The translations under genes were made by a program, and so were the position numbers. From Oscillospiraceae bacterium (lineage in GTDB: Bacteria > Bacillota > Clostridia > Oscillospirales > Oscillospiraceae), in assembly GCA_015067995.1 (NCBI GenBank), contig SVLJ01000007.1, positions 40,403 through 104,402 of the forward strand: a stretch of 64,000 nt of DNA. The letters are read 5' to 3'. The notes below the pieces were generated by a model, which worked only from the letters and a program-made list of their open reading frames with translations, did no database searches and was not told the origin of the DNA. Position 1 is the first letter of the stretch; each line of letters starts with the position of its first letter. This document shows positions 1 through 64,000 of this stretch, in pieces.

Positions 1-60
1 TCTTCGGATGATCAAACAGTGTCCTACAGAGAGTGTTCCTCTTTGTGACTGCTCATACGC

Positions 61-92
61 AAAGACAGGCGTCCGATAGGACGCCTGTCTTT
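61..92. terminator. Intrinsic terminator-like hairpin downstream of the CPBP protease gene
   Basis: Inverted repeat AAAGACAGGCGTCC..GGACGCCTGTCTTT. Confidence 0.7.
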
Positions 93-101
93 GTTCATGG
101 A

Positions 102-782
102 TCAAAGGATGCCGAACAGAATACATCCCACGGTATTAATGGCGAAGTTGGCAAACATGTGCACCATCCAGCTGGCCCATATGGTTCCTGTCCGCTCGTT
201 GAGAAAGTCAAAGAGAAGGCCGCCCACAAACAGACCAGCCAGCGCCAGTGCAAAGAGCCACCATTCCCACCAGCCAAGCATCATGGCTGTATGGTATACA
301 GCAAACACCAGTGCGCTGAAGCCGTAAGCAAATCCGCGGCCCACAAGGGATTTTAGAGTGAAGAAGGCGAAGCCGCGGAAGAAGAATTCTTCCAACAGGG
401 AATTGATTAAGGAGATATAGATGGCCACCAGCAGAAAATTGTCCCGGTCTACGCCGATATTTTCCTCCAGAAGCCCGGTAATGGCAGAGAAATCACCCAG
501 TTGACTGAAAATCCAATAGGCTGCCATAATGAACATGAATACGCCGCAGCCAAGACCCAGCGCCGGCAGTAAACCCCTGCGGCTGACGATAAAGAACTGC
601 TTTGGATGGAAGGCAGGATCCATACGGCTGTACAACAGAGGACAGAGGAGAAAAAGCGTTACCTTGGCGGCGGATTTCCACCAATAGTCCGGGCGCAGAA
701 CACCGTCTACCAGCAGCATTGCAGCGCAGCAGAGGGATACCATGCCTACCAAAGCGAGGATGCGCTTTTGATGATTGTTCAT
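102..782 (-). CDS. CPBP family intramembrane glutamic endopeptidase (CAAX-like)
   Basis: 226-aa multi-TM ORF with LLEEFFFRGFAF motif and later YHTAMM / FVGGLLFDF-like motifs. Confidence 0.85.
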   Translation of the reverse strand: MNNHQKRILALVGMVSLCCAAMLLVDGVLRPDYWWKSAAKVTLFLLCPLLYSRMDPAFHPKQFFIVSRRGLLPALGLGCGVFMFIMAAYWIFSQLGDFSAITGLLEENIGVDRDNFLLVAIYISLINSLLEEFFFRGFAFFTLKSLVGRGFAYGFSALVFAVYHTAMMLGWWEWWLFALALAGLFVGGLLFDFLNERTGTIWASWMVHMFANFAINTVGCILFGIL

Positions 783-797
783 AGTATACTCCCTTGG

Positions 798-1946
798 TTA
801 TTGATGAAAGAACGACTCAATTTCCGGCTGAGAAGCGGCGGCTGTGCCCTGAGCAAAGCCGTTTCGTCCGCCGCCGCGACCCTTCAGAGCAGCGTTCATA
901 GCCTTTACCAGCCCGGAGATATCGGCGCCGTCGGCCCGACCCAGTGCATAGTTGTACTGACCGTTTTCACCGGCAAACACGGCACATAGTCCACCGCATT
1001 CCTTTGTCACGGCGTCGCACAGACGACGGACAGAGGCGGGCTGCATGGGCGGCTGGAACACCAGCACATCTCCGGCTGCTGCATATGCCTGTGCCGTCTG
1101 TGTAAAGAGCTGAGTTTCCAGCAGTGCAGCCTGGTGCTTTGCGTTCGTCAGTTCTTCCTGCAGACGATCCACAGCCGCTGCGGTGGCATGCATCTTGACA
1201 GAAAGTGCCTGTGCCACCATACGGTTCTGGTCGTACACGGTGTCGAAAAATTCCAGTGCCCGGTTGCCGCAGAGAATCTCCATGCGGACACCGTCACGGA
1301 ATTTCTGGCAGGAGAGGATCTTAATCAATCCCACCTGTCCTGCCCGCAGGACATGGGTGCCGCAGCAGGCACAGCAGTCGGCAGTGGGGAAGCGAACGAT
1401 CCGCACCTGACCGGAAAGCTCCTTTTTGCTGCGGTAATCCAGCGCAGCAAGTTCCTCTGGAGAGGGATATGTGATTTCGGAGGCCACATCGGCGGCAATG
1501 ACAGCGTTGGCACGGCGCTGCGCCTTCATGGCCTGTTCCCATGTGATATCGGCGTTATAATCAATGGTGACAGTGTCGGCACCCATGTGGAAACCCACGT
1601 TGTCGCAATGGAACATTTCACAGAGGATACCACTGATAATATGCTCGCCGGAATGCTGCTGCATGTGATCAAAGCGGCGTTTCCAGTCAATGCGGCAAAT
1701 GGCGTTTTCCACGTTTTCCACAGGCTTTTCTACAATGTGGAAAACCACGCCGCCTTTTTCATGAACATCCAGTACGGCGATACCGTTGATGGTGCCGTGG
1801 TCGGCCGGCTGGCCGCCGCCCTCAGGATAGAAGGCGGTGCGATCCAGAATCAGTGCGGGTTTACCCTTCCAGTCGGTGCATTCCAGCACCGTGGCGGTAA
1901 ATTCCTGTAAGAATGCGTCGGTGTAGTACAGTTTTTCGGTGCTCAT
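798..1946 (-). CDS. Alanyl-tRNA editing protein (AlaX-L type, with DHHA1-like C-terminus)
   Basis: Start MSTEKLYYTDAFLQEFTATV; DRTAFYPEGGGQPADHG, QHSGEHI and CCGTHV motifs; RGGGRNGFAQG DHHA1-like end. Track ORF runs further upstream; start chosen at 1946. Confidence 0.85.
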   Translation of the reverse strand: MSTEKLYYTDAFLQEFTATVLECTDWKGKPALILDRTAFYPEGGGQPADHGTINGIAVLDVHEKGGVVFHIVEKPVENVENAICRIDWKRRFDHMQQHSGEHIISGILCEMFHCDNVGFHMGADTVTIDYNADITWEQAMKAQRRANAVIAADVASEITYPSPEELAALDYRSKKELSGQVRIVRFPTADCCACCGTHVLRAGQVGLIKILSCQKFRDGVRMEILCGNRALEFFDTVYDQNRMVAQALSVKMHATAAAVDRLQEELTNAKHQAALLETQLFTQTAQAYAAAGDVLVFQPPMQPASVRRLCDAVTKECGGLCAVFAGENGQYNYALGRADGADISGLVKAMNAALKGRGGGRNGFAQGTAAASQPEIESFFHQ

Positions 1947-1981
1947 GTGGAAAAATCCTTTCAAAATCAAATGATGAGGAG

Positions 1982-2409
1982 TCAGAAGATCCGCAGCAGC
2001 GGAAGGATTATGTATTCGGAGATTAGGAAATATCCGTAGTACCGCCATGTCAACAGCAGGCCGAGTACGATGGAGAGGGCATAGTTCCATTGCTTCATGG
2101 GATTGCCGAAATGACGGTTATAGAAATATAAACAGAGAGAACATGCTATCAGGATCAGACCGATCAGCGACATGGAACTGAAAAGCAGAATCCATGCTCC
2201 GCCGTCCGGCAGCAGCTTTTCGATAAGTGAGAAAAAGAGAAATCCACCAAAGGGGTACATGAGAAGCAGAGCCGCAGCGGTAAGCATGGCGTATGTTCTG
2301 GAACGGACGGTGGCTGATTTTTCCTGTCCTGGTGCCAAAGCAGGATGGATGTACCCATGACAGCAGCACCGATGCCGAAGGAAATGATGATCAAGGTCAG
2401 TTCGGACAT
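1982..2409 (-). pseudogene. Small multi-TM protein apparently split by a frameshift (two overlapping frames)
   Basis: MSELTLIIISFGIGAAVMGTSILLWHQDRK (start 2409) in one frame continues as KSATVRSRTYAMLTAAALLLMYPFGG.. in the neighbouring frame; switch near an A5 run at 2318-2322. Confidence 0.4.
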
Positions 2410-2540
2410 ACGCCTACCTCCTGAATTCGGGAGAGGAGATCCCCTGTTCTGACATTGTATCATAGCGGCGGAATGCATGCAACATCGGCGCGGGAAAGAG
2501 AAAAAGGGCGGACGCCGCAGCGTCCACCCTTGCATTGTGT

Positions 2541-2666
2541 TTACTTGGGAGAGGTGACCTTATTCAGCAGGGCAACCAGACCCCAGATGACGAGGATAAC
2601 AATGAAGATACCAACCATGCCCTTGGCCATGATGCCCAGGCAAGTCATAATCAGAGCCATATTCAT
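2541..2666 (-). CDS. 41-aa single-TM small protein, OadG/gamma- or delta-like decarboxylase subunit
   Basis: MNMALIMTCLGIMAKGMVGIFIVILVIWGLVALLNKVTSPK; directly downstream of the OadB-like gene with RBS-like GGAGG; below the size cutoff of the ORF track. Confidence 0.65.
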   Translation of the reverse strand: MNMALIMTCLGIMAKGMVGIFIVILVIWGLVALLNKVTSPK

Positions 2667-2683
2667 ATTCTATGTCCTCCTTA

Positions 2684-3790
2684 TTACAGAACCTGCTCGA
2701 CCAGAGTGATGATGAGACCACCGGCGATAACAGAAGCGATCTGACCACTGACGTTGGCACCTGCGGCGTGCATCAGCAGGAAGTTGCCTCTGTCCTCGGC
2801 CTGACCCATCTTATGAACCATACGGGAAGCCATGGGGAATGCGGAGATACCGGCTGCGCCGATCATAGGATTGACCTTGACCTTGGAGAACAGGTTCAGC
2901 AGCTTGGCGAAGAACACACCGCCAACAGTGTCGAACACAAAGCCCAGCAGACCCAGAGCCAGGATCAGCAGAGTTTCCCAGGTGACGAACAGGTCGGCCT
3001 TCATGCGGAAAGCAACAGACAGACCCAGAACGATGGTTACCAGATTGGCCAGAGCGCCCTGTGCGGTGGAGCTGAGGCTATCCAGCACGCCGCACTCGCG
3101 GATCAAATTGCCGAACATCAGGAAGCCGATGAGCTCAGCACTCTTGGGAGCCACGCTGCCGGCAATGATGGTGACGAAGATGGGGAACAGGATGCGGGTG
3201 GTTTTGGAAATGCTGGCAGGGTTGTAGGGCATGCGGATCATGCGCTCTTTCTTGGTGGTGATGGCCTTGATGATGGGGGGCTGAATGATGGGGACCAGAG
3301 CCATGTAGCTGTAGGCGGCCACCATGATGGCGCCCTGATACTTAGAATCGAAGTAGTTGGCCACATAGATGGAGGTGGGGCCGTCAGCAGCGGCGATGAT
3401 GGCGGTGGAGGCGGCATCCTTCAGGTCGAAGCCCAGCGCCACAGCCACAACCAGAGTGAAGAAGATGCCGAACTGTGCGGCAGCGCCGAACAGGAACATC
3501 TTAGGATTGGACAGCAGGGGGCCGAAGTCGATCATGGCACCGATGCCGATGAACAGCAGCAGGGGGAAAAGTTCGCTGGCGATACCGGCGTTAAACAGAG
3601 TCTCGATCGCCTCAGTATGGACGGAGGGAAGATTGACCAGAATAGCGCCGAAGCCCATGGGCAGTAGCAGGGTGGGTTCCATTTCCTTCTTGATGGCGCA
3701 CCAGATCAGAGCACAGCCAATGCCGATCATCAGCAGTTCCTGCCAGGTGACGCTCAGGAGAGTGCCAAAGAGGTCGTAGAAGAAATCCAT
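2684..3790 (-). CDS. Na+-transporting oxaloacetate/methylmalonyl-CoA decarboxylase beta subunit-like membrane protein (OadB family), without adjacent alpha or biotin carrier subunit
   Basis: 368 aa; ADGPTSIYV motif, NFLLMHAAGANVSGQIASVIAGG C-terminal region. Confidence 0.88.
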   Translation of the reverse strand: MDFFYDLFGTLLSVTWQELLMIGIGCALIWCAIKKEMEPTLLLPMGFGAILVNLPSVHTEAIETLFNAGIASELFPLLLFIGIGAMIDFGPLLSNPKMFLFGAAAQFGIFFTLVVAVALGFDLKDAASTAIIAAADGPTSIYVANYFDSKYQGAIMVAAYSYMALVPIIQPPIIKAITTKKERMIRMPYNPASISKTTRILFPIFVTIIAGSVAPKSAELIGFLMFGNLIRECGVLDSLSSTAQGALANLVTIVLGLSVAFRMKADLFVTWETLLILALGLLGFVFDTVGGVFFAKLLNLFSKVKVNPMIGAAGISAFPMASRMVHKMGQAEDRGNFLLMHAAGANVSGQIASVIAGGLIITLVEQVL

Positions 3791-3870
3791 AACAACAAGT
3801 CTCCTTTTTCAAATTCTGCAATGGGAAAGATTGCGTGAGCGGGCTTGCGGGAGTCGGAGTATCCAGTCAT

Positions 3871-3914
3871 AAAAAAAACAGACCTTCGCGGCACAAAATA
3901 AGCCGCAAAAGTCT
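3871..3914 (-). terminator. Riboswitch-associated intrinsic terminator
   Basis: Minus-strand RNA AGACUUUUGCGGC-uuauuuugu-GCCGCGAAGGUCU followed within 2 nt by an 8-U run; overlaps the aptamer P1 3' strand. Confidence 0.85.
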
Positions 3915-3997
3915 TGTCATTTCAGGCAAATGCGGGTCTCCCGACCGTATTGACGCATGTTGCCGCGCCAAATAAGACGCCGACTACTCCCTTTTAC
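3907..3997 (-). ncRNA. yybP-ykoY-type (Mn2+) riboswitch aptamer
   Basis: Minus-strand RNA AAAAGGGAGUAGUCGGCG...GGCAACAUGCGUCAAUACGGUCGGGAGACCCGCAUUUGCCUGAAAUGACAAGACUUUU: GGAGUAG box, hairpin with UCAAUAC internal loop, ACAAGAC box, closing AAAAG/CUUUU P1. Confidence 0.8.
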
Positions 3998-4157
3998 ATA
4001 CGTAATAGAATACCTTTCCAAATCAGAGGTGTCAAGGGATTTTGTGAAAAAACAGGTAAAATTAACAATGTACATACGCAATAAATGCTATGTTCGCAAG
4101 AAAGAGAATATGCTGTAAAATGGAAAAGCTGCCCGGCATAAACCGGGCAGCCAGAGC

Positions 4158-5942
4158 TTATTTATCCTGAGGAACCAGAGAGATATACAGCTCGTCCAGC
4201 TGCTTTTTGTCCACCACGTCGGGGCAGGACATCATCAGGTCTGAGGCGTTCTGTACCTTGGGGAAGGCGATGACATCGCGGATGGAGGAGGCACCTGCCA
4301 TCAGCATGCACAGACGGTCCAGACCGTAGGCCAGACCACCGTGGGGAGGTGCGCCGAACTTGAAGGCATTCACCAGATGGCCGAAGCGCTCCTGAATGTC
4401 CTCGTCGGAGATACCCAGTGCCTGGAAAGCCTTCTCCTGCATCTCGGGAGTGTTGATACGAATGGAGCCGCCGCCCAGCTCGGTGCCGTTGAGGACGATA
4501 TCATAGGCACGGGCGCGGCAGTTGGCCTTGTCGGTGAGGATCTTATCCTCATCCTCCACCATGGGAGCGGTGAAGGGATGGTGCATGGCCTGATAACGAC
4601 CCTCTTCCTCACTGTATTCAAACATGGGGAACTCGGTGACCCACAGGAACTTGAACTCGTTGGGGTCCACCAGACCCATCTGCTTGGCGACTTCACAGCG
4701 CAGAGCGCCCAGAGCTGCCCAGACCACCTCGTTTTTGGCATCGCCCACGATCAGCACCAGATCGCCGTCCTTGGCACCGGCACGCTCCAGAATGGCAGCG
4801 TTCTCTTCCTCGGTGAGGAATTTGGCGTAGGAGCTGGTGACGGCACCCTCGTGGAGACGGGTCCAGGCCAGACCCTTGGCATGGTAGGTCTTGGCGAAGT
4901 CGGTGAGTTTGTCGATCTTCTTGCGGGGGAAGGCTGCGGCGCCGCCCTCAATGTTGATGAGTCGCACGCTGCCGCCGGCGGCCACAGGACCGGAAAACAC
5001 GCCAAAGCCGCAGTCCTTGACGATGTCGCTGATGTCCTTCAGCTCGAAGCCGAAGCGCAGGTCGGGCTTGTCGGAACCGAAGCGATCCATGGCCTCCTGC
5101 CAGGGCATCCGCAGGAAAGGAGTCTGGACATCCACATTCAGCACTTCCTTGAAAACACGCTTCATGAAGCCTTCCTGAATGGCCATGATGTCATCCTCAT
5201 TGATGAAGCTCATCTCCAGATCGATCTGGGTGAATTCCGGCTGACGGTCAGCGCGGAGATCCTCGTCACGGAAACAGCGGGCGATCTGGAAGTAGCGGTC
5301 AAAACCGGAAAGCATCAGCAGCTGCTTGTACTGCTGGGGGGACTGAGGCAGAGCATAGAACTTGCCGGGATGGACGCGGGAAGGCACCAGATAGTCACGT
5401 GCACCCTCGGGAGTGGACTTGGTGAGAACGGGTGTTTCGATTTCCAGGAAGCCGTTCTCATCGAAGTAGTCACGGGCGATCTTGGTGATCTTATGACGGG
5501 TGGCGATGGCGTGCTGCATGTCGGGACGGCGCAGATCCAGATAGCGGTACTTCAGGCGCAGCATGTCGTTGGCGTTGGAATTTTCCATGATCTCAAAGGG
5601 AGGAGTCTCAGCCTTTGCCAGCAGACGCAGCTCAGTGACATAAATCTCCACGTCGCCGGTGGCGATCTTATTGGTCTTGGCCTCGCGCTCCCGGACGGTG
5701 CCCACGGCGGCTACCACATACTCGGCGCGGAGGGAAGCGGCCTTTTCGAAGATGGCCTTGTCGGTGCTGTCGTCAAAGGACAGCTGCACAAGTCCGGTGC
5801 GGTCACGGAGATCCACAAAGATCAGACCGCCCAGATCGCGCTGACGCTGAACCCAGCCACAGACGGAAACGGTCTTTCCGGCATCGGTGATGCGCAGGTC
5901 GCCGCAGTAGTGAGAACGCTTGAAATTCTGAATGTTGTCCAT
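4158..5942 (-). CDS. aspS: Aspartate--tRNA ligase
   Basis: 594 aa; VCGWVQRQRDLGGLIFVDLRDRTGLVQ OB fold, FRDEDLRADRQPEFTQIDLEMSF, GLAYGLDRLCMLMAG. Confidence 0.97.
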   Translation of the reverse strand: MDNIQNFKRSHYCGDLRITDAGKTVSVCGWVQRQRDLGGLIFVDLRDRTGLVQLSFDDSTDKAIFEKAASLRAEYVVAAVGTVREREAKTNKIATGDVEIYVTELRLLAKAETPPFEIMENSNANDMLRLKYRYLDLRRPDMQHAIATRHKITKIARDYFDENGFLEIETPVLTKSTPEGARDYLVPSRVHPGKFYALPQSPQQYKQLLMLSGFDRYFQIARCFRDEDLRADRQPEFTQIDLEMSFINEDDIMAIQEGFMKRVFKEVLNVDVQTPFLRMPWQEAMDRFGSDKPDLRFGFELKDISDIVKDCGFGVFSGPVAAGGSVRLINIEGGAAAFPRKKIDKLTDFAKTYHAKGLAWTRLHEGAVTSSYAKFLTEEENAAILERAGAKDGDLVLIVGDAKNEVVWAALGALRCEVAKQMGLVDPNEFKFLWVTEFPMFEYSEEEGRYQAMHHPFTAPMVEDEDKILTDKANCRARAYDIVLNGTELGGGSIRINTPEMQEKAFQALGISDEDIQERFGHLVNAFKFGAPPHGGLAYGLDRLCMLMAGASSIRDVIAFPKVQNASDLMMSCPDVVDKKQLDELYISLVPQDK

Positions 5943-6039
5943 AAAATCAACTCCGTTTTGTATAATTAAAGATATATATTACAAATTGTATTTGATTTTT
6001 CCTTGTTTTGCACCAAAATAACGGCCTGCAGCGGTACGT

Positions 6040-7398
6040 TTACTCCAGAATGATGGCACCCTTTTCCAGTTCGGCAAGGCCGGCTTTGATGCGTGCGATG
6101 GTGGCTGCGGAATCCAGCTTGGTCTGTTCACCGGTCGTCATATCCTTGCAGGCCACGATGCCGGCGTTGATCTCATCCTCACCCAGGAAAATGGCGTAGG
6201 GCACACCGATCTTATCAGCATAGGTCATCTTCTGCTTGAACTTCTTCTGCTCGGTGTAGAGCTGGGTGCGGATGCCGCTTTCCCTCAGTGTGGTGGCCAG
6301 GCTGATGGCGGCGGAGAGATCCTCAGTCATGGGCAGCACCAGCACATCGGCGGGAGCAGTGGGCAGGGCGTCATTGAGGAGCTTCTGCTCACCCAGAACG
6401 TAGAACAGACGGGTGAGACCGATGGAGATGCCTACGCCGGGAAGCTGTTTGTCGGTATAATACTCTGCCAGATTGTCGTAGCGGCCGCCGGAGCAGACAG
6501 AACCGATCTCCGGATGATCCAGCAGGGTGGTTTCATAAACGGTGCCGGTATAGTAGTCCAGACCGCGGGCGATGGTGAGATCCACGGCAAAGTTTTCGGC
6601 GGGGATGCCGAAGGCGGCCAGATATTTCACCACAGCCTTCAGCTCGGCAAGACCGGCGTCGAAAATCTCGTGACGACCCTGATAACCCTCCAGCGCGGCC
6701 AGCACTTCCTCGTTGCTGCCGGTGATGGCAATGAACTTCAGGATCTCGTCAGCGTCTGCCTCAGAGAGAGCAATCTCCTCGCCCATGAGGATGGCCTTGA
6801 CCTTATCGGGTCCGATCTTGTCCAGCTTGTCCACGGTGCGCATGATGTCGCCGGATTTTTCCGTGAGTCCCAGCATGCCGTAGAAGCCGTTGAGGATCTT
6901 GCGGTTATTCACCCGGATCTGGAAACGCTTGAGACCCAGCGTGGAGAAGGTCTTATAAATGATGGCCGGAATCTCCGCTTCGTTGGTGATATCCAGCTTG
7001 CCGTCGCCGATGATATCGATATCCGCCTGATAGAACTCACGGAAGCGGCCGCGCTGGGCGCGCTCACCGCGGTAGACCTTGCCGATCTGATAGCGGCGGA
7101 AGGGGAAGGCCAGCTCATTGTAATGCAGAGCTACGTACTTGGCCAGAGGAACGGTCAGGTCAAAGCGCAGGGAAAGGTCGCTGTCGCCCTTGGTGAAGCG
7201 GTAAATCTGCTTCTCTGTTTCACCGCCGGCTTTTGCCAGCAATACTTCGCTGGATTCGATAACGGGGGTATCAAGAGGGGTGAAGCCGTAGAGAGAGTAG
7301 GTCTCCCGCAGGACCTTCATAATGCGCTCCATCTGCTGCTGAGGCGCGGGAAGCAGCTCCATAAAGCCGGACAGAGTACGGGGGGTCATCTTTGCCAT
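6040..7398 (-). CDS. hisS: Histidine--tRNA ligase
   Basis: MAKMTPRTLSGFMELLPAPQQQMERI start; LRFDLTVPLAKYVA, FREFYQADIDIIG, ARGLDYYTGTVYET motifs. Confidence 0.96.
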   Translation of the reverse strand: MAKMTPRTLSGFMELLPAPQQQMERIMKVLRETYSLYGFTPLDTPVIESSEVLLAKAGGETEKQIYRFTKGDSDLSLRFDLTVPLAKYVALHYNELAFPFRRYQIGKVYRGERAQRGRFREFYQADIDIIGDGKLDITNEAEIPAIIYKTFSTLGLKRFQIRVNNRKILNGFYGMLGLTEKSGDIMRTVDKLDKIGPDKVKAILMGEEIALSEADADEILKFIAITGSNEEVLAALEGYQGRHEIFDAGLAELKAVVKYLAAFGIPAENFAVDLTIARGLDYYTGTVYETTLLDHPEIGSVCSGGRYDNLAEYYTDKQLPGVGISIGLTRLFYVLGEQKLLNDALPTAPADVLVLPMTEDLSAAISLATTLRESGIRTQLYTEQKKFKQKMTYADKIGVPYAIFLGEDEINAGIVACKDMTTGEQTKLDSAATIARIKAGLAELEKGAIILE

Positions 7399-7456
7399 GG
7401 TGATCGATCTCCTTTGTGGTGGTTTTCTGGTGTCAGAAGATAGAAAAAGGGGGACC

Positions 7457-7553
7457 CGGCGCAAACCAGCGAAGCGTTTGCGTTGGGGAGGAGGACGCGC
7501 AGTGGAATGGGAGAGCCTTGCCGCTTGCGGCGAGGCGAGAGTATGGAGCTTGC
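7457..7553 (-). repeat. Structured repeat element copy A, in the hisS leader
   Basis: Aligns over about 97 bp with 11802-11900; two internal hairpins (CGCAAAC..GTTTGCG and GCCTTGCCGC-tt-GCGGCGAGGC). Confidence 0.7.
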
Positions 7554-7563
7554 AAGGACGAAA

Positions 7564-7800
7564 AGACGCTCTCGTCCCAATGTTTTTGGGACGAGAGCAT
7601 CCAATGCTTTCGTGGTGCCACCCAAATTCAAGAGGCGGTGCCTCTCCTTTGAGGCCTCCTGTTACGGGGAGGATGCCGTGGGCATTTCTGCCCCCGCTCG
7701 GCCGCTGTCCTTCTTCCGGTCCTGCCAGAACGCTCTCAACCAAAGGCGCTCCTCTCTGTAAGGCGGGATGATCGGTCTACTGCTGCGGCTTCACAGCGGT
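7564..7800 (-). promoter_or_regulatory. T-box leader upstream of hisS (likely controlling hisS-aspS)
   Basis: Minus strand GGGUGGCACCACG T-box motif; antiterminator/terminator with GAUGCUCUCGUCCC..GGGACGAGAGCGUC then UUUU; candidate His specifier CAC at 7680-7678. Confidence 0.88.
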
Positions 7801-7871
7801 ATATGTTATTATGCTATTCTATGCAAATTGCCGCAAAAAGTCAAGAATGGCGGCGATTTCAAAACGTTTTC

Positions 7872-8285
7872 TTATGCGATGGGGCGGGGACGGGGATTGA
7901 CGATGAGGCGCCAGTCCAGATCGCCGCGAGACAGCCCCAGAATCAGCATTTCTGCTGTGGCAATGTTGCTGGCGAAGGGAATGTTGTGCTGGTCGCACAG
8001 GCGGGAAATATAAGGAACATCCGACTGCATGGCATCGCTGTTGGGATCGCTGAAAAACAGGACCATATCAAACTCGTCGTAGGCGATGCGGGCGCCGATT
8101 TGTTGGCTGCCGCCATGGGCGTAGGACAGGAAGCAGTGAACATTCAGGCCGGTAGCTTCAGCGACCATATGACCGGTGGTGTTGGTAGCGTACAGGCTGT
8201 GACGGGACAGAATTCCGGCATAGGCTGTGCAGAACTGGACCATCAATTCTTTTTTGTTGTCGTGGGCCATAAAAGCGATGTTCAT
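7872..8285 (-). CDS. mgsA: Methylglyoxal synthase
   Basis: MNIAFMAHDNKKELMVQFC, ATNTTGHMV, LSYAHGGSQQIGARIA, FFSDP, IPFASNIATAEML. Confidence 0.93.
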   Translation of the reverse strand: MNIAFMAHDNKKELMVQFCTAYAGILSRHSLYATNTTGHMVAEATGLNVHCFLSYAHGGSQQIGARIAYDEFDMVLFFSDPNSDAMQSDVPYISRLCDQHNIPFASNIATAEMLILGLSRGDLDWRLIVNPRPRPIA

Positions 8286-8307
8286 GGGCGGGGATGACTC
8301 CTTTCTT

Positions 8308-9069
8308 CTATTTGATACGCAAGAGTGGAACCCGTTTGCCGGCAATGCGGGCTGCTATGTTCTTATATGCCTGGCCGGCCAGGTTGGAGGAGGTCAGCAA
8401 CAGAGGAACGCCGCGGTTCAGGGCGAGAATCAGCTGGTCATCCTCCGGAACGACGCCCAGAAGCGGCAGTCCTGCCGTGTCAATGGCGTCATCAATGGTG
8501 GCGTGCATGCTTCGAAGCATCTTTTTACGCACGCGGTTTACCACCAGGTGCAGAGAGCCTCTGGGGAAGCGATTCAACTCCATAACGGTATGCTGTGCGT
8601 CCCGGAGAGCGGTGGAATCCGATGTAGTGACCACGATGCAGCGGTCGGGACAGCAAGTAGCCACGGAAAAACCATAGCCAAGGCCTGCAGATGCGTCCAG
8701 CAGGCAGAAGTCGAACTGGCGGCGCACCTGATCCAGAAGAACCATCATCTCATTCGCTGTCAGTGGTGTACCCAGCATTCGGGCAGGTGCTGTCAGCAGA
8801 TAGAGATTTTTGATGCGAGGGTGTTCCACAACAGCAGAAGCCAGATCGCAGCGGCCCTGAGCTACATCAAAGAAATCCATCAAGGCCATATCGGCCAGGC
8901 CAAGGGCCAGATCCAGATTTCGCAGCCCCACATCACAGTCTATGCATAATGTGCGATAGCCCAGCATGGCCAGCGCCGAGCCGACGCCGGCGGTAAACGA
9001 GGTTTTTCCCGTGCCGCCCTTGCCGGAGACGATGGCGATACACTGTCCGTTTCGATTTCCATAGTCCAT
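8308..9069 (-). CDS. minD: MinD/ParA-type ATPase (septum-site determining MinD)
   Basis: Deviant Walker A SGKGGTGKTSF; CIDCDVGLRNLDLALGL; adjacent to mgsA. Confidence 0.82.
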   Translation of the reverse strand: MDYGNRNGQCIAIVSGKGGTGKTSFTAGVGSALAMLGYRTLCIDCDVGLRNLDLALGLADMALMDFFDVAQGRCDLASAVVEHPRIKNLYLLTAPARMLGTPLTANEMMVLLDQVRRQFDFCLLDASAGLGYGFSVATCCPDRCIVVTTSDSTALRDAQHTVMELNRFPRGSLHLVVNRVRKKMLRSMHATIDDAIDTAGLPLLGVVPEDDQLILALNRGVPLLLTSSNLAGQAYKNIAARIAGKRVPLLRIK

Positions 9070-9095
9070 GACGGGGCCTCCTTTCGGTGTGGTTT

Positions 9096-9791
9096 TTACA
9101 GGGGAGATTTTTTGATTTTGGCAAATGCACGCGGATACTTGGCGGGAGAGGGTGCGACCTTTTCGATGACTACCAGTCGGTGCGTGACCTGCGTGCCGGG
9201 GATCTGATAGTCCTTCACTTCCGCCAGGCGGCCGCCCAGCACACGAATGGCATGGGCGGCAGACGCCAGTTCCTCGTCGCTATCCACTGCTTTCATTGGC
9301 AGAAAGTATCCGCCTATCTTTACCAGAGGAAGACTCAGCTCCGCCAGCATGGGAAGAGATGCCACGGCCCGGGAGGTGGCAATATCGTAGCTCTCCCGAT
9401 GGCTGGCGGCAAACTCCTCCGCACGGGCATGAATGCACTCCACGTTCCCCAGCCCAAGCTGATCGCATACGCCCTGCAGGAAGGTGATGCGCTTGCCCAG
9501 AGAGTCCAGCAGCGTCAGCCGGATGGACGGCTCGAGAATCCGCAGGGGCATGCCGGGAAAGCCGGCGCCGGTACCCACGTCCACCACCTGCTTCCCGGCA
9601 AAGTCCGCCAGTGTCAGCAGGGCGGCGCTGTCCAGAAAATGCAGGGTGGCTACGTCGGCCGGGTCGGTGATAGCAGTGAGATTCATGACCTTGTTGGTCT
9701 CCAGCAGCGCATCGGCATACTGCAGAAGAGCATCTACATGCGCTGTGGGCAGATGCAGCTGGGAGAGACCGGCGGTGAGCAGTTGTTTCAT
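9096..9791 (-). CDS. rsmG: 16S rRNA (guanine-N7)-methyltransferase RsmG
   Basis: VMNLTAITDPADVATLHFLDSAALL, VDVGTGAGFPGMPLRI. Confidence 0.95.
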   Translation of the reverse strand: MKQLLTAGLSQLHLPTAHVDALLQYADALLETNKVMNLTAITDPADVATLHFLDSAALLTLADFAGKQVVDVGTGAGFPGMPLRILEPSIRLTLLDSLGKRITFLQGVCDQLGLGNVECIHARAEEFAASHRESYDIATSRAVASLPMLAELSLPLVKIGGYFLPMKAVDSDEELASAAHAIRVLGGRLAEVKDYQIPGTQVTHRLVVIEKVAPSPAKYPRAFAKIKKSPL

Positions 9792-9830
9792 GGCGGTATC
9801 CTTAATGATTTCAGATGTGAGCAGGGAAGA

Positions 9831-10298
9831 TTATTTCTGAGCTTTCAGCAGATCGCGGATCTCGGTGAGCAGCTTCTCCTCGGCAGAGGGCTCGGGAGGT
9901 GCGGGAGGTGCGGGGGGTTCAGCTGCGGCTTCTTCCTCTTCCTTCTTACGCAGCTCCTCGGCCTTGGCGTGCATGGCGTTGATGGCTTTGACTATGCAGA
10001 AGACGGCGAAAGCGACAATAATGAAATCGAGGATGATGGCAATGGTGTTGCCGTAGCGGATGGCAACTTCGGCGGCCTTTACAGCGCCCTCGGCATCCAG
10101 AACGGCCTCTTTGAGGACGATCTTCCAGTCCTCAAAAGCGATGCCGCCGGTGAGCATGCCGACCACGGGCATGATGATGTCGTTGACGATGGAGGTGGTG
10201 ATCTTGCCGAAGGCACCGCCGATGACAACGCCGACCGCCAGGTCAATCACGTTGCCGCGCATTGCAAATTTCTTGAATTCTTCGAAAAATTTCTTCAT
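9831..10298 (-). CDS. mscL: Large-conductance mechanosensitive channel
   Basis: [40 protein letters not shown]. Confidence 0.95.
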
Positions 10299-10389
10299 GT
10301 GTAAGTGCTCCTCTCTCTTTTTTGTAAAAATCTATAAACAAACAGTATTATTCTATATCTATAATACCATCTGTTTTCAACAATGGTGG

Positions 10390-11694
10390 TTATTTGCAGG
10401 GGGTCAGGACTTCCTTGCCGCCCACATAGGGACGCAGAGCAACGGGGATCTTCGCGCTGCCGTCGGCCTGGAGGTTGTTTTCCAGGAAGGCGATGAGCAT
10501 GCGGGGAGGCGCTACCACAGTATTGTTCAGGGTGTGGGGCAGGTACAGCTTGCCGTCGGCGCCCTTGATGCGCACCTTCAGGCGGCGTGCCTGAGCATCG
10601 CCCAGATTGGAGCAGGAGCAGACCTCAAAGTACTTCTGCTGACGGGGAGACCATGCCTCGATATCGCAGGACTTGACCTTCAGGTCGGCCAGATCGCCGG
10701 AGCAGCATTCCAGCTGACGGACGGGGATGTCCAGAGAGCGGAACAGCTCCACGCTGTAGCGCCACATCTTCTCATACCAGTTCATGGAGTCCTCGGGCTT
10801 GCAGACCACTACCATTTCCTGCTTCTCGAACTGATGGATGCGGTAGACGCCGCGCTCCTCGATTCCGTGGGCACCCTTTTCCTTGCGGAAGCAGGGAGAG
10901 TAGGAGGTGAGGGTCTGGGGCAGGGAGCTCTCGGGAATAATCTGATCGATAAACTTACCAATCATAGAATGCTCGGAAGTGCCGATGAGGTAGAGGTCCT
11001 CACCCTCGATCTTGTACATCATGGCATCCATTTCGGTCTGGCTCATGACGCCCTCCACCACGTTGCCGTGGATCATGAAGGGCGGAATGCAGTAGGTGAA
11101 GCCCTTGTCGATCATGAAGTCACGGGCATAGGCCAGCACGCCGGAGTGCAGACGGGCAATATCGCCCACCAGATAATAGAAGCCGTTGCCGGAGACGCGG
11201 CCGGCAGAATCCATATCCACGCCGTTGAAGGACTCCATGATCTGGGTGTGGTAGGGGATCTCAAAGTCGGGAGTCACAGGCTCACCGAAGCGCTCCACTT
11301 CCACATTGAACTCGTCGCTCTCGCCGATGGGGACAGAGGGGTCGATGATGTTGGGGATCACCAGCATGATCTTGCGGACAGCCTCGTCCAACTCGACCTC
11401 CAGCTTCTCCAATTCGGCCAGACGGTCGGCGTTGGCCTTCACCTGTGCCTTCACGGCCTCGGCCTCCTGCAGCTTGGAGGGGTCCTTCTTGGCCTGCCCC
11501 ATGAGCATGCCGATCTGCTTGGAGAGGGTGTTGCGGCTGGAGCGCAGATTGTCGGCCTCCACGATGGCGGCACGGCGCTGAGCGTCCAGAGCGATCACTT
11601 CGTCTACCAGAGGAAGCTTTGCGTCTTGGAACTTCTTTTTGATGTTTTCCTTGACGATTTCCGGGTTCTCGCGAATAAATTTGATGTCAAGCAT
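10390..11694 (-). CDS. serS: Serine--tRNA ligase
   Basis: MLDIKFIRENPEIVKENIKKK; YSPCFRKEKGAHGIEERGVYRIHQFEKQEMV. Confidence 0.97.
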   Translation of the reverse strand: MLDIKFIRENPEIVKENIKKKFQDAKLPLVDEVIALDAQRRAAIVEADNLRSSRNTLSKQIGMLMGQAKKDPSKLQEAEAVKAQVKANADRLAELEKLEVELDEAVRKIMLVIPNIIDPSVPIGESDEFNVEVERFGEPVTPDFEIPYHTQIMESFNGVDMDSAGRVSGNGFYYLVGDIARLHSGVLAYARDFMIDKGFTYCIPPFMIHGNVVEGVMSQTEMDAMMYKIEGEDLYLIGTSEHSMIGKFIDQIIPESSLPQTLTSYSPCFRKEKGAHGIEERGVYRIHQFEKQEMVVVCKPEDSMNWYEKMWRYSVELFRSLDIPVRQLECCSGDLADLKVKSCDIEAWSPRQQKYFEVCSCSNLGDAQARRLKVRIKGADGKLYLPHTLNNTVVAPPRMLIAFLENNLQADGSAKIPVALRPYVGGKEVLTPCK

Positions 11695-11801
11695 ACGTAA
11701 GACTCCTAAACGAACATATATTTTTGGGGGTTAAAAAGTGCCGGAATTGGCACGATTAAACGGTTTCGTTAGAACAAATAGGGAGGTTGTACTAAATAAT
11801 T

Positions 11802-11900
11802 CCGACGCAAACCATCGTCAGCGTTTGCGGAGGAAAGAGGCGATGCAATGGAATGAGTGAGCTTTGCCCCGTGGGGCGAAGCGAAGGATACGGAATCTGC
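11802..11900 (-). repeat. Structured repeat element copy B, upstream of serS
   Basis: Aligns with 7457-7553; hairpin GCTTTGCCCC-gt-GGGGCGAAGC differs from copy A by paired changes. Confidence 0.7.
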
Positions 11901-11909
11901 AGCGCCGAC

Positions 11910-11925
11910 TGTTTCACGTGAAACA
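11910..11925. promoter_or_regulatory. parS centromere site 1
   Basis: Exact TGTTTCACGTGAAACA palindrome about 0.6 kb from parB. Confidence 0.95.
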
Positions 11926-11928
11926 TCA

Positions 11929-12531
11929 TCACTCTGCGGGAGCCGCTGCCAGAAGCTTTGCCTGCTGGAACATCTGTTGAGGAGAGATGCCGCCGGGAGA
12001 ACTGGCTGCGGCAGGAAGAAACTTGTCCAGTCCGGTAGTCTCCATATCCGCAATGATCTTCCGACAGGAGGCGGTGTCACCGGCGATCAGTAATTGCTGC
12101 AGCTGTGTCAGCGCGTCCACAGCGGAGCTGGTCTTTTGCAGAGCTTCCCATGCGTTTTCCAGCTCGGTCAGAGATTTGTCCAGAGCGGAGATTTTTTCCT
12201 TAAGCTGGGTTTGTGCGCCTTCGGATGCCGCCAACTCTTTTTTCAGATCTTCCATCTGGCGTTTTTGAGCATCCACCTGTTCCTGCAGGCGGACGTTTTG
12301 CTCCAGAGCGGATTGGAGTTTTTCCAGATTCGTGGCATTGGCGTGCAGTTGCCCCAGAACCTGTTCATTGCTGCGCTGATGGGACAGAAACGACAGCGTC
12401 ATCAAAAAGAATGCGGCAATGAACAGAATGAGAATATAAATCAAAACGTGACTTCGCCCTTTACGGGCACAGCCGTTTTCCGCAGCCTTCGGCACCTGAC
12501 AGGCATCCGAGCTGCGTTTTTCAAGTTTCAA
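11929..12531 (-). CDS. Hypothetical single-TM coiled-coil protein
   Basis: 200 aa; HVLIYILILFIAAFFLMTLSFLS TM segment then heptad-like KLQSALEQNVRLQEQVDAQKRQMEDLKKEL. Confidence 0.75.
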   Translation of the reverse strand: MKLEKRSSDACQVPKAAENGCARKGRSHVLIYILILFIAAFFLMTLSFLSHQRSNEQVLGQLHANATNLEKLQSALEQNVRLQEQVDAQKRQMEDLKKELAASEGAQTQLKEKISALDKSLTELENAWEALQKTSSAVDALTQLQQLLIAGDTASCRKIIADMETTGLDKFLPAAASSPGGISPQQMFQQAKLLAAAPAE

Positions 12532-12564
12532 TGGAATCGGTCCTTTCTTCCGAATATCAGTAAA

Positions 12565-13443
12565 TCAGTCGTTCTGTTTTTTGATTTGAAGCAGCGCGAG
12601 AGCATCCAGAAGATCGTTCAGATCGTCCATGCCGTAGTATTCCAGTTCGATACGACCTTTTTTCTTGCCGGAAATAATCTTTACACTGCGTCCCAGCTGG
12701 GAGGAAAGGGTTTTCTGGACTTCTGCGGCATAATCTACCTGATTGGGATCAGGCTCCTTGGAGGGCTTCTTTTCTGTGCCCAGCTTTTTTGCCAGAGTTT
12801 CTGTCTGCCGGACCGATAAACCGCCGGAGAGTACTGCGGCGGCGGCCTTTACCTGCAGAGCAGGGGAGAGGGGAAGCAGTGCCCGGGCATGGCCTGCGGA
12901 GAGCTTTCCTTCTTCCACCATGGCGCGAAGAGGGGGACACAGGGAAAGAAGCCGGATGGCATTGGTAACCGCACTGCGAGATTTGCCCACCCGTTTGGCG
13001 GCCTCTTCCTGCGTCATATGGTATTGATCAATCAGTGTCTGATATCCGGCGGCTTCCTCCATAGGATTCAGATCTTCCCGCTGAAGATTTTCGATCATGG
13101 CCAGCTCGGCGGCTTTTCGATCGTCAGCTTCCACCACAATCACCGGAATTTCACGCAGTCCGGCAATCCGGGCAGCTCGCCAACGGCGCTCGCCTGCAAT
13201 AATCTGGTAATAACCGGAGGAGAGCTTGCGAACCGTCAGCGGCTGGATGATGCCGTGTTCGCGAATGGAGTCTGCCAGATCCTGCAAAGCACTTTCATCA
13301 AAATGCTTGCGGGGCTGTGAAGAACAGTTTTCTACCTGTGAAATGGGCACTGAAAGAGAGCCGGAGCTGCCGGACTTCTCGGCTTCATCACCCAGAAGGG
13401 CTCCCAGACCTCTGCCGAGGCCGGAGGGCTTTTTGGTTGCCAT
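12565..13443 (-). CDS. parB: Chromosome partitioning protein ParB/Spo0J
   Basis: KPSGLGRGLGALLGD, QPRKHFDESALQDLADSIREHGIIQPLTVR, GERRWRAARIAG, NLQREDLNPMEEA. Confidence 0.96.
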   Translation of the reverse strand: MATKKPSGLGRGLGALLGDEAEKSGSSGSLSVPISQVENCSSQPRKHFDESALQDLADSIREHGIIQPLTVRKLSSGYYQIIAGERRWRAARIAGLREIPVIVVEADDRKAAELAMIENLQREDLNPMEEAAGYQTLIDQYHMTQEEAAKRVGKSRSAVTNAIRLLSLCPPLRAMVEEGKLSAGHARALLPLSPALQVKAAAAVLSGGLSVRQTETLAKKLGTEKKPSKEPDPNQVDYAAEVQKTLSSQLGRSVKIISGKKKGRIELEYYGMDDLNDLLDALALLQIKKQND

Positions 13444-13465
13444 GGGTAGGCCTCCTTTCAGGATT

Positions 13466-14221
13466 TTACGGGTTTTTGCTCAAAAATTCTTGTGTAAAGG
13501 CGCTGTAGGCTTCCGCGCCGCGGGATGTACGGTCATAGGCATAGATGGGTTTGCCGTGGCTTGGTGCTTCCGAAAGCCGTACGTTCCGGGGGATGATGGA
13601 GGAAAATACTTTGCCGGGGAAGTAGTGCTTCACTTCCTGAGCTACCTGCATGGCCAGATTGGTGCGGCCATCGTACATCGTCAGCAGGACGCCTTCCAGT
13701 TCCAACTTTGGATTCAGGGAGCGTCGGACAATTCGGACAGTATTCATCAGGTCGCTGAGGCCCTCCAAAGCAAAATACTCACATTGAACCGGAACAAGGA
13801 TGCTGTCTGCAGAACAAAGCGCATTCAGAGTCAGCAATTCCAGAGAGGGAGGGCAGTCGATGAGAATATAATCATACCGGTCTGCTACCTTCTCCAGAGC
13901 GGAACGCAGCAGATATTCCCGGTTTTCCATTCCAATCAGCTCGATGCCGGCACCGGCCAGCGCTTTGTTGGAGGACAGAACATCGCCGAATTTCGAGCGG
14001 GTGATGGCATCCTCTGTATCTACAAGGCCGACAAGTACTTCATAAACACCCTTGGAAAGGGTTTTGTCCACACCCATACCGGAGGTGGAATTGGCCTGCG
14101 GGTCGAAGTCGCACAGCAGTACACGTTTTCCGGCATTGTGCAGACCAGCTGCCAAATTCACACAGGTGGTGGTTTTGCCCACGCCGCCCTTCTGATTGAC
14201 GATAGCAACAGTCTTTGCCAA
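13466..14221 (-). CDS. parA: Chromosome partitioning ATPase ParA/Soj
   Basis: VAIVNQKGGVGKTTTCVNLAAGL; LLCDFDPQANSTSGMG. Confidence 0.96.
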   Translation of the reverse strand: MAKTVAIVNQKGGVGKTTTCVNLAAGLHNAGKRVLLCDFDPQANSTSGMGVDKTLSKGVYEVLVGLVDTEDAITRSKFGDVLSSNKALAGAGIELIGMENREYLLRSALEKVADRYDYILIDCPPSLELLTLNALCSADSILVPVQCEYFALEGLSDLMNTVRIVRRSLNPKLELEGVLLTMYDGRTNLAMQVAQEVKHYFPGKVFSSIIPRNVRLSEAPSHGKPIYAYDRTSRGAEAYSAFTQEFLSKNP

Positions 14222-14332
14222 AGAATCACCTGCTTTCTGAAATGGTAGTTATCCAATTTGACATTATAGCAATTCCCTTCGACAGTTGCAATAAGAAACG
14301 GAAAATCTGCATCAAGAAATCTAAAAAACACC

Positions 14333-14372
14333 CGGCAATGTTTCACGTGAAACATTGCCGGGTGCGAATATA
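14333..14372 (-). terminator. Intrinsic terminator of the GH13 gene containing an embedded parS site
   Basis: CACCCGGCAATGTTTCACGTGAAACATTGCCGGGTG perfect palindrome followed on the minus strand by TTTTTT. Confidence 0.8.
14339..14354. promoter_or_regulatory. parS centromere site 2
   Basis: Exact TGTTTCACGTGAAACA just upstream of parA. Confidence 0.95.
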
Positions 14373-14374
14373 TC

Positions 14375-16249
14375 TCAGGTGGTGTAAATCGTAACCGAAC
14401 GAGGCTGCATGGTGACAGAAACCTTTTCACTGCCGGAAACGGCCAGCTGGCCGGTAAAGGCGTCCAGAAGAGGCTTGCCGGACCAGGAAAATTCAATATC
14501 TGCGGAGGCATCGCCGGCATTCAGGATCACCACGGTGGATTCCTGCTCACCCTCTCGGAGATAAGCCATCGCGCCGCGATTGGTGTGCAGCCAGCGAAAT
14601 TTTCCGTTTTGCAGGGACTTCAACCGACTGCGAAGCCGACCAAGGGTGAAAAACCAGGATTGCAGCTGCAGATCCTCCTTGCCCCAGGGATATGTCTGAC
14701 GGCAGAAGGGATCTTCAAAGCCTTGTGCGCCGCATTCATCGCCGTAGTATACCGTGGGACAGCCGGGGAAGGTATACAGCAGAGCGGCACCTACCCGCAG
14801 GCGTTCGGCACCACGCTGATACTCGGCGGGAGAGAGGCGATAAAGGGAGCGGGCTTCCTTGGTTTCCGGGGTTCGTTCAGCACCCAACAGCGTCAAAACA
14901 CGGGCGGTGTCATGGGTGCCCAGGAAGTTCATTGCCGAATAAAAAGCGGGCGGAGGATAATTCTCGCGAATGGCTTCCATGGCCTGACAGAAATCCTCAC
15001 CACTGCCGCCCTGCAGCCAGTTCAGCGCCGCTGTACGGAAGGGATAGTTCATCAGACCGTGGGTTTCGTGTCCCAAAAGGTATTTGCGGCGTCTGGAGTA
15101 GGCAATTTTCGTGGTGCCATCCTCCCAGACCTCGCCCAGCAGTAGTGAGTCGGTCTTTGTTTCCTCCATGGCGGTGCGAAGATTGGCAATAAATTCATCC
15201 GGCAGCTCATCGGCCACGTCCAGACGCCAACCATCGGCACCGCGGCGCAGCCAGTGACGCACCACGGAATCCTCATCACCGTAGATAAAGCGCTGATACT
15301 CGGGATTGTTTTCTTCCACAGCCGGCAGTGTCATAATGCCCCACCAAGCTTCGTAATCCGTAGGCCAGGTTTTGAAACGGAACCAGTCGTACCATGGAGA
15401 ATCCTTGCTTTGAGCAGCGCCTGACGTGGGATAGAAGCCGTCGGCGTTGAAATACAGGCTTTGAGAACCAATATGATTAAATACACCGTCCAGAATTACT
15501 CGCATGCCGCGCTGATGACAGCTGTCGCATAGAGCACGGAAATCCTCCTCGGTACCCAGCATGGGGTCGATCTTCCGGTAATCCGCAGTGTTGTAGCGAT
15601 GATTGGAGGCTGATTCAAAAATCGGACAAAGATACAGCGTAGTGATACCCATACTCTGCAGGTAATCCAGCTTGGCACGGATACCCTCCAGAGATCCGCC
15701 AAAAAAGTCGCGGTTGCGTACTTCGCCGTCAGAATCCGGCTTCCAGACCATGGACTCATCCCAGTTTTCATGCACCCATCGATTGCCGATCATGCCCTTG
15801 GGATCGGGCGTGGACAGTCTATGGAATCTATCTGGAAAAATCTGGTATGCAATGCCGCTGCCGAACCATTGCGGAAACTGGCTTTCATCATAAACGGTCA
15901 TCTGCCAGACATCACGGGCATAGCCGTCGGAATGATATCCGGCGCGATCCAGCATGGTGATGGAACCGTCGGCTTTGGTAAGCCGGAAATGATACCAGAC
16001 CAGCTCAGGCTGACTGGGCGCGGTAAATTCCAGATCAAAACGCGTGCGGTCACCTTCCACGGAACCCATTGTCAGGGTGTATTCCCGTCGCTGGCCGGAA
16101 AATTCCTCCAGCAGCAGCAGAGTACAGCCGGTAAATTTTTCGCGTGTCAAAGGACGGACGTGGAGCGTGACCTTGCTGCCGGTGACGACAGCGCCAAAAG
16201 GCTGCTTGCAAAGCTCGTGGCGGGGATCAAAAACAAAGGGTTCACTCAT
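14375..16249 (-). CDS. Glycoside hydrolase family 13 protein (neopullulanase/maltodextrin glucosidase-like)
   Basis: IYQIFPDRF, GVFNHIG, GWRLDVADELP, LLGEVWED, NFLGTHDTARVL. Confidence 0.92.
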   Translation of the reverse strand: MSEPFVFDPRHELCKQPFGAVVTGSKVTLHVRPLTREKFTGCTLLLLEEFSGQRREYTLTMGSVEGDRTRFDLEFTAPSQPELVWYHFRLTKADGSITMLDRAGYHSDGYARDVWQMTVYDESQFPQWFGSGIAYQIFPDRFHRLSTPDPKGMIGNRWVHENWDESMVWKPDSDGEVRNRDFFGGSLEGIRAKLDYLQSMGITTLYLCPIFESASNHRYNTADYRKIDPMLGTEEDFRALCDSCHQRGMRVILDGVFNHIGSQSLYFNADGFYPTSGAAQSKDSPWYDWFRFKTWPTDYEAWWGIMTLPAVEENNPEYQRFIYGDEDSVVRHWLRRGADGWRLDVADELPDEFIANLRTAMEETKTDSLLLGEVWEDGTTKIAYSRRRKYLLGHETHGLMNYPFRTAALNWLQGGSGEDFCQAMEAIRENYPPPAFYSAMNFLGTHDTARVLTLLGAERTPETKEARSLYRLSPAEYQRGAERLRVGAALLYTFPGCPTVYYGDECGAQGFEDPFCRQTYPWGKEDLQLQSWFFTLGRLRSRLKSLQNGKFRWLHTNRGAMAYLREGEQESTVVILNAGDASADIEFSWSGKPLLDAFTGQLAVSGSEKVSVTMQPRSVTIYTT

Positions 16250-16288
16250 GGATGGAGGTTCTCCTTTCGGTGGGCGGGGATAAAAATA

Positions 16289-18388
16289 TCAGGGGATCAG
16301 CTGGTTTTCTCCGATGATCGCACCGTCGGTTTGATCTGCGGTGAACCATGCGTTGAGGATTTCCACAGCGGTGGAGGCCAGCGCACTGCCGGAGCCACCT
16401 TGCTCAATGACGATGGCCACGGCAATCTCCGGATCATCATAAGGGGCAAAACAGACGAATACGCCGTTGTTTTCCGAGTCGCCACCCAGCTGGGCGGTGC
16501 CGGTTTTGGCACCGGCATCCACCACGCAGTCCTGGAAATAGGAGGCGAGGCTGCCGGAGGTGGTTAGCTTGTACATGCCGGTTTTTACGGCGTTCAGAGT
16601 GGAAGGCGCCATTTCAACTGAGTTCACCGGTTTGTCAGGCTGGGTATAGAGCACCTGACTTCTGTCGTAAGTGGAAACCTCTTTCAGAAGATGCGCTTCG
16701 TAGTGCTCGCCGCCGGATACAAGTGTGGCAATGTAGTTGGCCAGCTGCAGAGGAGTAAACAGATTGTAGGATTGGCCGATGGCGGCAGCAATGGTCTGAC
16801 CGTCAGACCACGGTTTACCGGCTTCCCGACAGTAGTCGGGACCGGCCAGAACACCGGCCCGGTCACCGATCTCAATGCCTGTGTGCTCACCCAGTCCGAA
16901 GGCTCTGGCATACCGGTTTAGGGTGGAAATGCCTGTCAGACGGCCTACTTCATAGAAAAAGTAGTTGCAGGATACATTGATGGCATCCACCACATTGATG
17001 GAGCCGTGTGTGCCCCTGTAGGAATTGTAGATCCAGCAGGCGGGCTGATAGGTGGGGGCATAGTAGGTGTAGCGGCCCAGAGTCTTGATTTTCTGGGCGG
17101 GGGTGATGACGCCGCTTTCCAGTGCAGCCACCGCTGTCAGCGGCTTGAAAGTAGAACCGGGGGGATATGCGCCCTGCGTGGCGCGGTTCAGCATGGGATT
17201 GGCGGGGTTGGCCATCAATTCGTTGAAATCCTGATTATAGGTGGCCAGATGGAAGGTGGGATATGAGGCCAGAGAAAGCACCGCGCCGGTGCCGACCTCT
17301 ACCACGGCGACACCTGCGCCGCGCTTTTCGTTGCCGTCCTCCTCGCTCATGCGGGAAACGGTGGCGGCCAGCGCCTCTTCCACAGCCTGCTGGAAATCCA
17401 GATCAATGGTCAATTCCACCGTGCTGCCGGGCTGCGGTTCCTTGGTGTAGTACTGCTCGGTGATCTTGCCGTCGCTGTTGGTGGAGTACACCTGCTTGCC
17501 GTCCGTACCCTTCAGATAGGACTCGAAGGCGGCCTCCGCACCGGAACGGCCAATGATGTCGTTGTAGGCGTAACCCTGCTCCTTCAGCTCCTGCGTGTAG
17601 TTTTCAATGCCGCCCACGGTGCCCAGAATATGAGCCGCATAGTCGGTTTTATATTCGCGGGCGGCAGAGGAAACAATGCTGGCACCCAGATAGCTGCCGT
17701 CCTTGATGAGAGCCAGCAGGCCGGTATCCAGATCGCGCAGCATAATGTAATCAGTGGTATTGATCAGCTGACGGATGGTCAACTCATAGAGGACGCCCAG
17801 TACATCCCGGATGTCCTGCGTGGTCCATGCATCGGGGATGGCATATGCCGTTCGCATTTCTGCCATCAGCACATTGGCGGAGAGTCCTGCTGAGGTCAGC
17901 GATTCCCCGGACAGGTCGGCTGTGGTCAGGGTAGGTGAAACCAGCTTCAGCTTTTCCCGCAGGAAGGTGACGAAGCGGCTGCGCTGTGTGGAGCCGATAT
18001 CCTCCAGCAGATAGGTATACGGCCATGCTCTTGAGACAGGGAGGTTGTCCTCCCATTCCAGTCCCTGACTGCGCAGCAGCTGTACAAGACGCAGAACGGC
18101 GGTGTTCAGGTCATCTTCTTTATCCAGTGCGGCGGTATCAAATGTCAGGTCATAGGTCTGACGGTTGCCCACCAGCACCTGGCCGTTGCGGTCGGTGATG
18201 ATGCCGCGGGAGGCTTCCACCGTCCGTGTTTTGGTGATGGTGTGCACAGACTGCTCCAGATATTGGCCGCCATTGGTGATCTGCGTGTCATACAGCACAC
18301 CGACAAAGGCTGACAGAACCATGAGAAAAAAGCACAGCAGAGCAGCTATGCGTCTTCGATGCAGTTTCGGGGAGTCTTGTTCAAGCAT
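16289..18388 (-). CDS. Penicillin-binding protein 2 (class B PBP, transpeptidase)
   Basis: 699 aa; EASRGIITDRNGQVL, YPPGSTFKPLTA, SCNYFFYEVG, GAKTGTAQLGG; next to mreD/mreC. Confidence 0.92.
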   Translation of the reverse strand: MLEQDSPKLHRRRIAALLCFFLMVLSAFVGVLYDTQITNGGQYLEQSVHTITKTRTVEASRGIITDRNGQVLVGNRQTYDLTFDTAALDKEDDLNTAVLRLVQLLRSQGLEWEDNLPVSRAWPYTYLLEDIGSTQRSRFVTFLREKLKLVSPTLTTADLSGESLTSAGLSANVLMAEMRTAYAIPDAWTTQDIRDVLGVLYELTIRQLINTTDYIMLRDLDTGLLALIKDGSYLGASIVSSAAREYKTDYAAHILGTVGGIENYTQELKEQGYAYNDIIGRSGAEAAFESYLKGTDGKQVYSTNSDGKITEQYYTKEPQPGSTVELTIDLDFQQAVEEALAATVSRMSEEDGNEKRGAGVAVVEVGTGAVLSLASYPTFHLATYNQDFNELMANPANPMLNRATQGAYPPGSTFKPLTAVAALESGVITPAQKIKTLGRYTYYAPTYQPACWIYNSYRGTHGSINVVDAINVSCNYFFYEVGRLTGISTLNRYARAFGLGEHTGIEIGDRAGVLAGPDYCREAGKPWSDGQTIAAAIGQSYNLFTPLQLANYIATLVSGGEHYEAHLLKEVSTYDRSQVLYTQPDKPVNSVEMAPSTLNAVKTGMYKLTTSGSLASYFQDCVVDAGAKTGTAQLGGDSENNGVFVCFAPYDDPEIAVAIVIEQGGSGSALASTAVEILNAWFTADQTDGAIIGENQLIP

Positions 18389-18424
18389 GGAGAGCCTCCT
18401 GTGGGAGTCGCAAGGGGGGAACCA

Positions 18425-18940
18425 TCAGTCATACACGTGGCAGATCTCATGGATCCGGCGGAAAACCAAATAAACAGGGATGAGAAACGGCAGGGATGAG
18501 CCCGTTTCCCGTATGGCCAGAGACATCGCGGTGGACATGGCATGCCGACTACCGGTGAGTGCCAGAAGCAGGCAGTGAAAGCCGTCTGTCAATACAAACG
18601 CCAGCACGGACAGCAGACAGGCGCACCAGAAACCCATGGGGATCCAGTTTTTCGATATCAACCCTGCCAGCATGCCGATGATGGGGAAGACCAGCGTGTA
18701 AAAACAGGGGATAGGCGCGGCGATGGTCAGATCACAGACAACGCCCAGCACCAAGGCGCAGATGCTGCCTGCGAGGGGCCCCTCGTACATGGCAATAACG
18801 GCTGCCAGCATGGGAAACACAAAAGGCATGACCCCAAATATGTCCAGAAACTGCAGTGCCACGCCGTGCAGCATCCAGCAGATCAGCACGCCGGATGCGT
18901 ACAGCAGCCATTTGAAAAGGATTTCTGTTCTGCCAAGCAT
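18425..18940 (-). CDS. mreD: Rod shape-determining protein MreD
   Basis: 171-aa multi-TM ORF between mreC and PBP2. Confidence 0.85.
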   Translation of the reverse strand: MLGRTEILFKWLLYASGVLICWMLHGVALQFLDIFGVMPFVFPMLAAVIAMYEGPLAGSICALVLGVVCDLTIAAPIPCFYTLVFPIIGMLAGLISKNWIPMGFWCACLLSVLAFVLTDGFHCLLLALTGSRHAMSTAMSLAIRETGSSLPFLIPVYLVFRRIHEICHVYD

Positions 18941-18976
18941 GGCAGCTCCTCTCTTCCGGCGGAATTCTGCCGGATA

Positions 18977-19816
18977 TCAGGTGACGATGTCGAAGGATTT
19001 GATGATAAAGACTTGCTTCAGCTCATCCAGCTGCGCAGAGGGCTTCACCACTGCGAACCGAGTGGAGCCGGAGTCATCCAGCTGCAGGGATTCCACCTTG
19101 CCGATGACCAGATCGGCAGGATAGTAGCCGCCAAGACCGGAGGTGACTACCAGATCGCCGATCAGCAATTCGCAGTCGGCGGGAAGATAGGTAAGGGAGA
19201 GCCTCCCCTCGTTCATCAGCACAAAATCGCCCTGTGCCACAGCTACGTCACCGGAACGGAAGACCAGTGCGCCCAAAGAGGTGTCGGTGTCCAGTACGGT
19301 CAGGACGGTACACCAGTTCAGTCCCACTTCGGTGACGATACCTGCCAGAAATCCCTCTTCCGTTACCACACAGTTGTTCACTGCAACGCCGTGGAGTGTG
19401 CCGCGGTTCAGCGTCAGGGAGGAGATCCAGTTGGAACTGGATTGCTGGGTGATGTTGGCGGCTTCAAACTGGAAATCCCGGCGCTTTTCACGCAATTCCA
19501 GCAGTTTCCGCAGACGGGCATTCTCTTCGCTGTCATCCTTGGCCAAACGCATTTCGCGCTCCATCTCAGCGATCTGGTTGCGCAGAGCCTGGTTCTCTTC
19601 CAGCAGCGCCTGATTATCGGCAAAATACGCCTGTTGTTCGGTTGCCCAGTTAGCCAGCGCACTGTACGCGTTGCGGAAAGGGGAGGAGAGAACTCCTGCC
19701 AGATTGACCAGCGGAGAGGATGTGCTGGCAAAAAAGGACATGACGGCCAGCGCCACAGCAATGACCGCCGTGGCGAACAGAATCCAAAGACCGTAATCCT
19801 TCAAGAACTTCTTCAA
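18977..19816 (-). CDS. mreC: Rod shape-determining protein MreC
   Basis: N-terminal TM, coiled coil, NRGTLHGVAVNNCVVTEEGFLAGIVTEVG. Confidence 0.92.
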   Translation of the reverse strand: MKKFLKDYGLWILFATAVIAVALAVMSFFASTSSPLVNLAGVLSSPFRNAYSALANWATEQQAYFADNQALLEENQALRNQIAEMEREMRLAKDDSEENARLRKLLELREKRRDFQFEAANITQQSSSNWISSLTLNRGTLHGVAVNNCVVTEEGFLAGIVTEVGLNWCTVLTVLDTDTSLGALVFRSGDVAVAQGDFVLMNEGRLSLTYLPADCELLIGDLVVTSGLGGYYPADLVIGKVESLQLDDSGSTRFAVVKPSAQLDELKQVFIIKSFDIVT

Positions 19817-19848
19817 GTGCCAACCTCATTTCCCATCAGGAGGGTTAC

Positions 19849-20424
19849 TTAGAGCAGCTTTACGCCGAAATGCTCCAGCATGCGGCTCAGCCGCAGTACA
19901 GGCAGACCCATTACATTATAATAATCGCCGTGGATTCCCTCCACCAGCAGACAGCCAAGCCCCTGAATACCGTAGGCACCGGCCTTGTCCATGGGTTCGC
20001 CGGTGCGGATATAGCTGAGCAGTTCCTGCTCCGTGGCGGCGCGGAAAAGTACCTCTGTGGTTTCACACTCCGTGAGCGTTTCGTTGCCCCGACATACCGT
20101 CACGCCGGTACAGACGGTGTGGCCACGACCCTGCAGAGCCGTGAGCATTCGCAGAGCGTCCGCCTCATCGGCAGGCTTGCCCAGCCGCACATGATCCAGA
20201 AAAACCATGGTGTCGGCTGTGATACAGATCTCATCGTCGGCACACAGTTTCCTGCCGGCCAGCGCCTTCTTACGGGAAATCCGCTGCACAGTTTCCTGTG
20301 CAGTCAGTCCTGCAGGAACAGATTCGTCTGCATCAGGAATACGAATGTCAAAATCTGAGATGCCAATGTGTCGAAGCAGCTCCTGGCGCCGGGGCGATGC
20401 GGAGCACAATACAATTTTAGCCAT
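19849..20424 (-). CDS. maf: Maf family nucleotide pyrophosphatase
   Basis: KIVLCSASPRRQELLRHIG, ITADTMVFLD, KAGAYGIQGLGCLLVEGIHGDYYNVMGLP. Confidence 0.95.
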   Translation of the reverse strand: MAKIVLCSASPRRQELLRHIGISDFDIRIPDADESVPAGLTAQETVQRISRKKALAGRKLCADDEICITADTMVFLDHVRLGKPADEADALRMLTALQGRGHTVCTGVTVCRGNETLTECETTEVLFRAATEQELLSYIRTGEPMDKAGAYGIQGLGCLLVEGIHGDYYNVMGLPVLRLSRMLEHFGVKLL

Positions 20425-20466
20425 AATATGCGTCCTTTGATTCACCTATGCGGAAATGAATGCGGT

Positions 20467-20898
20467 TTATTTTCCGGTGGAGCCAAAGCCGCCGCGGTCG
20501 GGACCGTCCAGATGCTCCACCCGTTCAAACACCAGCCGGGGCTGATTCTGCATGATCCGGAACTGACAGATCCGGGCGTTCTGCTCAATGGTCACGTCCC
20601 GGGTGGCGTAGGCGGGCATATACCACTGATCGCCGTCACCGCGATACGTGTAATCCACCACGCCCATGGAGTTGGTCTGCAGGATGCCGTAATTCTTAAA
20701 GGTGGAGCTGCGGGGCACGATGTGCGCCTCATAACCCTCCGGCAAGGCAATGGCCAGACCCAGCGGGATCAGCCGATATTCTCCTGCCTTCATGGTCACT
20801 TCCTCGGCGGTGTGAAGGTCGATCCAGTCGGATTTTCCATCCACATAGCAAAGCTCGTCAATGGTATCGGTGTAGTATTTTACTTTAATGATCTCCAT
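20467..20898 (-). CDS. dut: dUTP diphosphatase
   Basis: HIVPRSSTFKNYGI, NSMGVVDYTYRGD, C-terminal GGFGSTGK. Confidence 0.93.
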   Translation of the reverse strand: MEIIKVKYYTDTIDELCYVDGKSDWIDLHTAEEVTMKAGEYRLIPLGLAIALPEGYEAHIVPRSSTFKNYGILQTNSMGVVDYTYRGDGDQWYMPAYATRDVTIEQNARICQFRIMQNQPRLVFERVEHLDGPDRGGFGSTGK

Positions 20899-20969
20899 AT
20901 TTTCTCCTGAAAACGAAAACGTATAGTATAAAAATATATATAAATTACAAATAGTATTGAAAAATCGCG

Positions 20970-23078
20970 TTATTCCACGCCGCGATCAAAGAGTCCGCGG
21001 GTATAATCGCCGGCTGCGGGAGCACCGTCGCGATAGGCGCGGAAGATGGCGGCGCATTCCTCGGCAGTCTCCGTGGTGAAGCGAAGACGGGCATAGGCAA
21101 GACCCAGCTGCTTCCAATCCGTACGGTCGGCCAGATACAGGGGCTTGCAGTTCTGGATCTCTGTCCGGTGACCGAAGGCTGGCAAAAGAGGGAACTTCGC
21201 ACCGGTGCGGTCGTGAAGAGTGTGGGCGCTGCGGCAGGGGCCGCAGGCGGGCACGGTGCTGCCGTTTCGATCCAGCTTGCAGCCGGTCTTGTTCTTGACC
21301 AGACAGTTTTCCATGATCATCAGCGGCAGGCGGCCGTAGACCACTGCCTCGGCGGGCAGCGGTTTGACCATATCCCGGATCTGTGCGCCCCGCAGCTCGA
21401 AGGAGAGGCAGGCGCTGACAAGTCCCTTTGTCCGCAGAAAGTCTGCGGAACGGGCATTGAATACATTGAGCCCCAGATCGCCGTACATGGCGAGGCCGGT
21501 ATCACGCACCAGAGAAAGATGACCCAGATTCCCCAGCGCGGCGGCGGTGACACCCAGCGATCTGGCATGCTCCAGCCAGCGGCGCAGCAGAGGCTCGTCG
21601 GCGTCCTTCCAGATGCGGGGCAGCACGGCACACCAGACACCGTCATAGGCGGGAAGTGCGGTGACATCAGACAATACCTCCAGCGGCACATATACCACGG
21701 CGGGGGACATGGCCAGCAGTTCCGGGGAGAGCTGTTCCATGGAGGTGACGGATACCGTCAGCTGCGGTTTGTCTGCCGCGCAGGTGTTTTCCGGCGGATT
21801 GGGTGCGGGCAGCTCCCGGCGGACAGGTACGGCAGTGCGCGCTTCCGTCAGGGCGGCCAGTGCATCCCTCCGCAGGGCGTTGATGGTGGCGGCGGAGAGG
21901 GAAAGCCCCTCATCTATGGTGACATCGGCGCTTTCGCAGTGATAGGCGGTGCCGCCGGTCTTGGCAAGGCGGGCGGCGATATCCTCCGCCGTTACCGCAC
22001 GGCTGCGGGCGGCTTCCGGTACAGGGCCAGAGACCGTAACGGAATGGCCGTCATGGTCGGCAGCGGTGAGTGTGATCTCCTCACCTGCGGCTGCAAGGCA
22101 GGTAAACCGCACCGGCACGGTGCGGGCAGATTCTTTTTCATAGGCGGCACGGGCTGCAGCAAACAGCTCCTTGGGATCCGGCGTATTTTCCGGACGGGTG
22201 CCGAACATGCCGGGGCCTTTTCGCCCCTGCCAGTACCAGTCGGTGAAACCGGAACGGGAGAAGGCCTGTTCCAGCGCTTCCTTTTCTGCGGCGGTGGGAC
22301 GACGATCCTCCTCCAGCAGGCGGGAATAGATCCCGGTGATGACTGCTACATATTCCGGACGCTTCATGCGGCCTTCCAGCTTCAGGCAGGCAACACCCAT
22401 TTCGGCGGCCTCCTGCAGATTGTCGGCAAGGCAGCTGTCCTTCAGGGACAGGGGATAGCCATTGGCCTTTTCATCCACACCGTAGGGCAGGCGGCAGGGC
22501 TGGGCGCACTTGCCCCGGTTGCCGCTGCGTCCGCCGATAAGTGCACTCATGGCGCACTGACCGGAGTAGCACATGCACAGAGCACCGTGACAGAAGATCT
22601 CTATCTCTGCCGGACAGTTTCTGCAGATGGAGGCGGTATCCTCCGCAGAGCATTCCCGGGCGATGACCACCCGTTCACAGCCCATTTCAGCAGCCTCACA
22701 GGCACCGCCGGAGGTGAAAATGCTCATCTGGGTGCTGGCATGGAGTGGGAGATCCGGCAGCGCCTGGCGCAGCAGGGTAAACAGACCCCAGTCCTGAATC
22801 AGCACGGCATCAATGCCCAGACGGCATGCCTGTCGGGCGGTTTCCAGTGCATAGGGCAGCTCACGGTCGGTCAGGAGGGTATTTAAAGTCAAAAAGACCC
22901 GGACGCCCCGCTGATGGCAGAACAGCAGGGCGTCTGCAAATTCTTTGTCGGTGAAGTTTTTGGCATTGCGGCGGGCGTTAAAGTCGCCCCAGCCCAGATA
23001 TACAGCATCCGCTCCGCACAGGACGGCAGCCCGCAGGGACTCCGGAGACCCTGCGGGAGCAAGCAATTCGGGCTTCAT
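20970..23078 (-). CDS. U32 family peptidase
   Basis: 702 aa; MKPELLAPAGSPESLRAAVLCGADAVYLG; CMCYSGQCAMSALIGGRSGNRGKCAQPCRLPY. Confidence 0.93.
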   Translation of the reverse strand: MKPELLAPAGSPESLRAAVLCGADAVYLGWGDFNARRNAKNFTDKEFADALLFCHQRGVRVFLTLNTLLTDRELPYALETARQACRLGIDAVLIQDWGLFTLLRQALPDLPLHASTQMSIFTSGGACEAAEMGCERVVIARECSAEDTASICRNCPAEIEIFCHGALCMCYSGQCAMSALIGGRSGNRGKCAQPCRLPYGVDEKANGYPLSLKDSCLADNLQEAAEMGVACLKLEGRMKRPEYVAVITGIYSRLLEEDRRPTAAEKEALEQAFSRSGFTDWYWQGRKGPGMFGTRPENTPDPKELFAAARAAYEKESARTVPVRFTCLAAAGEEITLTAADHDGHSVTVSGPVPEAARSRAVTAEDIAARLAKTGGTAYHCESADVTIDEGLSLSAATINALRRDALAALTEARTAVPVRRELPAPNPPENTCAADKPQLTVSVTSMEQLSPELLAMSPAVVYVPLEVLSDVTALPAYDGVWCAVLPRIWKDADEPLLRRWLEHARSLGVTAAALGNLGHLSLVRDTGLAMYGDLGLNVFNARSADFLRTKGLVSACLSFELRGAQIRDMVKPLPAEAVVYGRLPLMIMENCLVKNKTGCKLDRNGSTVPACGPCRSAHTLHDRTGAKFPLLPAFGHRTEIQNCKPLYLADRTDWKQLGLAYARLRFTTETAEECAAIFRAYRDGAPAAGDYTRGLFDRGVE

Positions 23079-23428
23079 CAGCGGCGGGGGCTGCCGCCGC
23101 CGCGGCCTTCCAGCTTCTGCTGCAGGCGGAAGACTTCACGGCGCAGTTCGCTGGCTTCTGCCTGTGCCTTACCGGCCTCATCCAGATACTGCTTGATCTG
23201 GCTGCGGAGAGCCTCGGAAGCGGCCTGTGCCTTGAACAGCTCGTCGGTAATATTCACGGCGGTCAGCACGGCGGCGTCCGTACGGCCTACTTTGCTGCCG
23301 TTGAGAACCTCCGCCATCTTCTGGTCCACATAGGAACCGACTTTCTGCATGTAGGTAGCGGTTTCTTCCGCCACAAGGGTGTAATCCTGGCTGCAGATGG
23401 TAACAGAGACACGATTTGCCATAAACAT
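23078..23428 (-). CDS. zapA: Cell division protein ZapA
   Basis: NRVSVTICSQDYTLVAEETATYMQKVGSYVDQKM. Confidence 0.88.
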   Translation of the reverse strand: MFMANRVSVTICSQDYTLVAEETATYMQKVGSYVDQKMAEVLNGSKVGRTDAAVLTAVNITDELFKAQAASEALRSQIKQYLDEAGKAQAEASELRREVFRLQQKLEGRGGGSPRR

Positions 23429-23649
23429 GGTCCTCCTTTGTCAGAGGGTCACACAAACCCATTTTTACAAATACATAGTATAGCATAACTCTTGCGGTGT
23501 TGCCACTAAATTTCTGCAAATTCGGAGATTTTCCGTGGTTTTTCACGGCTTTTTCGGGGAATCCGGGGTTTCTTCCCGAAAGGAAGAAGTTTTGGTTGTT
23601 CTTCCGCGCATTTTCGTGTAGAATGAAGGGTACGAAAGGAGGCGAGGAT

Positions 23650-24624
23650 ATGGCGGGCTATCTCATCAACAGCGGCAATGAAAGCGTTACGCTGCCGGTA
23701 ACGGTGGTGCGGATGCTGGAGCAGAAGGGCGACGGCGATGCGGCACTGCTGTACCTCGCTTTGTTGCGGCATCAGGGAACGGTGCCCCCCCGTGCGCTGG
23801 CCGGTGAGCTGCGCTGGGAGCGGGAACGCATTGAGCGGGCAGAGACCATCCTGCGGGAGCTGCGGCTGATTACCGAGCAGACGGAGCAGGCACCGCCGGA
23901 GCCTGCGGAGGAGCGGCCTCAGTACACCTCGGAGGATGTTGCGGTACGATTGGAGAAGAACGGTGAGTTCCGTGCCCTGAGTCAGCAGGTGGAGCGTCGG
24001 CTGGGTAAACGGCTTACCACGCCGGATCTGGGAATCCTGCTGGGGCTCACTGACTATCTGGGTCTGCCGGCGGACGTAGTGTATCTGCTGGTGTGCCACT
24101 GTGCAGAGCGGACAGAGGGGCGTCTTGGACCCGGCCGCCGACCCGGTATGCGCCAGATCGAGAAGGAAGGCTATGCCTGGTCCCGAATGGGTGTGGATAC
24201 CCAGGAGGCGGCTGTGGAGCATCTGAAGAAATACGCCGCCCGTCAGGCGCTGCTGCCCCGATATATGCGGGCGCTACAGCTGCCGGAGCGGAAGGCATCC
24301 TCTTCCGAAGAAAAATATATGACCGAGTGGCAGGAAATGGGCTTCCCGCCGGAGACCGTGGCACTGGCTTATGACAGGACGGTGCTGAATTGCCGGGAAT
24401 TCAAATGGCCTTACTGCAACGGCATCCTGAAACGATGGCATGCTGCCGGACTCCACACCGTGGAGGAGATCGAGGCGGGAGACCGGAAGTATGTTCCCCG
24501 CCAGCCGGACACTGTTCCGGCAGCAACCCGGACACAGGAGACGAACCAGCAGGATGACCTTAGCTGGATGAAGAAGTACATCGAACAGCGCGACAGACAG
24601 AGAAACAAGCGGGAGGAGGTATAA
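23650..24624 (+). CDS. DnaD domain-containing replication protein
   Basis: C-terminal YMTEWQEMGFPPETVALAYDRTVLNCREFKWPYCNGILKRWHAAGLHTVEEI; adjacent to the DnaI-like gene. Confidence 0.85.
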   Translation: MAGYLINSGNESVTLPVTVVRMLEQKGDGDAALLYLALLRHQGTVPPRALAGELRWERERIERAETILRELRLITEQTEQAPPEPAEERPQYTSEDVAVRLEKNGEFRALSQQVERRLGKRLTTPDLGILLGLTDYLGLPADVVYLLVCHCAERTEGRLGPGRRPGMRQIEKEGYAWSRMGVDTQEAAVEHLKKYAARQALLPRYMRALQLPERKASSSEEKYMTEWQEMGFPPETVALAYDRTVLNCREFKWPYCNGILKRWHAAGLHTVEEIEAGDRKYVPRQPDTVPAATRTQETNQQDDLSWMKKYIEQRDRQRNKREEV

Positions 24625-24627
24625 GCC

Positions 24628-25620
24628 ATGGCATATGACGGCAGGATCATGCGCCGCGCCCAGGCGCAGTTTGAAGAGGATCGCCGCCGCCGGGAGGAGG
24701 ACACCCGGAGAAAAAAGGAGGCGGTGTTTGCCCGCCAGCCCCGCCTGCGGGAGATCGATGGGGAGCTGCGTGCCACCATGAGCCGGATCATTGCCTCCGC
24801 TCTGCGCCGGGGAACGGACCCCCGTCCGGCAGTGGCTGTGCTGCAGGATCGCAACCTCAGCCTGCAGGAGGAGCGCACGGAGCTGCTGGCCCAACTGGGT
24901 ATGCCGGCAGATTATCTGGAGGAAAAGCCCGCCTGTACCCTGTGCGGTGACAGCGGCTACCACGGCGAGGCTGTGTGCCGTTGCCTTAAGGCGTATTACG
25001 CACGGGAACAGCAGCAGGAACTGAGCCGGATGCTGGATCTGGGCAATCAGAGCTTTGACACGTTTTCTATGGACTGGTATCCGGAGACCCGGTCTGCGCT
25101 GGGCGTGTCGCCCCGTGAAAATATGGAGAACACCCGGGATATCTGTGTGGATTACGCTTACGGCTTCAACGGGCGCAGTGGAAACCTGCTGTTCACAGGT
25201 GCGCCGGGACTGGGCAAGACCTTCCTTTCCGCCTGTATTGCACGAGTGGTCAGTGAAAAGGGGTATTCCGTGGTGTACGATACCGCCATGCAGATATTCG
25301 ACCGGTTCGAGGCGCAGAAATTTGGCAAAGATGAGGACGGTACGGTGGACGGAGATGTAGACCGTATTCTCAATTGCGATCTGCTGATTCTGGACGATCT
25401 GGGCACGGAAATGACAACCGCATTTGTCCAGAGTGCCCTGTATCAGATCATCAACACCCGCTTGATGACGAAAAAAAGCACCATCATTTCCACCAATCTG
25501 TCCGTCCAGGAACTTCGCCGCCGGTATCTGCAGCAGGTGGCCTCCCGTCTGGAGGGAGACTATACCATCCTTCCCTTTATTGGAGAAGATATCCGCAGAC
25601 TGAAAAAGGAACGCTCATAA
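24628..25620 (+). CDS. DnaC/DnaI-like ATPase (helicase loader)
   Basis: LLFTGAPGLGKTFLSACIARVV Walker A; LLILDDLGTEM Walker B; CTLCGDSGYHGEAVCRC Zn-binding. Confidence 0.92.
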   Translation: MAYDGRIMRRAQAQFEEDRRRREEDTRRKKEAVFARQPRLREIDGELRATMSRIIASALRRGTDPRPAVAVLQDRNLSLQEERTELLAQLGMPADYLEEKPACTLCGDSGYHGEAVCRCLKAYYAREQQQELSRMLDLGNQSFDTFSMDWYPETRSALGVSPRENMENTRDICVDYAYGFNGRSGNLLFTGAPGLGKTFLSACIARVVSEKGYSVVYDTAMQIFDRFEAQKFGKDEDGTVDGDVDRILNCDLLILDDLGTEMTTAFVQSALYQIINTRLMTKKSTIISTNLSVQELRRRYLQQVASRLEGDYTILPFIGEDIRRLKKERS

Positions 25621-25628
25621 AGAAACAA

Positions 25629-25660
25629 CGCCCTCCACGTTTTCGTGGAGGGCGCTTTGC
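25629..25660. terminator. Bidirectional intrinsic terminator
   Basis: CGCCCTCCACG-ttttc-GTGGAGGGCG hairpin between convergent genes. Confidence 0.8.
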
Positions 25661-25667
25661 GTGCAGG

Positions 25668-26846
25668 TTACTCTTCGATAAGTGCTTTGAAGATGGGCAG
25701 GCTGCGCACCAGCATGTCGTGATCCACGCAGGTGCTGATGCGGAAGAAATCCGGGCAGCCGAAGTCACCGCCGGGGACGATGAGAACGTCCTTTGCCTTG
25801 GCCCGGTCGGAGAATTCCTGTGCCGTGCCTCTGGGAGAGCGGACAAACATGTAGAAAGCGCCGTTGGGCTTGGCACACTGATAGCCGTAGGAGGTCAGCG
25901 CCTCATAGAGGGTGGTGCGGTTTCGGTCATAGGCATCCAGATCCGGGCGGATACCGGCACAGCGGCCCACTACCAGCTGCTGCAGGGAGGGAGCACACAC
26001 ATGGCCGATGATTCGGGCGGCGCCTGCGCCCGCGGCATAGAGGGCAGCGCTGTCGGCGGCACAGTCGGGTACGCAGAAGTAGCCAATGCGCTCGCCGGGA
26101 AGGGACAGAGACTTGGAATAGGAATAGCAGATCACCGTATTGGGATAGATGCCGGGGATGTAAGGCACCTCAACACCGTCATACACCAGCTCGCGATAGG
26201 GTTCGTCTGCCAGAATGTAAATGGGGTGGCCGAATTCCTCACTCTTGCGGGTGAGGATGGCAGCCAGCGCCGTCAGGGTCTCCCGGGTATAGACCACGCC
26301 GGAGGGATTGTTGGGAGAGTTGACGATGACGGCCTGAGTATGGGAGGTCAGAGCGGCCTCCAGCGCATCCATGCGGATCTGGAAAGCCTCCTCATCAGCG
26401 GGTACCACCACCAGCTTTGCGCCACTGCTTTCCACAAAGGGGCGATACTCCGGGAAGAAGGGAGCGATGGCCACGATCTCCGCATTCTCCACTGTTAAAG
26501 CCCGGATCATGGCAATAAGAGCAGGCGCGGCACCGCAGGTAAAGTAGATGTTTTCAGGCCGCAGTCCGGCGTGATAGCGGGCGTTGAGGTCGTCGGCCAC
26601 GGACTTTCGTGGATCTATGGCTCCGGGGGCAGGGGTGTAACTGTGGACAGACAGGGGAGATTCCTTTCCCACGATGGAAAGAAATGCATCCTTCACATCC
26701 TCCGGTGCGGGGATAGAGGGATTCCCCAGAGAAAAGTCGAAGACATTCTCTCTGCCTACCATGGCGGCGCGTTTCAGGCCGTATTCAAACAGATCCCGGA
26801 TACAGGAACGTTTGGAGCCGAGCTCGTGCATTTTCTGATTGATCAT
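25668..26846 (-). CDS. Pyridoxal phosphate-dependent aminotransferase (class I/II)
   Basis: 392 aa; VNSPNNPSGVVYT, YSYSKSLSLPGERIGY. Confidence 0.93.
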   Translation of the reverse strand: MINQKMHELGSKRSCIRDLFEYGLKRAAMVGRENVFDFSLGNPSIPAPEDVKDAFLSIVGKESPLSVHSYTPAPGAIDPRKSVADDLNARYHAGLRPENIYFTCGAAPALIAMIRALTVENAEIVAIAPFFPEYRPFVESSGAKLVVVPADEEAFQIRMDALEAALTSHTQAVIVNSPNNPSGVVYTRETLTALAAILTRKSEEFGHPIYILADEPYRELVYDGVEVPYIPGIYPNTVICYSYSKSLSLPGERIGYFCVPDCAADSAALYAAGAGAARIIGHVCAPSLQQLVVGRCAGIRPDLDAYDRNRTTLYEALTSYGYQCAKPNGAFYMFVRSPRGTAQEFSDRAKAKDVLIVPGGDFGCPDFFRISTCVDHDMLVRSLPIFKALIEE

Positions 26847-26908
26847 AATGGCTTATCTCCTTCCGCAACGGCCGAAGGTCGTTGATGCTACTGTGTTGAA
26901 AAAGAGGA

Positions 26909-27295
26909 TCAGTTCCAGTGAAGGGTATATTTACCGGAGGCGGAGCGGAAACGGATGACGAGGGTATAGGGACGGCCCTTTTCCGCAGACACCGCTCCGT
27001 TCTGGACAGCACTGTCCAGAACCAGCAGCTGTGTGCCATGATCCAAAAGCGCTGCAGATACCTCGCCCCGGGTCAGTTCCGGAGAAAAAGCAAAATGAAA
27101 TGTTCTGCTCTCCGGAAAGCGCACCACACGTTTGATCTGGCCGGTGCAGGCGGTGAAAGAGGCCTCACGTCCCTGCCGTGTACCTATAAAGGCCAGAGCG
27201 CGTTTGGAACTGAGAATCAGAAAGCCGTTGGTGTATAATACCCAGAACGCAATGATGAGAAACAGGGGCAGAAGAACAAAATGTGCACCATCCAT
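26909..27295 (-). CDS. Hypothetical protein with N-terminal TM
   Basis: 128 aa; FVLLPLFLIIAFWVLYTNGFLILSS. Confidence 0.65.
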   Translation of the reverse strand: MDGAHFVLLPLFLIIAFWVLYTNGFLILSSKRALAFIGTRQGREASFTACTGQIKRVVRFPESRTFHFAFSPELTRGEVSAALLDHGTQLLVLDSAVQNGAVSAEKGRPYTLVIRFRSASGKYTLHWN

Positions 27296-27326
27296 GACAG
27301 CTACTCCTTTCTGCTTGAGGGACCGC

Positions 27327-28262
27327 TCAGAACCGGGCGGCGATCTCCTTCAGTGCGGCGTAATACTTCTGCGTCATGGGTACTTCCACGCCAAGCTCTG
27401 CCGCCATGCGAACCACATCGCCGCAGAAAACCTCCAGCTCGCCGGCGCGGCCTGCGGCGAAATCGCGGCCCAGGGAGCTGTCGGAATCGTCGCTGGTTTT
27501 GAGGATGCGGCGCAGCTGCTTCTCAGGCAGATCCTCCGTCAGCGCGACGCCGGAGGCAACGCCTACTTTCCAGGACTCGGTGAGCAGAGCGCGGGAATCC
27601 TCCACGCGGCTCTCGTTGGCTTTGATGCCGCCGATGGTGCAGCCCCAGCGGGCGGTAGCCACATTGTATGCACAGTTGAGGACGTATTTCGTCCAGATGG
27701 CTGCTGCAACGTCTTCCACAGCCTTGCACTGGATACCGGCATCCATAAACAGGGCGGCTGTCTCTTCCGCTTTGGCCTGTTCTGCAGCGTCAAACACCTG
27801 AGAGCCGATGGAAAGCTCAGTGAATTTGCCCTGCTGGGTAATGGAGAAGTCCCGGCCTGCACCGGAGACAGTGTAGATCACGCAGCCCAGCACCGTGCCG
27901 GTGGGCAGAATGGTGCGCAGCCTTTTGGCGGCGGTGACGCCGTTCATCACCGGCAGCACCACGGTATCGGGGCCGACAATGGGCATAATCTGCTGTGCAG
28001 CGGCTTCCAGCGCATCGTTCTTTACGCACACCAGAACAAGATCCTGCACCGGCAGGCCGGTAGGATCGTCGGTGACAACAGTGGGCTTCACGGTGAACTC
28101 GCCGTAGGCATCGGAATGGAGGGTCAGGCCGTTGGTGCGAAGATGCTCTGCCCGGGGGCCTCGGGCAATGAGGCTGACATCGTCGCCGTATTGACGGATC
28201 AGCACGCCGGAGAGCAGTCCGCCGACGCCGCCGATGCCTACAACCGTAATCTTTTTCGCCAT
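27327..28262 (-). CDS. 2-dehydropantoate 2-reductase family protein
   Basis: MAKKITVVGIGGVGGLLSGVLIRQYG; VCVKNDALEAAAQ; KYVLNCAYN. Confidence 0.9.
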   Translation of the reverse strand: MAKKITVVGIGGVGGLLSGVLIRQYGDDVSLIARGPRAEHLRTNGLTLHSDAYGEFTVKPTVVTDDPTGLPVQDLVLVCVKNDALEAAAQQIMPIVGPDTVVLPVMNGVTAAKRLRTILPTGTVLGCVIYTVSGAGRDFSITQQGKFTELSIGSQVFDAAEQAKAEETAALFMDAGIQCKAVEDVAAAIWTKYVLNCAYNVATARWGCTIGGIKANESRVEDSRALLTESWKVGVASGVALTEDLPEKQLRRILKTSDDSDSSLGRDFAAGRAGELEVFCGDVVRMAAELGVEVPMTQKYYAALKEIAARF

Positions 28263-28425
28263 AAAGAATCCTCCTGCGGCAGACACCGCGCTGAATTTTG
28301 AAATTACGCACATCATAACAGAAATCAGGGAAAAAGAAAAGAGGATTGGCAGGCTTTTCCTTCGTTGCAATGAGAAGATGGATATGGTAGCATGAGGAAA
28401 ACGTTCTGCAAAGGGAGGAGTTCCT

Positions 28426-29520
28426 GTGAAAAACACACTGGGTTTTGGCTTTTTACGGCTGCCCAAGGGCGCAGAGGGATATGACTGGGATGCTGTCCGT
28501 CAGATGGTGGATGTTTTTCTGGAGCGGGGCGGTCGCTATTTTGATACCTGCTATACCTATCTGGACGGCTGGAGTGAGGAGGGGATCCGCCGGTGTGTGA
28601 CGGAACGGTATCCCAGAGAACAGTTTCAGCTGGCAGAGAAGCTGCCGGGCTATCTCTGCAAAAGCTATGAGGATGCACAGAAATTCTTTGACGAAGAACT
28701 GAAGCGCTGCGGCGTGACATATTTTGACGTCTATATGCTCCACTGGCTGAATGCGAAGCATTATGCCATCGCGGAAGCGTATGACCAGTTCCGGTTTCTG
28801 CGTGAGAAAAAGGCAGAGGGAACGGCGAAACGCATCGGATTTTCCTATCATGACAGTGCTGCGCTGCTGGATCAGATCCTGACAGTGCATCCGGAGGTGG
28901 ATGTGGTACAGCTCCAGATCAATTATCTGGACTGGGAGTCTGCAGGAATTGAGTCCCGCAAGTGCTATGAGACCTGTGTCCGTCACGGCAAGAGGGTCAT
29001 CGTGATGGAGCCGGTTAAGGGCGGAACGCTGGCGGTGCTTCCGGAAGCGGCAGAAACGCTGCTGCGGGAGGTGCATCCGGATTGGACGCCCTCTGCCTGG
29101 GCGCTGCGGTTTGTCCGGTCCCTGCCGGAGGTGGAGATCTGCCTCAGCGGCATGAGCGCAGCGGAACAGGTGGAAGAAAACCTGCAGTCCGCAGAGCCGC
29201 TGGGGGAGAAGGAACTGGATTGCCTGCGCCGGGTGTGCGGTATGATCGAGTCGCAAACGGCGGTGGCCTGCACCGGCTGCCGGTATTGTGTCGCACATTG
29301 TCCAAAACAGATTCCCATTCCGGACTGCTTCAAAATGCTCAATGAAATTACCCGATATCCCAAGGATAACTGGAAGATACGCCCCGCGTACCGCCAGCTG
29401 ACTGCGTCAGGCGGCAAAGCCTCGGACTGCATTGGCTGCCGCAGCTGCGAAAAGTACTGCCCGCAGAAGCTGAAGATATCGGAATATCTGAAACAGGCTG
29501 CAAAAAGCCTGGAAGTATGA
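28426..29520 (+). CDS. Aldo/keto reductase with C-terminal 4Fe-4S cluster domain
   Basis: FDTCYTYLDGWSEEGIRR; CTGCRYCVAHCPKQIPIPDC; CIGCRSCEKYCPQKLKI. Confidence 0.92.
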   Translation: MKNTLGFGFLRLPKGAEGYDWDAVRQMVDVFLERGGRYFDTCYTYLDGWSEEGIRRCVTERYPREQFQLAEKLPGYLCKSYEDAQKFFDEELKRCGVTYFDVYMLHWLNAKHYAIAEAYDQFRFLREKKAEGTAKRIGFSYHDSAALLDQILTVHPEVDVVQLQINYLDWESAGIESRKCYETCVRHGKRVIVMEPVKGGTLAVLPEAAETLLREVHPDWTPSAWALRFVRSLPEVEICLSGMSAAEQVEENLQSAEPLGEKELDCLRRVCGMIESQTAVACTGCRYCVAHCPKQIPIPDCFKMLNEITRYPKDNWKIRPAYRQLTASGGKASDCIGCRSCEKYCPQKLKISEYLKQAAKSLEV

Positions 29521-29522
29521 TA

Positions 29523-29552
29523 CAAGCCCCCGCCTCAGGCGGGGGCTTGTCC
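29523..29552. terminator. Bidirectional intrinsic terminator
   Basis: CAAGCCCCCGCC-tca-GGCGGGGGCTTG. Confidence 0.85.
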
Positions 29553-29559
29553 TGTTCTG

Positions 29560-31407
29560 TTATGCGGGAGGCAACACTTCGTCGGGCAGACTGGGCAACG
29601 CCGACGGTAATTCCGGGGGAGCGGGCGGCAGCTCGTTTACATCATCGAAGGTCGGCGTATCCGGATCGGTGATGCCCGGAGTGGGGCCAATCACCGGTAT
29701 ATCAGGAACTTCCGGCAGTGCAGGCCCCCGCGCCACGATCCGGTTACGGGATTTGTAATAGCTGTAGGATTCCTTGGTTTTGGAGATTAGGCTGCCTTCT
29801 CCATCGTACAGCTCACGGTAGGTCTGTACCTTGTGACCGGTATAGGCGGACTGTGTGACTCGCTCTGTGCCGGGCGCCATGGTGGGATCCTCTACATATT
29901 CCGTGGTCCAGTTGATCTTCTGAAGGTATTCGTATGTCATCTTGACTTGAATATCATCTACTTTGGTTCCGTAGATAGTGACCGTCAGCAGATCCTTAGG
30001 GCTGCTCTTTTGATAGCTGGTGACAATTTTAATAGGATAATCGGTGTTGTTGGTGAATTTGTACTCCGGACCGCCCCAGGAGACAGTGGCGTCCATGCCC
30101 CAGGGCATATAGGTAGTGGCATATCGGTGTGCCGTTCGGTTGTTGATTTCCAGATTGGCCAGCAGACAGCTCATGTACAGGGTAGAGGAGGTCTGGCAGA
30201 TGCCGCCGCCGATCTCATCAACCGTCTTGCCGCCCACATAGGCGGGAGCGGCCTGATAACCCCGGGCGGCAGTCCGGCGGCCGACAACTTCGTTGTAGGA
30301 AAACAGATCGCCGAAGTTCATCACATAACCGTTGATGGCTTTGGCGGAAAGCTGCACATTGGTCTTTCTGGCATCGGTACCTCCGACCTCTGTGGTATAG
30401 GTGGCCAGCACATCCCGGAACAGGACGTCCTTCAGTGTTTCGGCACTTACCGCGGCGGGAATCAGGGTCAGGGGGAAGGTGGTGTAGGCACCGGGAGCGG
30501 CAGCATCCATCAGCTGCTGTGCGGCGGCCACGTCCAGATCCACGCCGGTGATGTCCGGAATGATGGTATTGTTGACGCTGTCATACCGTGCGCTGACGGC
30601 TTCCGTCAGGAGTGCATCCCGAATCTCCTGTGCGGTGATGACCTTGGCGGGGAACACATAGGAGGGCACCACGATCTCTCTGTTGGCCGCCTCTGTCTCC
30701 AGCCGTACGGCGTTCAGAGCATTGGTCAGCTCCAGAGAACCCACTACGCGTCCGTCTCTGGGGATCAGGATCACCAGCTTGTCGCCCTCCACGGTGTATT
30801 TGGCATCTACCGGCAGCTCCATGAATTTTTTGGCCACGGTGCGGGCAGTATCCTCGCAGATGTCCTCCGCAGAGGAACTTAAGATGTAACAGGAACCGGA
30901 GCCCTGCTGCGTGGACAGGTAATAATCGTAAGCACCGGAGAGGAAGGTACTGCTGCGGCAGTCGTCATAAGCGGCCTGCGCCAGTGCGGCATAGTCGGTC
31001 TGTGCACCGTCTGGCAGCAGACCCAGCTGTTCTGCCGACAGGACGATATCGGGCTCCCCCTCTTTCTCGTCCAGCCATACAGAGAAGGTACGGCCTGTCA
31101 GCTCTGTCTTCAGCGCATTGGCAGCCTGGGATACCGTCATACCGCCTACATTTACGTTTTCAATATGGTAGCCGGGGAAGAAGGTCTGCTGCTGATCGAC
31201 CCACCAACAGCAGGCGATGTATGCGCCGCAGGCTGCCAGGATCAGCATCGTCAACAGAATGACCATAACAAGGATGATCCGACGGAGAACGGAAGGCTTT
31301 TTTTCCATATGTGTCCCTCCCAAAGCAGTTTCACCCGCCGGAAACGCGGCAGAGGAAACGATGATTTTCTTTGTTGTCATTATACTATGCTCTGGGAGGA
31401 AATGCAT
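29560..31407 (-). CDS. VanW family protein (peptidoglycan-binding-like/VanW)
   Basis: FSYNEVVGRRTAARGYQAAPAYVGGKTVDEIGGGICQTSSTLYMSCLLANLEI; start possibly internal at the MEKKPSVLRRII Met. Confidence 0.9.
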   Translation of the reverse strand: MHFLPEHSIMTTKKIIVSSAAFPAGETALGGTHMEKKPSVLRRIILVMVILLTMLILAACGAYIACCWWVDQQQTFFPGYHIENVNVGGMTVSQAANALKTELTGRTFSVWLDEKEGEPDIVLSAEQLGLLPDGAQTDYAALAQAAYDDCRSSTFLSGAYDYYLSTQQGSGSCYILSSSAEDICEDTARTVAKKFMELPVDAKYTVEGDKLVILIPRDGRVVGSLELTNALNAVRLETEAANREIVVPSYVFPAKVITAQEIRDALLTEAVSARYDSVNNTIIPDITGVDLDVAAAQQLMDAAAPGAYTTFPLTLIPAAVSAETLKDVLFRDVLATYTTEVGGTDARKTNVQLSAKAINGYVMNFGDLFSYNEVVGRRTAARGYQAAPAYVGGKTVDEIGGGICQTSSTLYMSCLLANLEINNRTAHRYATTYMPWGMDATVSWGGPEYKFTNNTDYPIKIVTSYQKSSPKDLLTVTIYGTKVDDIQVKMTYEYLQKINWTTEYVEDPTMAPGTERVTQSAYTGHKVQTYRELYDGEGSLISKTKESYSYYKSRNRIVARGPALPEVPDIPVIGPTPGITDPDTPTFDDVNELPPAPPELPSALPSLPDEVLPPA

Positions 31408-31417
31408 TACAATCCCG

Positions 31418-32230
31418 TTACAGTTCTGCTGGTTTTCGCACAGCTTTTGGGATTCGGAGAGTCAGAAGAATGGCATCCTCTGTATCCTCGCGGCTGCTCT
31501 GTGCATCTACACCGGCGCTGCGTATCATCTGCAGACCACGATCCACACTGTTGAGGAACAGCCGTACGTCTTTGATGATATATGTACGCCGTCCGGCAGG
31601 AGGTGTGGTTTGCAGAGCCTGCAGACGGGATTCAATATATCGCTCTGTCTGAGCCACGTTCAGTTCCTTCTCCGTGATGTGCCGCAGCGCTGCCAGCCGC
31701 TCCATTTCATCCTCCAGCCGCAGCAGCGCCCGGGCATGGCGTTCGGAAAGGTGATGTCTGATAATGAGCGCGGTGCAGTCCGGAGACAGGCGGCGCAGGC
31801 GCAGCTTATTGGCCACGGCGGAAGGAGAGCGCCCCAGTTTTTCCGCAGCTTCCTCCTGGGTCATGCCGCCGGAATGGATCAGAGCGGCCAGAGCGTCCGC
31901 TTCTTCCAGAAAATGCAGATCCTGACGCTGCAGATTTTCCAACAGCGCCAGCAGGGCGGACTCCTGGTCGTCGATGCGGATGGGAATGCAGGGAACTTTG
32001 GTGAGCCCTGCCAGCTTGGCTGCCCGCAGTCTTCGTTCACCTGCCACCAGCTCCCATGTGCCGTTGGTGCGGCGAACCGTCAACGGCTGCAGAATGCCGT
32101 GATGACGAATGGAGGCGGACAGCTCATCCAGTGCCTCCGGATCAAAGGTGCGCCGCGGCTGATTTGGATTGGGCAGAATTCTCCCTATAGGCAGGTAAAT
32201 GATCTCCCGCCGGGCATCATGTTCACTCAT
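31418..32230 (-). CDS. noc: ParB/Noc-type nucleoid occlusion protein
   Basis: IGRILPNPNQPRRTFDPEALDELSASIRHHGILQPLTVRR; GERRLRAAKLAGL; HTH GMTQEEAAEKLGRSPSAVANKLRL. Confidence 0.8.
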   Translation of the reverse strand: MSEHDARREIIYLPIGRILPNPNQPRRTFDPEALDELSASIRHHGILQPLTVRRTNGTWELVAGERRLRAAKLAGLTKVPCIPIRIDDQESALLALLENLQRQDLHFLEEADALAALIHSGGMTQEEAAEKLGRSPSAVANKLRLRRLSPDCTALIIRHHLSERHARALLRLEDEMERLAALRHITEKELNVAQTERYIESRLQALQTTPPAGRRTYIIKDVRLFLNSVDRGLQMIRSAGVDAQSSREDTEDAILLTLRIPKAVRKPAEL

Positions 32231-32310
32231 ATCGGTACCCCCGCAGTTCATTGGTTTCCTTCATTGTAGTCCGGGTATACAAAAAAGTGTGGCGAAGGCT
32301 GTCGAAGGGC

Positions 32311-32356
32311 AAAAAAACCGTCGGCTTCACGCAGAAATGTGAAGCTGACGGTTTTC
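32311..32356. terminator. Intrinsic terminator downstream of prmA
   Basis: AAAACCGTC(G/A)GCTTCAC..GTGAAGCTGACGGTTTT inverted repeat. Confidence 0.8.
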
Positions 32357-32371
32357 GGATACGGAAAGCTT

Positions 32372-33325
32372 TTACTTGCAGATGTAGCAGAACCAGCCTT
32401 CTGCGGAGTGGGTCTCCCGAATGGTGAGACCGGCTTCCTTCAGCTTGCCGGCCACTTCTTCCGCCCGGTCATCGATGATGCCGGAGCAGATGAACACACC
32501 ATCCTCTGCCAGCAGAGGACGTACGGCAGGAGCCAGTGCGATGATAACGTCTGCCACGATGTTGGCCAGCACCACCTGATAGCCGGTGCCGATCTTCTCC
32601 CGGAGGCGGCGGTTGGAGAGGATATCGCCGATCTCTACCTGATAGACGGAAGGATCCACGCCATTGAGAGCGGCGTTTTCGTAAGCGACGGCCTTGCACT
32701 TTTCGTCAATATCGCATGCGAAAGCGGTTTTTGCACCCAGCTTCAGAGCAGCAATGGACAGGATACCGCTGCCGCAGCCCAGATCCAGTGCCCGGTCACC
32801 ATTCTTTACGGTTTTTTCCAGCGCCTTCAGACACAGCCGGGTGGTAGCGTGGCTGCCGGTGCCGAAGGTGAGGCCGGGGTTCAAAATCAGGGGTACCCGG
32901 CCGTTGGCCTCTGCCTGCAGCCACTCGGGGATGACGGTGAGACGGTCGCCGATCTCCATGGGCTTATAATACTGCTTCCAGTTGTTCTCCCAATCGGCGT
33001 CCTGGAGATTGTCCAGCGTCATCAGCAGAGTGCCGTGGCCGGGATGCTCCTTCTTGTACTGGGACAGGGCAATGCGCACGCTGCCCATCTGGGCGTAGCC
33101 GGCCTCGCTGTCCTCCAGATAAAAGGTGACCCGGGACTTGCCCTGCATCTGCTTCTCCAGATCCTCGTCCACGTAATCCCAGTACTGACGGTTGTTTTCC
33201 AGAAAATCGTGGAAATCTGTTTCGTCATCAATGACCACGCTGTCGATGCCCTGGGCAGAGAGGAAGGAAACCAGTCCGTCCAGACCGGCATGATTGGTAT
33301 CAATGTGTACTTCCAGCCACTTCAT
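32372..33325 (-). CDS. prmA: Ribosomal protein L11 methyltransferase
   Basis: NPGLTFGTGSHATTRLCL; ALDLGCGSGILSIAALKLGA; VLANIVADVII. Confidence 0.95.
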   Translation of the reverse strand: MKWLEVHIDTNHAGLDGLVSFLSAQGIDSVVIDDETDFHDFLENNRQYWDYVDEDLEKQMQGKSRVTFYLEDSEAGYAQMGSVRIALSQYKKEHPGHGTLLMTLDNLQDADWENNWKQYYKPMEIGDRLTVIPEWLQAEANGRVPLILNPGLTFGTGSHATTRLCLKALEKTVKNGDRALDLGCGSGILSIAALKLGAKTAFACDIDEKCKAVAYENAALNGVDPSVYQVEIGDILSNRRLREKIGTGYQVVLANIVADVIIALAPAVRPLLAEDGVFICSGIIDDRAEEVAGKLKEAGLTIRETHSAEGWFCYICK

Positions 33326-33399
33326 GGTGTGACCTCCTGTGTTGATGGTATTCAAGGAATACGGGGAGCGGAATCGCTCCCCGTATGTTCGGTATGTCC

Positions 33400-34266
33400 T
33401 CAGCGCTTGCTGCCCACAAAGAACAGGGCAACGACGCCTGCACCGGTATGGGCGCCGATGACGGGGCCCACATAGTTGATGACCACGTTCTTTACGCCGA
33501 AGCGGCTGCGCAGCTCGTTTGCCAGAAGATTTACATCCTCCTCACAGTCACCGTGGCTGATGAAGATGGTCTCCGCGTCGGTGACGGTTTTGCCCATCTC
33601 GTCTGCCAGAGCCAGCAGGGAAGCCTTGCGGCCGCGTGCCTTGCTGACAGAGGTCAGGTGCCCTCCGTTATCCACATGCAGCACCGGCTTAATGGCCAGC
33701 ATGGTGCCCAGCAATGCCGTGGCAGAGTTGACACGACCGCCCCGCTTCAGGTGATTCAAATCGTCCACGGTAAACCAGTGACAGATGTTCAGCTTGGTTT
33801 TTTCGGCATAGTCGCGGACTTCGTCCACGGTCTTGCCGGACTTCTGCTGCTGTGCGCACAGATAGACAAGCAGACCCTGACCCATGGAGGCTGCCAGTGT
33901 ATCCACCACATGAATCTTTGCATCGGGGAACTCTGTGCGCAGACCTTCGGCGGCAATACAGGCGGACTGATGGGTGGTGGAAAGGGCGGATGAGAAAGCC
34001 AGATACAGAATATCCTTCCCATCTGCCAGAATGGACCGCAGGACCTCTTCAAAGGTTCCCACATTGATGGCGGAGGTGGTGGGCATATTGCCGGAACGGA
34101 TATGGGCATAGAAATCCTTGGGGGTGATTTCCCGGCCGTCCAGATAGTTGTGGTATTCCTTGTCATTCATCAAAAGAGTCAAGGGAATGGAAACAATACC
34201 CAGTTCGTCAGCCATCTGTGCCGTCAGATCACAGCAACTGTCAGTCAAAATCACATAATCACGCAT
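33400..34266 (-). CDS. DegV family fatty acid-binding protein
   Basis: MRDYVILTDSCCDLTAQMADELGIVSIPL; TTSAINVGTFEEVLRS; LAFSSALSTTHQSA. Confidence 0.93.
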   Translation of the reverse strand: MRDYVILTDSCCDLTAQMADELGIVSIPLTLLMNDKEYHNYLDGREITPKDFYAHIRSGNMPTTSAINVGTFEEVLRSILADGKDILYLAFSSALSTTHQSACIAAEGLRTEFPDAKIHVVDTLAASMGQGLLVYLCAQQQKSGKTVDEVRDYAEKTKLNICHWFTVDDLNHLKRGGRVNSATALLGTMLAIKPVLHVDNGGHLTSVSKARGRKASLLALADEMGKTVTDAETIFISHGDCEEDVNLLANELRSRFGVKNVVINYVGPVIGAHTGAGVVALFFVGSKR

Positions 34267-34826
34267 CAGCGATCCTCCTTCTTGGCCTTGACGGCCTTCT
34301 TTTTGGCGGTCGATTCCTGAGGCGCGGTTTCCCGCAGCCGGGCTACATAATAGCTGCTGGCCAGTCCCGCTGCATAGCTCATCAGGGCAAAGCGTACGGC
34401 TGCGTCTGCCACGCGTTCTTCATCCGGAAAGCGTTCCATCTCATCCGCAATGCGGTTCATGGCCTCGGACAGACTTTCCCGGAATCGCTCATAACCTGCC
34501 TGCACACTGGGCTGCTGGCGCAGCTGTGCTTCCAATGTCACGCCCATGTCTTTGGTGGACATGACCCGCTTAAGAATGCAGATCACCGTCAGATAGGCCA
34601 GATGCTCCTGACTGTACTTTTTGCCCTCGGCCCGGGGAACCAGACCGCCCTTGGTATAGTTGTTGACCATGGCAGAGGTCAGACCGTCATCATCCTCAAA
34701 ACGAAGGACCTGACGATCCATATAGGACAGCACCTGATCCATGTACAGCGGGAAATCGGGGAATTGCTCCCAGCTGACCGGCAGGTGGGTCCTCAGCTGT
34801 TCCATCAGCTGAACCAATTCGTCCAT
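34266..34826 (-). CDS. DUF1836 domain-containing protein
   Basis: MDRQVLRFEDDDGLTSAMVNNYTKGGLVPRAEGKKYSQEHLAYLTVICILKRVMS. Confidence 0.8.
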   Translation of the reverse strand: MDELVQLMEQLRTHLPVSWEQFPDFPLYMDQVLSYMDRQVLRFEDDDGLTSAMVNNYTKGGLVPRAEGKKYSQEHLAYLTVICILKRVMSTKDMGVTLEAQLRQQPSVQAGYERFRESLSEAMNRIADEMERFPDEERVADAAVRFALMSYAAGLASSYYVARLRETAPQESTAKKKAVKAKKEDR

Positions 34827-34916
34827 GGAAGCCTCCTGTATTACAAAATTATCTACCAGTATATCACTAAAATATGGTTTTGTAAACCATGTTCTAAAGC
34901 AAACAGAACTGCGTCC

Positions 34917-36287
34917 TTATTTTCCTACGCAGAAGCGGGAGAAGATCGTGCTGACAATGTCTTCCCGTGCGGTGCGGCCTGTCAGCTCGCCAAGAGCGTT
35001 CAGAGCATCCTCGGCGTCGGTGAGGATGGCATCGGGGGTCAGCCCGGCTTCCATGGCGGCTTTTGCCCGGCGGATGGAGGTTAGAGCCCGGGACACTGCG
35101 TCCTCCTGCCGTGCGTCGGTGAGAAGGCTGCTGGCATCCTGTGTGTTTCCAGCAGGGAACAATTCTGCCACGGCGGATTCCAGCTGGTCGATGCCCTCGC
35201 CGGTGACAGAGGAAAGCTGAATCACCGCGGCGGGGGAGGAAGAAAGCATAGCGATGTCGGGAATGGAACCGCCCAGATCTTTTTTGGCGCAGATCAGAAT
35301 CCATGGCGAATTCTGCTCACTGACCGTGCGGAGAATTTCGAGGTCATCTGCCGCAAAATCCGCACCGTCTGCCACTGCCAGAATGAGGTCGGCGGACTGC
35401 ATAGCGGCGCGGCTGCGCTCCACGCCCATTTTTTCCACAATATCTTCCGTATCCCGGAGACCGGCGGTGTCCATGAGCCGCAGAAGCGTGCCGCCGCAGA
35501 GGACGGATTCCTCCACTGTGTCACGGGTAGTGCCGGGAATATCGGTGACGATAGCCCGCTCATAGCCTGCCAGTGCATTCAGCAGGGAGGATTTGCCGGC
35601 GTTGGGCCGTCCCACGATGGCGGTGCGGACGCCGGATTTCAGAATACGCCCCCGCCCGCAGGTGGCCAGCAGCCGTGCCAGAACCGTTTCACTGGTTTCC
35701 AGCGCAGACTGTACTTCCTCAGGGGAAATGTCTTCAATGTCCTCGTCAGGGTAATCCACTACGGCGTAAAAACGGGAGGCCACATCCAGCAATGTGTTCT
35801 GCACCTGCTCCAGCGGTCTGCGCAGAGCGCCGTCCAGCTGGGCAATGGCGTTTTTGGCGGCGGCCGCCGTTTCGGCGTGGATGAGGTCGATGACTGCTTC
35901 CGCCTGTGTCAGATCCATCTGACCGCTGAGGAAGGCACGCTTGGTGAACTCGCCGGGCAGTGCCTGACGGGCACCCAGCTCGAACAGGCTGCGCAGCACT
36001 TCCCGCAGCACCACGGGGGAGCCGTGGCAGTGGAACTCGGCGGAGTCCTCGCCGGTATAGCTGTTGGGGCCGGGGAACCGGACTGCCAGCGCCCGATCCA
36101 GCACATCGCCGGAGGGGTCCAGCACATCGCCGTAGATCATTTTCCGGGGAGGCTGGGCAGAGAGTGGTCCGCCGTACAGCGGGCGGAACAGCCGGTCGCA
36201 CAGAGCAAAGCAGCCGTCGCCGGAAATGCGAACCACGCCGATGGCGGTGGCGGCATTGCCGGTGGAAATGGCGGCGATGATATCCAT
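34917..36287 (-). CDS. mnmE: tRNA uridine-5-carboxymethylaminomethyl(34) synthesis GTPase MnmE
   Basis: MDIIAAISTGNAATAIGVVRISG; GRPNAGKSSLLNAL; TDIPGTTRDTVEE; C-terminal FCVGK. Confidence 0.96.
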   Translation of the reverse strand: MDIIAAISTGNAATAIGVVRISGDGCFALCDRLFRPLYGGPLSAQPPRKMIYGDVLDPSGDVLDRALAVRFPGPNSYTGEDSAEFHCHGSPVVLREVLRSLFELGARQALPGEFTKRAFLSGQMDLTQAEAVIDLIHAETAAAAKNAIAQLDGALRRPLEQVQNTLLDVASRFYAVVDYPDEDIEDISPEEVQSALETSETVLARLLATCGRGRILKSGVRTAIVGRPNAGKSSLLNALAGYERAIVTDIPGTTRDTVEESVLCGGTLLRLMDTAGLRDTEDIVEKMGVERSRAAMQSADLILAVADGADFAADDLEILRTVSEQNSPWILICAKKDLGGSIPDIAMLSSSPAAVIQLSSVTGEGIDQLESAVAELFPAGNTQDASSLLTDARQEDAVSRALTSIRRAKAAMEAGLTPDAILTDAEDALNALGELTGRTAREDIVSTIFSRFCVGK

Positions 36288-36363
36288 AAAACCCACGCTC
36301 CTTTGCATACTAACTGTAATAAATTAGAGAAAAATTACGAAATGTATCGAAAATCAGGGAGAT

Positions 36364-36702
36364 TTAGATGTATTCCGGACGCAGGGGGGAGAACACATCG
36401 ATGACCAGTGTATCCTCCAGCGCCACCACGGCGTGGGGTACATCGGCGGCGATCATCACGGAATCGCCTGCACACACGATATGCTCTTCGCTGCCCACGG
36501 TGTAGCGGACGGAGCCGGAGATGATGTTGGAGCTCTGCTCGTGGATGTGGTGGTGGGAGGGCAGCACAGCACCCTTGGCCAGACGCACCTCGCAGACCAT
36601 CATGGACTCGCTGTATGCAAGGGTTTTTCTCACGATGCCGGGGAGCATCTCCACGGGGGTAACATCTTTATTGAAAATAAATGTATCGCTCATACGTTTC
36701 AT
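36364..36702 (-). CDS. Cupin domain-containing protein
   Basis: LPSHHHIHEQSSNIISGSVRYTVGSEEHIVCAGDSVMIAADVPHAVVAL. Confidence 0.87.
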   Translation of the reverse strand: MKRMSDTFIFNKDVTPVEMLPGIVRKTLAYSESMMVCEVRLAKGAVLPSHHHIHEQSSNIISGSVRYTVGSEEHIVCAGDSVMIAADVPHAVVALEDTLVIDVFSPLRPEYI

Positions 36703-36731
36703 GGGGAATCCTCCTGCCGATTTTTATCAAA

Positions 36732-36764
36732 AAACCGGGACGGACATCGTCCGTCCCGGTAAAG
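36732..36764. terminator. Intrinsic terminator downstream of pnp
   Basis: ACCGGGACGGAC-atc-GTCCGTCCCGGT hairpin. Confidence 0.8.
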
Positions 36765-36771
36765 GATGGGA

Positions 36772-38922
36772 TTACTTCACGACTTCGCCGTTGGCCTTCT
36801 TGGCCTCAATCTCGCGGACTGCGTCCTTGTGGCTCAGGTTCACGCGGCCCTTCTCGTCGATATCGGTGACCTTGACCCACATCATGTCGCCGATCTTGCA
36901 GGCATCCTCCACCTTTTCGATGCGGCGCTCAGCCAGCTTGGAAATGTGCACCAGACCGTCCTTGCCGGGAGCCAGCTCCACGAAGGCACCGAAGGTCATC
37001 AGGCGGACAACGCGGCCATAATACAGGGCGCCCACCTCGGGGACGAACACGATGTCGTCAATGCACTTCTTGGCGGCATTGCAGCTGTCGGGGTTGGGAG
37101 CGGAGATAAACACGCTGCCGTCATCGTTGATGTCGATCTTGGCGCCGGTGTCGGCCACGATCTTCTGGATGACGGAGCCACCCTTGCCGATAACGTCGCG
37201 GATCTTGTCGGGATCGATATGCATGGTGATCATCTTGGGAGCGTACTTGCTCACCTCGGGACGGGGCTCGGCGATGCAGGGCAGCATGATCTGGTCCAGA
37301 ATCTCCACGCGGGCGTCATAGGTGATGTCCAGAGCGTTCTCAATGATCTCCATGGTGAGACCGTCGTTCTTCAGGTCCATCTGGATGGCGGTGATACCCT
37401 TCTTGGTACCGGCCACCTTGAAGTCCATCTCGCCGTGGAAGTCTTCCACGCCCTGAATGTCGATGAAGGTGGTGAAGGAGCCGTCATCATCCTGGATCAG
37501 ACCGCAGGAGATACCGGCAACGGGAGCCTTGATGGGCACGCCGGCGTCCATCAGAGCCAGAGTGGAGCCGCAGATGGAACCCTGAGAGGTGGAGCCGTTG
37601 GAGCTGACAACCTCGCTGACTACGCGGATGGCGTAGGGGAACTCCTCCACGGAGGGGATCACAGGCAGCAGGGCACGCTCGGCCAGTGCGCCGTGACCGA
37701 TCTCGCGACGACCGGGGGAACGGGCGGGTTTGGCTTCGCCGACAGAGTAGCCGGGGAAGTTGTAGTGATGCATATAGCGCTTCTCTGTCTCTTCCCAGAT
37801 GGTGTCCAGCTTCTGGTTGGCGGACAGGGTATCCAGGGTAGCCACGGACAGCACCTGAGTCTGGCCGCGGGTGAACAGGCCGGAACCGTGGACGCGGGGC
37901 AGTACGCCCACCTCAGCGTCCAGAGCACGGATCTCGTTGCTCTGGCGGCCGTCCACACGGTGGCCTTCCAGCAGCCACGCCTTGACGATCTTCTTCTGGA
38001 ACTTGTAGGTGATCTCTTCCAGATACTGATCCATGTTGGGATGCTCTTCCAGATACTTCTCATGCCACTTCTCGATCATGGCATTCCAGCGAGCCTCGCG
38101 GACGTTCTTGTCGTCGGTGTCCATGGCGGCCTTGGCCTCGTCCATGAAGTCGCCCACGATCTTGTCGAACAGCTCCTGATCGAAGTCGGCATGGGGGTAC
38201 TCGAACTTGGCCTTGCCGATCTCGCTGACCATCTGGTTGATCAGAGCGATCTGCTTCTGGTTCTCCTCGTGAGCCAGCTTGATGGCCTCGAACATCTTGT
38301 CGTTGGGAACCTCGTTGGCACCGGCTTCGATCATAACCACCTTCTTCTCGGTGGAGACCACGGTGACGTCCAGGTCGGAGACCTTGCGCAGCTCGGCGTC
38401 GGGGTTGATGACCAGCTTGCCGTCAACCAGACCCACCTTCACGGCGCCCACAGGGCCGTTCCAGGGGATGTCGGAGATGGCCAGAGCGGCAGAGGTGCCG
38501 ATGAGAGCGGCGATCTCAGGGGAGCAGTCGTGATCCACAGCCATAACGGTGGCCATGATGGACACGTCGTTGCGGAAGTCATAGGGGAACAGGGGGCGGA
38601 TGGGACGGTCGATGACGCGGGAGGTCAGGATGCCCTTCTCGCCGGGACGGCCCTCGCGGCGGTTGAAGCTGCCGGGGATGCGGCCCACAGCGTACATCTT
38701 CTCCTCGAAGTCCACGCTCAGGGGGAAGAAGTCGATGCCGTCACGGGGACGGGGAGCGGCGGTGGCGCACACCAGAACGCGGGTGTCACCGTAGCCCACC
38801 ATAACGGCGGCGTTGGCCAGCTCGGCCAGCTTGCCCACTTCCAGGGTCAGGGGACGGCCTGCCAGTTCCATCTCATACTTGCGGTAACCGGGGAACTGTC
38901 TCTGCTTGATGATGGTAGCCAT
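36772..38922 (-). CDS. pnp: Polyribonucleotide nucleotidyltransferase
   Basis: MATIIKQRQFPGYRKYEMELAGRPLTLEVGKLAELANAAVMVGYGDTRVL; KH domain DPDKIRDVIGKGGSVIQ; S1 domain C-terminus. Confidence 0.97.
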   Translation of the reverse strand: MATIIKQRQFPGYRKYEMELAGRPLTLEVGKLAELANAAVMVGYGDTRVLVCATAAPRPRDGIDFFPLSVDFEEKMYAVGRIPGSFNRREGRPGEKGILTSRVIDRPIRPLFPYDFRNDVSIMATVMAVDHDCSPEIAALIGTSAALAISDIPWNGPVGAVKVGLVDGKLVINPDAELRKVSDLDVTVVSTEKKVVMIEAGANEVPNDKMFEAIKLAHEENQKQIALINQMVSEIGKAKFEYPHADFDQELFDKIVGDFMDEAKAAMDTDDKNVREARWNAMIEKWHEKYLEEHPNMDQYLEEITYKFQKKIVKAWLLEGHRVDGRQSNEIRALDAEVGVLPRVHGSGLFTRGQTQVLSVATLDTLSANQKLDTIWEETEKRYMHHYNFPGYSVGEAKPARSPGRREIGHGALAERALLPVIPSVEEFPYAIRVVSEVVSSNGSTSQGSICGSTLALMDAGVPIKAPVAGISCGLIQDDDGSFTTFIDIQGVEDFHGEMDFKVAGTKKGITAIQMDLKNDGLTMEIIENALDITYDARVEILDQIMLPCIAEPRPEVSKYAPKMITMHIDPDKIRDVIGKGGSVIQKIVADTGAKIDINDDGSVFISAPNPDSCNAAKKCIDDIVFVPEVGALYYGRVVRLMTFGAFVELAPGKDGLVHISKLAERRIEKVEDACKIGDMMWVKVTDIDEKGRVNLSHKDAVREIEAKKANGEVVK

Positions 38923-38955
38923 AGTTGAAAATCTCCTTTGCAAAATATTTTTCTG

Positions 38956-39052
38956 CACGGGAGCCGCAACCATTTAGCACTTGAAAAGGCGTCCGAAACG
39001 GGCGAAGTCGGGCACTTTTTCAACTGCTAAAGGCTGTATCACGGCTCCTGTG
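38956..39052 (-). promoter_or_regulatory. Long-range stem-loop in the pnp 5' leader
   Basis: Minus-strand CACAGGAGCCG...TTTAGCAGTTGAAAA...TTTTCAAGTGCTAAA...CGGCTCCCGTG nested complementarity between rpsO and pnp. Confidence 0.65.
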
Positions 39053-39122
39053 CCGGTTGATAAGAGGGTGTGGAATATGAAAGGAAGGACGGTGCGGTAT
39101 GCACACCGTCCTTCGGCAGTCA

Positions 39123-39401
39123 TTACTTACGGATGCCCAGCTTGGCGATCAGAGCGCGGTAACGCTCGATGTCCTTCTTCTGCAGGTAGTCCAGCAGACG
39201 GCGGCGCTGGCCGACCATCTTGAACAGACCACGACGGGAGTGGTTGTCCTGGGGGTTCATCTGCAGGTGAGCGGTGAGGTCAGCAATGCGCTGGGTCAGG
39301 ATAGCGACCTGAACCTCGGGAGAGCCGGTGTCGGACTCGTGAGTGCGGTTTGCCTCGATGATGGCAGTCTTCTGTTCTTTACGCAGCATGGATATTTCCA
39401 C
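39123..39401 (-). CDS. rpsO: 30S ribosomal protein S15
   Basis: [54 protein letters not shown]. Confidence 0.97.
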
Positions 39402-39650
39402 CTTTCAAAAATGTTTCCGTGATACTGCGCCCCGGGCCGGTGAAAGTCCTCGGAACGAAGCGTCCGGATGCTTCTGCACGATACGCGTGCTTAGCAAATA
39501 TATCACACAAAATCTCCAATGTAAAGGGAAAAATGCAAAAAAACCGGAAAACGGCGACAAAATCCTGTGAAAATGCAAAGGCAAGTCACCGTAGAAGAAC
39601 TTTTTTCGCTGCCAAATTTCCTATTGACAGGAAAATCCAGCCGTGCTATG

Positions 39651-39696
39651 CTAACTGTACTAATACACATAATACAGTTAGTACACACATAATACA
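39651..39696. promoter_or_regulatory. Candidate GntR (YtrA-type) operator/promoter region
   Basis: CTAACTGTA-ctaatacacataa-TACAGTTAG inverted repeat plus a further GTACACACATAATAC repeat just upstream of the GntR operon. Confidence 0.5.
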
Positions 39697-39707
39697 GGAG
39701 GTGCGAC

Positions 39708-39794
39708 ATGGCATTTTCTATGGTGTTTCTGTTGGGCATCGGTGCGCTGGTGCTGATAACAGGTATGATTTTGGTAATGTTTTTAAGGAGGTGA
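39708..39794 (+). CDS. 28-aa small membrane peptide leading the GntR-ABC operon
   Basis: MAFSMVFLLGIGALVLITGMILVMFLRR preceded by AGGAGGTG; its 3' end carries the GGAGGTG used by the gntR start. Confidence 0.5.
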   Translation: MAFSMVFLLGIGALVLITGMILVMFLRR

Positions 39795-39798
39795 GCGG

Positions 39799-40161
39799 GT
39801 GATCAGTTTAAACTACAGGGATTCACGCCCCATCTATGAGCAGATCCGGGACGGCCTGCGGAAACTGATCGTCACAGGCGCTCTGGCTGCGGATGAAAAG
39901 CTTCCCTCCGTCCGTGCGCTGGCGGCGCAGCTGGCCATCAACCCCAACACCATCCAGCGTGCCTATACGGAGCTGGAGCAGGAGGGGTACATCTACTCCA
40001 TCCCCGGCAAAGGCAGCTTTGCCGCCGGAGATACGGGAGCAGGTAACCGGAGAAGGAAGGAACTGGAGTCGCAGCTGCGTGAAGTTTTGCGGGAGCTGAA
40101 GTATCTGGGCGTGAGGCCGGAGGAACTGAAAGTTCTCATAGAGGAGGAATACCATGATTGA
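39799..40161 (+). CDS. GntR family transcriptional regulator (YtrA-like)
   Basis: GTG start; RPIYEQIRDGLRKLIVTGALAADEKLPSVRALAAQLAINPNTIQRAYTELEQEGYIYSIPGKGSF. Confidence 0.94.
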   Translation: MISLNYRDSRPIYEQIRDGLRKLIVTGALAADEKLPSVRALAAQLAINPNTIQRAYTELEQEGYIYSIPGKGSFAAGDTGAGNRRRKELESQLREVLRELKYLGVRPEELKVLIEEEYHD

Positions 40162-41050
40162 AATCAAAAATGTGACCAAGACCTTTGATGGGTTCACGGC
40201 CCTCCATGATGTGTCCCTGACGGTGCCTGCCGGCAGCGTGTACGGCCTGGTGGGTCCCAACGGTGCGGGCAAGTCCACGCTGATCCGCTGCCTCACCGGA
40301 ATCTACCGCCCTGACAACGGTACGCTGAAGGCGGATGGACAGGAGGTCTGGGAGAATGCGGCTCTGAAAAGCCGCATCGCTGCCATTCCCGACGACTGGT
40401 ACTATTTCATGCAGGCCAACGTCAGGGATATGATGCACTTCTACAAGGGTTTTTATCCCCGCTTCTCCATGGAGCGGTATGAGAAGCTGAAGGAAGTGTT
40501 CAACATCGACGAAAAGCGCACCATCCGGCGTCTGTCAAAGGGTATGCAGAAGCAGGTGGCCTTCTGGCTCACCATGTGCTGTATGCCGGACTATCTGGTA
40601 CTGGATGAGCCGGTGGACGGTCTGGACCCGGTGATGCGCCGTCAGGTGTGGTCTCTGGTAATGAACGACGTTTCCGAGCGGGGAACCACGGTGCTGGTCA
40701 GCTCCCACAACCTCCGCGAGCTGGAGGATGTGTGCGACCATGTGGGTATTCTGGAACGGGGCAGCGTGCTGCTGGAGCGTTCTCTTGCCCAGCTGCAGGA
40801 CAACATGGTGAAGCTGCAGGTGGTGTTCCCCGACGGCGTCACCGAGGTGCCGGCAGACCTGCCGGTGCTCCACGCGTCCCGCATCGGACGCATTCATACC
40901 CTCATCATGCGCATGAGCGCGGAGGAGGCATCCAATCTTCTTATGAAATATTCTCCGCTGCTGGTGGACGCTGTGCCCCTGACACTGGAGGAGATCTTTA
41001 TCTATGAACTGGGAGGGACGGATTATGCTGTCAAAGACATCGTACTTTAA
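40154..41050 (+). CDS. ABC transporter ATP-binding protein
   Basis: GLVGPNGAGKSTLIRCLTGI; LSKGMQKQVAFWLTM; YLVLDEPVDGLDP. Confidence 0.95.
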   Translation: MIEIKNVTKTFDGFTALHDVSLTVPAGSVYGLVGPNGAGKSTLIRCLTGIYRPDNGTLKADGQEVWENAALKSRIAAIPDDWYYFMQANVRDMMHFYKGFYPRFSMERYEKLKEVFNIDEKRTIRRLSKGMQKQVAFWLTMCCMPDYLVLDEPVDGLDPVMRRQVWSLVMNDVSERGTTVLVSSHNLRELEDVCDHVGILERGSVLLERSLAQLQDNMVKLQVVFPDGVTEVPADLPVLHASRIGRIHTLIMRMSAEEASNLLMKYSPLLVDAVPLTLEEIFIYELGGTDYAVKDIVL

Positions 41051-43130
41051 TGCCACGCTGTTTCGCAAAAACCTGACCCGGTTCTGGCCGCTGTGGGGTA
41101 TGGCCAGCTTCTTCGGCGCCATCTTCCCGCTGGCTCTGCTGGTGCAGGTGCTGCAGAATTACCGCTTTATAGCGGATGTGGTGGGTCTGGAGATGACCCA
41201 GGCTTATTATGCCGTGGTGGCTTACGGTGTGCCCATCATCTCCCTGTGTTACGCCATCCTCTGCGCCATGTGTGTGTGGAACTACCTTTATAATGCCCGC
41301 AGCGTTGGATTTCTGCATACGCTGCCCATCCGCAGGGAGGGACTGTTCGTTACAAACTTCCTCTCCGGTATGGTGATGATGGCCATTCCCTATGCCATCA
41401 CCGGCATCCTGTGTGTGCTGGTGTCTGTACTGGCAGGCGGCCTGGACCTCAAGGGTATTCTGATCACCATTCTGGCGGTGGTCGGCGAGAGTTTCTTCTA
41501 CTTCTCCGGCGCAACGCTGGTGGCGTTTATCACCTCCAACATCATGGCGCTGCCGGTTTTGTACTTTATCTTCCAATTCCTGGCGGTACTGCTGGATCTG
41601 CTGATCTCCGTTTTTGCACAGGGCTTCTTCTTCGGATACCAGGGAGAGTTTACCGGCGCGGTGAATTTCCTCAGCCCCACTGTGTTCCTGATGGAGAATA
41701 TCCGTCCCCACAACGTCTATGAGGAGATCCCCTCGGATGTGGTGTACAACGGTGTTCAGGAATACACCCGCGTTCTGACGGATGTAGAACTGGAGAACGG
41801 CTGGCTCATCCTCGTATACGCACTGGTGGGCGTGCTGCTGACGGCTGCTGCGTGGCTGCTGTATCAGCGCCGCCGCAGCGAGTCTGCCGGTGAGGTGGTG
41901 GCTGTGGGCTGGATGAAGCCCATATTCCGCTACGGTGTGTCCTTCTGCGGCGCGCTGGCGGGCGGCCTGCTGCTGTACTATATGTTCTGGGGCATGTATC
42001 AGGGCGGCCAGTATTACGACCTGCTGCCGCTGCTGGTGTGTATGGCTGTGGCCGGTGCCATCGGTTACTATCTTGCTTCCATGCTGCTGGCCAAGAGCCT
42101 CCGGGTTTTTAAGGGCAGCTGGAAGGGTCTGGGTCTTGTGGCAATTACCGTGGCCATCGTCTGCGGCATCATGCACTTCGACCTGCTTGGCGTGGAGAGC
42201 CGTGTGCCTGATGCGGACTCCGTAGAGAGTGTGCAGGTGCGCATCAACGCATCCAACCATCTGAATGTCGTCGTTACAGAGCCGGAGGATATTGAGCGGG
42301 TACGTGAGGCACACCGTGCCGTGCTGGCACACCGGGACACCCTGATCTACCGGGATGCCAACAATTACATTGCCACCGATGCCAGCGGAAAGAGACTTTA
42401 TTATGAATACAGCTATCTGCGGTTGAATTATACGCTGAAAAGCGGACTGACGGTGGAGCGTCGCTATCCCGTCTACTATCTGCCGGAGGAAGTGGATCAG
42501 CCCGGTACCGCCGTCAATGCCCTGAAGGAGCTTTACAGCAGCGATGCTATCCAGTACGCCGATCTCATGGGCGGTATTGACAAAGGACGTATCGTTTCCG
42601 GTGAGCTGAGCTACCCCGCTCGTGCCATCAAACATGAGGACGGCTATATCAGCTGGGAATGGGATTTCAAGAGTCTGACCTCTGCCCAGGCAGAGGCGCT
42701 GGTGGAGGCTGTCCGCAAGGATATCGCCGCCGGCAGCTTCGGCCGCAACGCCTTTGACAATGAACGCTGGCAGAAGGAGACCTATGCCGCCAGTCTGCAC
42801 ATCTACTATAAGACGATTGAGAATGGTGAAATGATGGACTGGAATGACGGTCTGGATCTGAAATTCTCCGTCAACAGTACCCATCTCGTTGCCGAACTGG
42901 AGCGTCAGGGTATCCTCAACCGTACGCAGCTGTATACCGAGGAGCAGGTATACGCCTCTGATAAGTACGGCAATACCGCGGTGGTTCCCGAAAGCGCTAT
43001 CGTATACGCGAATCCCAACAGTGCTCCCACTGTGGAAGAGATTATCTCCGGCGCCATCAGCGAGAAGGAGTCCATCGGCATCATCGGCGGCGCGGACGGC
43101 CCTACGGCTGTCTTTGTCACCGGAGGCTAA
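41025..43130 (+). CDS. ABC transporter permease (ABC-2-like) with unusual OadB-signature-like C-terminal tail
   Basis: Multi-TM N-terminal half, extracytoplasmic-like domain, terminal ISEKESIGIIGGADGPTAVFVTGG. Confidence 0.85.
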   Translation: MLSKTSYFNATLFRKNLTRFWPLWGMASFFGAIFPLALLVQVLQNYRFIADVVGLEMTQAYYAVVAYGVPIISLCYAILCAMCVWNYLYNARSVGFLHTLPIRREGLFVTNFLSGMVMMAIPYAITGILCVLVSVLAGGLDLKGILITILAVVGESFFYFSGATLVAFITSNIMALPVLYFIFQFLAVLLDLLISVFAQGFFFGYQGEFTGAVNFLSPTVFLMENIRPHNVYEEIPSDVVYNGVQEYTRVLTDVELENGWLILVYALVGVLLTAAAWLLYQRRRSESAGEVVAVGWMKPIFRYGVSFCGALAGGLLLYYMFWGMYQGGQYYDLLPLLVCMAVAGAIGYYLASMLLAKSLRVFKGSWKGLGLVAITVAIVCGIMHFDLLGVESRVPDADSVESVQVRINASNHLNVVVTEPEDIERVREAHRAVLAHRDTLIYRDANNYIATDASGKRLYYEYSYLRLNYTLKSGLTVERRYPVYYLPEEVDQPGTAVNALKELYSSDAIQYADLMGGIDKGRIVSGELSYPARAIKHEDGYISWEWDFKSLTSAQAEALVEAVRKDIAAGSFGRNAFDNERWQKETYAASLHIYYKTIENGEMMDWNDGLDLKFSVNSTHLVAELERQGILNRTQLYTEEQVYASDKYGNTAVVPESAIVYANPNSAPTVEEIISGAISEKESIGIIGGADGPTAVFVTGG

Positions 43131-43194
43131 AAACATTAGCATCCCGGAGGCGGCAGCCGCCGCCTCCGGGGAGGACGGAATAGGAGGCACAGGA

Positions 43195-43623
43195 ATGAAA
43201 AAGCATGCGAAACCCGCTGTGCCGCTGCTGATCCTTGCGGCTGCCATAGTGACGGCTGCGCTTCTGGTGGTCAGTCTGCTGGGCGGAAAAACCGGTGGGG
43301 TGCACCGGGAGATCGGCGCCAGCGAGCAGTATACACACATGGATATCCGGCACGCTATGGCCGTGGTGGAGTGGAGATTCCGATTTGGCTTCCGGGGCTG
43401 CAGATTGCTGGAGCTGACTTATGATGAAGAATTCTCTGCTGCCCGCAGTGATGAATGGGCGGCGCAGTATGGAGCGGAGGAAGCCGTTGTTCTTACCTCC
43501 AGCTTTGAAGTCGGAGAAAGTGGCGGCAGTCTGAATCCCAACAGTACCTACCGCAATTATCAGTGGATTCTGACCCGCAGCAGCGGCGGCAGATGGGAAC
43601 TGCAGACCTGCGGTTACGGCTGA
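43195..43623 (+). CDS. Hypothetical membrane-anchored protein (DUF4829-like)
   Basis: MKKHAKPAVPLLILAAAIVTAALLVVSLLGG N-terminal TM; YTHMDIRHAMAVVEWRFRFGFRGCRLLELTYDEE. Confidence 0.6.
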   Translation: MKKHAKPAVPLLILAAAIVTAALLVVSLLGGKTGGVHREIGASEQYTHMDIRHAMAVVEWRFRFGFRGCRLLELTYDEEFSAARSDEWAAQYGAEEAVVLTSSFEVGESGGSLNPNSTYRNYQWILTRSSGGRWELQTCGYG

Positions 43624-43643
43624 CGGACATGGAAAGGATCGCC

Positions 43644-43970
43644 ATGAAAAAACGGTATTACATCATCCTGCTCTTTGTGGGCTTGCTCTGCTATCACTTC
43701 TTTGGCTGGGTGCCCAGGAGCGGCGAAGCCAAAGCGCGATATTTCAACCAGTGTTTTCCGCTGAAGGGCGAGCGCATCGTGGCGGTGGAGGGGCTGAATG
43801 TCACCTCCGGCGCTGGTATCCGGGGCAAGAAACGTTTCATGGTCACCACTGACAAAGGCTCGGAATGGCTGTACAAAGCGGAAGTGATTTTTAAAGTACT
43901 GCCGGGGCAGATCGGTCCCGATTATCGGATCACCAAAGTCGATAAAATCCTCATTTCCGGTTCGGCGTAA
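43644..43970 (+). CDS. Hypothetical protein with N-terminal TM
   Basis: MKKRYYIILLFVGLLCYHFFGW...; 108 aa. Confidence 0.6.
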   Translation: MKKRYYIILLFVGLLCYHFFGWVPRSGEAKARYFNQCFPLKGERIVAVEGLNVTSGAGIRGKKRFMVTTDKGSEWLYKAEVIFKVLPGQIGPDYRITKVDKILISGSA

Positions 43971-44090
43971 GGGGAGAAATCAAAAAGAAAAATTTTCCCA
44001 AAAGCTGCAACATTTCCCCGGGAAAATCGTCTTATCCATATAGGAGGATATTTCCGGAAGCCTGAGGATATCTTTTGTGTAAGGAGAGAG

Positions 44091-44267
44091 ATGGGAATGG
44101 AAAACAACCTGTGTGCCGAGACCCTGTGGCGTGTCTGGATCGATACCGAAAACCGTATCGTCTCTTTCCATGAGGCAGACGGCTGTCAACTGATGGAGTT
44201 TCAGAACCATGAGCTGTATGTGAGCTATATCACCGGCTTTTTGGGCAAGAACTACCGTTATCAATAA
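44091..44267 (+). CDS. 58-aa hypothetical protein
   Basis: MGMENNLCAETLWRVWIDTENRIVSFHEADGCQLMEFQNHELYVSYITGFLGKNYRYQ; RBS-like AAGGAGAG; not in the ORF track because of its length. Confidence 0.6.
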   Translation: MGMENNLCAETLWRVWIDTENRIVSFHEADGCQLMEFQNHELYVSYITGFLGKNYRYQ

Positions 44268-44311
44268 CGATCCGCATTGGCGGAAAACCGAAAGAGAGAG
44301 GAGGGCTGCAC

Positions 44312-44632
44312 ATGCTGGTGGCCTTTGGAGAATTGACGCCCCTTGCCTGGGGACTTGTGGGTGTGACGGCCCTGTTCGTCACCCAGCTTCTGCTGTGCTT
44401 CCGTGCCCGGAGCCGGGTGCTGCGGAGCATGCCGGTACTGCTGGTGATGGCCGGCCTTTTATACAGCGGTGCCACCTATGCGGGGCTGTTCGGCAGCTAT
44501 TCCGCCGGCGCCATTTCCGGCAACCAGCTGGCGGGTCTGATCTGCGCCATCGTCGTGGGTATCGCCGCCTTTGGCGTGGCGCTGGCGTGGCTGGTGTACG
44601 GCGTTGTCATGTTCGCCGTGGACAGGTATTGA
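44312..44632 (+). CDS. Hypothetical 106-aa membrane protein
   Basis: Three predicted hydrophobic stretches. Confidence 0.65.
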   Translation: MLVAFGELTPLAWGLVGVTALFVTQLLLCFRARSRVLRSMPVLLVMAGLLYSGATYAGLFGSYSAGAISGNQLAGLICAIVVGIAAFGVALAWLVYGVVMFAVDRY

Positions 44633-44658
44633 AAAACAGAATCAGGGAGCGTGGCGGT

Positions 44659-44853
44659 ATGAAAGCACTAAAAATCGGCGGCTGGCTGCTGCTGGCGGCT
44701 TCGGTGAGCCACTGTCTGACGGGGATCGTCAGCGGCGAGTTTCGCTATCCATCCATGCGAGCCTTCTGGCTCACCGTTGTGTCTGCTGTATGCCTGCTGC
44801 TTTCGATCTTGATGTTTATCGTTCTTGCGGTAAAAAAGACAAAAGGAAAATAA
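44659..44853 (+). CDS. Hypothetical 64-aa membrane protein
   Basis: MKALKIGGWLLLAASVSHCLTGIVSGEFRYPSMRAFWLTVVSAVCLLLSILMFIVLAVKKTKGK. Confidence 0.6.
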   Translation: MKALKIGGWLLLAASVSHCLTGIVSGEFRYPSMRAFWLTVVSAVCLLLSILMFIVLAVKKTKGK

Positions 44854-44899
44854 CGGTGTGTCCGCCGCCGTCCGGCGGATAACCATGGAGGAGAACGTG

Positions 44900-45337
44900 A
44901 TGAGAAAACATCTGTGCAGGTTTTTGTGTCTCTGCCTGAGTATTTCTTTGCTGACACTGCTGACCGCTTGCGGCGGCTATTCCCAAAAGCTGATGGGCGT
45001 ATGGGAACGGGACGACGATGTTCTGGGAAACGATGTGACGTTTGCTTCTCTGGGGAGCGAGGACTTATTTGATACGGATGGGTTTTTCGATATGATGCGT
45101 GCGGCCACATCCGTGCGTTTCGGCGCGGAGGAAGCTGCGGTCATGTGCCTGCGGAATCTTGATGGAACGGAGCGTGACATGGATTTCCGTTATGCGGCCT
45201 CGGACGATACACTGACCATTGATCCTCACGAAAGCAAGTGGAGCTGCGGCCTGGGGTATGTGCTGAAGGACAGGGGAAAGACACTGGTCATCGACATGGG
45301 CCCCAAGGGGAGCGTGACATTTTCGAAGGTTGATTGA
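44900..45337 (+). CDS. Putative lipoprotein of unknown function
   Basis: MRKHLCRFLCLCLSISLLTLLTAC lipobox; LMGVWERDDDVLG lipocalin-like/DUF start. Confidence 0.65.
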   Translation: MRKHLCRFLCLCLSISLLTLLTACGGYSQKLMGVWERDDDVLGNDVTFASLGSEDLFDTDGFFDMMRAATSVRFGAEEAAVMCLRNLDGTERDMDFRYAASDDTLTIDPHESKWSCGLGYVLKDRGKTLVIDMGPKGSVTFSKVD

Positions 45338-45469
45338 ATGCCGTGACTTCGGGCAGATATACACAGAAACCGGGACTTTGTGGAAAACGAAGTCCCTTTT
45401 CTACGCCAAAAGCGGGTAAAATCCGCCTTTTACCCGGAAAAACGTTGACAAATGGGCAAAACGTGGTAT

Positions 45470-45760
45470 GATAATGGGGCAAAATCGGATATCAGGCGTT
45501 GAAAAGGACGAGTAACTTTCCTGCCGCTGCCAAGAGAACCGCCGGTTGGTGTAAGGCGGTGAGGGGCGGAAAGCGAAGATCACCTTGGAGCCTCCTGCTG
45601 AAAGACGACGCGAGTAGGTGTGGACGATTGATGCCCGTTACAGCATCAGCCTGTGTTGGCAGGCGCAGAGCGGCCGTTTTCCGCGAGGGGACGGCAACCG
45701 AGAGTGGTACCGCAGAGTGTTCGCACTTTGTCTCTTGACGGAGACAAGGTGCGTTTTTGT
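45470..45760 (+). promoter_or_regulatory. T-box leader upstream of ileS
   Basis: Specifier AUC (45579-45581) in GCGAAGAUCACCUUGG; GAGUGGUACCGCAGAG T-box motif; terminator GCACTTTGTCTC-ttgacg-GAGACAAGGTGC-GTTTTTGTTTT. Confidence 0.93.
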
Positions 45761-45804
45761 TTTGTCATCAATTTACTTTTTCAATAAAAAGGAGAGACGC
45801 GGAT

Positions 45805-48564
45805 ATGGATTACAATAAGACCATCAATCTGCCCAAGACCGAGTTCCCCATGCGTGCCGGTCTGCCCAAGCGTGAGCCCGAAATGCTCAAGCACTGGCAG
45901 GAGCTGGACATCTACAACGAGCTGCTGAAGAAGAACGAGGGTAAGCCCCGTTTCTCTCTGCATGACGGCCCTCCCTTCTCCAACGGCAATCCCCACATGG
46001 GCCATGCCATGAACAAGTCTCTGAAGGATATCATCGTCCGTTCCTACGCCATGCGCGGCTATTACACTCCCTATATCCCCGGCTGGGATAACCACGGAAT
46101 GCCCATCGAGTCTGCCATCATCAAAGAGCAGAAGCTCAACCACAAGGCCATGAGCGTGCCTGAGTTCCGCTCTGCCTGCCATGCCTATGCCCAGAAGTAT
46201 GTGGACATCCAGATGAAGGGTTTCCAGCGTATGGGCGTTGTGGGCGACTGGGAGCATCCCTACCTGACCATGAGCCCCGGCTTCGAGGCTGAGGAGGTCA
46301 AGGTCTTCGGCGAGATGTACAAGAAGGGCTACATCTACAAGGGCCTCAAGCCCGTGTATTGGTGCGCCCACGACGAGACCGCTCTGGCTGAGGCAGAGAT
46401 CGAGTATAAGGACGATCCCTGTACCACCGTGTATGTGAAGTTCCCGGTGAAGGACGACAAGGGCAAGCTGGCTCAGTACGGCGACCTCTCCAAGATGTTC
46501 TTCGTCATTTGGACCACCACTATCTGGACTCTGCCCGGCAACCTGGCCATCGCTGTCCATCCCATGGAGAGCTATGTGCTGGTGAAGGCCGACAACGGCG
46601 AGATGTATATTATGGCCGAGGCTCTGTGCAGCAAGGTCATGATGATCGGCGGCTTTGAGAACTATGAGATCGTGGCCACCTTCGTGGGTCAGGATTTCGA
46701 GTATATGCTGGCTCAGCATCCCTTCCTGGACAAGACCAGCCAGCTGGTCACCGCCGACTATGTTACCATGGATTCCGGTACCGGCTGCGTTCATACCGCT
46801 CCCGGCTTCGGTGCTGACGACTATCAGACTTGTCGCCGTTACGGCATGGAGATGGTGGTGCCTGTGGACGATCAGGGCAAGCACACCGACTATGCCGGCA
46901 AGTACGCCGGTCTCAAGACCGAGGAATCCAACCCCATTATTCTGGCCGATATGAAGGAGAGCGGCGCTCTGTTCGCCTCCGAGGACATCATCCACAGCTA
47001 TCCCCACTGCTGGCGCTGCAAGCACCCCATCATCTTCCGCGCCACTCCCCAGTGGTTCTGCTCCGTGGACGCATTCAAGGACGACGCCTGCGCTGCCTGC
47101 GACGATGTGCGCTGGGTGCCCGGCTGGGGCATTGACCGCATGAAGTCCATGATCCGTGAGCGTACCGACTGGTGCATCAGCCGTCAGCGCAAGTGGGGCC
47201 TGCCTATCCCCGTGGTTTACTGCAAGGACTGCGGCAAGCCCATCGTCACTGACGAGACCATCGCTGCCATCTCTGCTCTGTTTGCCGCCGAGGGCTCCAA
47301 CGCATGGTTTGCAAAGGAAGCTGCCGAGATCCTGCCCGAGGGCTTCACCTGCCCCCACTGCGGCAAGGCTGAGGGCTTCGAGAAGGAGACCGATACTCTG
47401 GACGGCTGGTTCGACTCCGGTTCCTCTCACTTCGCATCCATGAAGCGCGATCAGGGCTTCTGGCCTGCTGATATGTATATCGAGGGTCTGGACCAGTATC
47501 GTGGCTGGTTCCAGGCTGCCATGCTTACTGCTGTCGGTTCCACCGGCAAGGCACAGTCTCCCTTCCGTGAGTGCCTGACCCACGGCTGGACCGTGGACGG
47601 CGAGGGCCGCGCCATGCACAAGTCTCTGGGTAACGGAATGGATCCCGCTGAGATCATGGATAAGTACGGTGCAGACCTGCTGCGTCTGTGGGCCGCTTCT
47701 GCCGACTATCACGCCGACGTCCGCTGTTCCGACGCCATCTTCAAGCAGCTGAGCCAGAACTATCTGAAGTTCCGCAATACCGCCCGCTACTGCCTGGGCA
47801 ATCTGGACGGCTTTGATCCCTCCAACCTGACACCCGCCGCAGAGATGGAAGAACTGGACCGCTGGGCCATCACCCGTCTCAACGCTCTGATGGAGAAGTG
47901 CCGCCAGGCTTACGACGATTATGAGTTCCTGGTCATTACCCACGCCGTCAACGACTTCTGCGTGGTGGAGCTCAGCAACTTCTATCTGGATATCATCAAG
48001 GATCGCCTCTACTGCGAGGAGGCCGACGGTGCCAAGCGCCGCAGCGCCCAGACCGCTCTGTATCTGATTCTGGATACCATGACCAAGCTGATGGCTCCCA
48101 TCCTGTGCTTCACCTGCGATGAGATCTGGCTGTCTATGCCCCATGCTGAGGGTGACGATGCCCGCAACGTCCTGTTCAACGACATGAACGCCGTGTTCAC
48201 CGAGTACGCTCTGGACGATGCTGCCATGGCCAAGTGGGAGAAGATCATCGAGGTTCGCACTGTGGTCAACGGCGTGCTGGAGACTGCCCGTGCCGAGAAG
48301 AAGATCGGCAAGGCGCTGGAAGCCGCTGTGGAGCTGACTGTTCCCGCCGAGGATGCGTTCCTGGCCGAGATGGACGCCGATGCGCTGGCTGATCTGTTCA
48401 TCGTCTCTCAGGTGAACGTCACTGTGGGCAGCGAGATCAGCGCTTCCGTTGCCAACGCAGTCGGCGCCAAGTGCCCCCGCTGCTGGAAGCATTCTTCCAA
48501 CCCCGGCACCGACGACCTGTGCCCCCGCTGCGCCAAGGTCATTGCCAAGATTCCTCAGTTCTAA
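45805..48564 (+). CDS. ileS: Isoleucine--tRNA ligase
   Basis: LHDGPPFSNGNPHMGHAMNKSLKDIIVR; GWDNHGMPIE; AMHKSLGNGMDPAEIM; C-terminal Zn CPRCWKHS..CPRCAKVI. Confidence 0.97.
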   Translation: MDYNKTINLPKTEFPMRAGLPKREPEMLKHWQELDIYNELLKKNEGKPRFSLHDGPPFSNGNPHMGHAMNKSLKDIIVRSYAMRGYYTPYIPGWDNHGMPIESAIIKEQKLNHKAMSVPEFRSACHAYAQKYVDIQMKGFQRMGVVGDWEHPYLTMSPGFEAEEVKVFGEMYKKGYIYKGLKPVYWCAHDETALAEAEIEYKDDPCTTVYVKFPVKDDKGKLAQYGDLSKMFFVIWTTTIWTLPGNLAIAVHPMESYVLVKADNGEMYIMAEALCSKVMMIGGFENYEIVATFVGQDFEYMLAQHPFLDKTSQLVTADYVTMDSGTGCVHTAPGFGADDYQTCRRYGMEMVVPVDDQGKHTDYAGKYAGLKTEESNPIILADMKESGALFASEDIIHSYPHCWRCKHPIIFRATPQWFCSVDAFKDDACAACDDVRWVPGWGIDRMKSMIRERTDWCISRQRKWGLPIPVVYCKDCGKPIVTDETIAAISALFAAEGSNAWFAKEAAEILPEGFTCPHCGKAEGFEKETDTLDGWFDSGSSHFASMKRDQGFWPADMYIEGLDQYRGWFQAAMLTAVGSTGKAQSPFRECLTHGWTVDGEGRAMHKSLGNGMDPAEIMDKYGADLLRLWAASADYHADVRCSDAIFKQLSQNYLKFRNTARYCLGNLDGFDPSNLTPAAEMEELDRWAITRLNALMEKCRQAYDDYEFLVITHAVNDFCVVELSNFYLDIIKDRLYCEEADGAKRRSAQTALYLILDTMTKLMAPILCFTCDEIWLSMPHAEGDDARNVLFNDMNAVFTEYALDDAAMAKWEKIIEVRTVVNGVLETARAEKKIGKALEAAVELTVPAEDAFLAEMDADALADLFIVSQVNVTVGSEISASVANAVGAKCPRCWKHSSNPGTDDLCPRCAKVIAKIPQF

Positions 48565-48573
48565 GAACTCTCT

Positions 48574-48613
48574 AAAAAACGGAGTCTTCCGAAAAGGAAG
48601 ACTCCGTTTTTTG
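48574..48613 (+). terminator. Intrinsic terminator downstream of ileS
   Basis: AAAAAACGGAGTCTTCC-gaaa-GGAAGACTCCGTTTTTT. Confidence 0.9.
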
Positions 48614-48710
48614 ACATCTGGTCATATAATAAATTTAAAAACTGGTCATTTTAATATAATCAGGGTGGGGGTATAGTAAGGACGAAATTTCCAGAAATGG
48701 AGGAAAATCC

Positions 48711-49271
48711 GTGAAAAAGTCTCTGTCTACCACGAAAATTGTTTTTATTGCCATGCTGGCAGCGCTGGTGTATGTGGTCACCATATTCCGCTTTCCCCTG
48801 CTGGGTTCCAAGGTACATCTGGGCAATGCCGTGTGCCTGCTCAGCGGTCTGCTGATGGGGCCTGCTGCCGGTGGTCTGGCCGCGGGAGTCGGTTCCGCTC
48901 TGAATGATGCCCTGTACGGCGGCTATGATTTTATTCAGGCGGCCATTACCTTTGTTTCCAAATTTGCCATGGGCTGGGTCTGTGGTAAGATTGCTTTTTC
49001 CGGTGGTCGGGAGGCCAGATCCCATGGTTGGAATCTGGCTGCCGCGGTGCTGGGGGCTTTGACCTATGTGGCCCTGTATATGCTCAAGACCTACGTATAC
49101 CAGAGCTTTGTCTATGGCTATCCTATGGATGCGGTGCTGTTCACCATGGGCAGCAAGCTGCCCGGTTCTCTGATCAATGCTGCGGCAGCGGTCGTGGTGG
49201 CTCCTGTTTTCTATACCGGGCTGCGTCCTGCGCTGGAACGCGCCGGCGTTCTGAAGAGGCTGCGGGGATAA
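48711..49271 (+). CDS. ECF transporter S component
   Basis: TKIVFIAMLAALVYVVTIFRFPLLGSKVHLGNAVCLLSGLLMGPAAGGLAAGVGSALNDAL. Confidence 0.85.
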   Translation: MKKSLSTTKIVFIAMLAALVYVVTIFRFPLLGSKVHLGNAVCLLSGLLMGPAAGGLAAGVGSALNDALYGGYDFIQAAITFVSKFAMGWVCGKIAFSGGREARSHGWNLAAAVLGALTYVALYMLKTYVYQSFVYGYPMDAVLFTMGSKLPGSLINAAAAVVVAPVFYTGLRPALERAGVLKRLRG

Positions 49272-49433
49272 ACATGTAATGCGGATTTTCAATTCAAAAC
49301 TTTAATCGAAAATCCCGTGTGCTGCGCACGCTCGAATTGTGCCGTTGGCACAAATCATTGTCTCATAAAAAATTGACGTGCTTCGAGCCTTAAAAAGTGT
49401 CAAAAGCTTTTTAACCAGTTTTCGTATAAACGA

Positions 49434-49460
49434 GACGTCCGGGAAACCGGACGTCTTCTT
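49434..49460 (+). terminator. Terminator-like hairpin
   Basis: GACGTCCGG-gaaa-CCGGACGTC-TTCTTTCT. Confidence 0.6.
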
Positions 49461-49575
49461 TCTGGCGTCTTTTGTGTTGATTTGGGGCATCAAAAAACTT
49501 CCTTCGCCGATCCGACGAAGGAAGTTTGGCATCCGACATTAACAGCCCGATCATCTGGAATAAGTGCTGTTTTCC

Positions 49576-50097
49576 TCAGATGTTTTGCATGTCTTTTCCT
49601 GTGGCATTTTTTATGAACTCACGAAATGCTTCCACAGTGCCGCCCGTAATGCTTTTTTTGTCATACACCTGGGCGTGGTTTTGACTAAACACAAACACAA
49701 AGTAATCCGCTGTCTCTGCAAGCATCATGATCGTGCTGTATTTAAAATCCGAACTGCCAAGTTCTGTTTCCGAATGATATCCTTCTTCTTTGAATGTTAC
49801 GGTTGCTTTGTCCAGTCCCGGCAGCATTCGTTTCCTTGCTACATAGCCGTTGATTCTATCTTCGAAAATCAAAGTAAAAAAGAGAACTGCCGCAACGAGC
49901 CATGTGACAATCGTGCGGAAATCAAGCACAAATTCCTTGTCTCCAAGAGGTAATGTAAGCAAAAGAGCAAGCAGGATGACCATTATGCCGAACACATGTG
50001 ATCGACGGCTTCTCTTTTTTCGCGCCGTCTTTCTGAGTGCTTTTGCCATAATGGTGATTGCTTCTTGATTATACGCTGTTTCAAACTTAAACTCCAT
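49576..50097 (-). CDS. YcxB-like hypothetical membrane protein
   Basis: 173 aa; MEFKFETAYNQEAITIMAKALRKTARK, two TM segments, C-terminal FREFIKNATGK; lower GC than its neighbours. Confidence 0.65.
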   Translation of the reverse strand: MEFKFETAYNQEAITIMAKALRKTARKKRSRRSHVFGIMVILLALLLTLPLGDKEFVLDFRTIVTWLVAAVLFFTLIFEDRINGYVARKRMLPGLDKATVTFKEEGYHSETELGSSDFKYSTIMMLAETADYFVFVFSQNHAQVYDKKSITGGTVEAFREFIKNATGKDMQNI

Positions 50098-50356
50098 TTG
50101 CGCACCTCCTTAAATGTGGGCAGCAGATTTTTATGGCCCAATGCCATCAGCCGTTTTCCATATAGCTGAAACCTGTTGTCAAAGTCTGATTGGTCAGTTC
50201 CAGTCTAACAAACTCCTGCCTGAACGTCAACAGCTGGTGAAACCGCCGGGAATTCTTTTATCAACGCAAAAGGGTCGTTCTGCCCGCAGTTGAATTCTTC
50301 ACAAAAACCGTGTAAACTATATTAAGTAATTTCGATATTGAATCAGGAGAACGCCT

Positions 50357-50902
50357 ATGCTGTATTTGTTGTTTGGCGCTGCGGCGCTGGGTCTGCTGGC
50401 GCTGGATCAGTGGGCGAAGCTATGGACGGTGGCCAATTTTGCCGCACCCACAGCGGCCAATATCTATTCCACCCCCGATCCGGCAAAGCCTTTCCTGCCG
50501 GGGCTGGTAGAGCTGACTCGTGTTCATAATTACGGCGCGGCGTGGTCCAGCTTTTCCGGCCAGAAGTGGCTGCTGATCGGCCTGACCTCTGTGCTTCTGG
50601 CCATCGTGTTGGTGCTGCTGGTCAAGAGGGTGGTTCGCCATCCCCTGGGTGTGGCGGCCTGTATGCTGATCTTTACCGGCGGCGTGGGCAATCTGATTGA
50701 CCGTGTGCGGGCAGGCTATGTGGTGGATATGTTCCACTTTGAGTTCTGGCCCAGCTATCCGGTGTTCAATGTGGCGGATATCTGCGTAGTCATTGGTGCC
50801 GTCATTGGTTCGGTGTACTATCTGTGGCTTTACGAAAAATACGATGCAAAACAGCCGAAAGAGGAAATCACTGATGGAGAAGCTGACGCTCCAACCGAAT
50901 AA
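50357..50902 (+). CDS. lspA: Signal peptidase II
   Basis: LDQWAKLWTV; HNYGAAWSSFSG; GGVGNLIDRVRAGYVVDMFHFEFWPSYPVFNVADICVVIGA. Confidence 0.94.
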   Translation: MLYLLFGAAALGLLALDQWAKLWTVANFAAPTAANIYSTPDPAKPFLPGLVELTRVHNYGAAWSSFSGQKWLLIGLTSVLLAIVLVLLVKRVVRHPLGVAACMLIFTGGVGNLIDRVRAGYVVDMFHFEFWPSYPVFNVADICVVIGAVIGSVYYLWLYEKYDAKQPKEEITDGEADAPTE

Positions 50903-51791
50903 AGAGGACGCCGGGAAGCGCATCGACGCGTGGCTTTCCGCTGTGCTGGAGAACACCACCCGCTCTGCGGCCCAGCGTCTGCTGGAGGAGGGGCGTGTCG
51001 TCATCGGCGGCAGGACACCTGCCAAGAATTATAAGCTGACCGGCGGTGAAGCGGTGGAAGTGTTGCTGCCGGAGCCGGAACCGGTGAATGTGATTCCCCA
51101 GGACATTCCGCTGGATGTGGTATATGAGGATGGGGACGTCATCGTGGTGAACAAACCCAAGGGACTGGTGGTGCATCCTGCCCCTGGTCATCCCGACGGC
51201 ACACTGGTGAACGCCCTGCTTTACCATTGTGGAGACAGTCTTTCCGGTATCGGCGGTGAGCTGCGGCCGGGTATCGTCCACCGCATTGACCGGGATACCT
51301 CCGGCCTGATCATTGCCGCCAAGAACGACATGGCTCATCAGGGACTTGCCGCACAGCTGCAGGATCATACGCTGGCCCGTACCTATGAGTGCATTGTCAC
51401 CGGCAATCTCCGGGAAGACAGCGGTACCGTGGACGCGCCTATCGGCCGCCACCATACCGACCGGAAGAAGATGGCGGTTGTTTCGGACGGAAGAAATGCC
51501 GTTACCCATTGGGAGGTCATTGCCCGCTATCCCGGATTTACCCACGTCCGCTGCCGTCTGAAGACGGGGCGTACCCATCAGATCCGTGTTCATATGGCGC
51601 ATCTGGGACATCCCATTCTGGGAGACACGGTGTACGGCAATAAAAAGCCGATTCCCGGTCTGCAGGGACAGTGTCTGCAGGCGGTCGGACTGCGGTTTCT
51701 CCACCCCCGGACAGGAGAACTGTTGGAGCTGACCTGCCCCCGGTCGGAGGAGTTTGAGGAGCAGCTGCGGAAGCTGTCTGCCCGACGCTGA
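50874..51791 (+). CDS. RluA/RluD family pseudouridine synthase
   Basis: GLVVHPAPGHPDGTLVNALL; GIVHRIDRDTSGLIIAAKND; GRTHQIRVHMAHLGHPILGDTVYG. Confidence 0.95.
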   Translation: MEKLTLQPNKEDAGKRIDAWLSAVLENTTRSAAQRLLEEGRVVIGGRTPAKNYKLTGGEAVEVLLPEPEPVNVIPQDIPLDVVYEDGDVIVVNKPKGLVVHPAPGHPDGTLVNALLYHCGDSLSGIGGELRPGIVHRIDRDTSGLIIAAKNDMAHQGLAAQLQDHTLARTYECIVTGNLREDSGTVDAPIGRHHTDRKKMAVVSDGRNAVTHWEVIARYPGFTHVRCRLKTGRTHQIRVHMAHLGHPILGDTVYGNKKPIPGLQGQCLQAVGLRFLHPRTGELLELTCPRSEEFEEQLRKLSARR

Positions 51792-51814
51792 TACAAAGAA
51801 CAGGAGAAAACAGG

Positions 51815-52492
51815 ATGTTTCAGGGCTTTACAGATGAAACGGTGGATTTCATGTGGGGAATCCGCTTCAACAACGAAAGAACGTGGTTTGAGGCCAACAA
51901 GCAGGTGTATCTGGATCATCTTTACCGACCCATGAAGGAGCTGGGAGATGAGATGTATGACCACATTTCCGGTCACCTGAAGGACTACGGACTCATTGGC
52001 AAGGTATCCCGGATTTACCGGGACGCCCGGCGGCTCCACGGCCGCGGGCCGTATAAGGATCACCTGTGGATCAGTGTGGAACAGCCGGGAGATCTGTGGA
52101 CGGCGCGCCCCTGCTTCTGGTTTGAGCTGGCACCGGAGAACTGGAGCTACGGCATGGGATATTATATGGCAAAGCCCGTCACCATGGCGAAGCTCCGTGC
52201 CCGGATGGAGCGTGACCCGACGGACATGCTGAAGCTGACCCGTGCTCTGAACCGCCAGCAGGAGTTTGTGCTCAGCGGCGAGGAGTATAAGAAACCGAAA
52301 CCCGGCACACCCGATCCGGTGCTGGAACCGTGGTATCGCAAGAAGAACTTCTCCCTTGTCCATGAGGAGCCTCTGACGGAGGAACTGTTCTCCCGTGATA
52401 TTGCGGAGCGGCTGAAGACGGGCTTTGATTTCCTGCTGCCCTATTACCGTTATTTCGTCACTCTGGACGGTGACGCCGATCCCAGAGAGTGA
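51815..52492 (+). CDS. DUF2461 family protein
   Basis: MFQGFTDETVDFMWGIRFNNERTWFEANKQVYLDHLYRPMKELG; RIYRDARRLHGRGPYKDHLWI. Confidence 0.85.
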   Translation: MFQGFTDETVDFMWGIRFNNERTWFEANKQVYLDHLYRPMKELGDEMYDHISGHLKDYGLIGKVSRIYRDARRLHGRGPYKDHLWISVEQPGDLWTARPCFWFELAPENWSYGMGYYMAKPVTMAKLRARMERDPTDMLKLTRALNRQQEFVLSGEEYKKPKPGTPDPVLEPWYRKKNFSLVHEEPLTEELFSRDIAERLKTGFDFLLPYYRYFVTLDGDADPRE

Positions 52493-52510
52493 GGATGTGC
52501 ATTATGCAGA

Positions 52511-52556
52511 AAAACCGTTGTGTTTCCCCGTACCAAGGGAAACACAACGGTTTTTG
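52511..52556. terminator. Bidirectional intrinsic terminator
   Basis: AACCGTTGTGTTTCCC..GGGAAACACAACGGTTTTT. Confidence 0.85.
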
Positions 52557-53279
52557 TCAGTGCGCGGCCAGCGCAGCCTCCAGTTCCCGGAGGATTTCTG
52601 CCCGGGACACAGGCGGCACATGCCCGTGTACATAGATGTTAAAATCGGTGGAACGCAGCATATCCATATATGCTGCCAGCTTTGCCCGGTCATAGCCGCC
52701 GTCCAGCCCGTAAAAATCTCCGGTGTGTCCGTCGCCGGCAAAAAGAATCCGTCGTTCCGGAATGAGGATCACCACGGAATCCTCAGAGTGGGGGCCGCCG
52801 ACTCGCCGCGCTTCGCAATGCAGGCCGCCCAGATCGAAGGATAGGGTATCCCGGAAGGTCATGTCAGCCGGAACGATCCGGATCTGTGAGCGGTGTGGAT
52901 ATTCCAGCCGGATATGGGTGTCGCAGAATGCAATGTCCTCTCCGGTGCGCAGCCGCTGCTCCATAGCCTCGTCGGTCCATTCCCAACGCTGCATGGTGCG
53001 CAGCTGACGGTCAGTGGCCTCGCATGCCGCGGTGAGACCATCGAAGGCGCACATGGCAAAGCTATGGTCCCAGTGCCAGTGTGTGATGACGGCAATGCGG
53101 GGCATAGGCAGTCTCTGCGCCGCCAACGCCTGACGAAACAGAGCGAGGTGTGCCGGGGAATTGCCGCAGTCGATCATCAATGCGTAGTTTTTGCCTTGCA
53201 CATATCCCAGCGCGGGGCGATCGGTGGCCTCCGAATGGGGGAGATACCAGACATTGTCACAGAGCTTCTTCAGTTCCAT
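52557..53279 (-). CDS. MBL fold metallo-hydrolase
   Basis: THWHWDHSFAMCAFDG; GGPHSEDSVVILIPERRILFAGDGHTGDF. Confidence 0.9.
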   Translation of the reverse strand: MELKKLCDNVWYLPHSEATDRPALGYVQGKNYALMIDCGNSPAHLALFRQALAAQRLPMPRIAVITHWHWDHSFAMCAFDGLTAACEATDRQLRTMQRWEWTDEAMEQRLRTGEDIAFCDTHIRLEYPHRSQIRIVPADMTFRDTLSFDLGGLHCEARRVGGPHSEDSVVILIPERRILFAGDGHTGDFYGLDGGYDRAKLAAYMDMLRSTDFNIYVHGHVPPVSRAEILRELEAALAAH

Positions 53280-53354
53280 GGTGTTTCCTCCCGTGAATGG
53301 AGATTGTACCTCCATTGTATCGGAGACGGCGCCGCAGGGCAAGTGCGGCGCGCA

Positions 53355-53390
53355 AAAAATCAGGAGCAGACCGCCCGGTCTGCTCCTGAA
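53355..53390 (-). terminator. Intrinsic terminator downstream of adenine deaminase
   Basis: Minus strand TCAGGAGCAGACC-gggc-GGTCTGCTCCTGA-TTTTTT. Confidence 0.9.
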
Positions 53391-53413
53391 ACGATATTGG
53401 AAGATATGTGGAG

Positions 53414-55183
53414 TTATTCCACAACACCCACGATGGGATCGATGATCTCGCCCTTTTCCACGTCGATGAAGCCCTTGTCGGTAACGGCGTAGGCTTCGAT
53501 GCAGGCCAGGCAGATGAAGCACAGGAACATGAAGGGGATCTGGATGGGAGTGCCCATCTCGTAGGCAACGGCGTTCAGTGCCTTCTTCTGGGCTGCCAGC
53601 TCGTCCAGAGAGAGGTCGCTCATGAGGCCGCAGATGGGATAGGCCACCTCGGCAGCCACCTTTCCGTCACGGACGATGACCTGACCGCCGCCCAGCTCGG
53701 CAACGCGGTTCACGGCCAGAGCCATGTCCTCAAAGCTGTCGCCCATAACGATAATGTTGTGGTTGTCGTGACCCACGGAGGAGGCCAGAGCGCCGCCCTT
53801 GATGTGGAAGCCGCCCATGAAGGCCTTGCCGATGTTGCCGTTCTTGCCGTGACGCTCCACCTGAGCGATGTACAGCACGTCCTGCTCGGTGTCGCACTGG
53901 ATGACGCCGTCCACTACATTCAGCTCCACGTCGCGGCGGCTGGTGAAGGGAATGTAGGGCAGAGTGTCCATGCACATGACCTTCACCTTCTTGGCACCCT
54001 CGGGAGCCTTCATCTTGAAGCTGTCAGCAGTGATGGGGTTGACGAAATGGACGGTGTTCAGCAGGCAGGGCTCGTGCTTGGGAGTCTCATAGTGGACGAT
54101 CAGCTGGCCGTTCTCGGTGACCTGCTTGCCGCCGGCGATGGTGGTGAGAACCTTGAAGTCCTCGGCACCGGTGGTGATATTGATGTCGGCGCGGCGGCCG
54201 GGTGTCAGAGAGCCGATCTTGTTCTCCATCTGGAATGCCCGGGCGGCATTGATGGTGACAAACTGGATGCCCTTCAGGAAGCTCAGACCCTGACCGAAGG
54301 CGGTGCGCAGAGCATCGTCCAGATGGCCGCGGTCCTTCAGATCGCAGGTGTGCAGGTCGTCGGTGACGATGGAGACGTTGGCGGTATCCACGCCGCTCTT
54401 CATCACGGCCTGCAGCAGACCCAGCGTCATGTTGCGGGCAGCAGAGCCTTCGCGCAGCTGCAGATGGATGCCGTTGCGCAGACGCTCATAGACATCCTGT
54501 TCGCAGAAGGACTCGTGGCAGGTGGTGATGCCGGCTGCGGCGCAGGCGGCCATGTTGGGGCCGTAGATGCCGGGCAGATGGCCCTGAGCAGTCTTGCCGG
54601 GCATGGACAGAGTGTCGCCGATGGACTCCAGCAGCTCGGGATGCTCGGCCAGAACGTAGTGGCCAACACACTCGGAAAGACCCACGGCGTCCTGACGCTG
54701 CAGAGCCTTACGGATGATCTCAGGGTCAAACTTGCCGCCGGAGGTCTCCAGATTGGGTGCGAAGGGAACATGAGAGGGAACGATGAAGTAGACCTTCAGG
54801 TCGGTGCCCTCGGCCTCCTTCAGACAGGCCTCGATGCCCTCCAGACCGGCCACAACGCCTACCTCATGGAGGTCGGTCATGATGCCGGTGGTGCCGTGGA
54901 GCAGCACGCCCTCAGCGAAGGGACGCATAGCCAGAGAGGAGCTTTCGGGATGGATGTGGCCGTCCAGAAAACCGGGGGTGATGTACTTGCCCTCGGCGTC
55001 GATGATCTTGGTGCCTTCGCCGATGCAGTAGGAAACATCGCCCACGGCAGCAATGGTGTCACCGCAGACGGCAACGCCGCCGTCATAGATCTCGCCGGAG
55101 TACACGTTGACGATCTTGCCGTTAGTGACCACCAGGTCGGCGGGCTTCAAGCCCTTGGCAACTGCCAGAAGTTCCTTGTTCAT
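53414..55183 (-). CDS. ade: Adenine deaminase
   Basis: YITPGFLDGHIHPESSSLAMRPFAEGVLLHGTTGIMTDLHE; GKTAQGHLPGIYG; SVGHDNHNIIVMG. Confidence 0.93.
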   Translation of the reverse strand: MNKELLAVAKGLKPADLVVTNGKIVNVYSGEIYDGGVAVCGDTIAAVGDVSYCIGEGTKIIDAEGKYITPGFLDGHIHPESSSLAMRPFAEGVLLHGTTGIMTDLHEVGVVAGLEGIEACLKEAEGTDLKVYFIVPSHVPFAPNLETSGGKFDPEIIRKALQRQDAVGLSECVGHYVLAEHPELLESIGDTLSMPGKTAQGHLPGIYGPNMAACAAAGITTCHESFCEQDVYERLRNGIHLQLREGSAARNMTLGLLQAVMKSGVDTANVSIVTDDLHTCDLKDRGHLDDALRTAFGQGLSFLKGIQFVTINAARAFQMENKIGSLTPGRRADINITTGAEDFKVLTTIAGGKQVTENGQLIVHYETPKHEPCLLNTVHFVNPITADSFKMKAPEGAKKVKVMCMDTLPYIPFTSRRDVELNVVDGVIQCDTEQDVLYIAQVERHGKNGNIGKAFMGGFHIKGGALASSVGHDNHNIIVMGDSFEDMALAVNRVAELGGGQVIVRDGKVAAEVAYPICGLMSDLSLDELAAQKKALNAVAYEMGTPIQIPFMFLCFICLACIEAYAVTDKGFIDVEKGEIIDPIVGVVE

Positions 55184-55216
55184 GGGTAGGGTTCCTCCTT
55201 ATATAAAATATTGAAT

Positions 55217-56578
55217 TTACACTTTTACAACGGGGAAACGGTCGGGCAGGACGATGCCGGCACGGTCATAGATGGCGGCGCCGCGCTCACAGGCTTCCTT
55301 CAGGATGGCTTCCTCGTCCAGAGTCAGGATCTTGCGGTCACGCATCAGCCACTGGCCGTTGCACATGGTGGACTGGATGTTGGCAGAGTGCATGGCGGTG
55401 ACCAGTGCGGCGATCTTGTCGTTGACGGGCATCATGCTGGGGCCGTGAGGATCGATGACGATGAGGTCGGCCTTCTTGCCCACTTCCAGAGAGCCGTACA
55501 GGTGATCGTCCAGCAGAGCGCGGGCGCCCCACTTGGTGGCCATGCGCAGGATATCCTGACTGGGAACCACGGTGGGATCCAGACGCCAGCCCTTGTGGAT
55601 CAGGGAGGTGAGCCACATCTCGTCCACCATGTCCATGTGGTTGGAGGAAGATGCGCCGTCAGTGCCGATGGAGGGCATGATGCCCATCTCCAGCATCTTG
55701 GGGATGCGGGCGAAACCCAGCACGCGCATGGCGGAGGCGGGGTTATGAGACACTTTTACTTCACGCTTTTTGAACAGTTCCAGTTCCTCGTCGGTGAGCC
55801 ATACGGTGTGGACAGCCAGAAGGTTCTTGTCCAGCACGCCCAGATCCTCCAGATGCTTCACGGTGCCGCAGCCCCAGCGTGCATAGGTGTAGTCCTTCTC
55901 CTCTTTGGCCTCGGCAACGTGCATGTGGATACCTACGCCGTACTTATCGGCCAGCTCCTTGGTGCGGATGCACAGCTCATCGGTGTTGTTGAAGATGGTG
56001 CGCAGACCGAACCAGACTTGCACGCGGCCGCCGGCGGTGTTGTGATACTTTTCCAGATCGGCTACCTGCTGCTCCAGTTCCTGCTCCATGGTGCGCTGCC
56101 AGATCTTGGGGAGGCCGTCGCCGCAGTCCATGACGGACTTGGCCAGCTTGCCGCGAAGACCGGACTCCTTGGTGGCGCGGGCCATACCGGTCACAAACTG
56201 GCCGCCGGGCTCGGCGAAGGAGGTGACGCCGGAGCGAATCAGCTCCAGAGAGGTCATCAGGGTGGAAACATAGGAATCTTCCTCGGTCATGTTGCTCTCA
56301 TAGGGCCACATGCGCTTGTGCAACCAGGTGATGAAATCCACGTCGTCACCAACACCTCGGGAGATCTGCTGAGAGGTATGGACGTGGGTGTTGACGAAGC
56401 CGGGCAGCACATACTTGCCCTGCAGGTCGATGACCTCGGCGTCGGGCTTCACCAGCTGGGGGTCAATCTTGCCCACGGCGATGATGTCTTCGCCCTCCAC
56501 CAGCACGCCGCCGCCGTCATAGACTGTCTCTTCAGCGCCCATAGTGACGATGTAGCCGTTCTTCAGATAAGTCTGCAT
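55217..56578 (-). CDS. Amidohydrolase family protein (MtaD/SAH deaminase or related)
   Basis: YVLPGFVNTHVHTSQQISRGVGDDVDFITWL; GIHMHVAEAKEEKD; MPSIGTDGASSSNHMDM. Confidence 0.88.
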   Translation of the reverse strand: MQTYLKNGYIVTMGAEETVYDGGGVLVEGEDIIAVGKIDPQLVKPDAEVIDLQGKYVLPGFVNTHVHTSQQISRGVGDDVDFITWLHKRMWPYESNMTEEDSYVSTLMTSLELIRSGVTSFAEPGGQFVTGMARATKESGLRGKLAKSVMDCGDGLPKIWQRTMEQELEQQVADLEKYHNTAGGRVQVWFGLRTIFNNTDELCIRTKELADKYGVGIHMHVAEAKEEKDYTYARWGCGTVKHLEDLGVLDKNLLAVHTVWLTDEELELFKKREVKVSHNPASAMRVLGFARIPKMLEMGIMPSIGTDGASSSNHMDMVDEMWLTSLIHKGWRLDPTVVPSQDILRMATKWGARALLDDHLYGSLEVGKKADLIVIDPHGPSMMPVNDKIAALVTAMHSANIQSTMCNGQWLMRDRKILTLDEEAILKEACERGAAIYDRAGIVLPDRFPVVKV

Positions 56579-56826
56579 GGGGAACATTCCTCCTAAATAC
56601 AAATTTTGCCCGGCGGTCTATGGGTTCCACAGATGCGCGGGCGAATTGGTTTCCTTATCTGTTGTATTATACCGCACGTGTTGTCGGGGAGCAACAAAAA
56701 AATGGACTTCCTGCCGTAAAAACAGGAAAAAGCTGCCGTGTATCGGAAATCGGGTCACGGCTCTTGTTGACTTTGCTGTTGGTTTGTGATAACATTTACA
56801 GGTAAATTTCTGTGGAGGTTGCTATC

Positions 56827-56973
56827 ATGGAGCATATCAAGACCATTGAGACCCGCAATCTGTGCGAGAGCGCAAAGAACGGTGGCTGCGGCGAGTGCCA
56901 GACTTCCTGCCAGTCTGCCTGCAAGACCAGCTGCGGTATCGCCAATCAGCAGTGCGAGAACAAGGAAAAGTAA
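56827..56973 (+). CDS. scfA: SCIFF ranthipeptide precursor (six-cysteines-in-forty-five)
   Basis: MEHIKTIETRNLCESAKNGGCGECQTSCQSACKTSCGIANQQCENKEK, immediately upstream of the radical SAM SCIFF maturase; not in the ORF track because of its length. Confidence 0.96.
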   Translation: MEHIKTIETRNLCESAKNGGCGECQTSCQSACKTSCGIANQQCENKEK

Positions 56974-57037
56974 TTGCACATACGGAAATGCCGCCGTTCA
57001 CAACGGCGGCATTTTTTCATAGAAGGGAAGAAGATTT

Positions 57038-58423
57038 ATGATTCATCAGTACAAACTGGGCGGCTATAACGTAGTGCTGGATGTCTGCTCCGGCTCTGTC
57101 CATGTGGTGGACGAGGTAGCTTACGACATCATCGGCATGTTTGAGACCCATGATCGGGAAACCATTCTGCAGGCCATGGCGGAGAAGTACGCTTCCCGTG
57201 CCGACATTACGGCACAGGATCTTTCTGAGTGCTATGCGCAGGTGCTCTCCCTGAAGGACAGCGGCAAGCTGTTTGCGGAGGATACCTTTGCACCCATGGC
57301 CGGTACGCTGAAGGAGAAGACCTCCGGCGTGGTGAAAGCTCTGTGCCTCCATGTGGCCCACACCTGCAATCTGAATTGCGCCTACTGCTTTGCCAGTCAG
57401 GGCAAGTATCACGGCGATCGTGCCGTGATGAGCTTTGAGGTGGGCAAACAGGCGCTGGATTTCCTGATTGCCAATTCCGGCAGTCGTAGGAATCTGGAGG
57501 TGGACTTCTTCGGCGGTGAGCCGCTGATGAATTTCGACGTGGTGAAGCAGCTGGTGGCCTATGCCCGCAGCATCGAGAAGGAAAAAAAGAAGAATTTCCG
57601 CTTCACCCTCACCACCAACGGCGTTCTGGTGGACGATGATGTGATCGACTTTGCCAACCGTGAGTGCAGCAATGTGGTGCTGAGTCTGGACGGCCGCAAG
57701 GAGATCCATGACCGCTACCGTGTGGACTACGCAGGAAACGGCAGTTGGGAGAAGATCGTTCCCAAGTTCCAGAAGTTTGTGGAAGCCAGACAGGGCAAAA
57801 ATTATTACATGCGCGGAACCTTCACCCACGCAAACCCCGATTTCCTCAAGGATATCCAGCAGATGCTGGATCTGGGTTTCCGGGAGCTGAGTATGGAGCC
57901 GGTGGTCTGCGCCCCCGGAGATCCCTCTGAACTGACAGAGGCGGATCTGGCTGTGGTTATGGAGCAGTATGAGAAGCTGGCGGAGCTGATGCTGGAAAAG
58001 GACAAAGCGGGCGATCCCTTCACCTTCTACCATTACATGATCGATCTCACCGGCGGGCCCTGCATCTATAAGCGCATTTCCGGCTGCGGCAGCGGCACCG
58101 AGTACATGGCTGTCACGCCCTGGGGCGATCTGTATCCCTGCCATCAGTTCGTGGGCGACGAGAAGTTCCGTCTGGGTGATATCTGGCAGGGTGTCACCAA
58201 CACCGCTATCCAGAGTGAGTTTGCCGCCTGCAACGTATACGCCCATGAGGAGTGTCGTGATTGCTGGGCGCGGCTCTATTGCTCCGGCGGCTGCGCTGCC
58301 AACGCCTATCATGCCACCGGTTCCATCACCGGCGTGTATGAAAACGGCTGTAAGCTGTTCCGCAAGCGCATGGAATGCGCTATCATGGTGGCCATTGCCC
58401 GTGCGCTGGGGGATAACCGATGA
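57038..58423 (+). CDS. scfB: SCIFF radical SAM maturase (SPASM domain)
   Basis: HVAHTCNLNCAYCFASQGKYHGDRAVMSFEVG; FFGGEPLMNFDVVK; C-terminal CRDCWARLYCSGGCAANAY. Confidence 0.96.
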   Translation: MIHQYKLGGYNVVLDVCSGSVHVVDEVAYDIIGMFETHDRETILQAMAEKYASRADITAQDLSECYAQVLSLKDSGKLFAEDTFAPMAGTLKEKTSGVVKALCLHVAHTCNLNCAYCFASQGKYHGDRAVMSFEVGKQALDFLIANSGSRRNLEVDFFGGEPLMNFDVVKQLVAYARSIEKEKKKNFRFTLTTNGVLVDDDVIDFANRECSNVVLSLDGRKEIHDRYRVDYAGNGSWEKIVPKFQKFVEARQGKNYYMRGTFTHANPDFLKDIQQMLDLGFRELSMEPVVCAPGDPSELTEADLAVVMEQYEKLAELMLEKDKAGDPFTFYHYMIDLTGGPCIYKRISGCGSGTEYMAVTPWGDLYPCHQFVGDEKFRLGDIWQGVTNTAIQSEFAACNVYAHEECRDCWARLYCSGGCAANAYHATGSITGVYENGCKLFRKRMECAIMVAIARALGDNR

Positions 58424-59751
58424 ATACCCCCATCTGCGACTTTGTCAGCCGCTACGTCCGGGAGAATGCGCTGCGGCTTCATATGCCGGGGCATAAGGGT
58501 GCGCCCAGGTTGGGGCCGGAACCTTGGGACATCACCGAGGTGGAAGGCGCCGACAGCCTCTATGAGGCGGAGGGCATCATCCGGGAGAGCGAGGAAAACG
58601 CCGGACGGTTGTTTGGTGCAAAAACTCTTTATTCCACGGAGGGCTCTTCCCAATGCATCCGTGCCATGGTATATCTGGCAGCGCTCCACGCGCGCAGCTG
58701 CGGGAGAGCGCCTGTCATTCTGGCCGGACGCAACGCACACAAGACATTTCTCAGTGCTGCGGCCCTGACGGGCATGGATGTGCAGTGGCTCTGGGGGAAC
58801 GGGGATTCCTATCTTTCCTGCCGGTTGACTGCCGGGGATGTAGAGGCGGCACTGGAAGCTGTACTTCCTGCGGCGGTGTATCTCACCACGCCGGATTATC
58901 TGGGCAACGCGGTGGATGTGGCTGCCATCGCGGCGGTCTGCCATGCCCGCGGTGTCCCGTTGCTGGTGGACAACGCTCACGGCGCGTATCTTAAATTCCT
59001 GAAGCCGTCCCGCCATCCCATGGATCTGGGGGCGGATCTCAGCTGCGATTCCGCTCACAAAACGCTTCCAGGCCTGACGGGTACGGCGTATCTCCACATC
59101 TCCCGCAGCGCACCTGCGCTGTTTGCGGAGCAGGCGAAGAATGCCATGGTGCTGTTTGGTTCCACAAGCCCTTCCTATTTGCTTCTGGCCTCGCTGGATG
59201 CGGTGAATGGCTATCTGGCGGAAGGTTATCCGGAAAGGCTGGCAGAGTTTGTCCGGTTTGCAGAGAGTACGAAGACCAGGCTGGCAGCGCATGGCTGGAC
59301 GCTGACGGAGGATGAGCCGCTGAAAATCACTCTCCGCACAAAACCCTTCGGGTATACCGGACGGCAAACGGCGGATATGCTTCTGGGAAAAAACGTTGTC
59401 TGCGAATTTTCCGATCCGGATTATCTGGTAATGATGCTGACACCGGAGACCGGTGCGGCGGGGTTGGAGCGTCTGGAGGCGGCGCTGCTCGCCATCCCCC
59501 GGAAAGAACCGCTGCTGACCGCTCCGCCGCAGTTGGGGCATGCAGAGCGCATCAAATCCGTCCGTGAAGCAGTGCTGTCTCCCTGCGAGACGATCCCGGC
59601 GGCAAAAAGTGTGGGTCGTGTGCTGGCGGCTGCCTCTGTGGGCTGCCCTCCGGCGGTGCCTATTGTGGTCTGCGGCGAGCGGATCGACGCAGCTGCAGCG
59701 GCCTGTTTTGCCTATTACGGTATTGAAACTGTTACCGTCATTCGGGAATAA
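58420..59751 (+). CDS. Orn/Lys/Arg decarboxylase-like PLP enzyme
   Basis: LRLHMPGHKGAPRLGPEPWDITEVEGADSLYEAEGIIRESEENAGRLFGAKTLYSTEGSSQCIRAM; CDSAHKTLPGLTGTAYLHIS; ATGA overlap with scfB. Confidence 0.92.
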   Translation: MNTPICDFVSRYVRENALRLHMPGHKGAPRLGPEPWDITEVEGADSLYEAEGIIRESEENAGRLFGAKTLYSTEGSSQCIRAMVYLAALHARSCGRAPVILAGRNAHKTFLSAAALTGMDVQWLWGNGDSYLSCRLTAGDVEAALEAVLPAAVYLTTPDYLGNAVDVAAIAAVCHARGVPLLVDNAHGAYLKFLKPSRHPMDLGADLSCDSAHKTLPGLTGTAYLHISRSAPALFAEQAKNAMVLFGSTSPSYLLLASLDAVNGYLAEGYPERLAEFVRFAESTKTRLAAHGWTLTEDEPLKITLRTKPFGYTGRQTADMLLGKNVVCEFSDPDYLVMMLTPETGAAGLERLEAALLAIPRKEPLLTAPPQLGHAERIKSVREAVLSPCETIPAAKSVGRVLAAASVGCPPAVPIVVCGERIDAAAAACFAYYGIETVTVIRE

Positions 59752-59859
59752 TGTTTCCTGCGGCAGGGAGACTCTCCCTGCCGCACCGTTTTACTGTCGA
59801 GCTCGAAAGTGCGCAAACACAGATTTCTAAAAAATGTGTGCGATACACGGAATTTCCTC

Positions 59860-59889
59860 TTGACAGGGGAAAATTTTATCCTGTATAAT
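59860..59889 (+). promoter_or_regulatory. Sigma-70-type promoter upstream of yitT-like gene
   Basis: TTGACA (59860-59865), 18-nt spacer, TATAAT (59884-59889). Confidence 0.75.
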
Positions 59890-59918
59890 TCCATCTGTAT
59901 TAGGCGAAACGCCTCGAT

Positions 59919-59960
59919 CCACGTTTGTTAGGGAAAATTCCTGGCAGACGTGTTTTTTTA
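59919..59960 (+). terminator. Intrinsic terminator within the short leader of the yitT-like gene
   Basis: ACGTTTGTTAGG-gaaaatt-CCTGGCAGACGT followed after one base by a T7 run. Confidence 0.7.
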
Positions 59961-59984
59961 TGACCCGGAAAGGCGGATAATTCT

Positions 59985-60851
59985 ATGAAAAGAGATATTT
60001 TCCGGCTGCTGCCGTCTGTGGCGGCAGTCGTTGTAGGCAACTTCCTGTACGCATTCACCGTGAAAGCGTTCCTGCTGCCCTCCGGTCTGGTGACAGGCGG
60101 AACCACTGGCATCGCGCTGACCATGGAGCACCTGTTTCAGACGCCCATCTCTCTGTTTGTGCTTCTGTTCAATGTGACCATGCTGCTGGTCGGCTGGCGG
60201 ATTCTGGGCCGTGCATTTGCACTGACCACATTGGGCAGTACCTTCCTGTATCCGTTGGCGCTGGAGGTGTGGGAGCGTGTATTGGGCAATGTGATCCTTA
60301 CCGATGACATTCTGCTCTGTACGGTATTTACCGGACTGGGCATTGGCATCTCGCTGGGTATCGTGATCCGCTCCGGCGCTTCCACCGGCGGTATGGACAT
60401 TCCCCCGCTGGTGTTGAAGAAGCTGTTCCGCATGCCGGTGTCGGTGAGTATGTATGCCTTTGATTTTGCCATTCTGCTGTCTCAGGCGTTGTTCCGTCCT
60501 ATGGAAAATATCCTTTATGGTATTCTTCTGGTGCTGATCTATACCGTTGTGCTGGATAAGATGCTGCTGATGGGAGCATCCAGAACGGAGATCAAGGTCA
60601 TCAGCGGCAAGTCCGGTGAGATCTGTGACGCCATTTTGCGTCAGGTGGATCGCGGCGTGACGCTGCTGCAGGGCAAGGGCGGTTACCTGCGGAGTGAAAC
60701 GGAGGTTGTGCTCAGCGTGATTTCCAACCGCGAGGTGTCCAAGGTGGAGCGTATCGTCCACAGCATAGACCCGGAGTGCTTCCTGATCGTCAGCCGCGTG
60801 CAGGAGGTCAAGGGCCGCGGATTCTCTCTGAATAAACAATATCATCCGTGA
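59985..60851 (+). CDS. YitT family membrane protein (DUF2179 C-terminus)
   Basis: FLLPSGLVTGGTTGIALTMEHLFQTPISLFVLLFNVTMLLVGW; RSGASTGGMDIPPLVL; C-terminal DPECFLIVSRVQEVKGRGF. Confidence 0.93.
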   Translation: MKRDIFRLLPSVAAVVVGNFLYAFTVKAFLLPSGLVTGGTTGIALTMEHLFQTPISLFVLLFNVTMLLVGWRILGRAFALTTLGSTFLYPLALEVWERVLGNVILTDDILLCTVFTGLGIGISLGIVIRSGASTGGMDIPPLVLKKLFRMPVSVSMYAFDFAILLSQALFRPMENILYGILLVLIYTVVLDKMLLMGASRTEIKVISGKSGEICDAILRQVDRGVTLLQGKGGYLRSETEVVLSVISNREVSKVERIVHSIDPECFLIVSRVQEVKGRGFSLNKQYHP

Positions 60852-60855
60852 AAAA

Positions 60856-60896
60856 ACGCTCCCGTTTGGAATTTCCAAACGGGAGCGCTATTTTGC
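60856..60896. terminator. Bidirectional intrinsic terminator
   Basis: CGCTCCCGTTTGGAA-TTTCCAAACGGGAGCG. Confidence 0.9.
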
Positions 60897-60901
60897 TGCT
60901 G

Positions 60902-62440
60902 TTACCACGGATGGAATCCGTAGGAAAGGGTGGGGGACATGGCGAAGTACAGCTCGTTGGCAAATACGCTGCTGCTGTCACCCCAAGTGGTGTCGATGTG
61001 GTATTCTGTACCGTCCAGAGTGGCAACCGTCCATGCGTGTCCAGAACCAGCCAGAGAATAGCAATCAATGTCTTCCAGCTTCAGAAGCAGATTGTAGGCG
61101 CCTGTATAGCCGTCACAAACAGCCAGGCCTTGGGTAAATAAGGACCAGGCAGTATGGCTGAGGGAGGTGTCCTCTGCTTCGGTGTCATAGCTGCAGTTTT
61201 CGCAGATCCAGCGGAAATAGACCAGAGCTTTTTCGCGTTCGGTCATGGATGGCAGCAGAAAGCCGTTGGCCAACAGTTCACTGCGGACAGACAGAGCAGC
61301 TTCCAGTGTGGCATCGCGGTAGGCAACAGTCTCATCTGCGGAAGCACCGGCGACAGAGAAGGAAACAGTCATCTCGCCAGTACGCTCGTAATAGGAGCAG
61401 GTGGCGTAATTGAGCATGTTTTCGGAATATCTGCCTATCACCCGCAGACATGTCTGCAGGACGGAGGAAACAAAGGCGCTGTCTACCGTGCGGCCATAAT
61501 TCAGAGACAGGGAAAGATCGTCCTGAGAAAGCATGTAGCGGATGGCGGCGTCAAATTCCTCGTCGGTGGATGGAGCGACGGGAATGGTGTCCGGCGCATC
61601 CACCAGATCGCTCCAGGTGATGTCCTGAGAGATGTCCGAATCCCAGAGAAGGGTAATTCGCAGCGAGGGATCCACCATGCGGGTCAGCATGGCAGCCAGT
61701 GCGCCGCGGGAGATGGGGTCGTTGGGGAGGAAGGTGCCGTCGCTGTCCACGCCCTGACAGATGCCGCTGCGATAGAGTGCCAGAATGTCCTGAAAATACG
61801 GTGTGTAATCATCCACATCCTGAATAAAGTGACGTGACGCATATCCTACGGTGACAGCATCGTGATTGATGGCGGGAAGGGCGTCTTCCGGCAGAGTCCG
61901 AGCCAGGATATGTGCCATGACAGCACGGGAGGCGGTGCTGAAATATTGACCGTCCAGCTCATCGCCCAGAATATTCAGGCTCTGGAGGTACTGCAGATAT
62001 GCTTCATAGGAGCGTTGCCCTTCCGTGCGGAAAGCGGCTGCGCCGACTTCTGCATCTCCGTGGTCGTACAGACTGCGCAGACGTCCGGCGAAGATGATGC
62101 CCTGACCAACAGTGGCATGAGCCTTGACACCGTAGGTGCCGTCTTTCTGACCAATGGAAAGACCGTATTCATACAGGGCGGTGATGTTTTCATAAAAGGT
62201 GCTCTCCGGCCTCAGATCGGAAAACTGGCCGGAATACGCATAGATCCGCACAAAGGGGTAAGGGCCCGAGACCTCCAGCGTAGCATTGCCGATGTCCGCC
62301 GTGGGGCTGTCAACGCTGTCGGGAACGGCAGTGCTGACCTCCGGAAGCGCGGCAACACTGCTGTCCACCGTGGCTTCGGTGGCCAGCGCGGTTCCGCATA
62401 GCAGAAAAACGGATATCAGCAGCGCCAGAAATTTTTTCAT
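60902..62440 (-). CDS. Secreted SLH-domain/transglutaminase-like protein
   Basis: Signal peptide MKKFLALLISVFLLCGTALA; DPISRGALAAMLTRMVDPSLR SLH-like; GLAVCDGYTGAYNLLLK / SGHAWTVATLDGTEYHIDTTWGD transglutaminase core. Confidence 0.88.
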   Translation of the reverse strand: MKKFLALLISVFLLCGTALATEATVDSSVAALPEVSTAVPDSVDSPTADIGNATLEVSGPYPFVRIYAYSGQFSDLRPESTFYENITALYEYGLSIGQKDGTYGVKAHATVGQGIIFAGRLRSLYDHGDAEVGAAAFRTEGQRSYEAYLQYLQSLNILGDELDGQYFSTASRAVMAHILARTLPEDALPAINHDAVTVGYASRHFIQDVDDYTPYFQDILALYRSGICQGVDSDGTFLPNDPISRGALAAMLTRMVDPSLRITLLWDSDISQDITWSDLVDAPDTIPVAPSTDEEFDAAIRYMLSQDDLSLSLNYGRTVDSAFVSSVLQTCLRVIGRYSENMLNYATCSYYERTGEMTVSFSVAGASADETVAYRDATLEAALSVRSELLANGFLLPSMTEREKALVYFRWICENCSYDTEAEDTSLSHTAWSLFTQGLAVCDGYTGAYNLLLKLEDIDCYSLAGSGHAWTVATLDGTEYHIDTTWGDSSSVFANELYFAMSPTLSYGFHPW

Positions 62441-62469
62441 TCGGCCCTCCTTGCATGATGGGGGGAAGA

Positions 62470-63495
62470 TCAGCCGCCCACCAAATGCAGGTCGCTGGCG
62501 ATGCGGTCTTCCATATAGGGGTTCAAAGAATTGTTGACCAGCTCCAGAATGGCGGAGTGATCCAGCAGATACAGGGAAAGGCCGTTGCTCCATTCGCCGG
62601 GCAGCGTGGAGAAGGTGATCTTATCCGTGCCCATGCTGATGGCTTCCTTGCCCAGCCAGGCCAGATTGCCCAGAGACAGATCTGTATCCACGTTCTTGTT
62701 GAAGATGCGGACAAACTCGGAGACTTTATCAAGGTTGCTCAGCTTCAGAGTCTGCTTTGCCACCGCTGACAGGAATGCCTGCTGGGTAGCAATGCGGCCC
62801 AGATCCTCGTTGCCGTAACCGGTTCCGTCGTTATTGTGGCGGAAACGAACCACGTTCAGCGCATTCTGCCCGTCCAACGTCTGCAGACCCTTTTCCAGAT
62901 GGATGGAGAGTTCCTGATAAGGGTCGTCGTAGTCCATGTTGATGGGGACATTAAACTCCACGCCGTCGATAGCGTCGATGAGCTGGACGAAACCTGCCAG
63001 ATCCACTTCCACGGTGTAGTCAACGGGAATGCCCAGACCGCCGGAGACGGTTTCTGCCATCAGATCCATGCCGCCGGTATTGTAGGCATAGTTGATCTTA
63101 TGACTGTCTCCGCGGACGTAGAATCCGGAGTCTCTGGGGATGCTGACGCAGTGGATGGATTCGCCCTTGGCATCAAAGGCCACCAGAATGTTGGTATCGG
63201 CGCCGCCGTTGCCATTGTCCACACCGGAGAGCAGAATGGTGAAGAAATCGGACTTGCGGATATTGGTGCGATCCGGCACTGCGGGATCACTCGAGCTGCC
63301 GGGTACAGCCGGCGTGTCGGGAGGCAGGATGACGGGCGGTTGGGTACTGGTAGGGTCATCATTGCTGGGCAGCTCCGGCTTTTCAAACAGGTTGCGGAAC
63401 AGCAGGATAGAACCAATGGCCAGACCCAGCACGACAATGGCGATGCACAAAAAGATCTGGGGTTGATAGTTTCTGTTGGAACGCTTGCGGGACAT
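62470..63495 (-). CDS. LytR-CpsA-Psr (LCP) family protein
   Basis: FFTILLSGVDNGNGGADTNILVAFDAKGESIHCVSIPRDS; YTVEVDLAGFVQLIDAIDGVEFNVPINMDYDD; ALNVVRFRHNN. Confidence 0.93.
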   Translation of the reverse strand: MSRKRSNRNYQPQIFLCIAIVVLGLAIGSILLFRNLFEKPELPSNDDPTSTQPPVILPPDTPAVPGSSSDPAVPDRTNIRKSDFFTILLSGVDNGNGGADTNILVAFDAKGESIHCVSIPRDSGFYVRGDSHKINYAYNTGGMDLMAETVSGGLGIPVDYTVEVDLAGFVQLIDAIDGVEFNVPINMDYDDPYQELSIHLEKGLQTLDGQNALNVVRFRHNNDGTGYGNEDLGRIATQQAFLSAVAKQTLKLSNLDKVSEFVRIFNKNVDTDLSLGNLAWLGKEAISMGTDKITFSTLPGEWSNGLSLYLLDHSAILELVNNSLNPYMEDRIASDLHLVGG

Positions 63496-63680
63496 ATTCA
63501 GCACACTCCTAAATTCAATCGTATCGGTTCAGAATGGCAGCCGAGGGAAAATGTTGCCATCGGCAAAGCCGCAAAAACAAAATACGGCAGTTTGATACCT
63601 CATTATAGGCGCAGAAAAAGGAAAGTACAAGGTAAAAAAAGTTACAATTTCTATGAATTCCCGAAAATGGCCATAAAATC

Positions 63681-63708
63681 AGATGACGTGCCGTTAAGGC
63701 ACGTCATT
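63681..63708. terminator. Terminator-like hairpin
   Basis: ATGACGTGCC-gttaa-GGCACGTCATTT. Confidence 0.6.
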
Positions 63709-63746
63709 TCACCGGATATGTCAGGAATTTTGGCATTGACGCTGAG

Positions 63747-63944
63747 TTAGACTCCGCGATATTTTTTCCGGGTGGCGATGCCGCCCCGAATGTGCCGTTG
63801 TGCTTTGTTGATGTCCAAAACCTCTTTGGCCTGCAGGTAGAGATTGCGGTTGAACGCGGGCAGGCGCTCGGAAATATCTGCTGGTGTCAAGTAAGGAACA
63901 AAAAATTTTGGGATTGAGCAATCACCGGACAGGCGATTACTCAT
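63747..63944 (-). CDS. Hypothetical protein or fragment at window edge
   Basis: ADISERLPAFNRNLYLQAKEVLDINKAQRHIRGGIATRKKYRGV; looks like the C-terminal part of a protein but family not recognised. Confidence 0.4.
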   Translation of the reverse strand: MSNRLSGDCSIPKFFVPYLTPADISERLPAFNRNLYLQAKEVLDINKAQRHIRGGIATRKKYRGV

Positions 63945-64000
63945 TTCCCATCAATGCAGCGAACACATCGTCAAACTTCCATTTGATTTTGATATGCTCG

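Follow-up and report, generated by a model that had tools for sequence, protein, structure and literature searches.

DNA uptake sequences (USS/DUS) lie inside intrinsic terminators in Neisseria and Pasteurellaceae (PMC1852404, PMC2397512), where two copies of a non-palindromic motif, repeated genome-wide hundreds of times, pair together. By comparison of their features, these terminators seem the closest published parallel to the element described here. In both cases a short DNA-transaction motif is reused as the stem of a Rho-independent terminator (a predicted one in the present case), the T-runs are oriented like the upstream gene and the same argument of evolutionary economy applies. The present element differs from USS/DUS terminators in that a single palindromic parS would form the upper stem, and the lower stem would come from arms whose sequence varies freely. 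Instead of hundreds of paired copies, the draft genome holds two exact parS sites, one of which is involved. Like ordinary chromosomal parS sites of the ParB/Spo0J system, the site has the exact 16-bp consensus, adjoins parAB and is accompanied by a parS-type ParB, whereas ordinary sites, including the second copy in this genome, mostly lack complementary arms or a T-run. With ordinary Rho-independent terminators it shares a GC-rich lower stem, a U-tract, a position just past a stop codon and a covarying stem. It departs from them in that its stem, 16-17 bp around a 4-nt loop, is unusually long, and in that the upper stem and loop are frozen because they are parS. Both parS and the intrinsic terminator are textbook elements, and their fusion and its recurrence appear to be unreported: we found no earlier report of parS inside a terminator in the open-access literature.

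The window analysed, that is, the whole stretch of 64,000 nucleotides of an Oscillospiraceae genome, carries on its minus strand, in this order, mreC, mreD, PBP2, GH13, the hairpin, the parA promoter, parA, parB, a small coiled-coil ORF, a second parS, serS, mscL and rsmG (mreD, serS, mscL and rsmG are named by their translated ORFs and position, with no profile match behind the names). The features relevant to the argument are the following.

14375-16249, minus strand: GH13 alpha-amylase-family gene (Pfam PF00128, E=4e-55)
14329-14364, no strand: palindrome made of a parS core and 10-bp complementary arms (sequence, fold, terminator scan)
14339-14354, no strand: exact parS, TGTTTCACGTGAAACA, the centre of the palindrome (16-bp consensus match; parS-type ParB in the same operon)
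14355-14364, minus strand: 5' arm of the predicted terminator stem, CACCCGGCAA on that strand (pairing, fold; covariation in relatives)
14329-14338, minus strand: 3' arm of the predicted terminator stem, TTGCCGGGTG on that strand (pairing, fold; covariation in relatives)
14323-14328, minus strand: predicted U-tract TTTTTT abutting the stem, read from 14328 to 14323
14263-14291, minus strand: predicted parA promoter, TTGCAA, 17 bp, TATAAT, with TG before the -10 box (kept in nearly all genus members)
13466-14221, minus strand: parA (Soj family)
12565-13443, minus strand: parB (Spo0J family), whose two parS-type specificity positions carry R and G
11910-11925, no strand: second exact parS, an internal control without complementary arms or T-run

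The palindrome, CACCCGGCAATGTTTCACGTGAAACATTGCCGGGTG, is perfect over 36 bp. A preliminary description of this DNA had placed it at 14333-14372, about 4 bases too high, and had called it perfectly self-complementary, with an exact parS in its central 16 bp, outer arms building a strong GC stem and a minus strand running into TTTTTT. Apart from the coordinates, all of this was borne out: the minus-strand RNA folds with -33.6 kcal/mol (z = -9.1). Exact parS occurs in two copies in the window, which are also the only ones in the 2.3 Mb draft genome (91.6% complete), and 0.04 matches would be expected in the window by chance. The copy in the palindrome has the marks of a chromosomal parS, with exact consensus, adjoining parAB, and rsmG, mscL and serS nearby. 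It also has a fitting ParB. Specificity for parS is marked by R173 and G201 (Caulobacter numbering; PMC7383237), and the GKSR and AGHAR motifs of the window ParB supply this R and G, as judged by eye against the same paper. The window encodes a second ParB-family protein (31418-32251, minus strand) with K, R and R at other diagnostic positions but P where Noc has Q; those three residues make it look Noc-like in the same by-eye reading.

The second parS sits 3' of parB; a parS at the equivalent position, about 2200 bp past the start of parA, occurs in most members of the genus. Other genera in the family carry a weakly similar ORF (about 30% identity) in the position of the small coiled-coil ORF between parB and serS (11929-12531, minus strand).

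As an RNA element, the palindrome offers a stable GC-rich hairpin abutting a U-tract, 10 nt past the GH13 stop codon and in the direction of transcription. It ranked clearly top among 13 terminator-like candidates in the 12 kb from 8000 to 20000. For the second parS, at 11910, the fold is no more stable than that of shuffled DNA (z -0.2 to -0.5). The plus strand 3' of the palindrome, CGAATATA, has no T-run, so any terminator here would be one-directional. From these features, the hairpin most likely ends the GH13 transcript. Its end lies about 37 nt ahead of the parA -35 box, and the end of the parS core 47 bp ahead; genus-wide, the nearest parS typically ends 30-50 bp ahead of that box.

A random inverted repeat that happens to surround parS and to precede A-rich DNA would give the same appearance, the more so as parS is itself palindromic and any added symmetry looks striking. 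The chance of 10 more perfectly paired positions per side of an existing 16-mer is about one in a million. Near-identical arms (at most 3 mismatches), searched in 86 genus genomes, matched in the source genome only. We compared the locus among 57 genus genomes with a parA locus and, as a hold-out, among 23 more from the genus. In both sets, almost every genome with enough flank to judge has GH13 ahead of parA on the same strand, and in the relatives too parS occupies the gap between them. All 88 parS upstream of parA were taken, with no selection, and in the null the left and right flanks were exchanged among sites. Of these sites, 31 had perfect arms that were 4 bp or longer, against 2.2 expected (maximum 7), and 27 had arms of at least 6 bp, against 0.6. 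In the hold-out, arms of at least 6 bp occurred at 13 of 38 upstream parS (0.38 expected). These swap nulls refute chance symmetry at the genus level; with the nulls of the family and class samples given below and the repeated compensatory change in the arms, we leave it next to no probability.

In 28 of the 57 genomes the best terminator in the gap was centred on parS. In another 20 it was a separate hairpin, whose tail often reaches parS, and in 9 none was found. The fused form was also present in 12 of the 23 hold-out genomes. At the 28 fused sites every pair holds (100%) through 82 double-sided changes, and covariation is 0.608 against 0.117 when shuffled; these sites were chosen for pairing, so that a fair comparison comes from the swap test on unselected sites. 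Stem retention through compensatory change, as in an ordinary terminator, was thus seen in the genus comparison and in the hold-out. The preliminary description had staked its reading partly on arm complementarity in relatives. Complementarity did persist there with differing arm sequences, but it is missing from roughly half the genus, for the most part in genomes where a separate hairpin terminator stands in for the arms. The fused form is therefore not indispensable. On the GH13, ParA and ParB tree its distribution takes about 12 parsimony changes, fewer than the shuffled mean of 19 but clearly more than one; the fused state has been gained or lost several times.

In many relatives the GH13-parA gap contains two parS in tandem, spaced by about 35-57 bp (e.g. 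L113-L116, L180, L197), one of them fused to a terminator and the other free. In relatives G033, G048, G015 and G002 (L121, L174, L195, L188) a separate GC hairpin lies between two parS sites, and as its T-rich tail enters the next parS at TTGTTTC, parS seems to contribute part of the U-tract.

The arms could also serve DNA rather than RNA, as an extended parS for ParB, as a site for another DNA-binding function or as a cruciform, the likeness to a terminator being incidental. The palindrome is indeed perfect as DNA, and an A..T pair adjoins the 16-mer in 24 of 25 fused sites. The arm sequence is nevertheless free to vary, with 22 distinct left 6-mers in the 28 fused sites, and arms are rare at parS outside the gap upstream of parA (2/55, neither accompanied by a T-run on the GH13/parA strand; hold-out 1/21). 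T-runs next to armed upstream parS are one-sided, 25 on the GH13/parA strand against 1 on the other, although a few arm-bearing sites, such as those of G090 and G359, have a weak T-run or none. The three wobble mismatches in the arms, a small number, are all G.U on the T-run strand and never A.C, that is, in the RNA-compatible direction only. Arms and separate terminators also exclude each other: the stretch from GH13 to the parA promoter contained a further terminator in 0 of 28 fused and 18 of 28 non-fused genomes (Fisher P=1.2e-7; the species are related, so that the counts and this P overstate independence and the true P is weaker). The other 10 non-fused genomes had no detected terminator at all, and the sensitivity of the terminator scan is thus limited. 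As the arms vary, are absent at other parS and have a one-sided T-run, we reject an extended parS or cruciform as their main cause, and consider a DNA-level function to be highly improbable. At fused sites, arm positions 2-7 have a GC content of 76%, compared with 50-54% at other parS, which is the profile of a terminator stem base. The best explanation of the outer arms is that they form the lower stem in a predicted intrinsic terminator.

We think that the palindrome is very probably a composite, a chromosomal parS core within an intrinsic terminator that would halt GH13 transcription before the parA promoter. The co-evolution of the arms, the strand of the T-run, the GC-rich lower stem, the either/or pattern of terminators and the recurrence make this dual use well supported at the level of sequence, and the comparative evidence lends strong support to the core claim of the preliminary description, which had proposed that one sequence is both parS and GH13 terminator upstream of parA. 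The DNA itself shows the palindrome with its T-run, where it lies, how its arms evolved as pairs, and the either/or pattern with other terminators. From standard knowledge, ParB would load at the 16-bp core. At the end of the GH13 transcript, parS would supply the loop and upper stem of a hairpin whose lower stem is made by the GC-rich arms, and hairpin and U-tract would then stop transcription ahead of the parA promoter. We infer both RNA 3' ends and ParB occupancy at the palindrome. The likely origin is economy, as the short GH13-parA gap must house both parS and a terminator. A parS is already a 6-bp stem with a 4-nt loop, and the addition of a GC-rich base and a T-run would turn it into a terminator. 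What such a terminator would shield lies downstream: the parA promoter and also, in many relatives, another parS at a distance of 30-57 bp.

RNA polymerase must traverse parS to form the hairpin, so that parS itself would be unshielded from GH13 transcription, and it pauses directly after the hairpin. The preliminary description further proposed that ParB binding could influence termination and that a cruciform or hairpin could influence ParB loading. The passage and pause of polymerase, and a core ending 47 bp ahead of the parA -35 box, would favour cross-talk, in which parS-bound ParB alters termination (as a roadblock or by anti-termination) and ties ParB level to parAB readthrough, or GH13 transcription evicts ParB. 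A precedent exists in P. aeruginosa, where ParB at the intergenic parS3/parS4 represses adjoining promoters (PMC7022226, PMC5521831). Nothing in the sequence requires cross-talk, however, and half of the genus keeps the two functions separate. ParB-CTP clamps are described as leaving parS by sliding (PMC7053999, PMC9242446), which argues against a stable roadblock. We regard cross-talk as rather unlikely. It is equally doubtful that parS-centred terminators are a recurrent device of Clostridia coupling ParB loading and termination, in which ParB would tune parAB readthrough or a pausing polymerase would time the loading.

The composite element itself has counterparts outside the genus. Arms of at least 7 bp flank 15 of 109 parS in a family sample of about one genome per genus (null 0.2) and 9 of 92 in a class-wide sample (null 0.17). 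Among 20 family and class loci viewed in context, most hairpins lie about 6-50 nt past a stop codon and upstream of parA, the preceding gene being GH13 in some and another gene in others. At position 3586 of L220 (G197), parS lies between convergent genes by the end of parB, with A and T runs on both sides (AAACAAGAGCGAA / TTCGCTCTTGTTT), as expected for a predicted two-way terminator. By these sequence features, the predicted parS-terminator fusion recurs across further genera and families of the class, also behind genes other than GH13. In 34 genomes, nearly all outside Clostridia, arm-bearing parS were few (a Pseudomonadota MAG with A/T runs on both sides, Gallionella, Holdemania and, with 5-bp arms, Paraburkholderia) and their contexts mixed, so that we confine the claim of recurrence to Clostridia. 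Arrays of parS repeats, an unusual clustered centromere, were seen in Bacilli MAGs (G317:C80:7875-8128, G317:C76, G316:C48 and G319:C10, reached through L089, L066 and L102), regularly spaced at about 39 bp, 63 bp or 54 bp.

In summary, our results suggest that a bacterial centromere sequence can double as a functional RNA element, and that in related gut bacteria evolution would have fused the two functions repeatedly, with differing arms, where the upstream gene meets parAB. In fused species, deletion of parS would alter transcription too, and changes in the arms would alter transcription with the ParB core untouched. Species with fused and with separate elements thus offer a natural set for asking how polymerase traffic and ParB loading interact.
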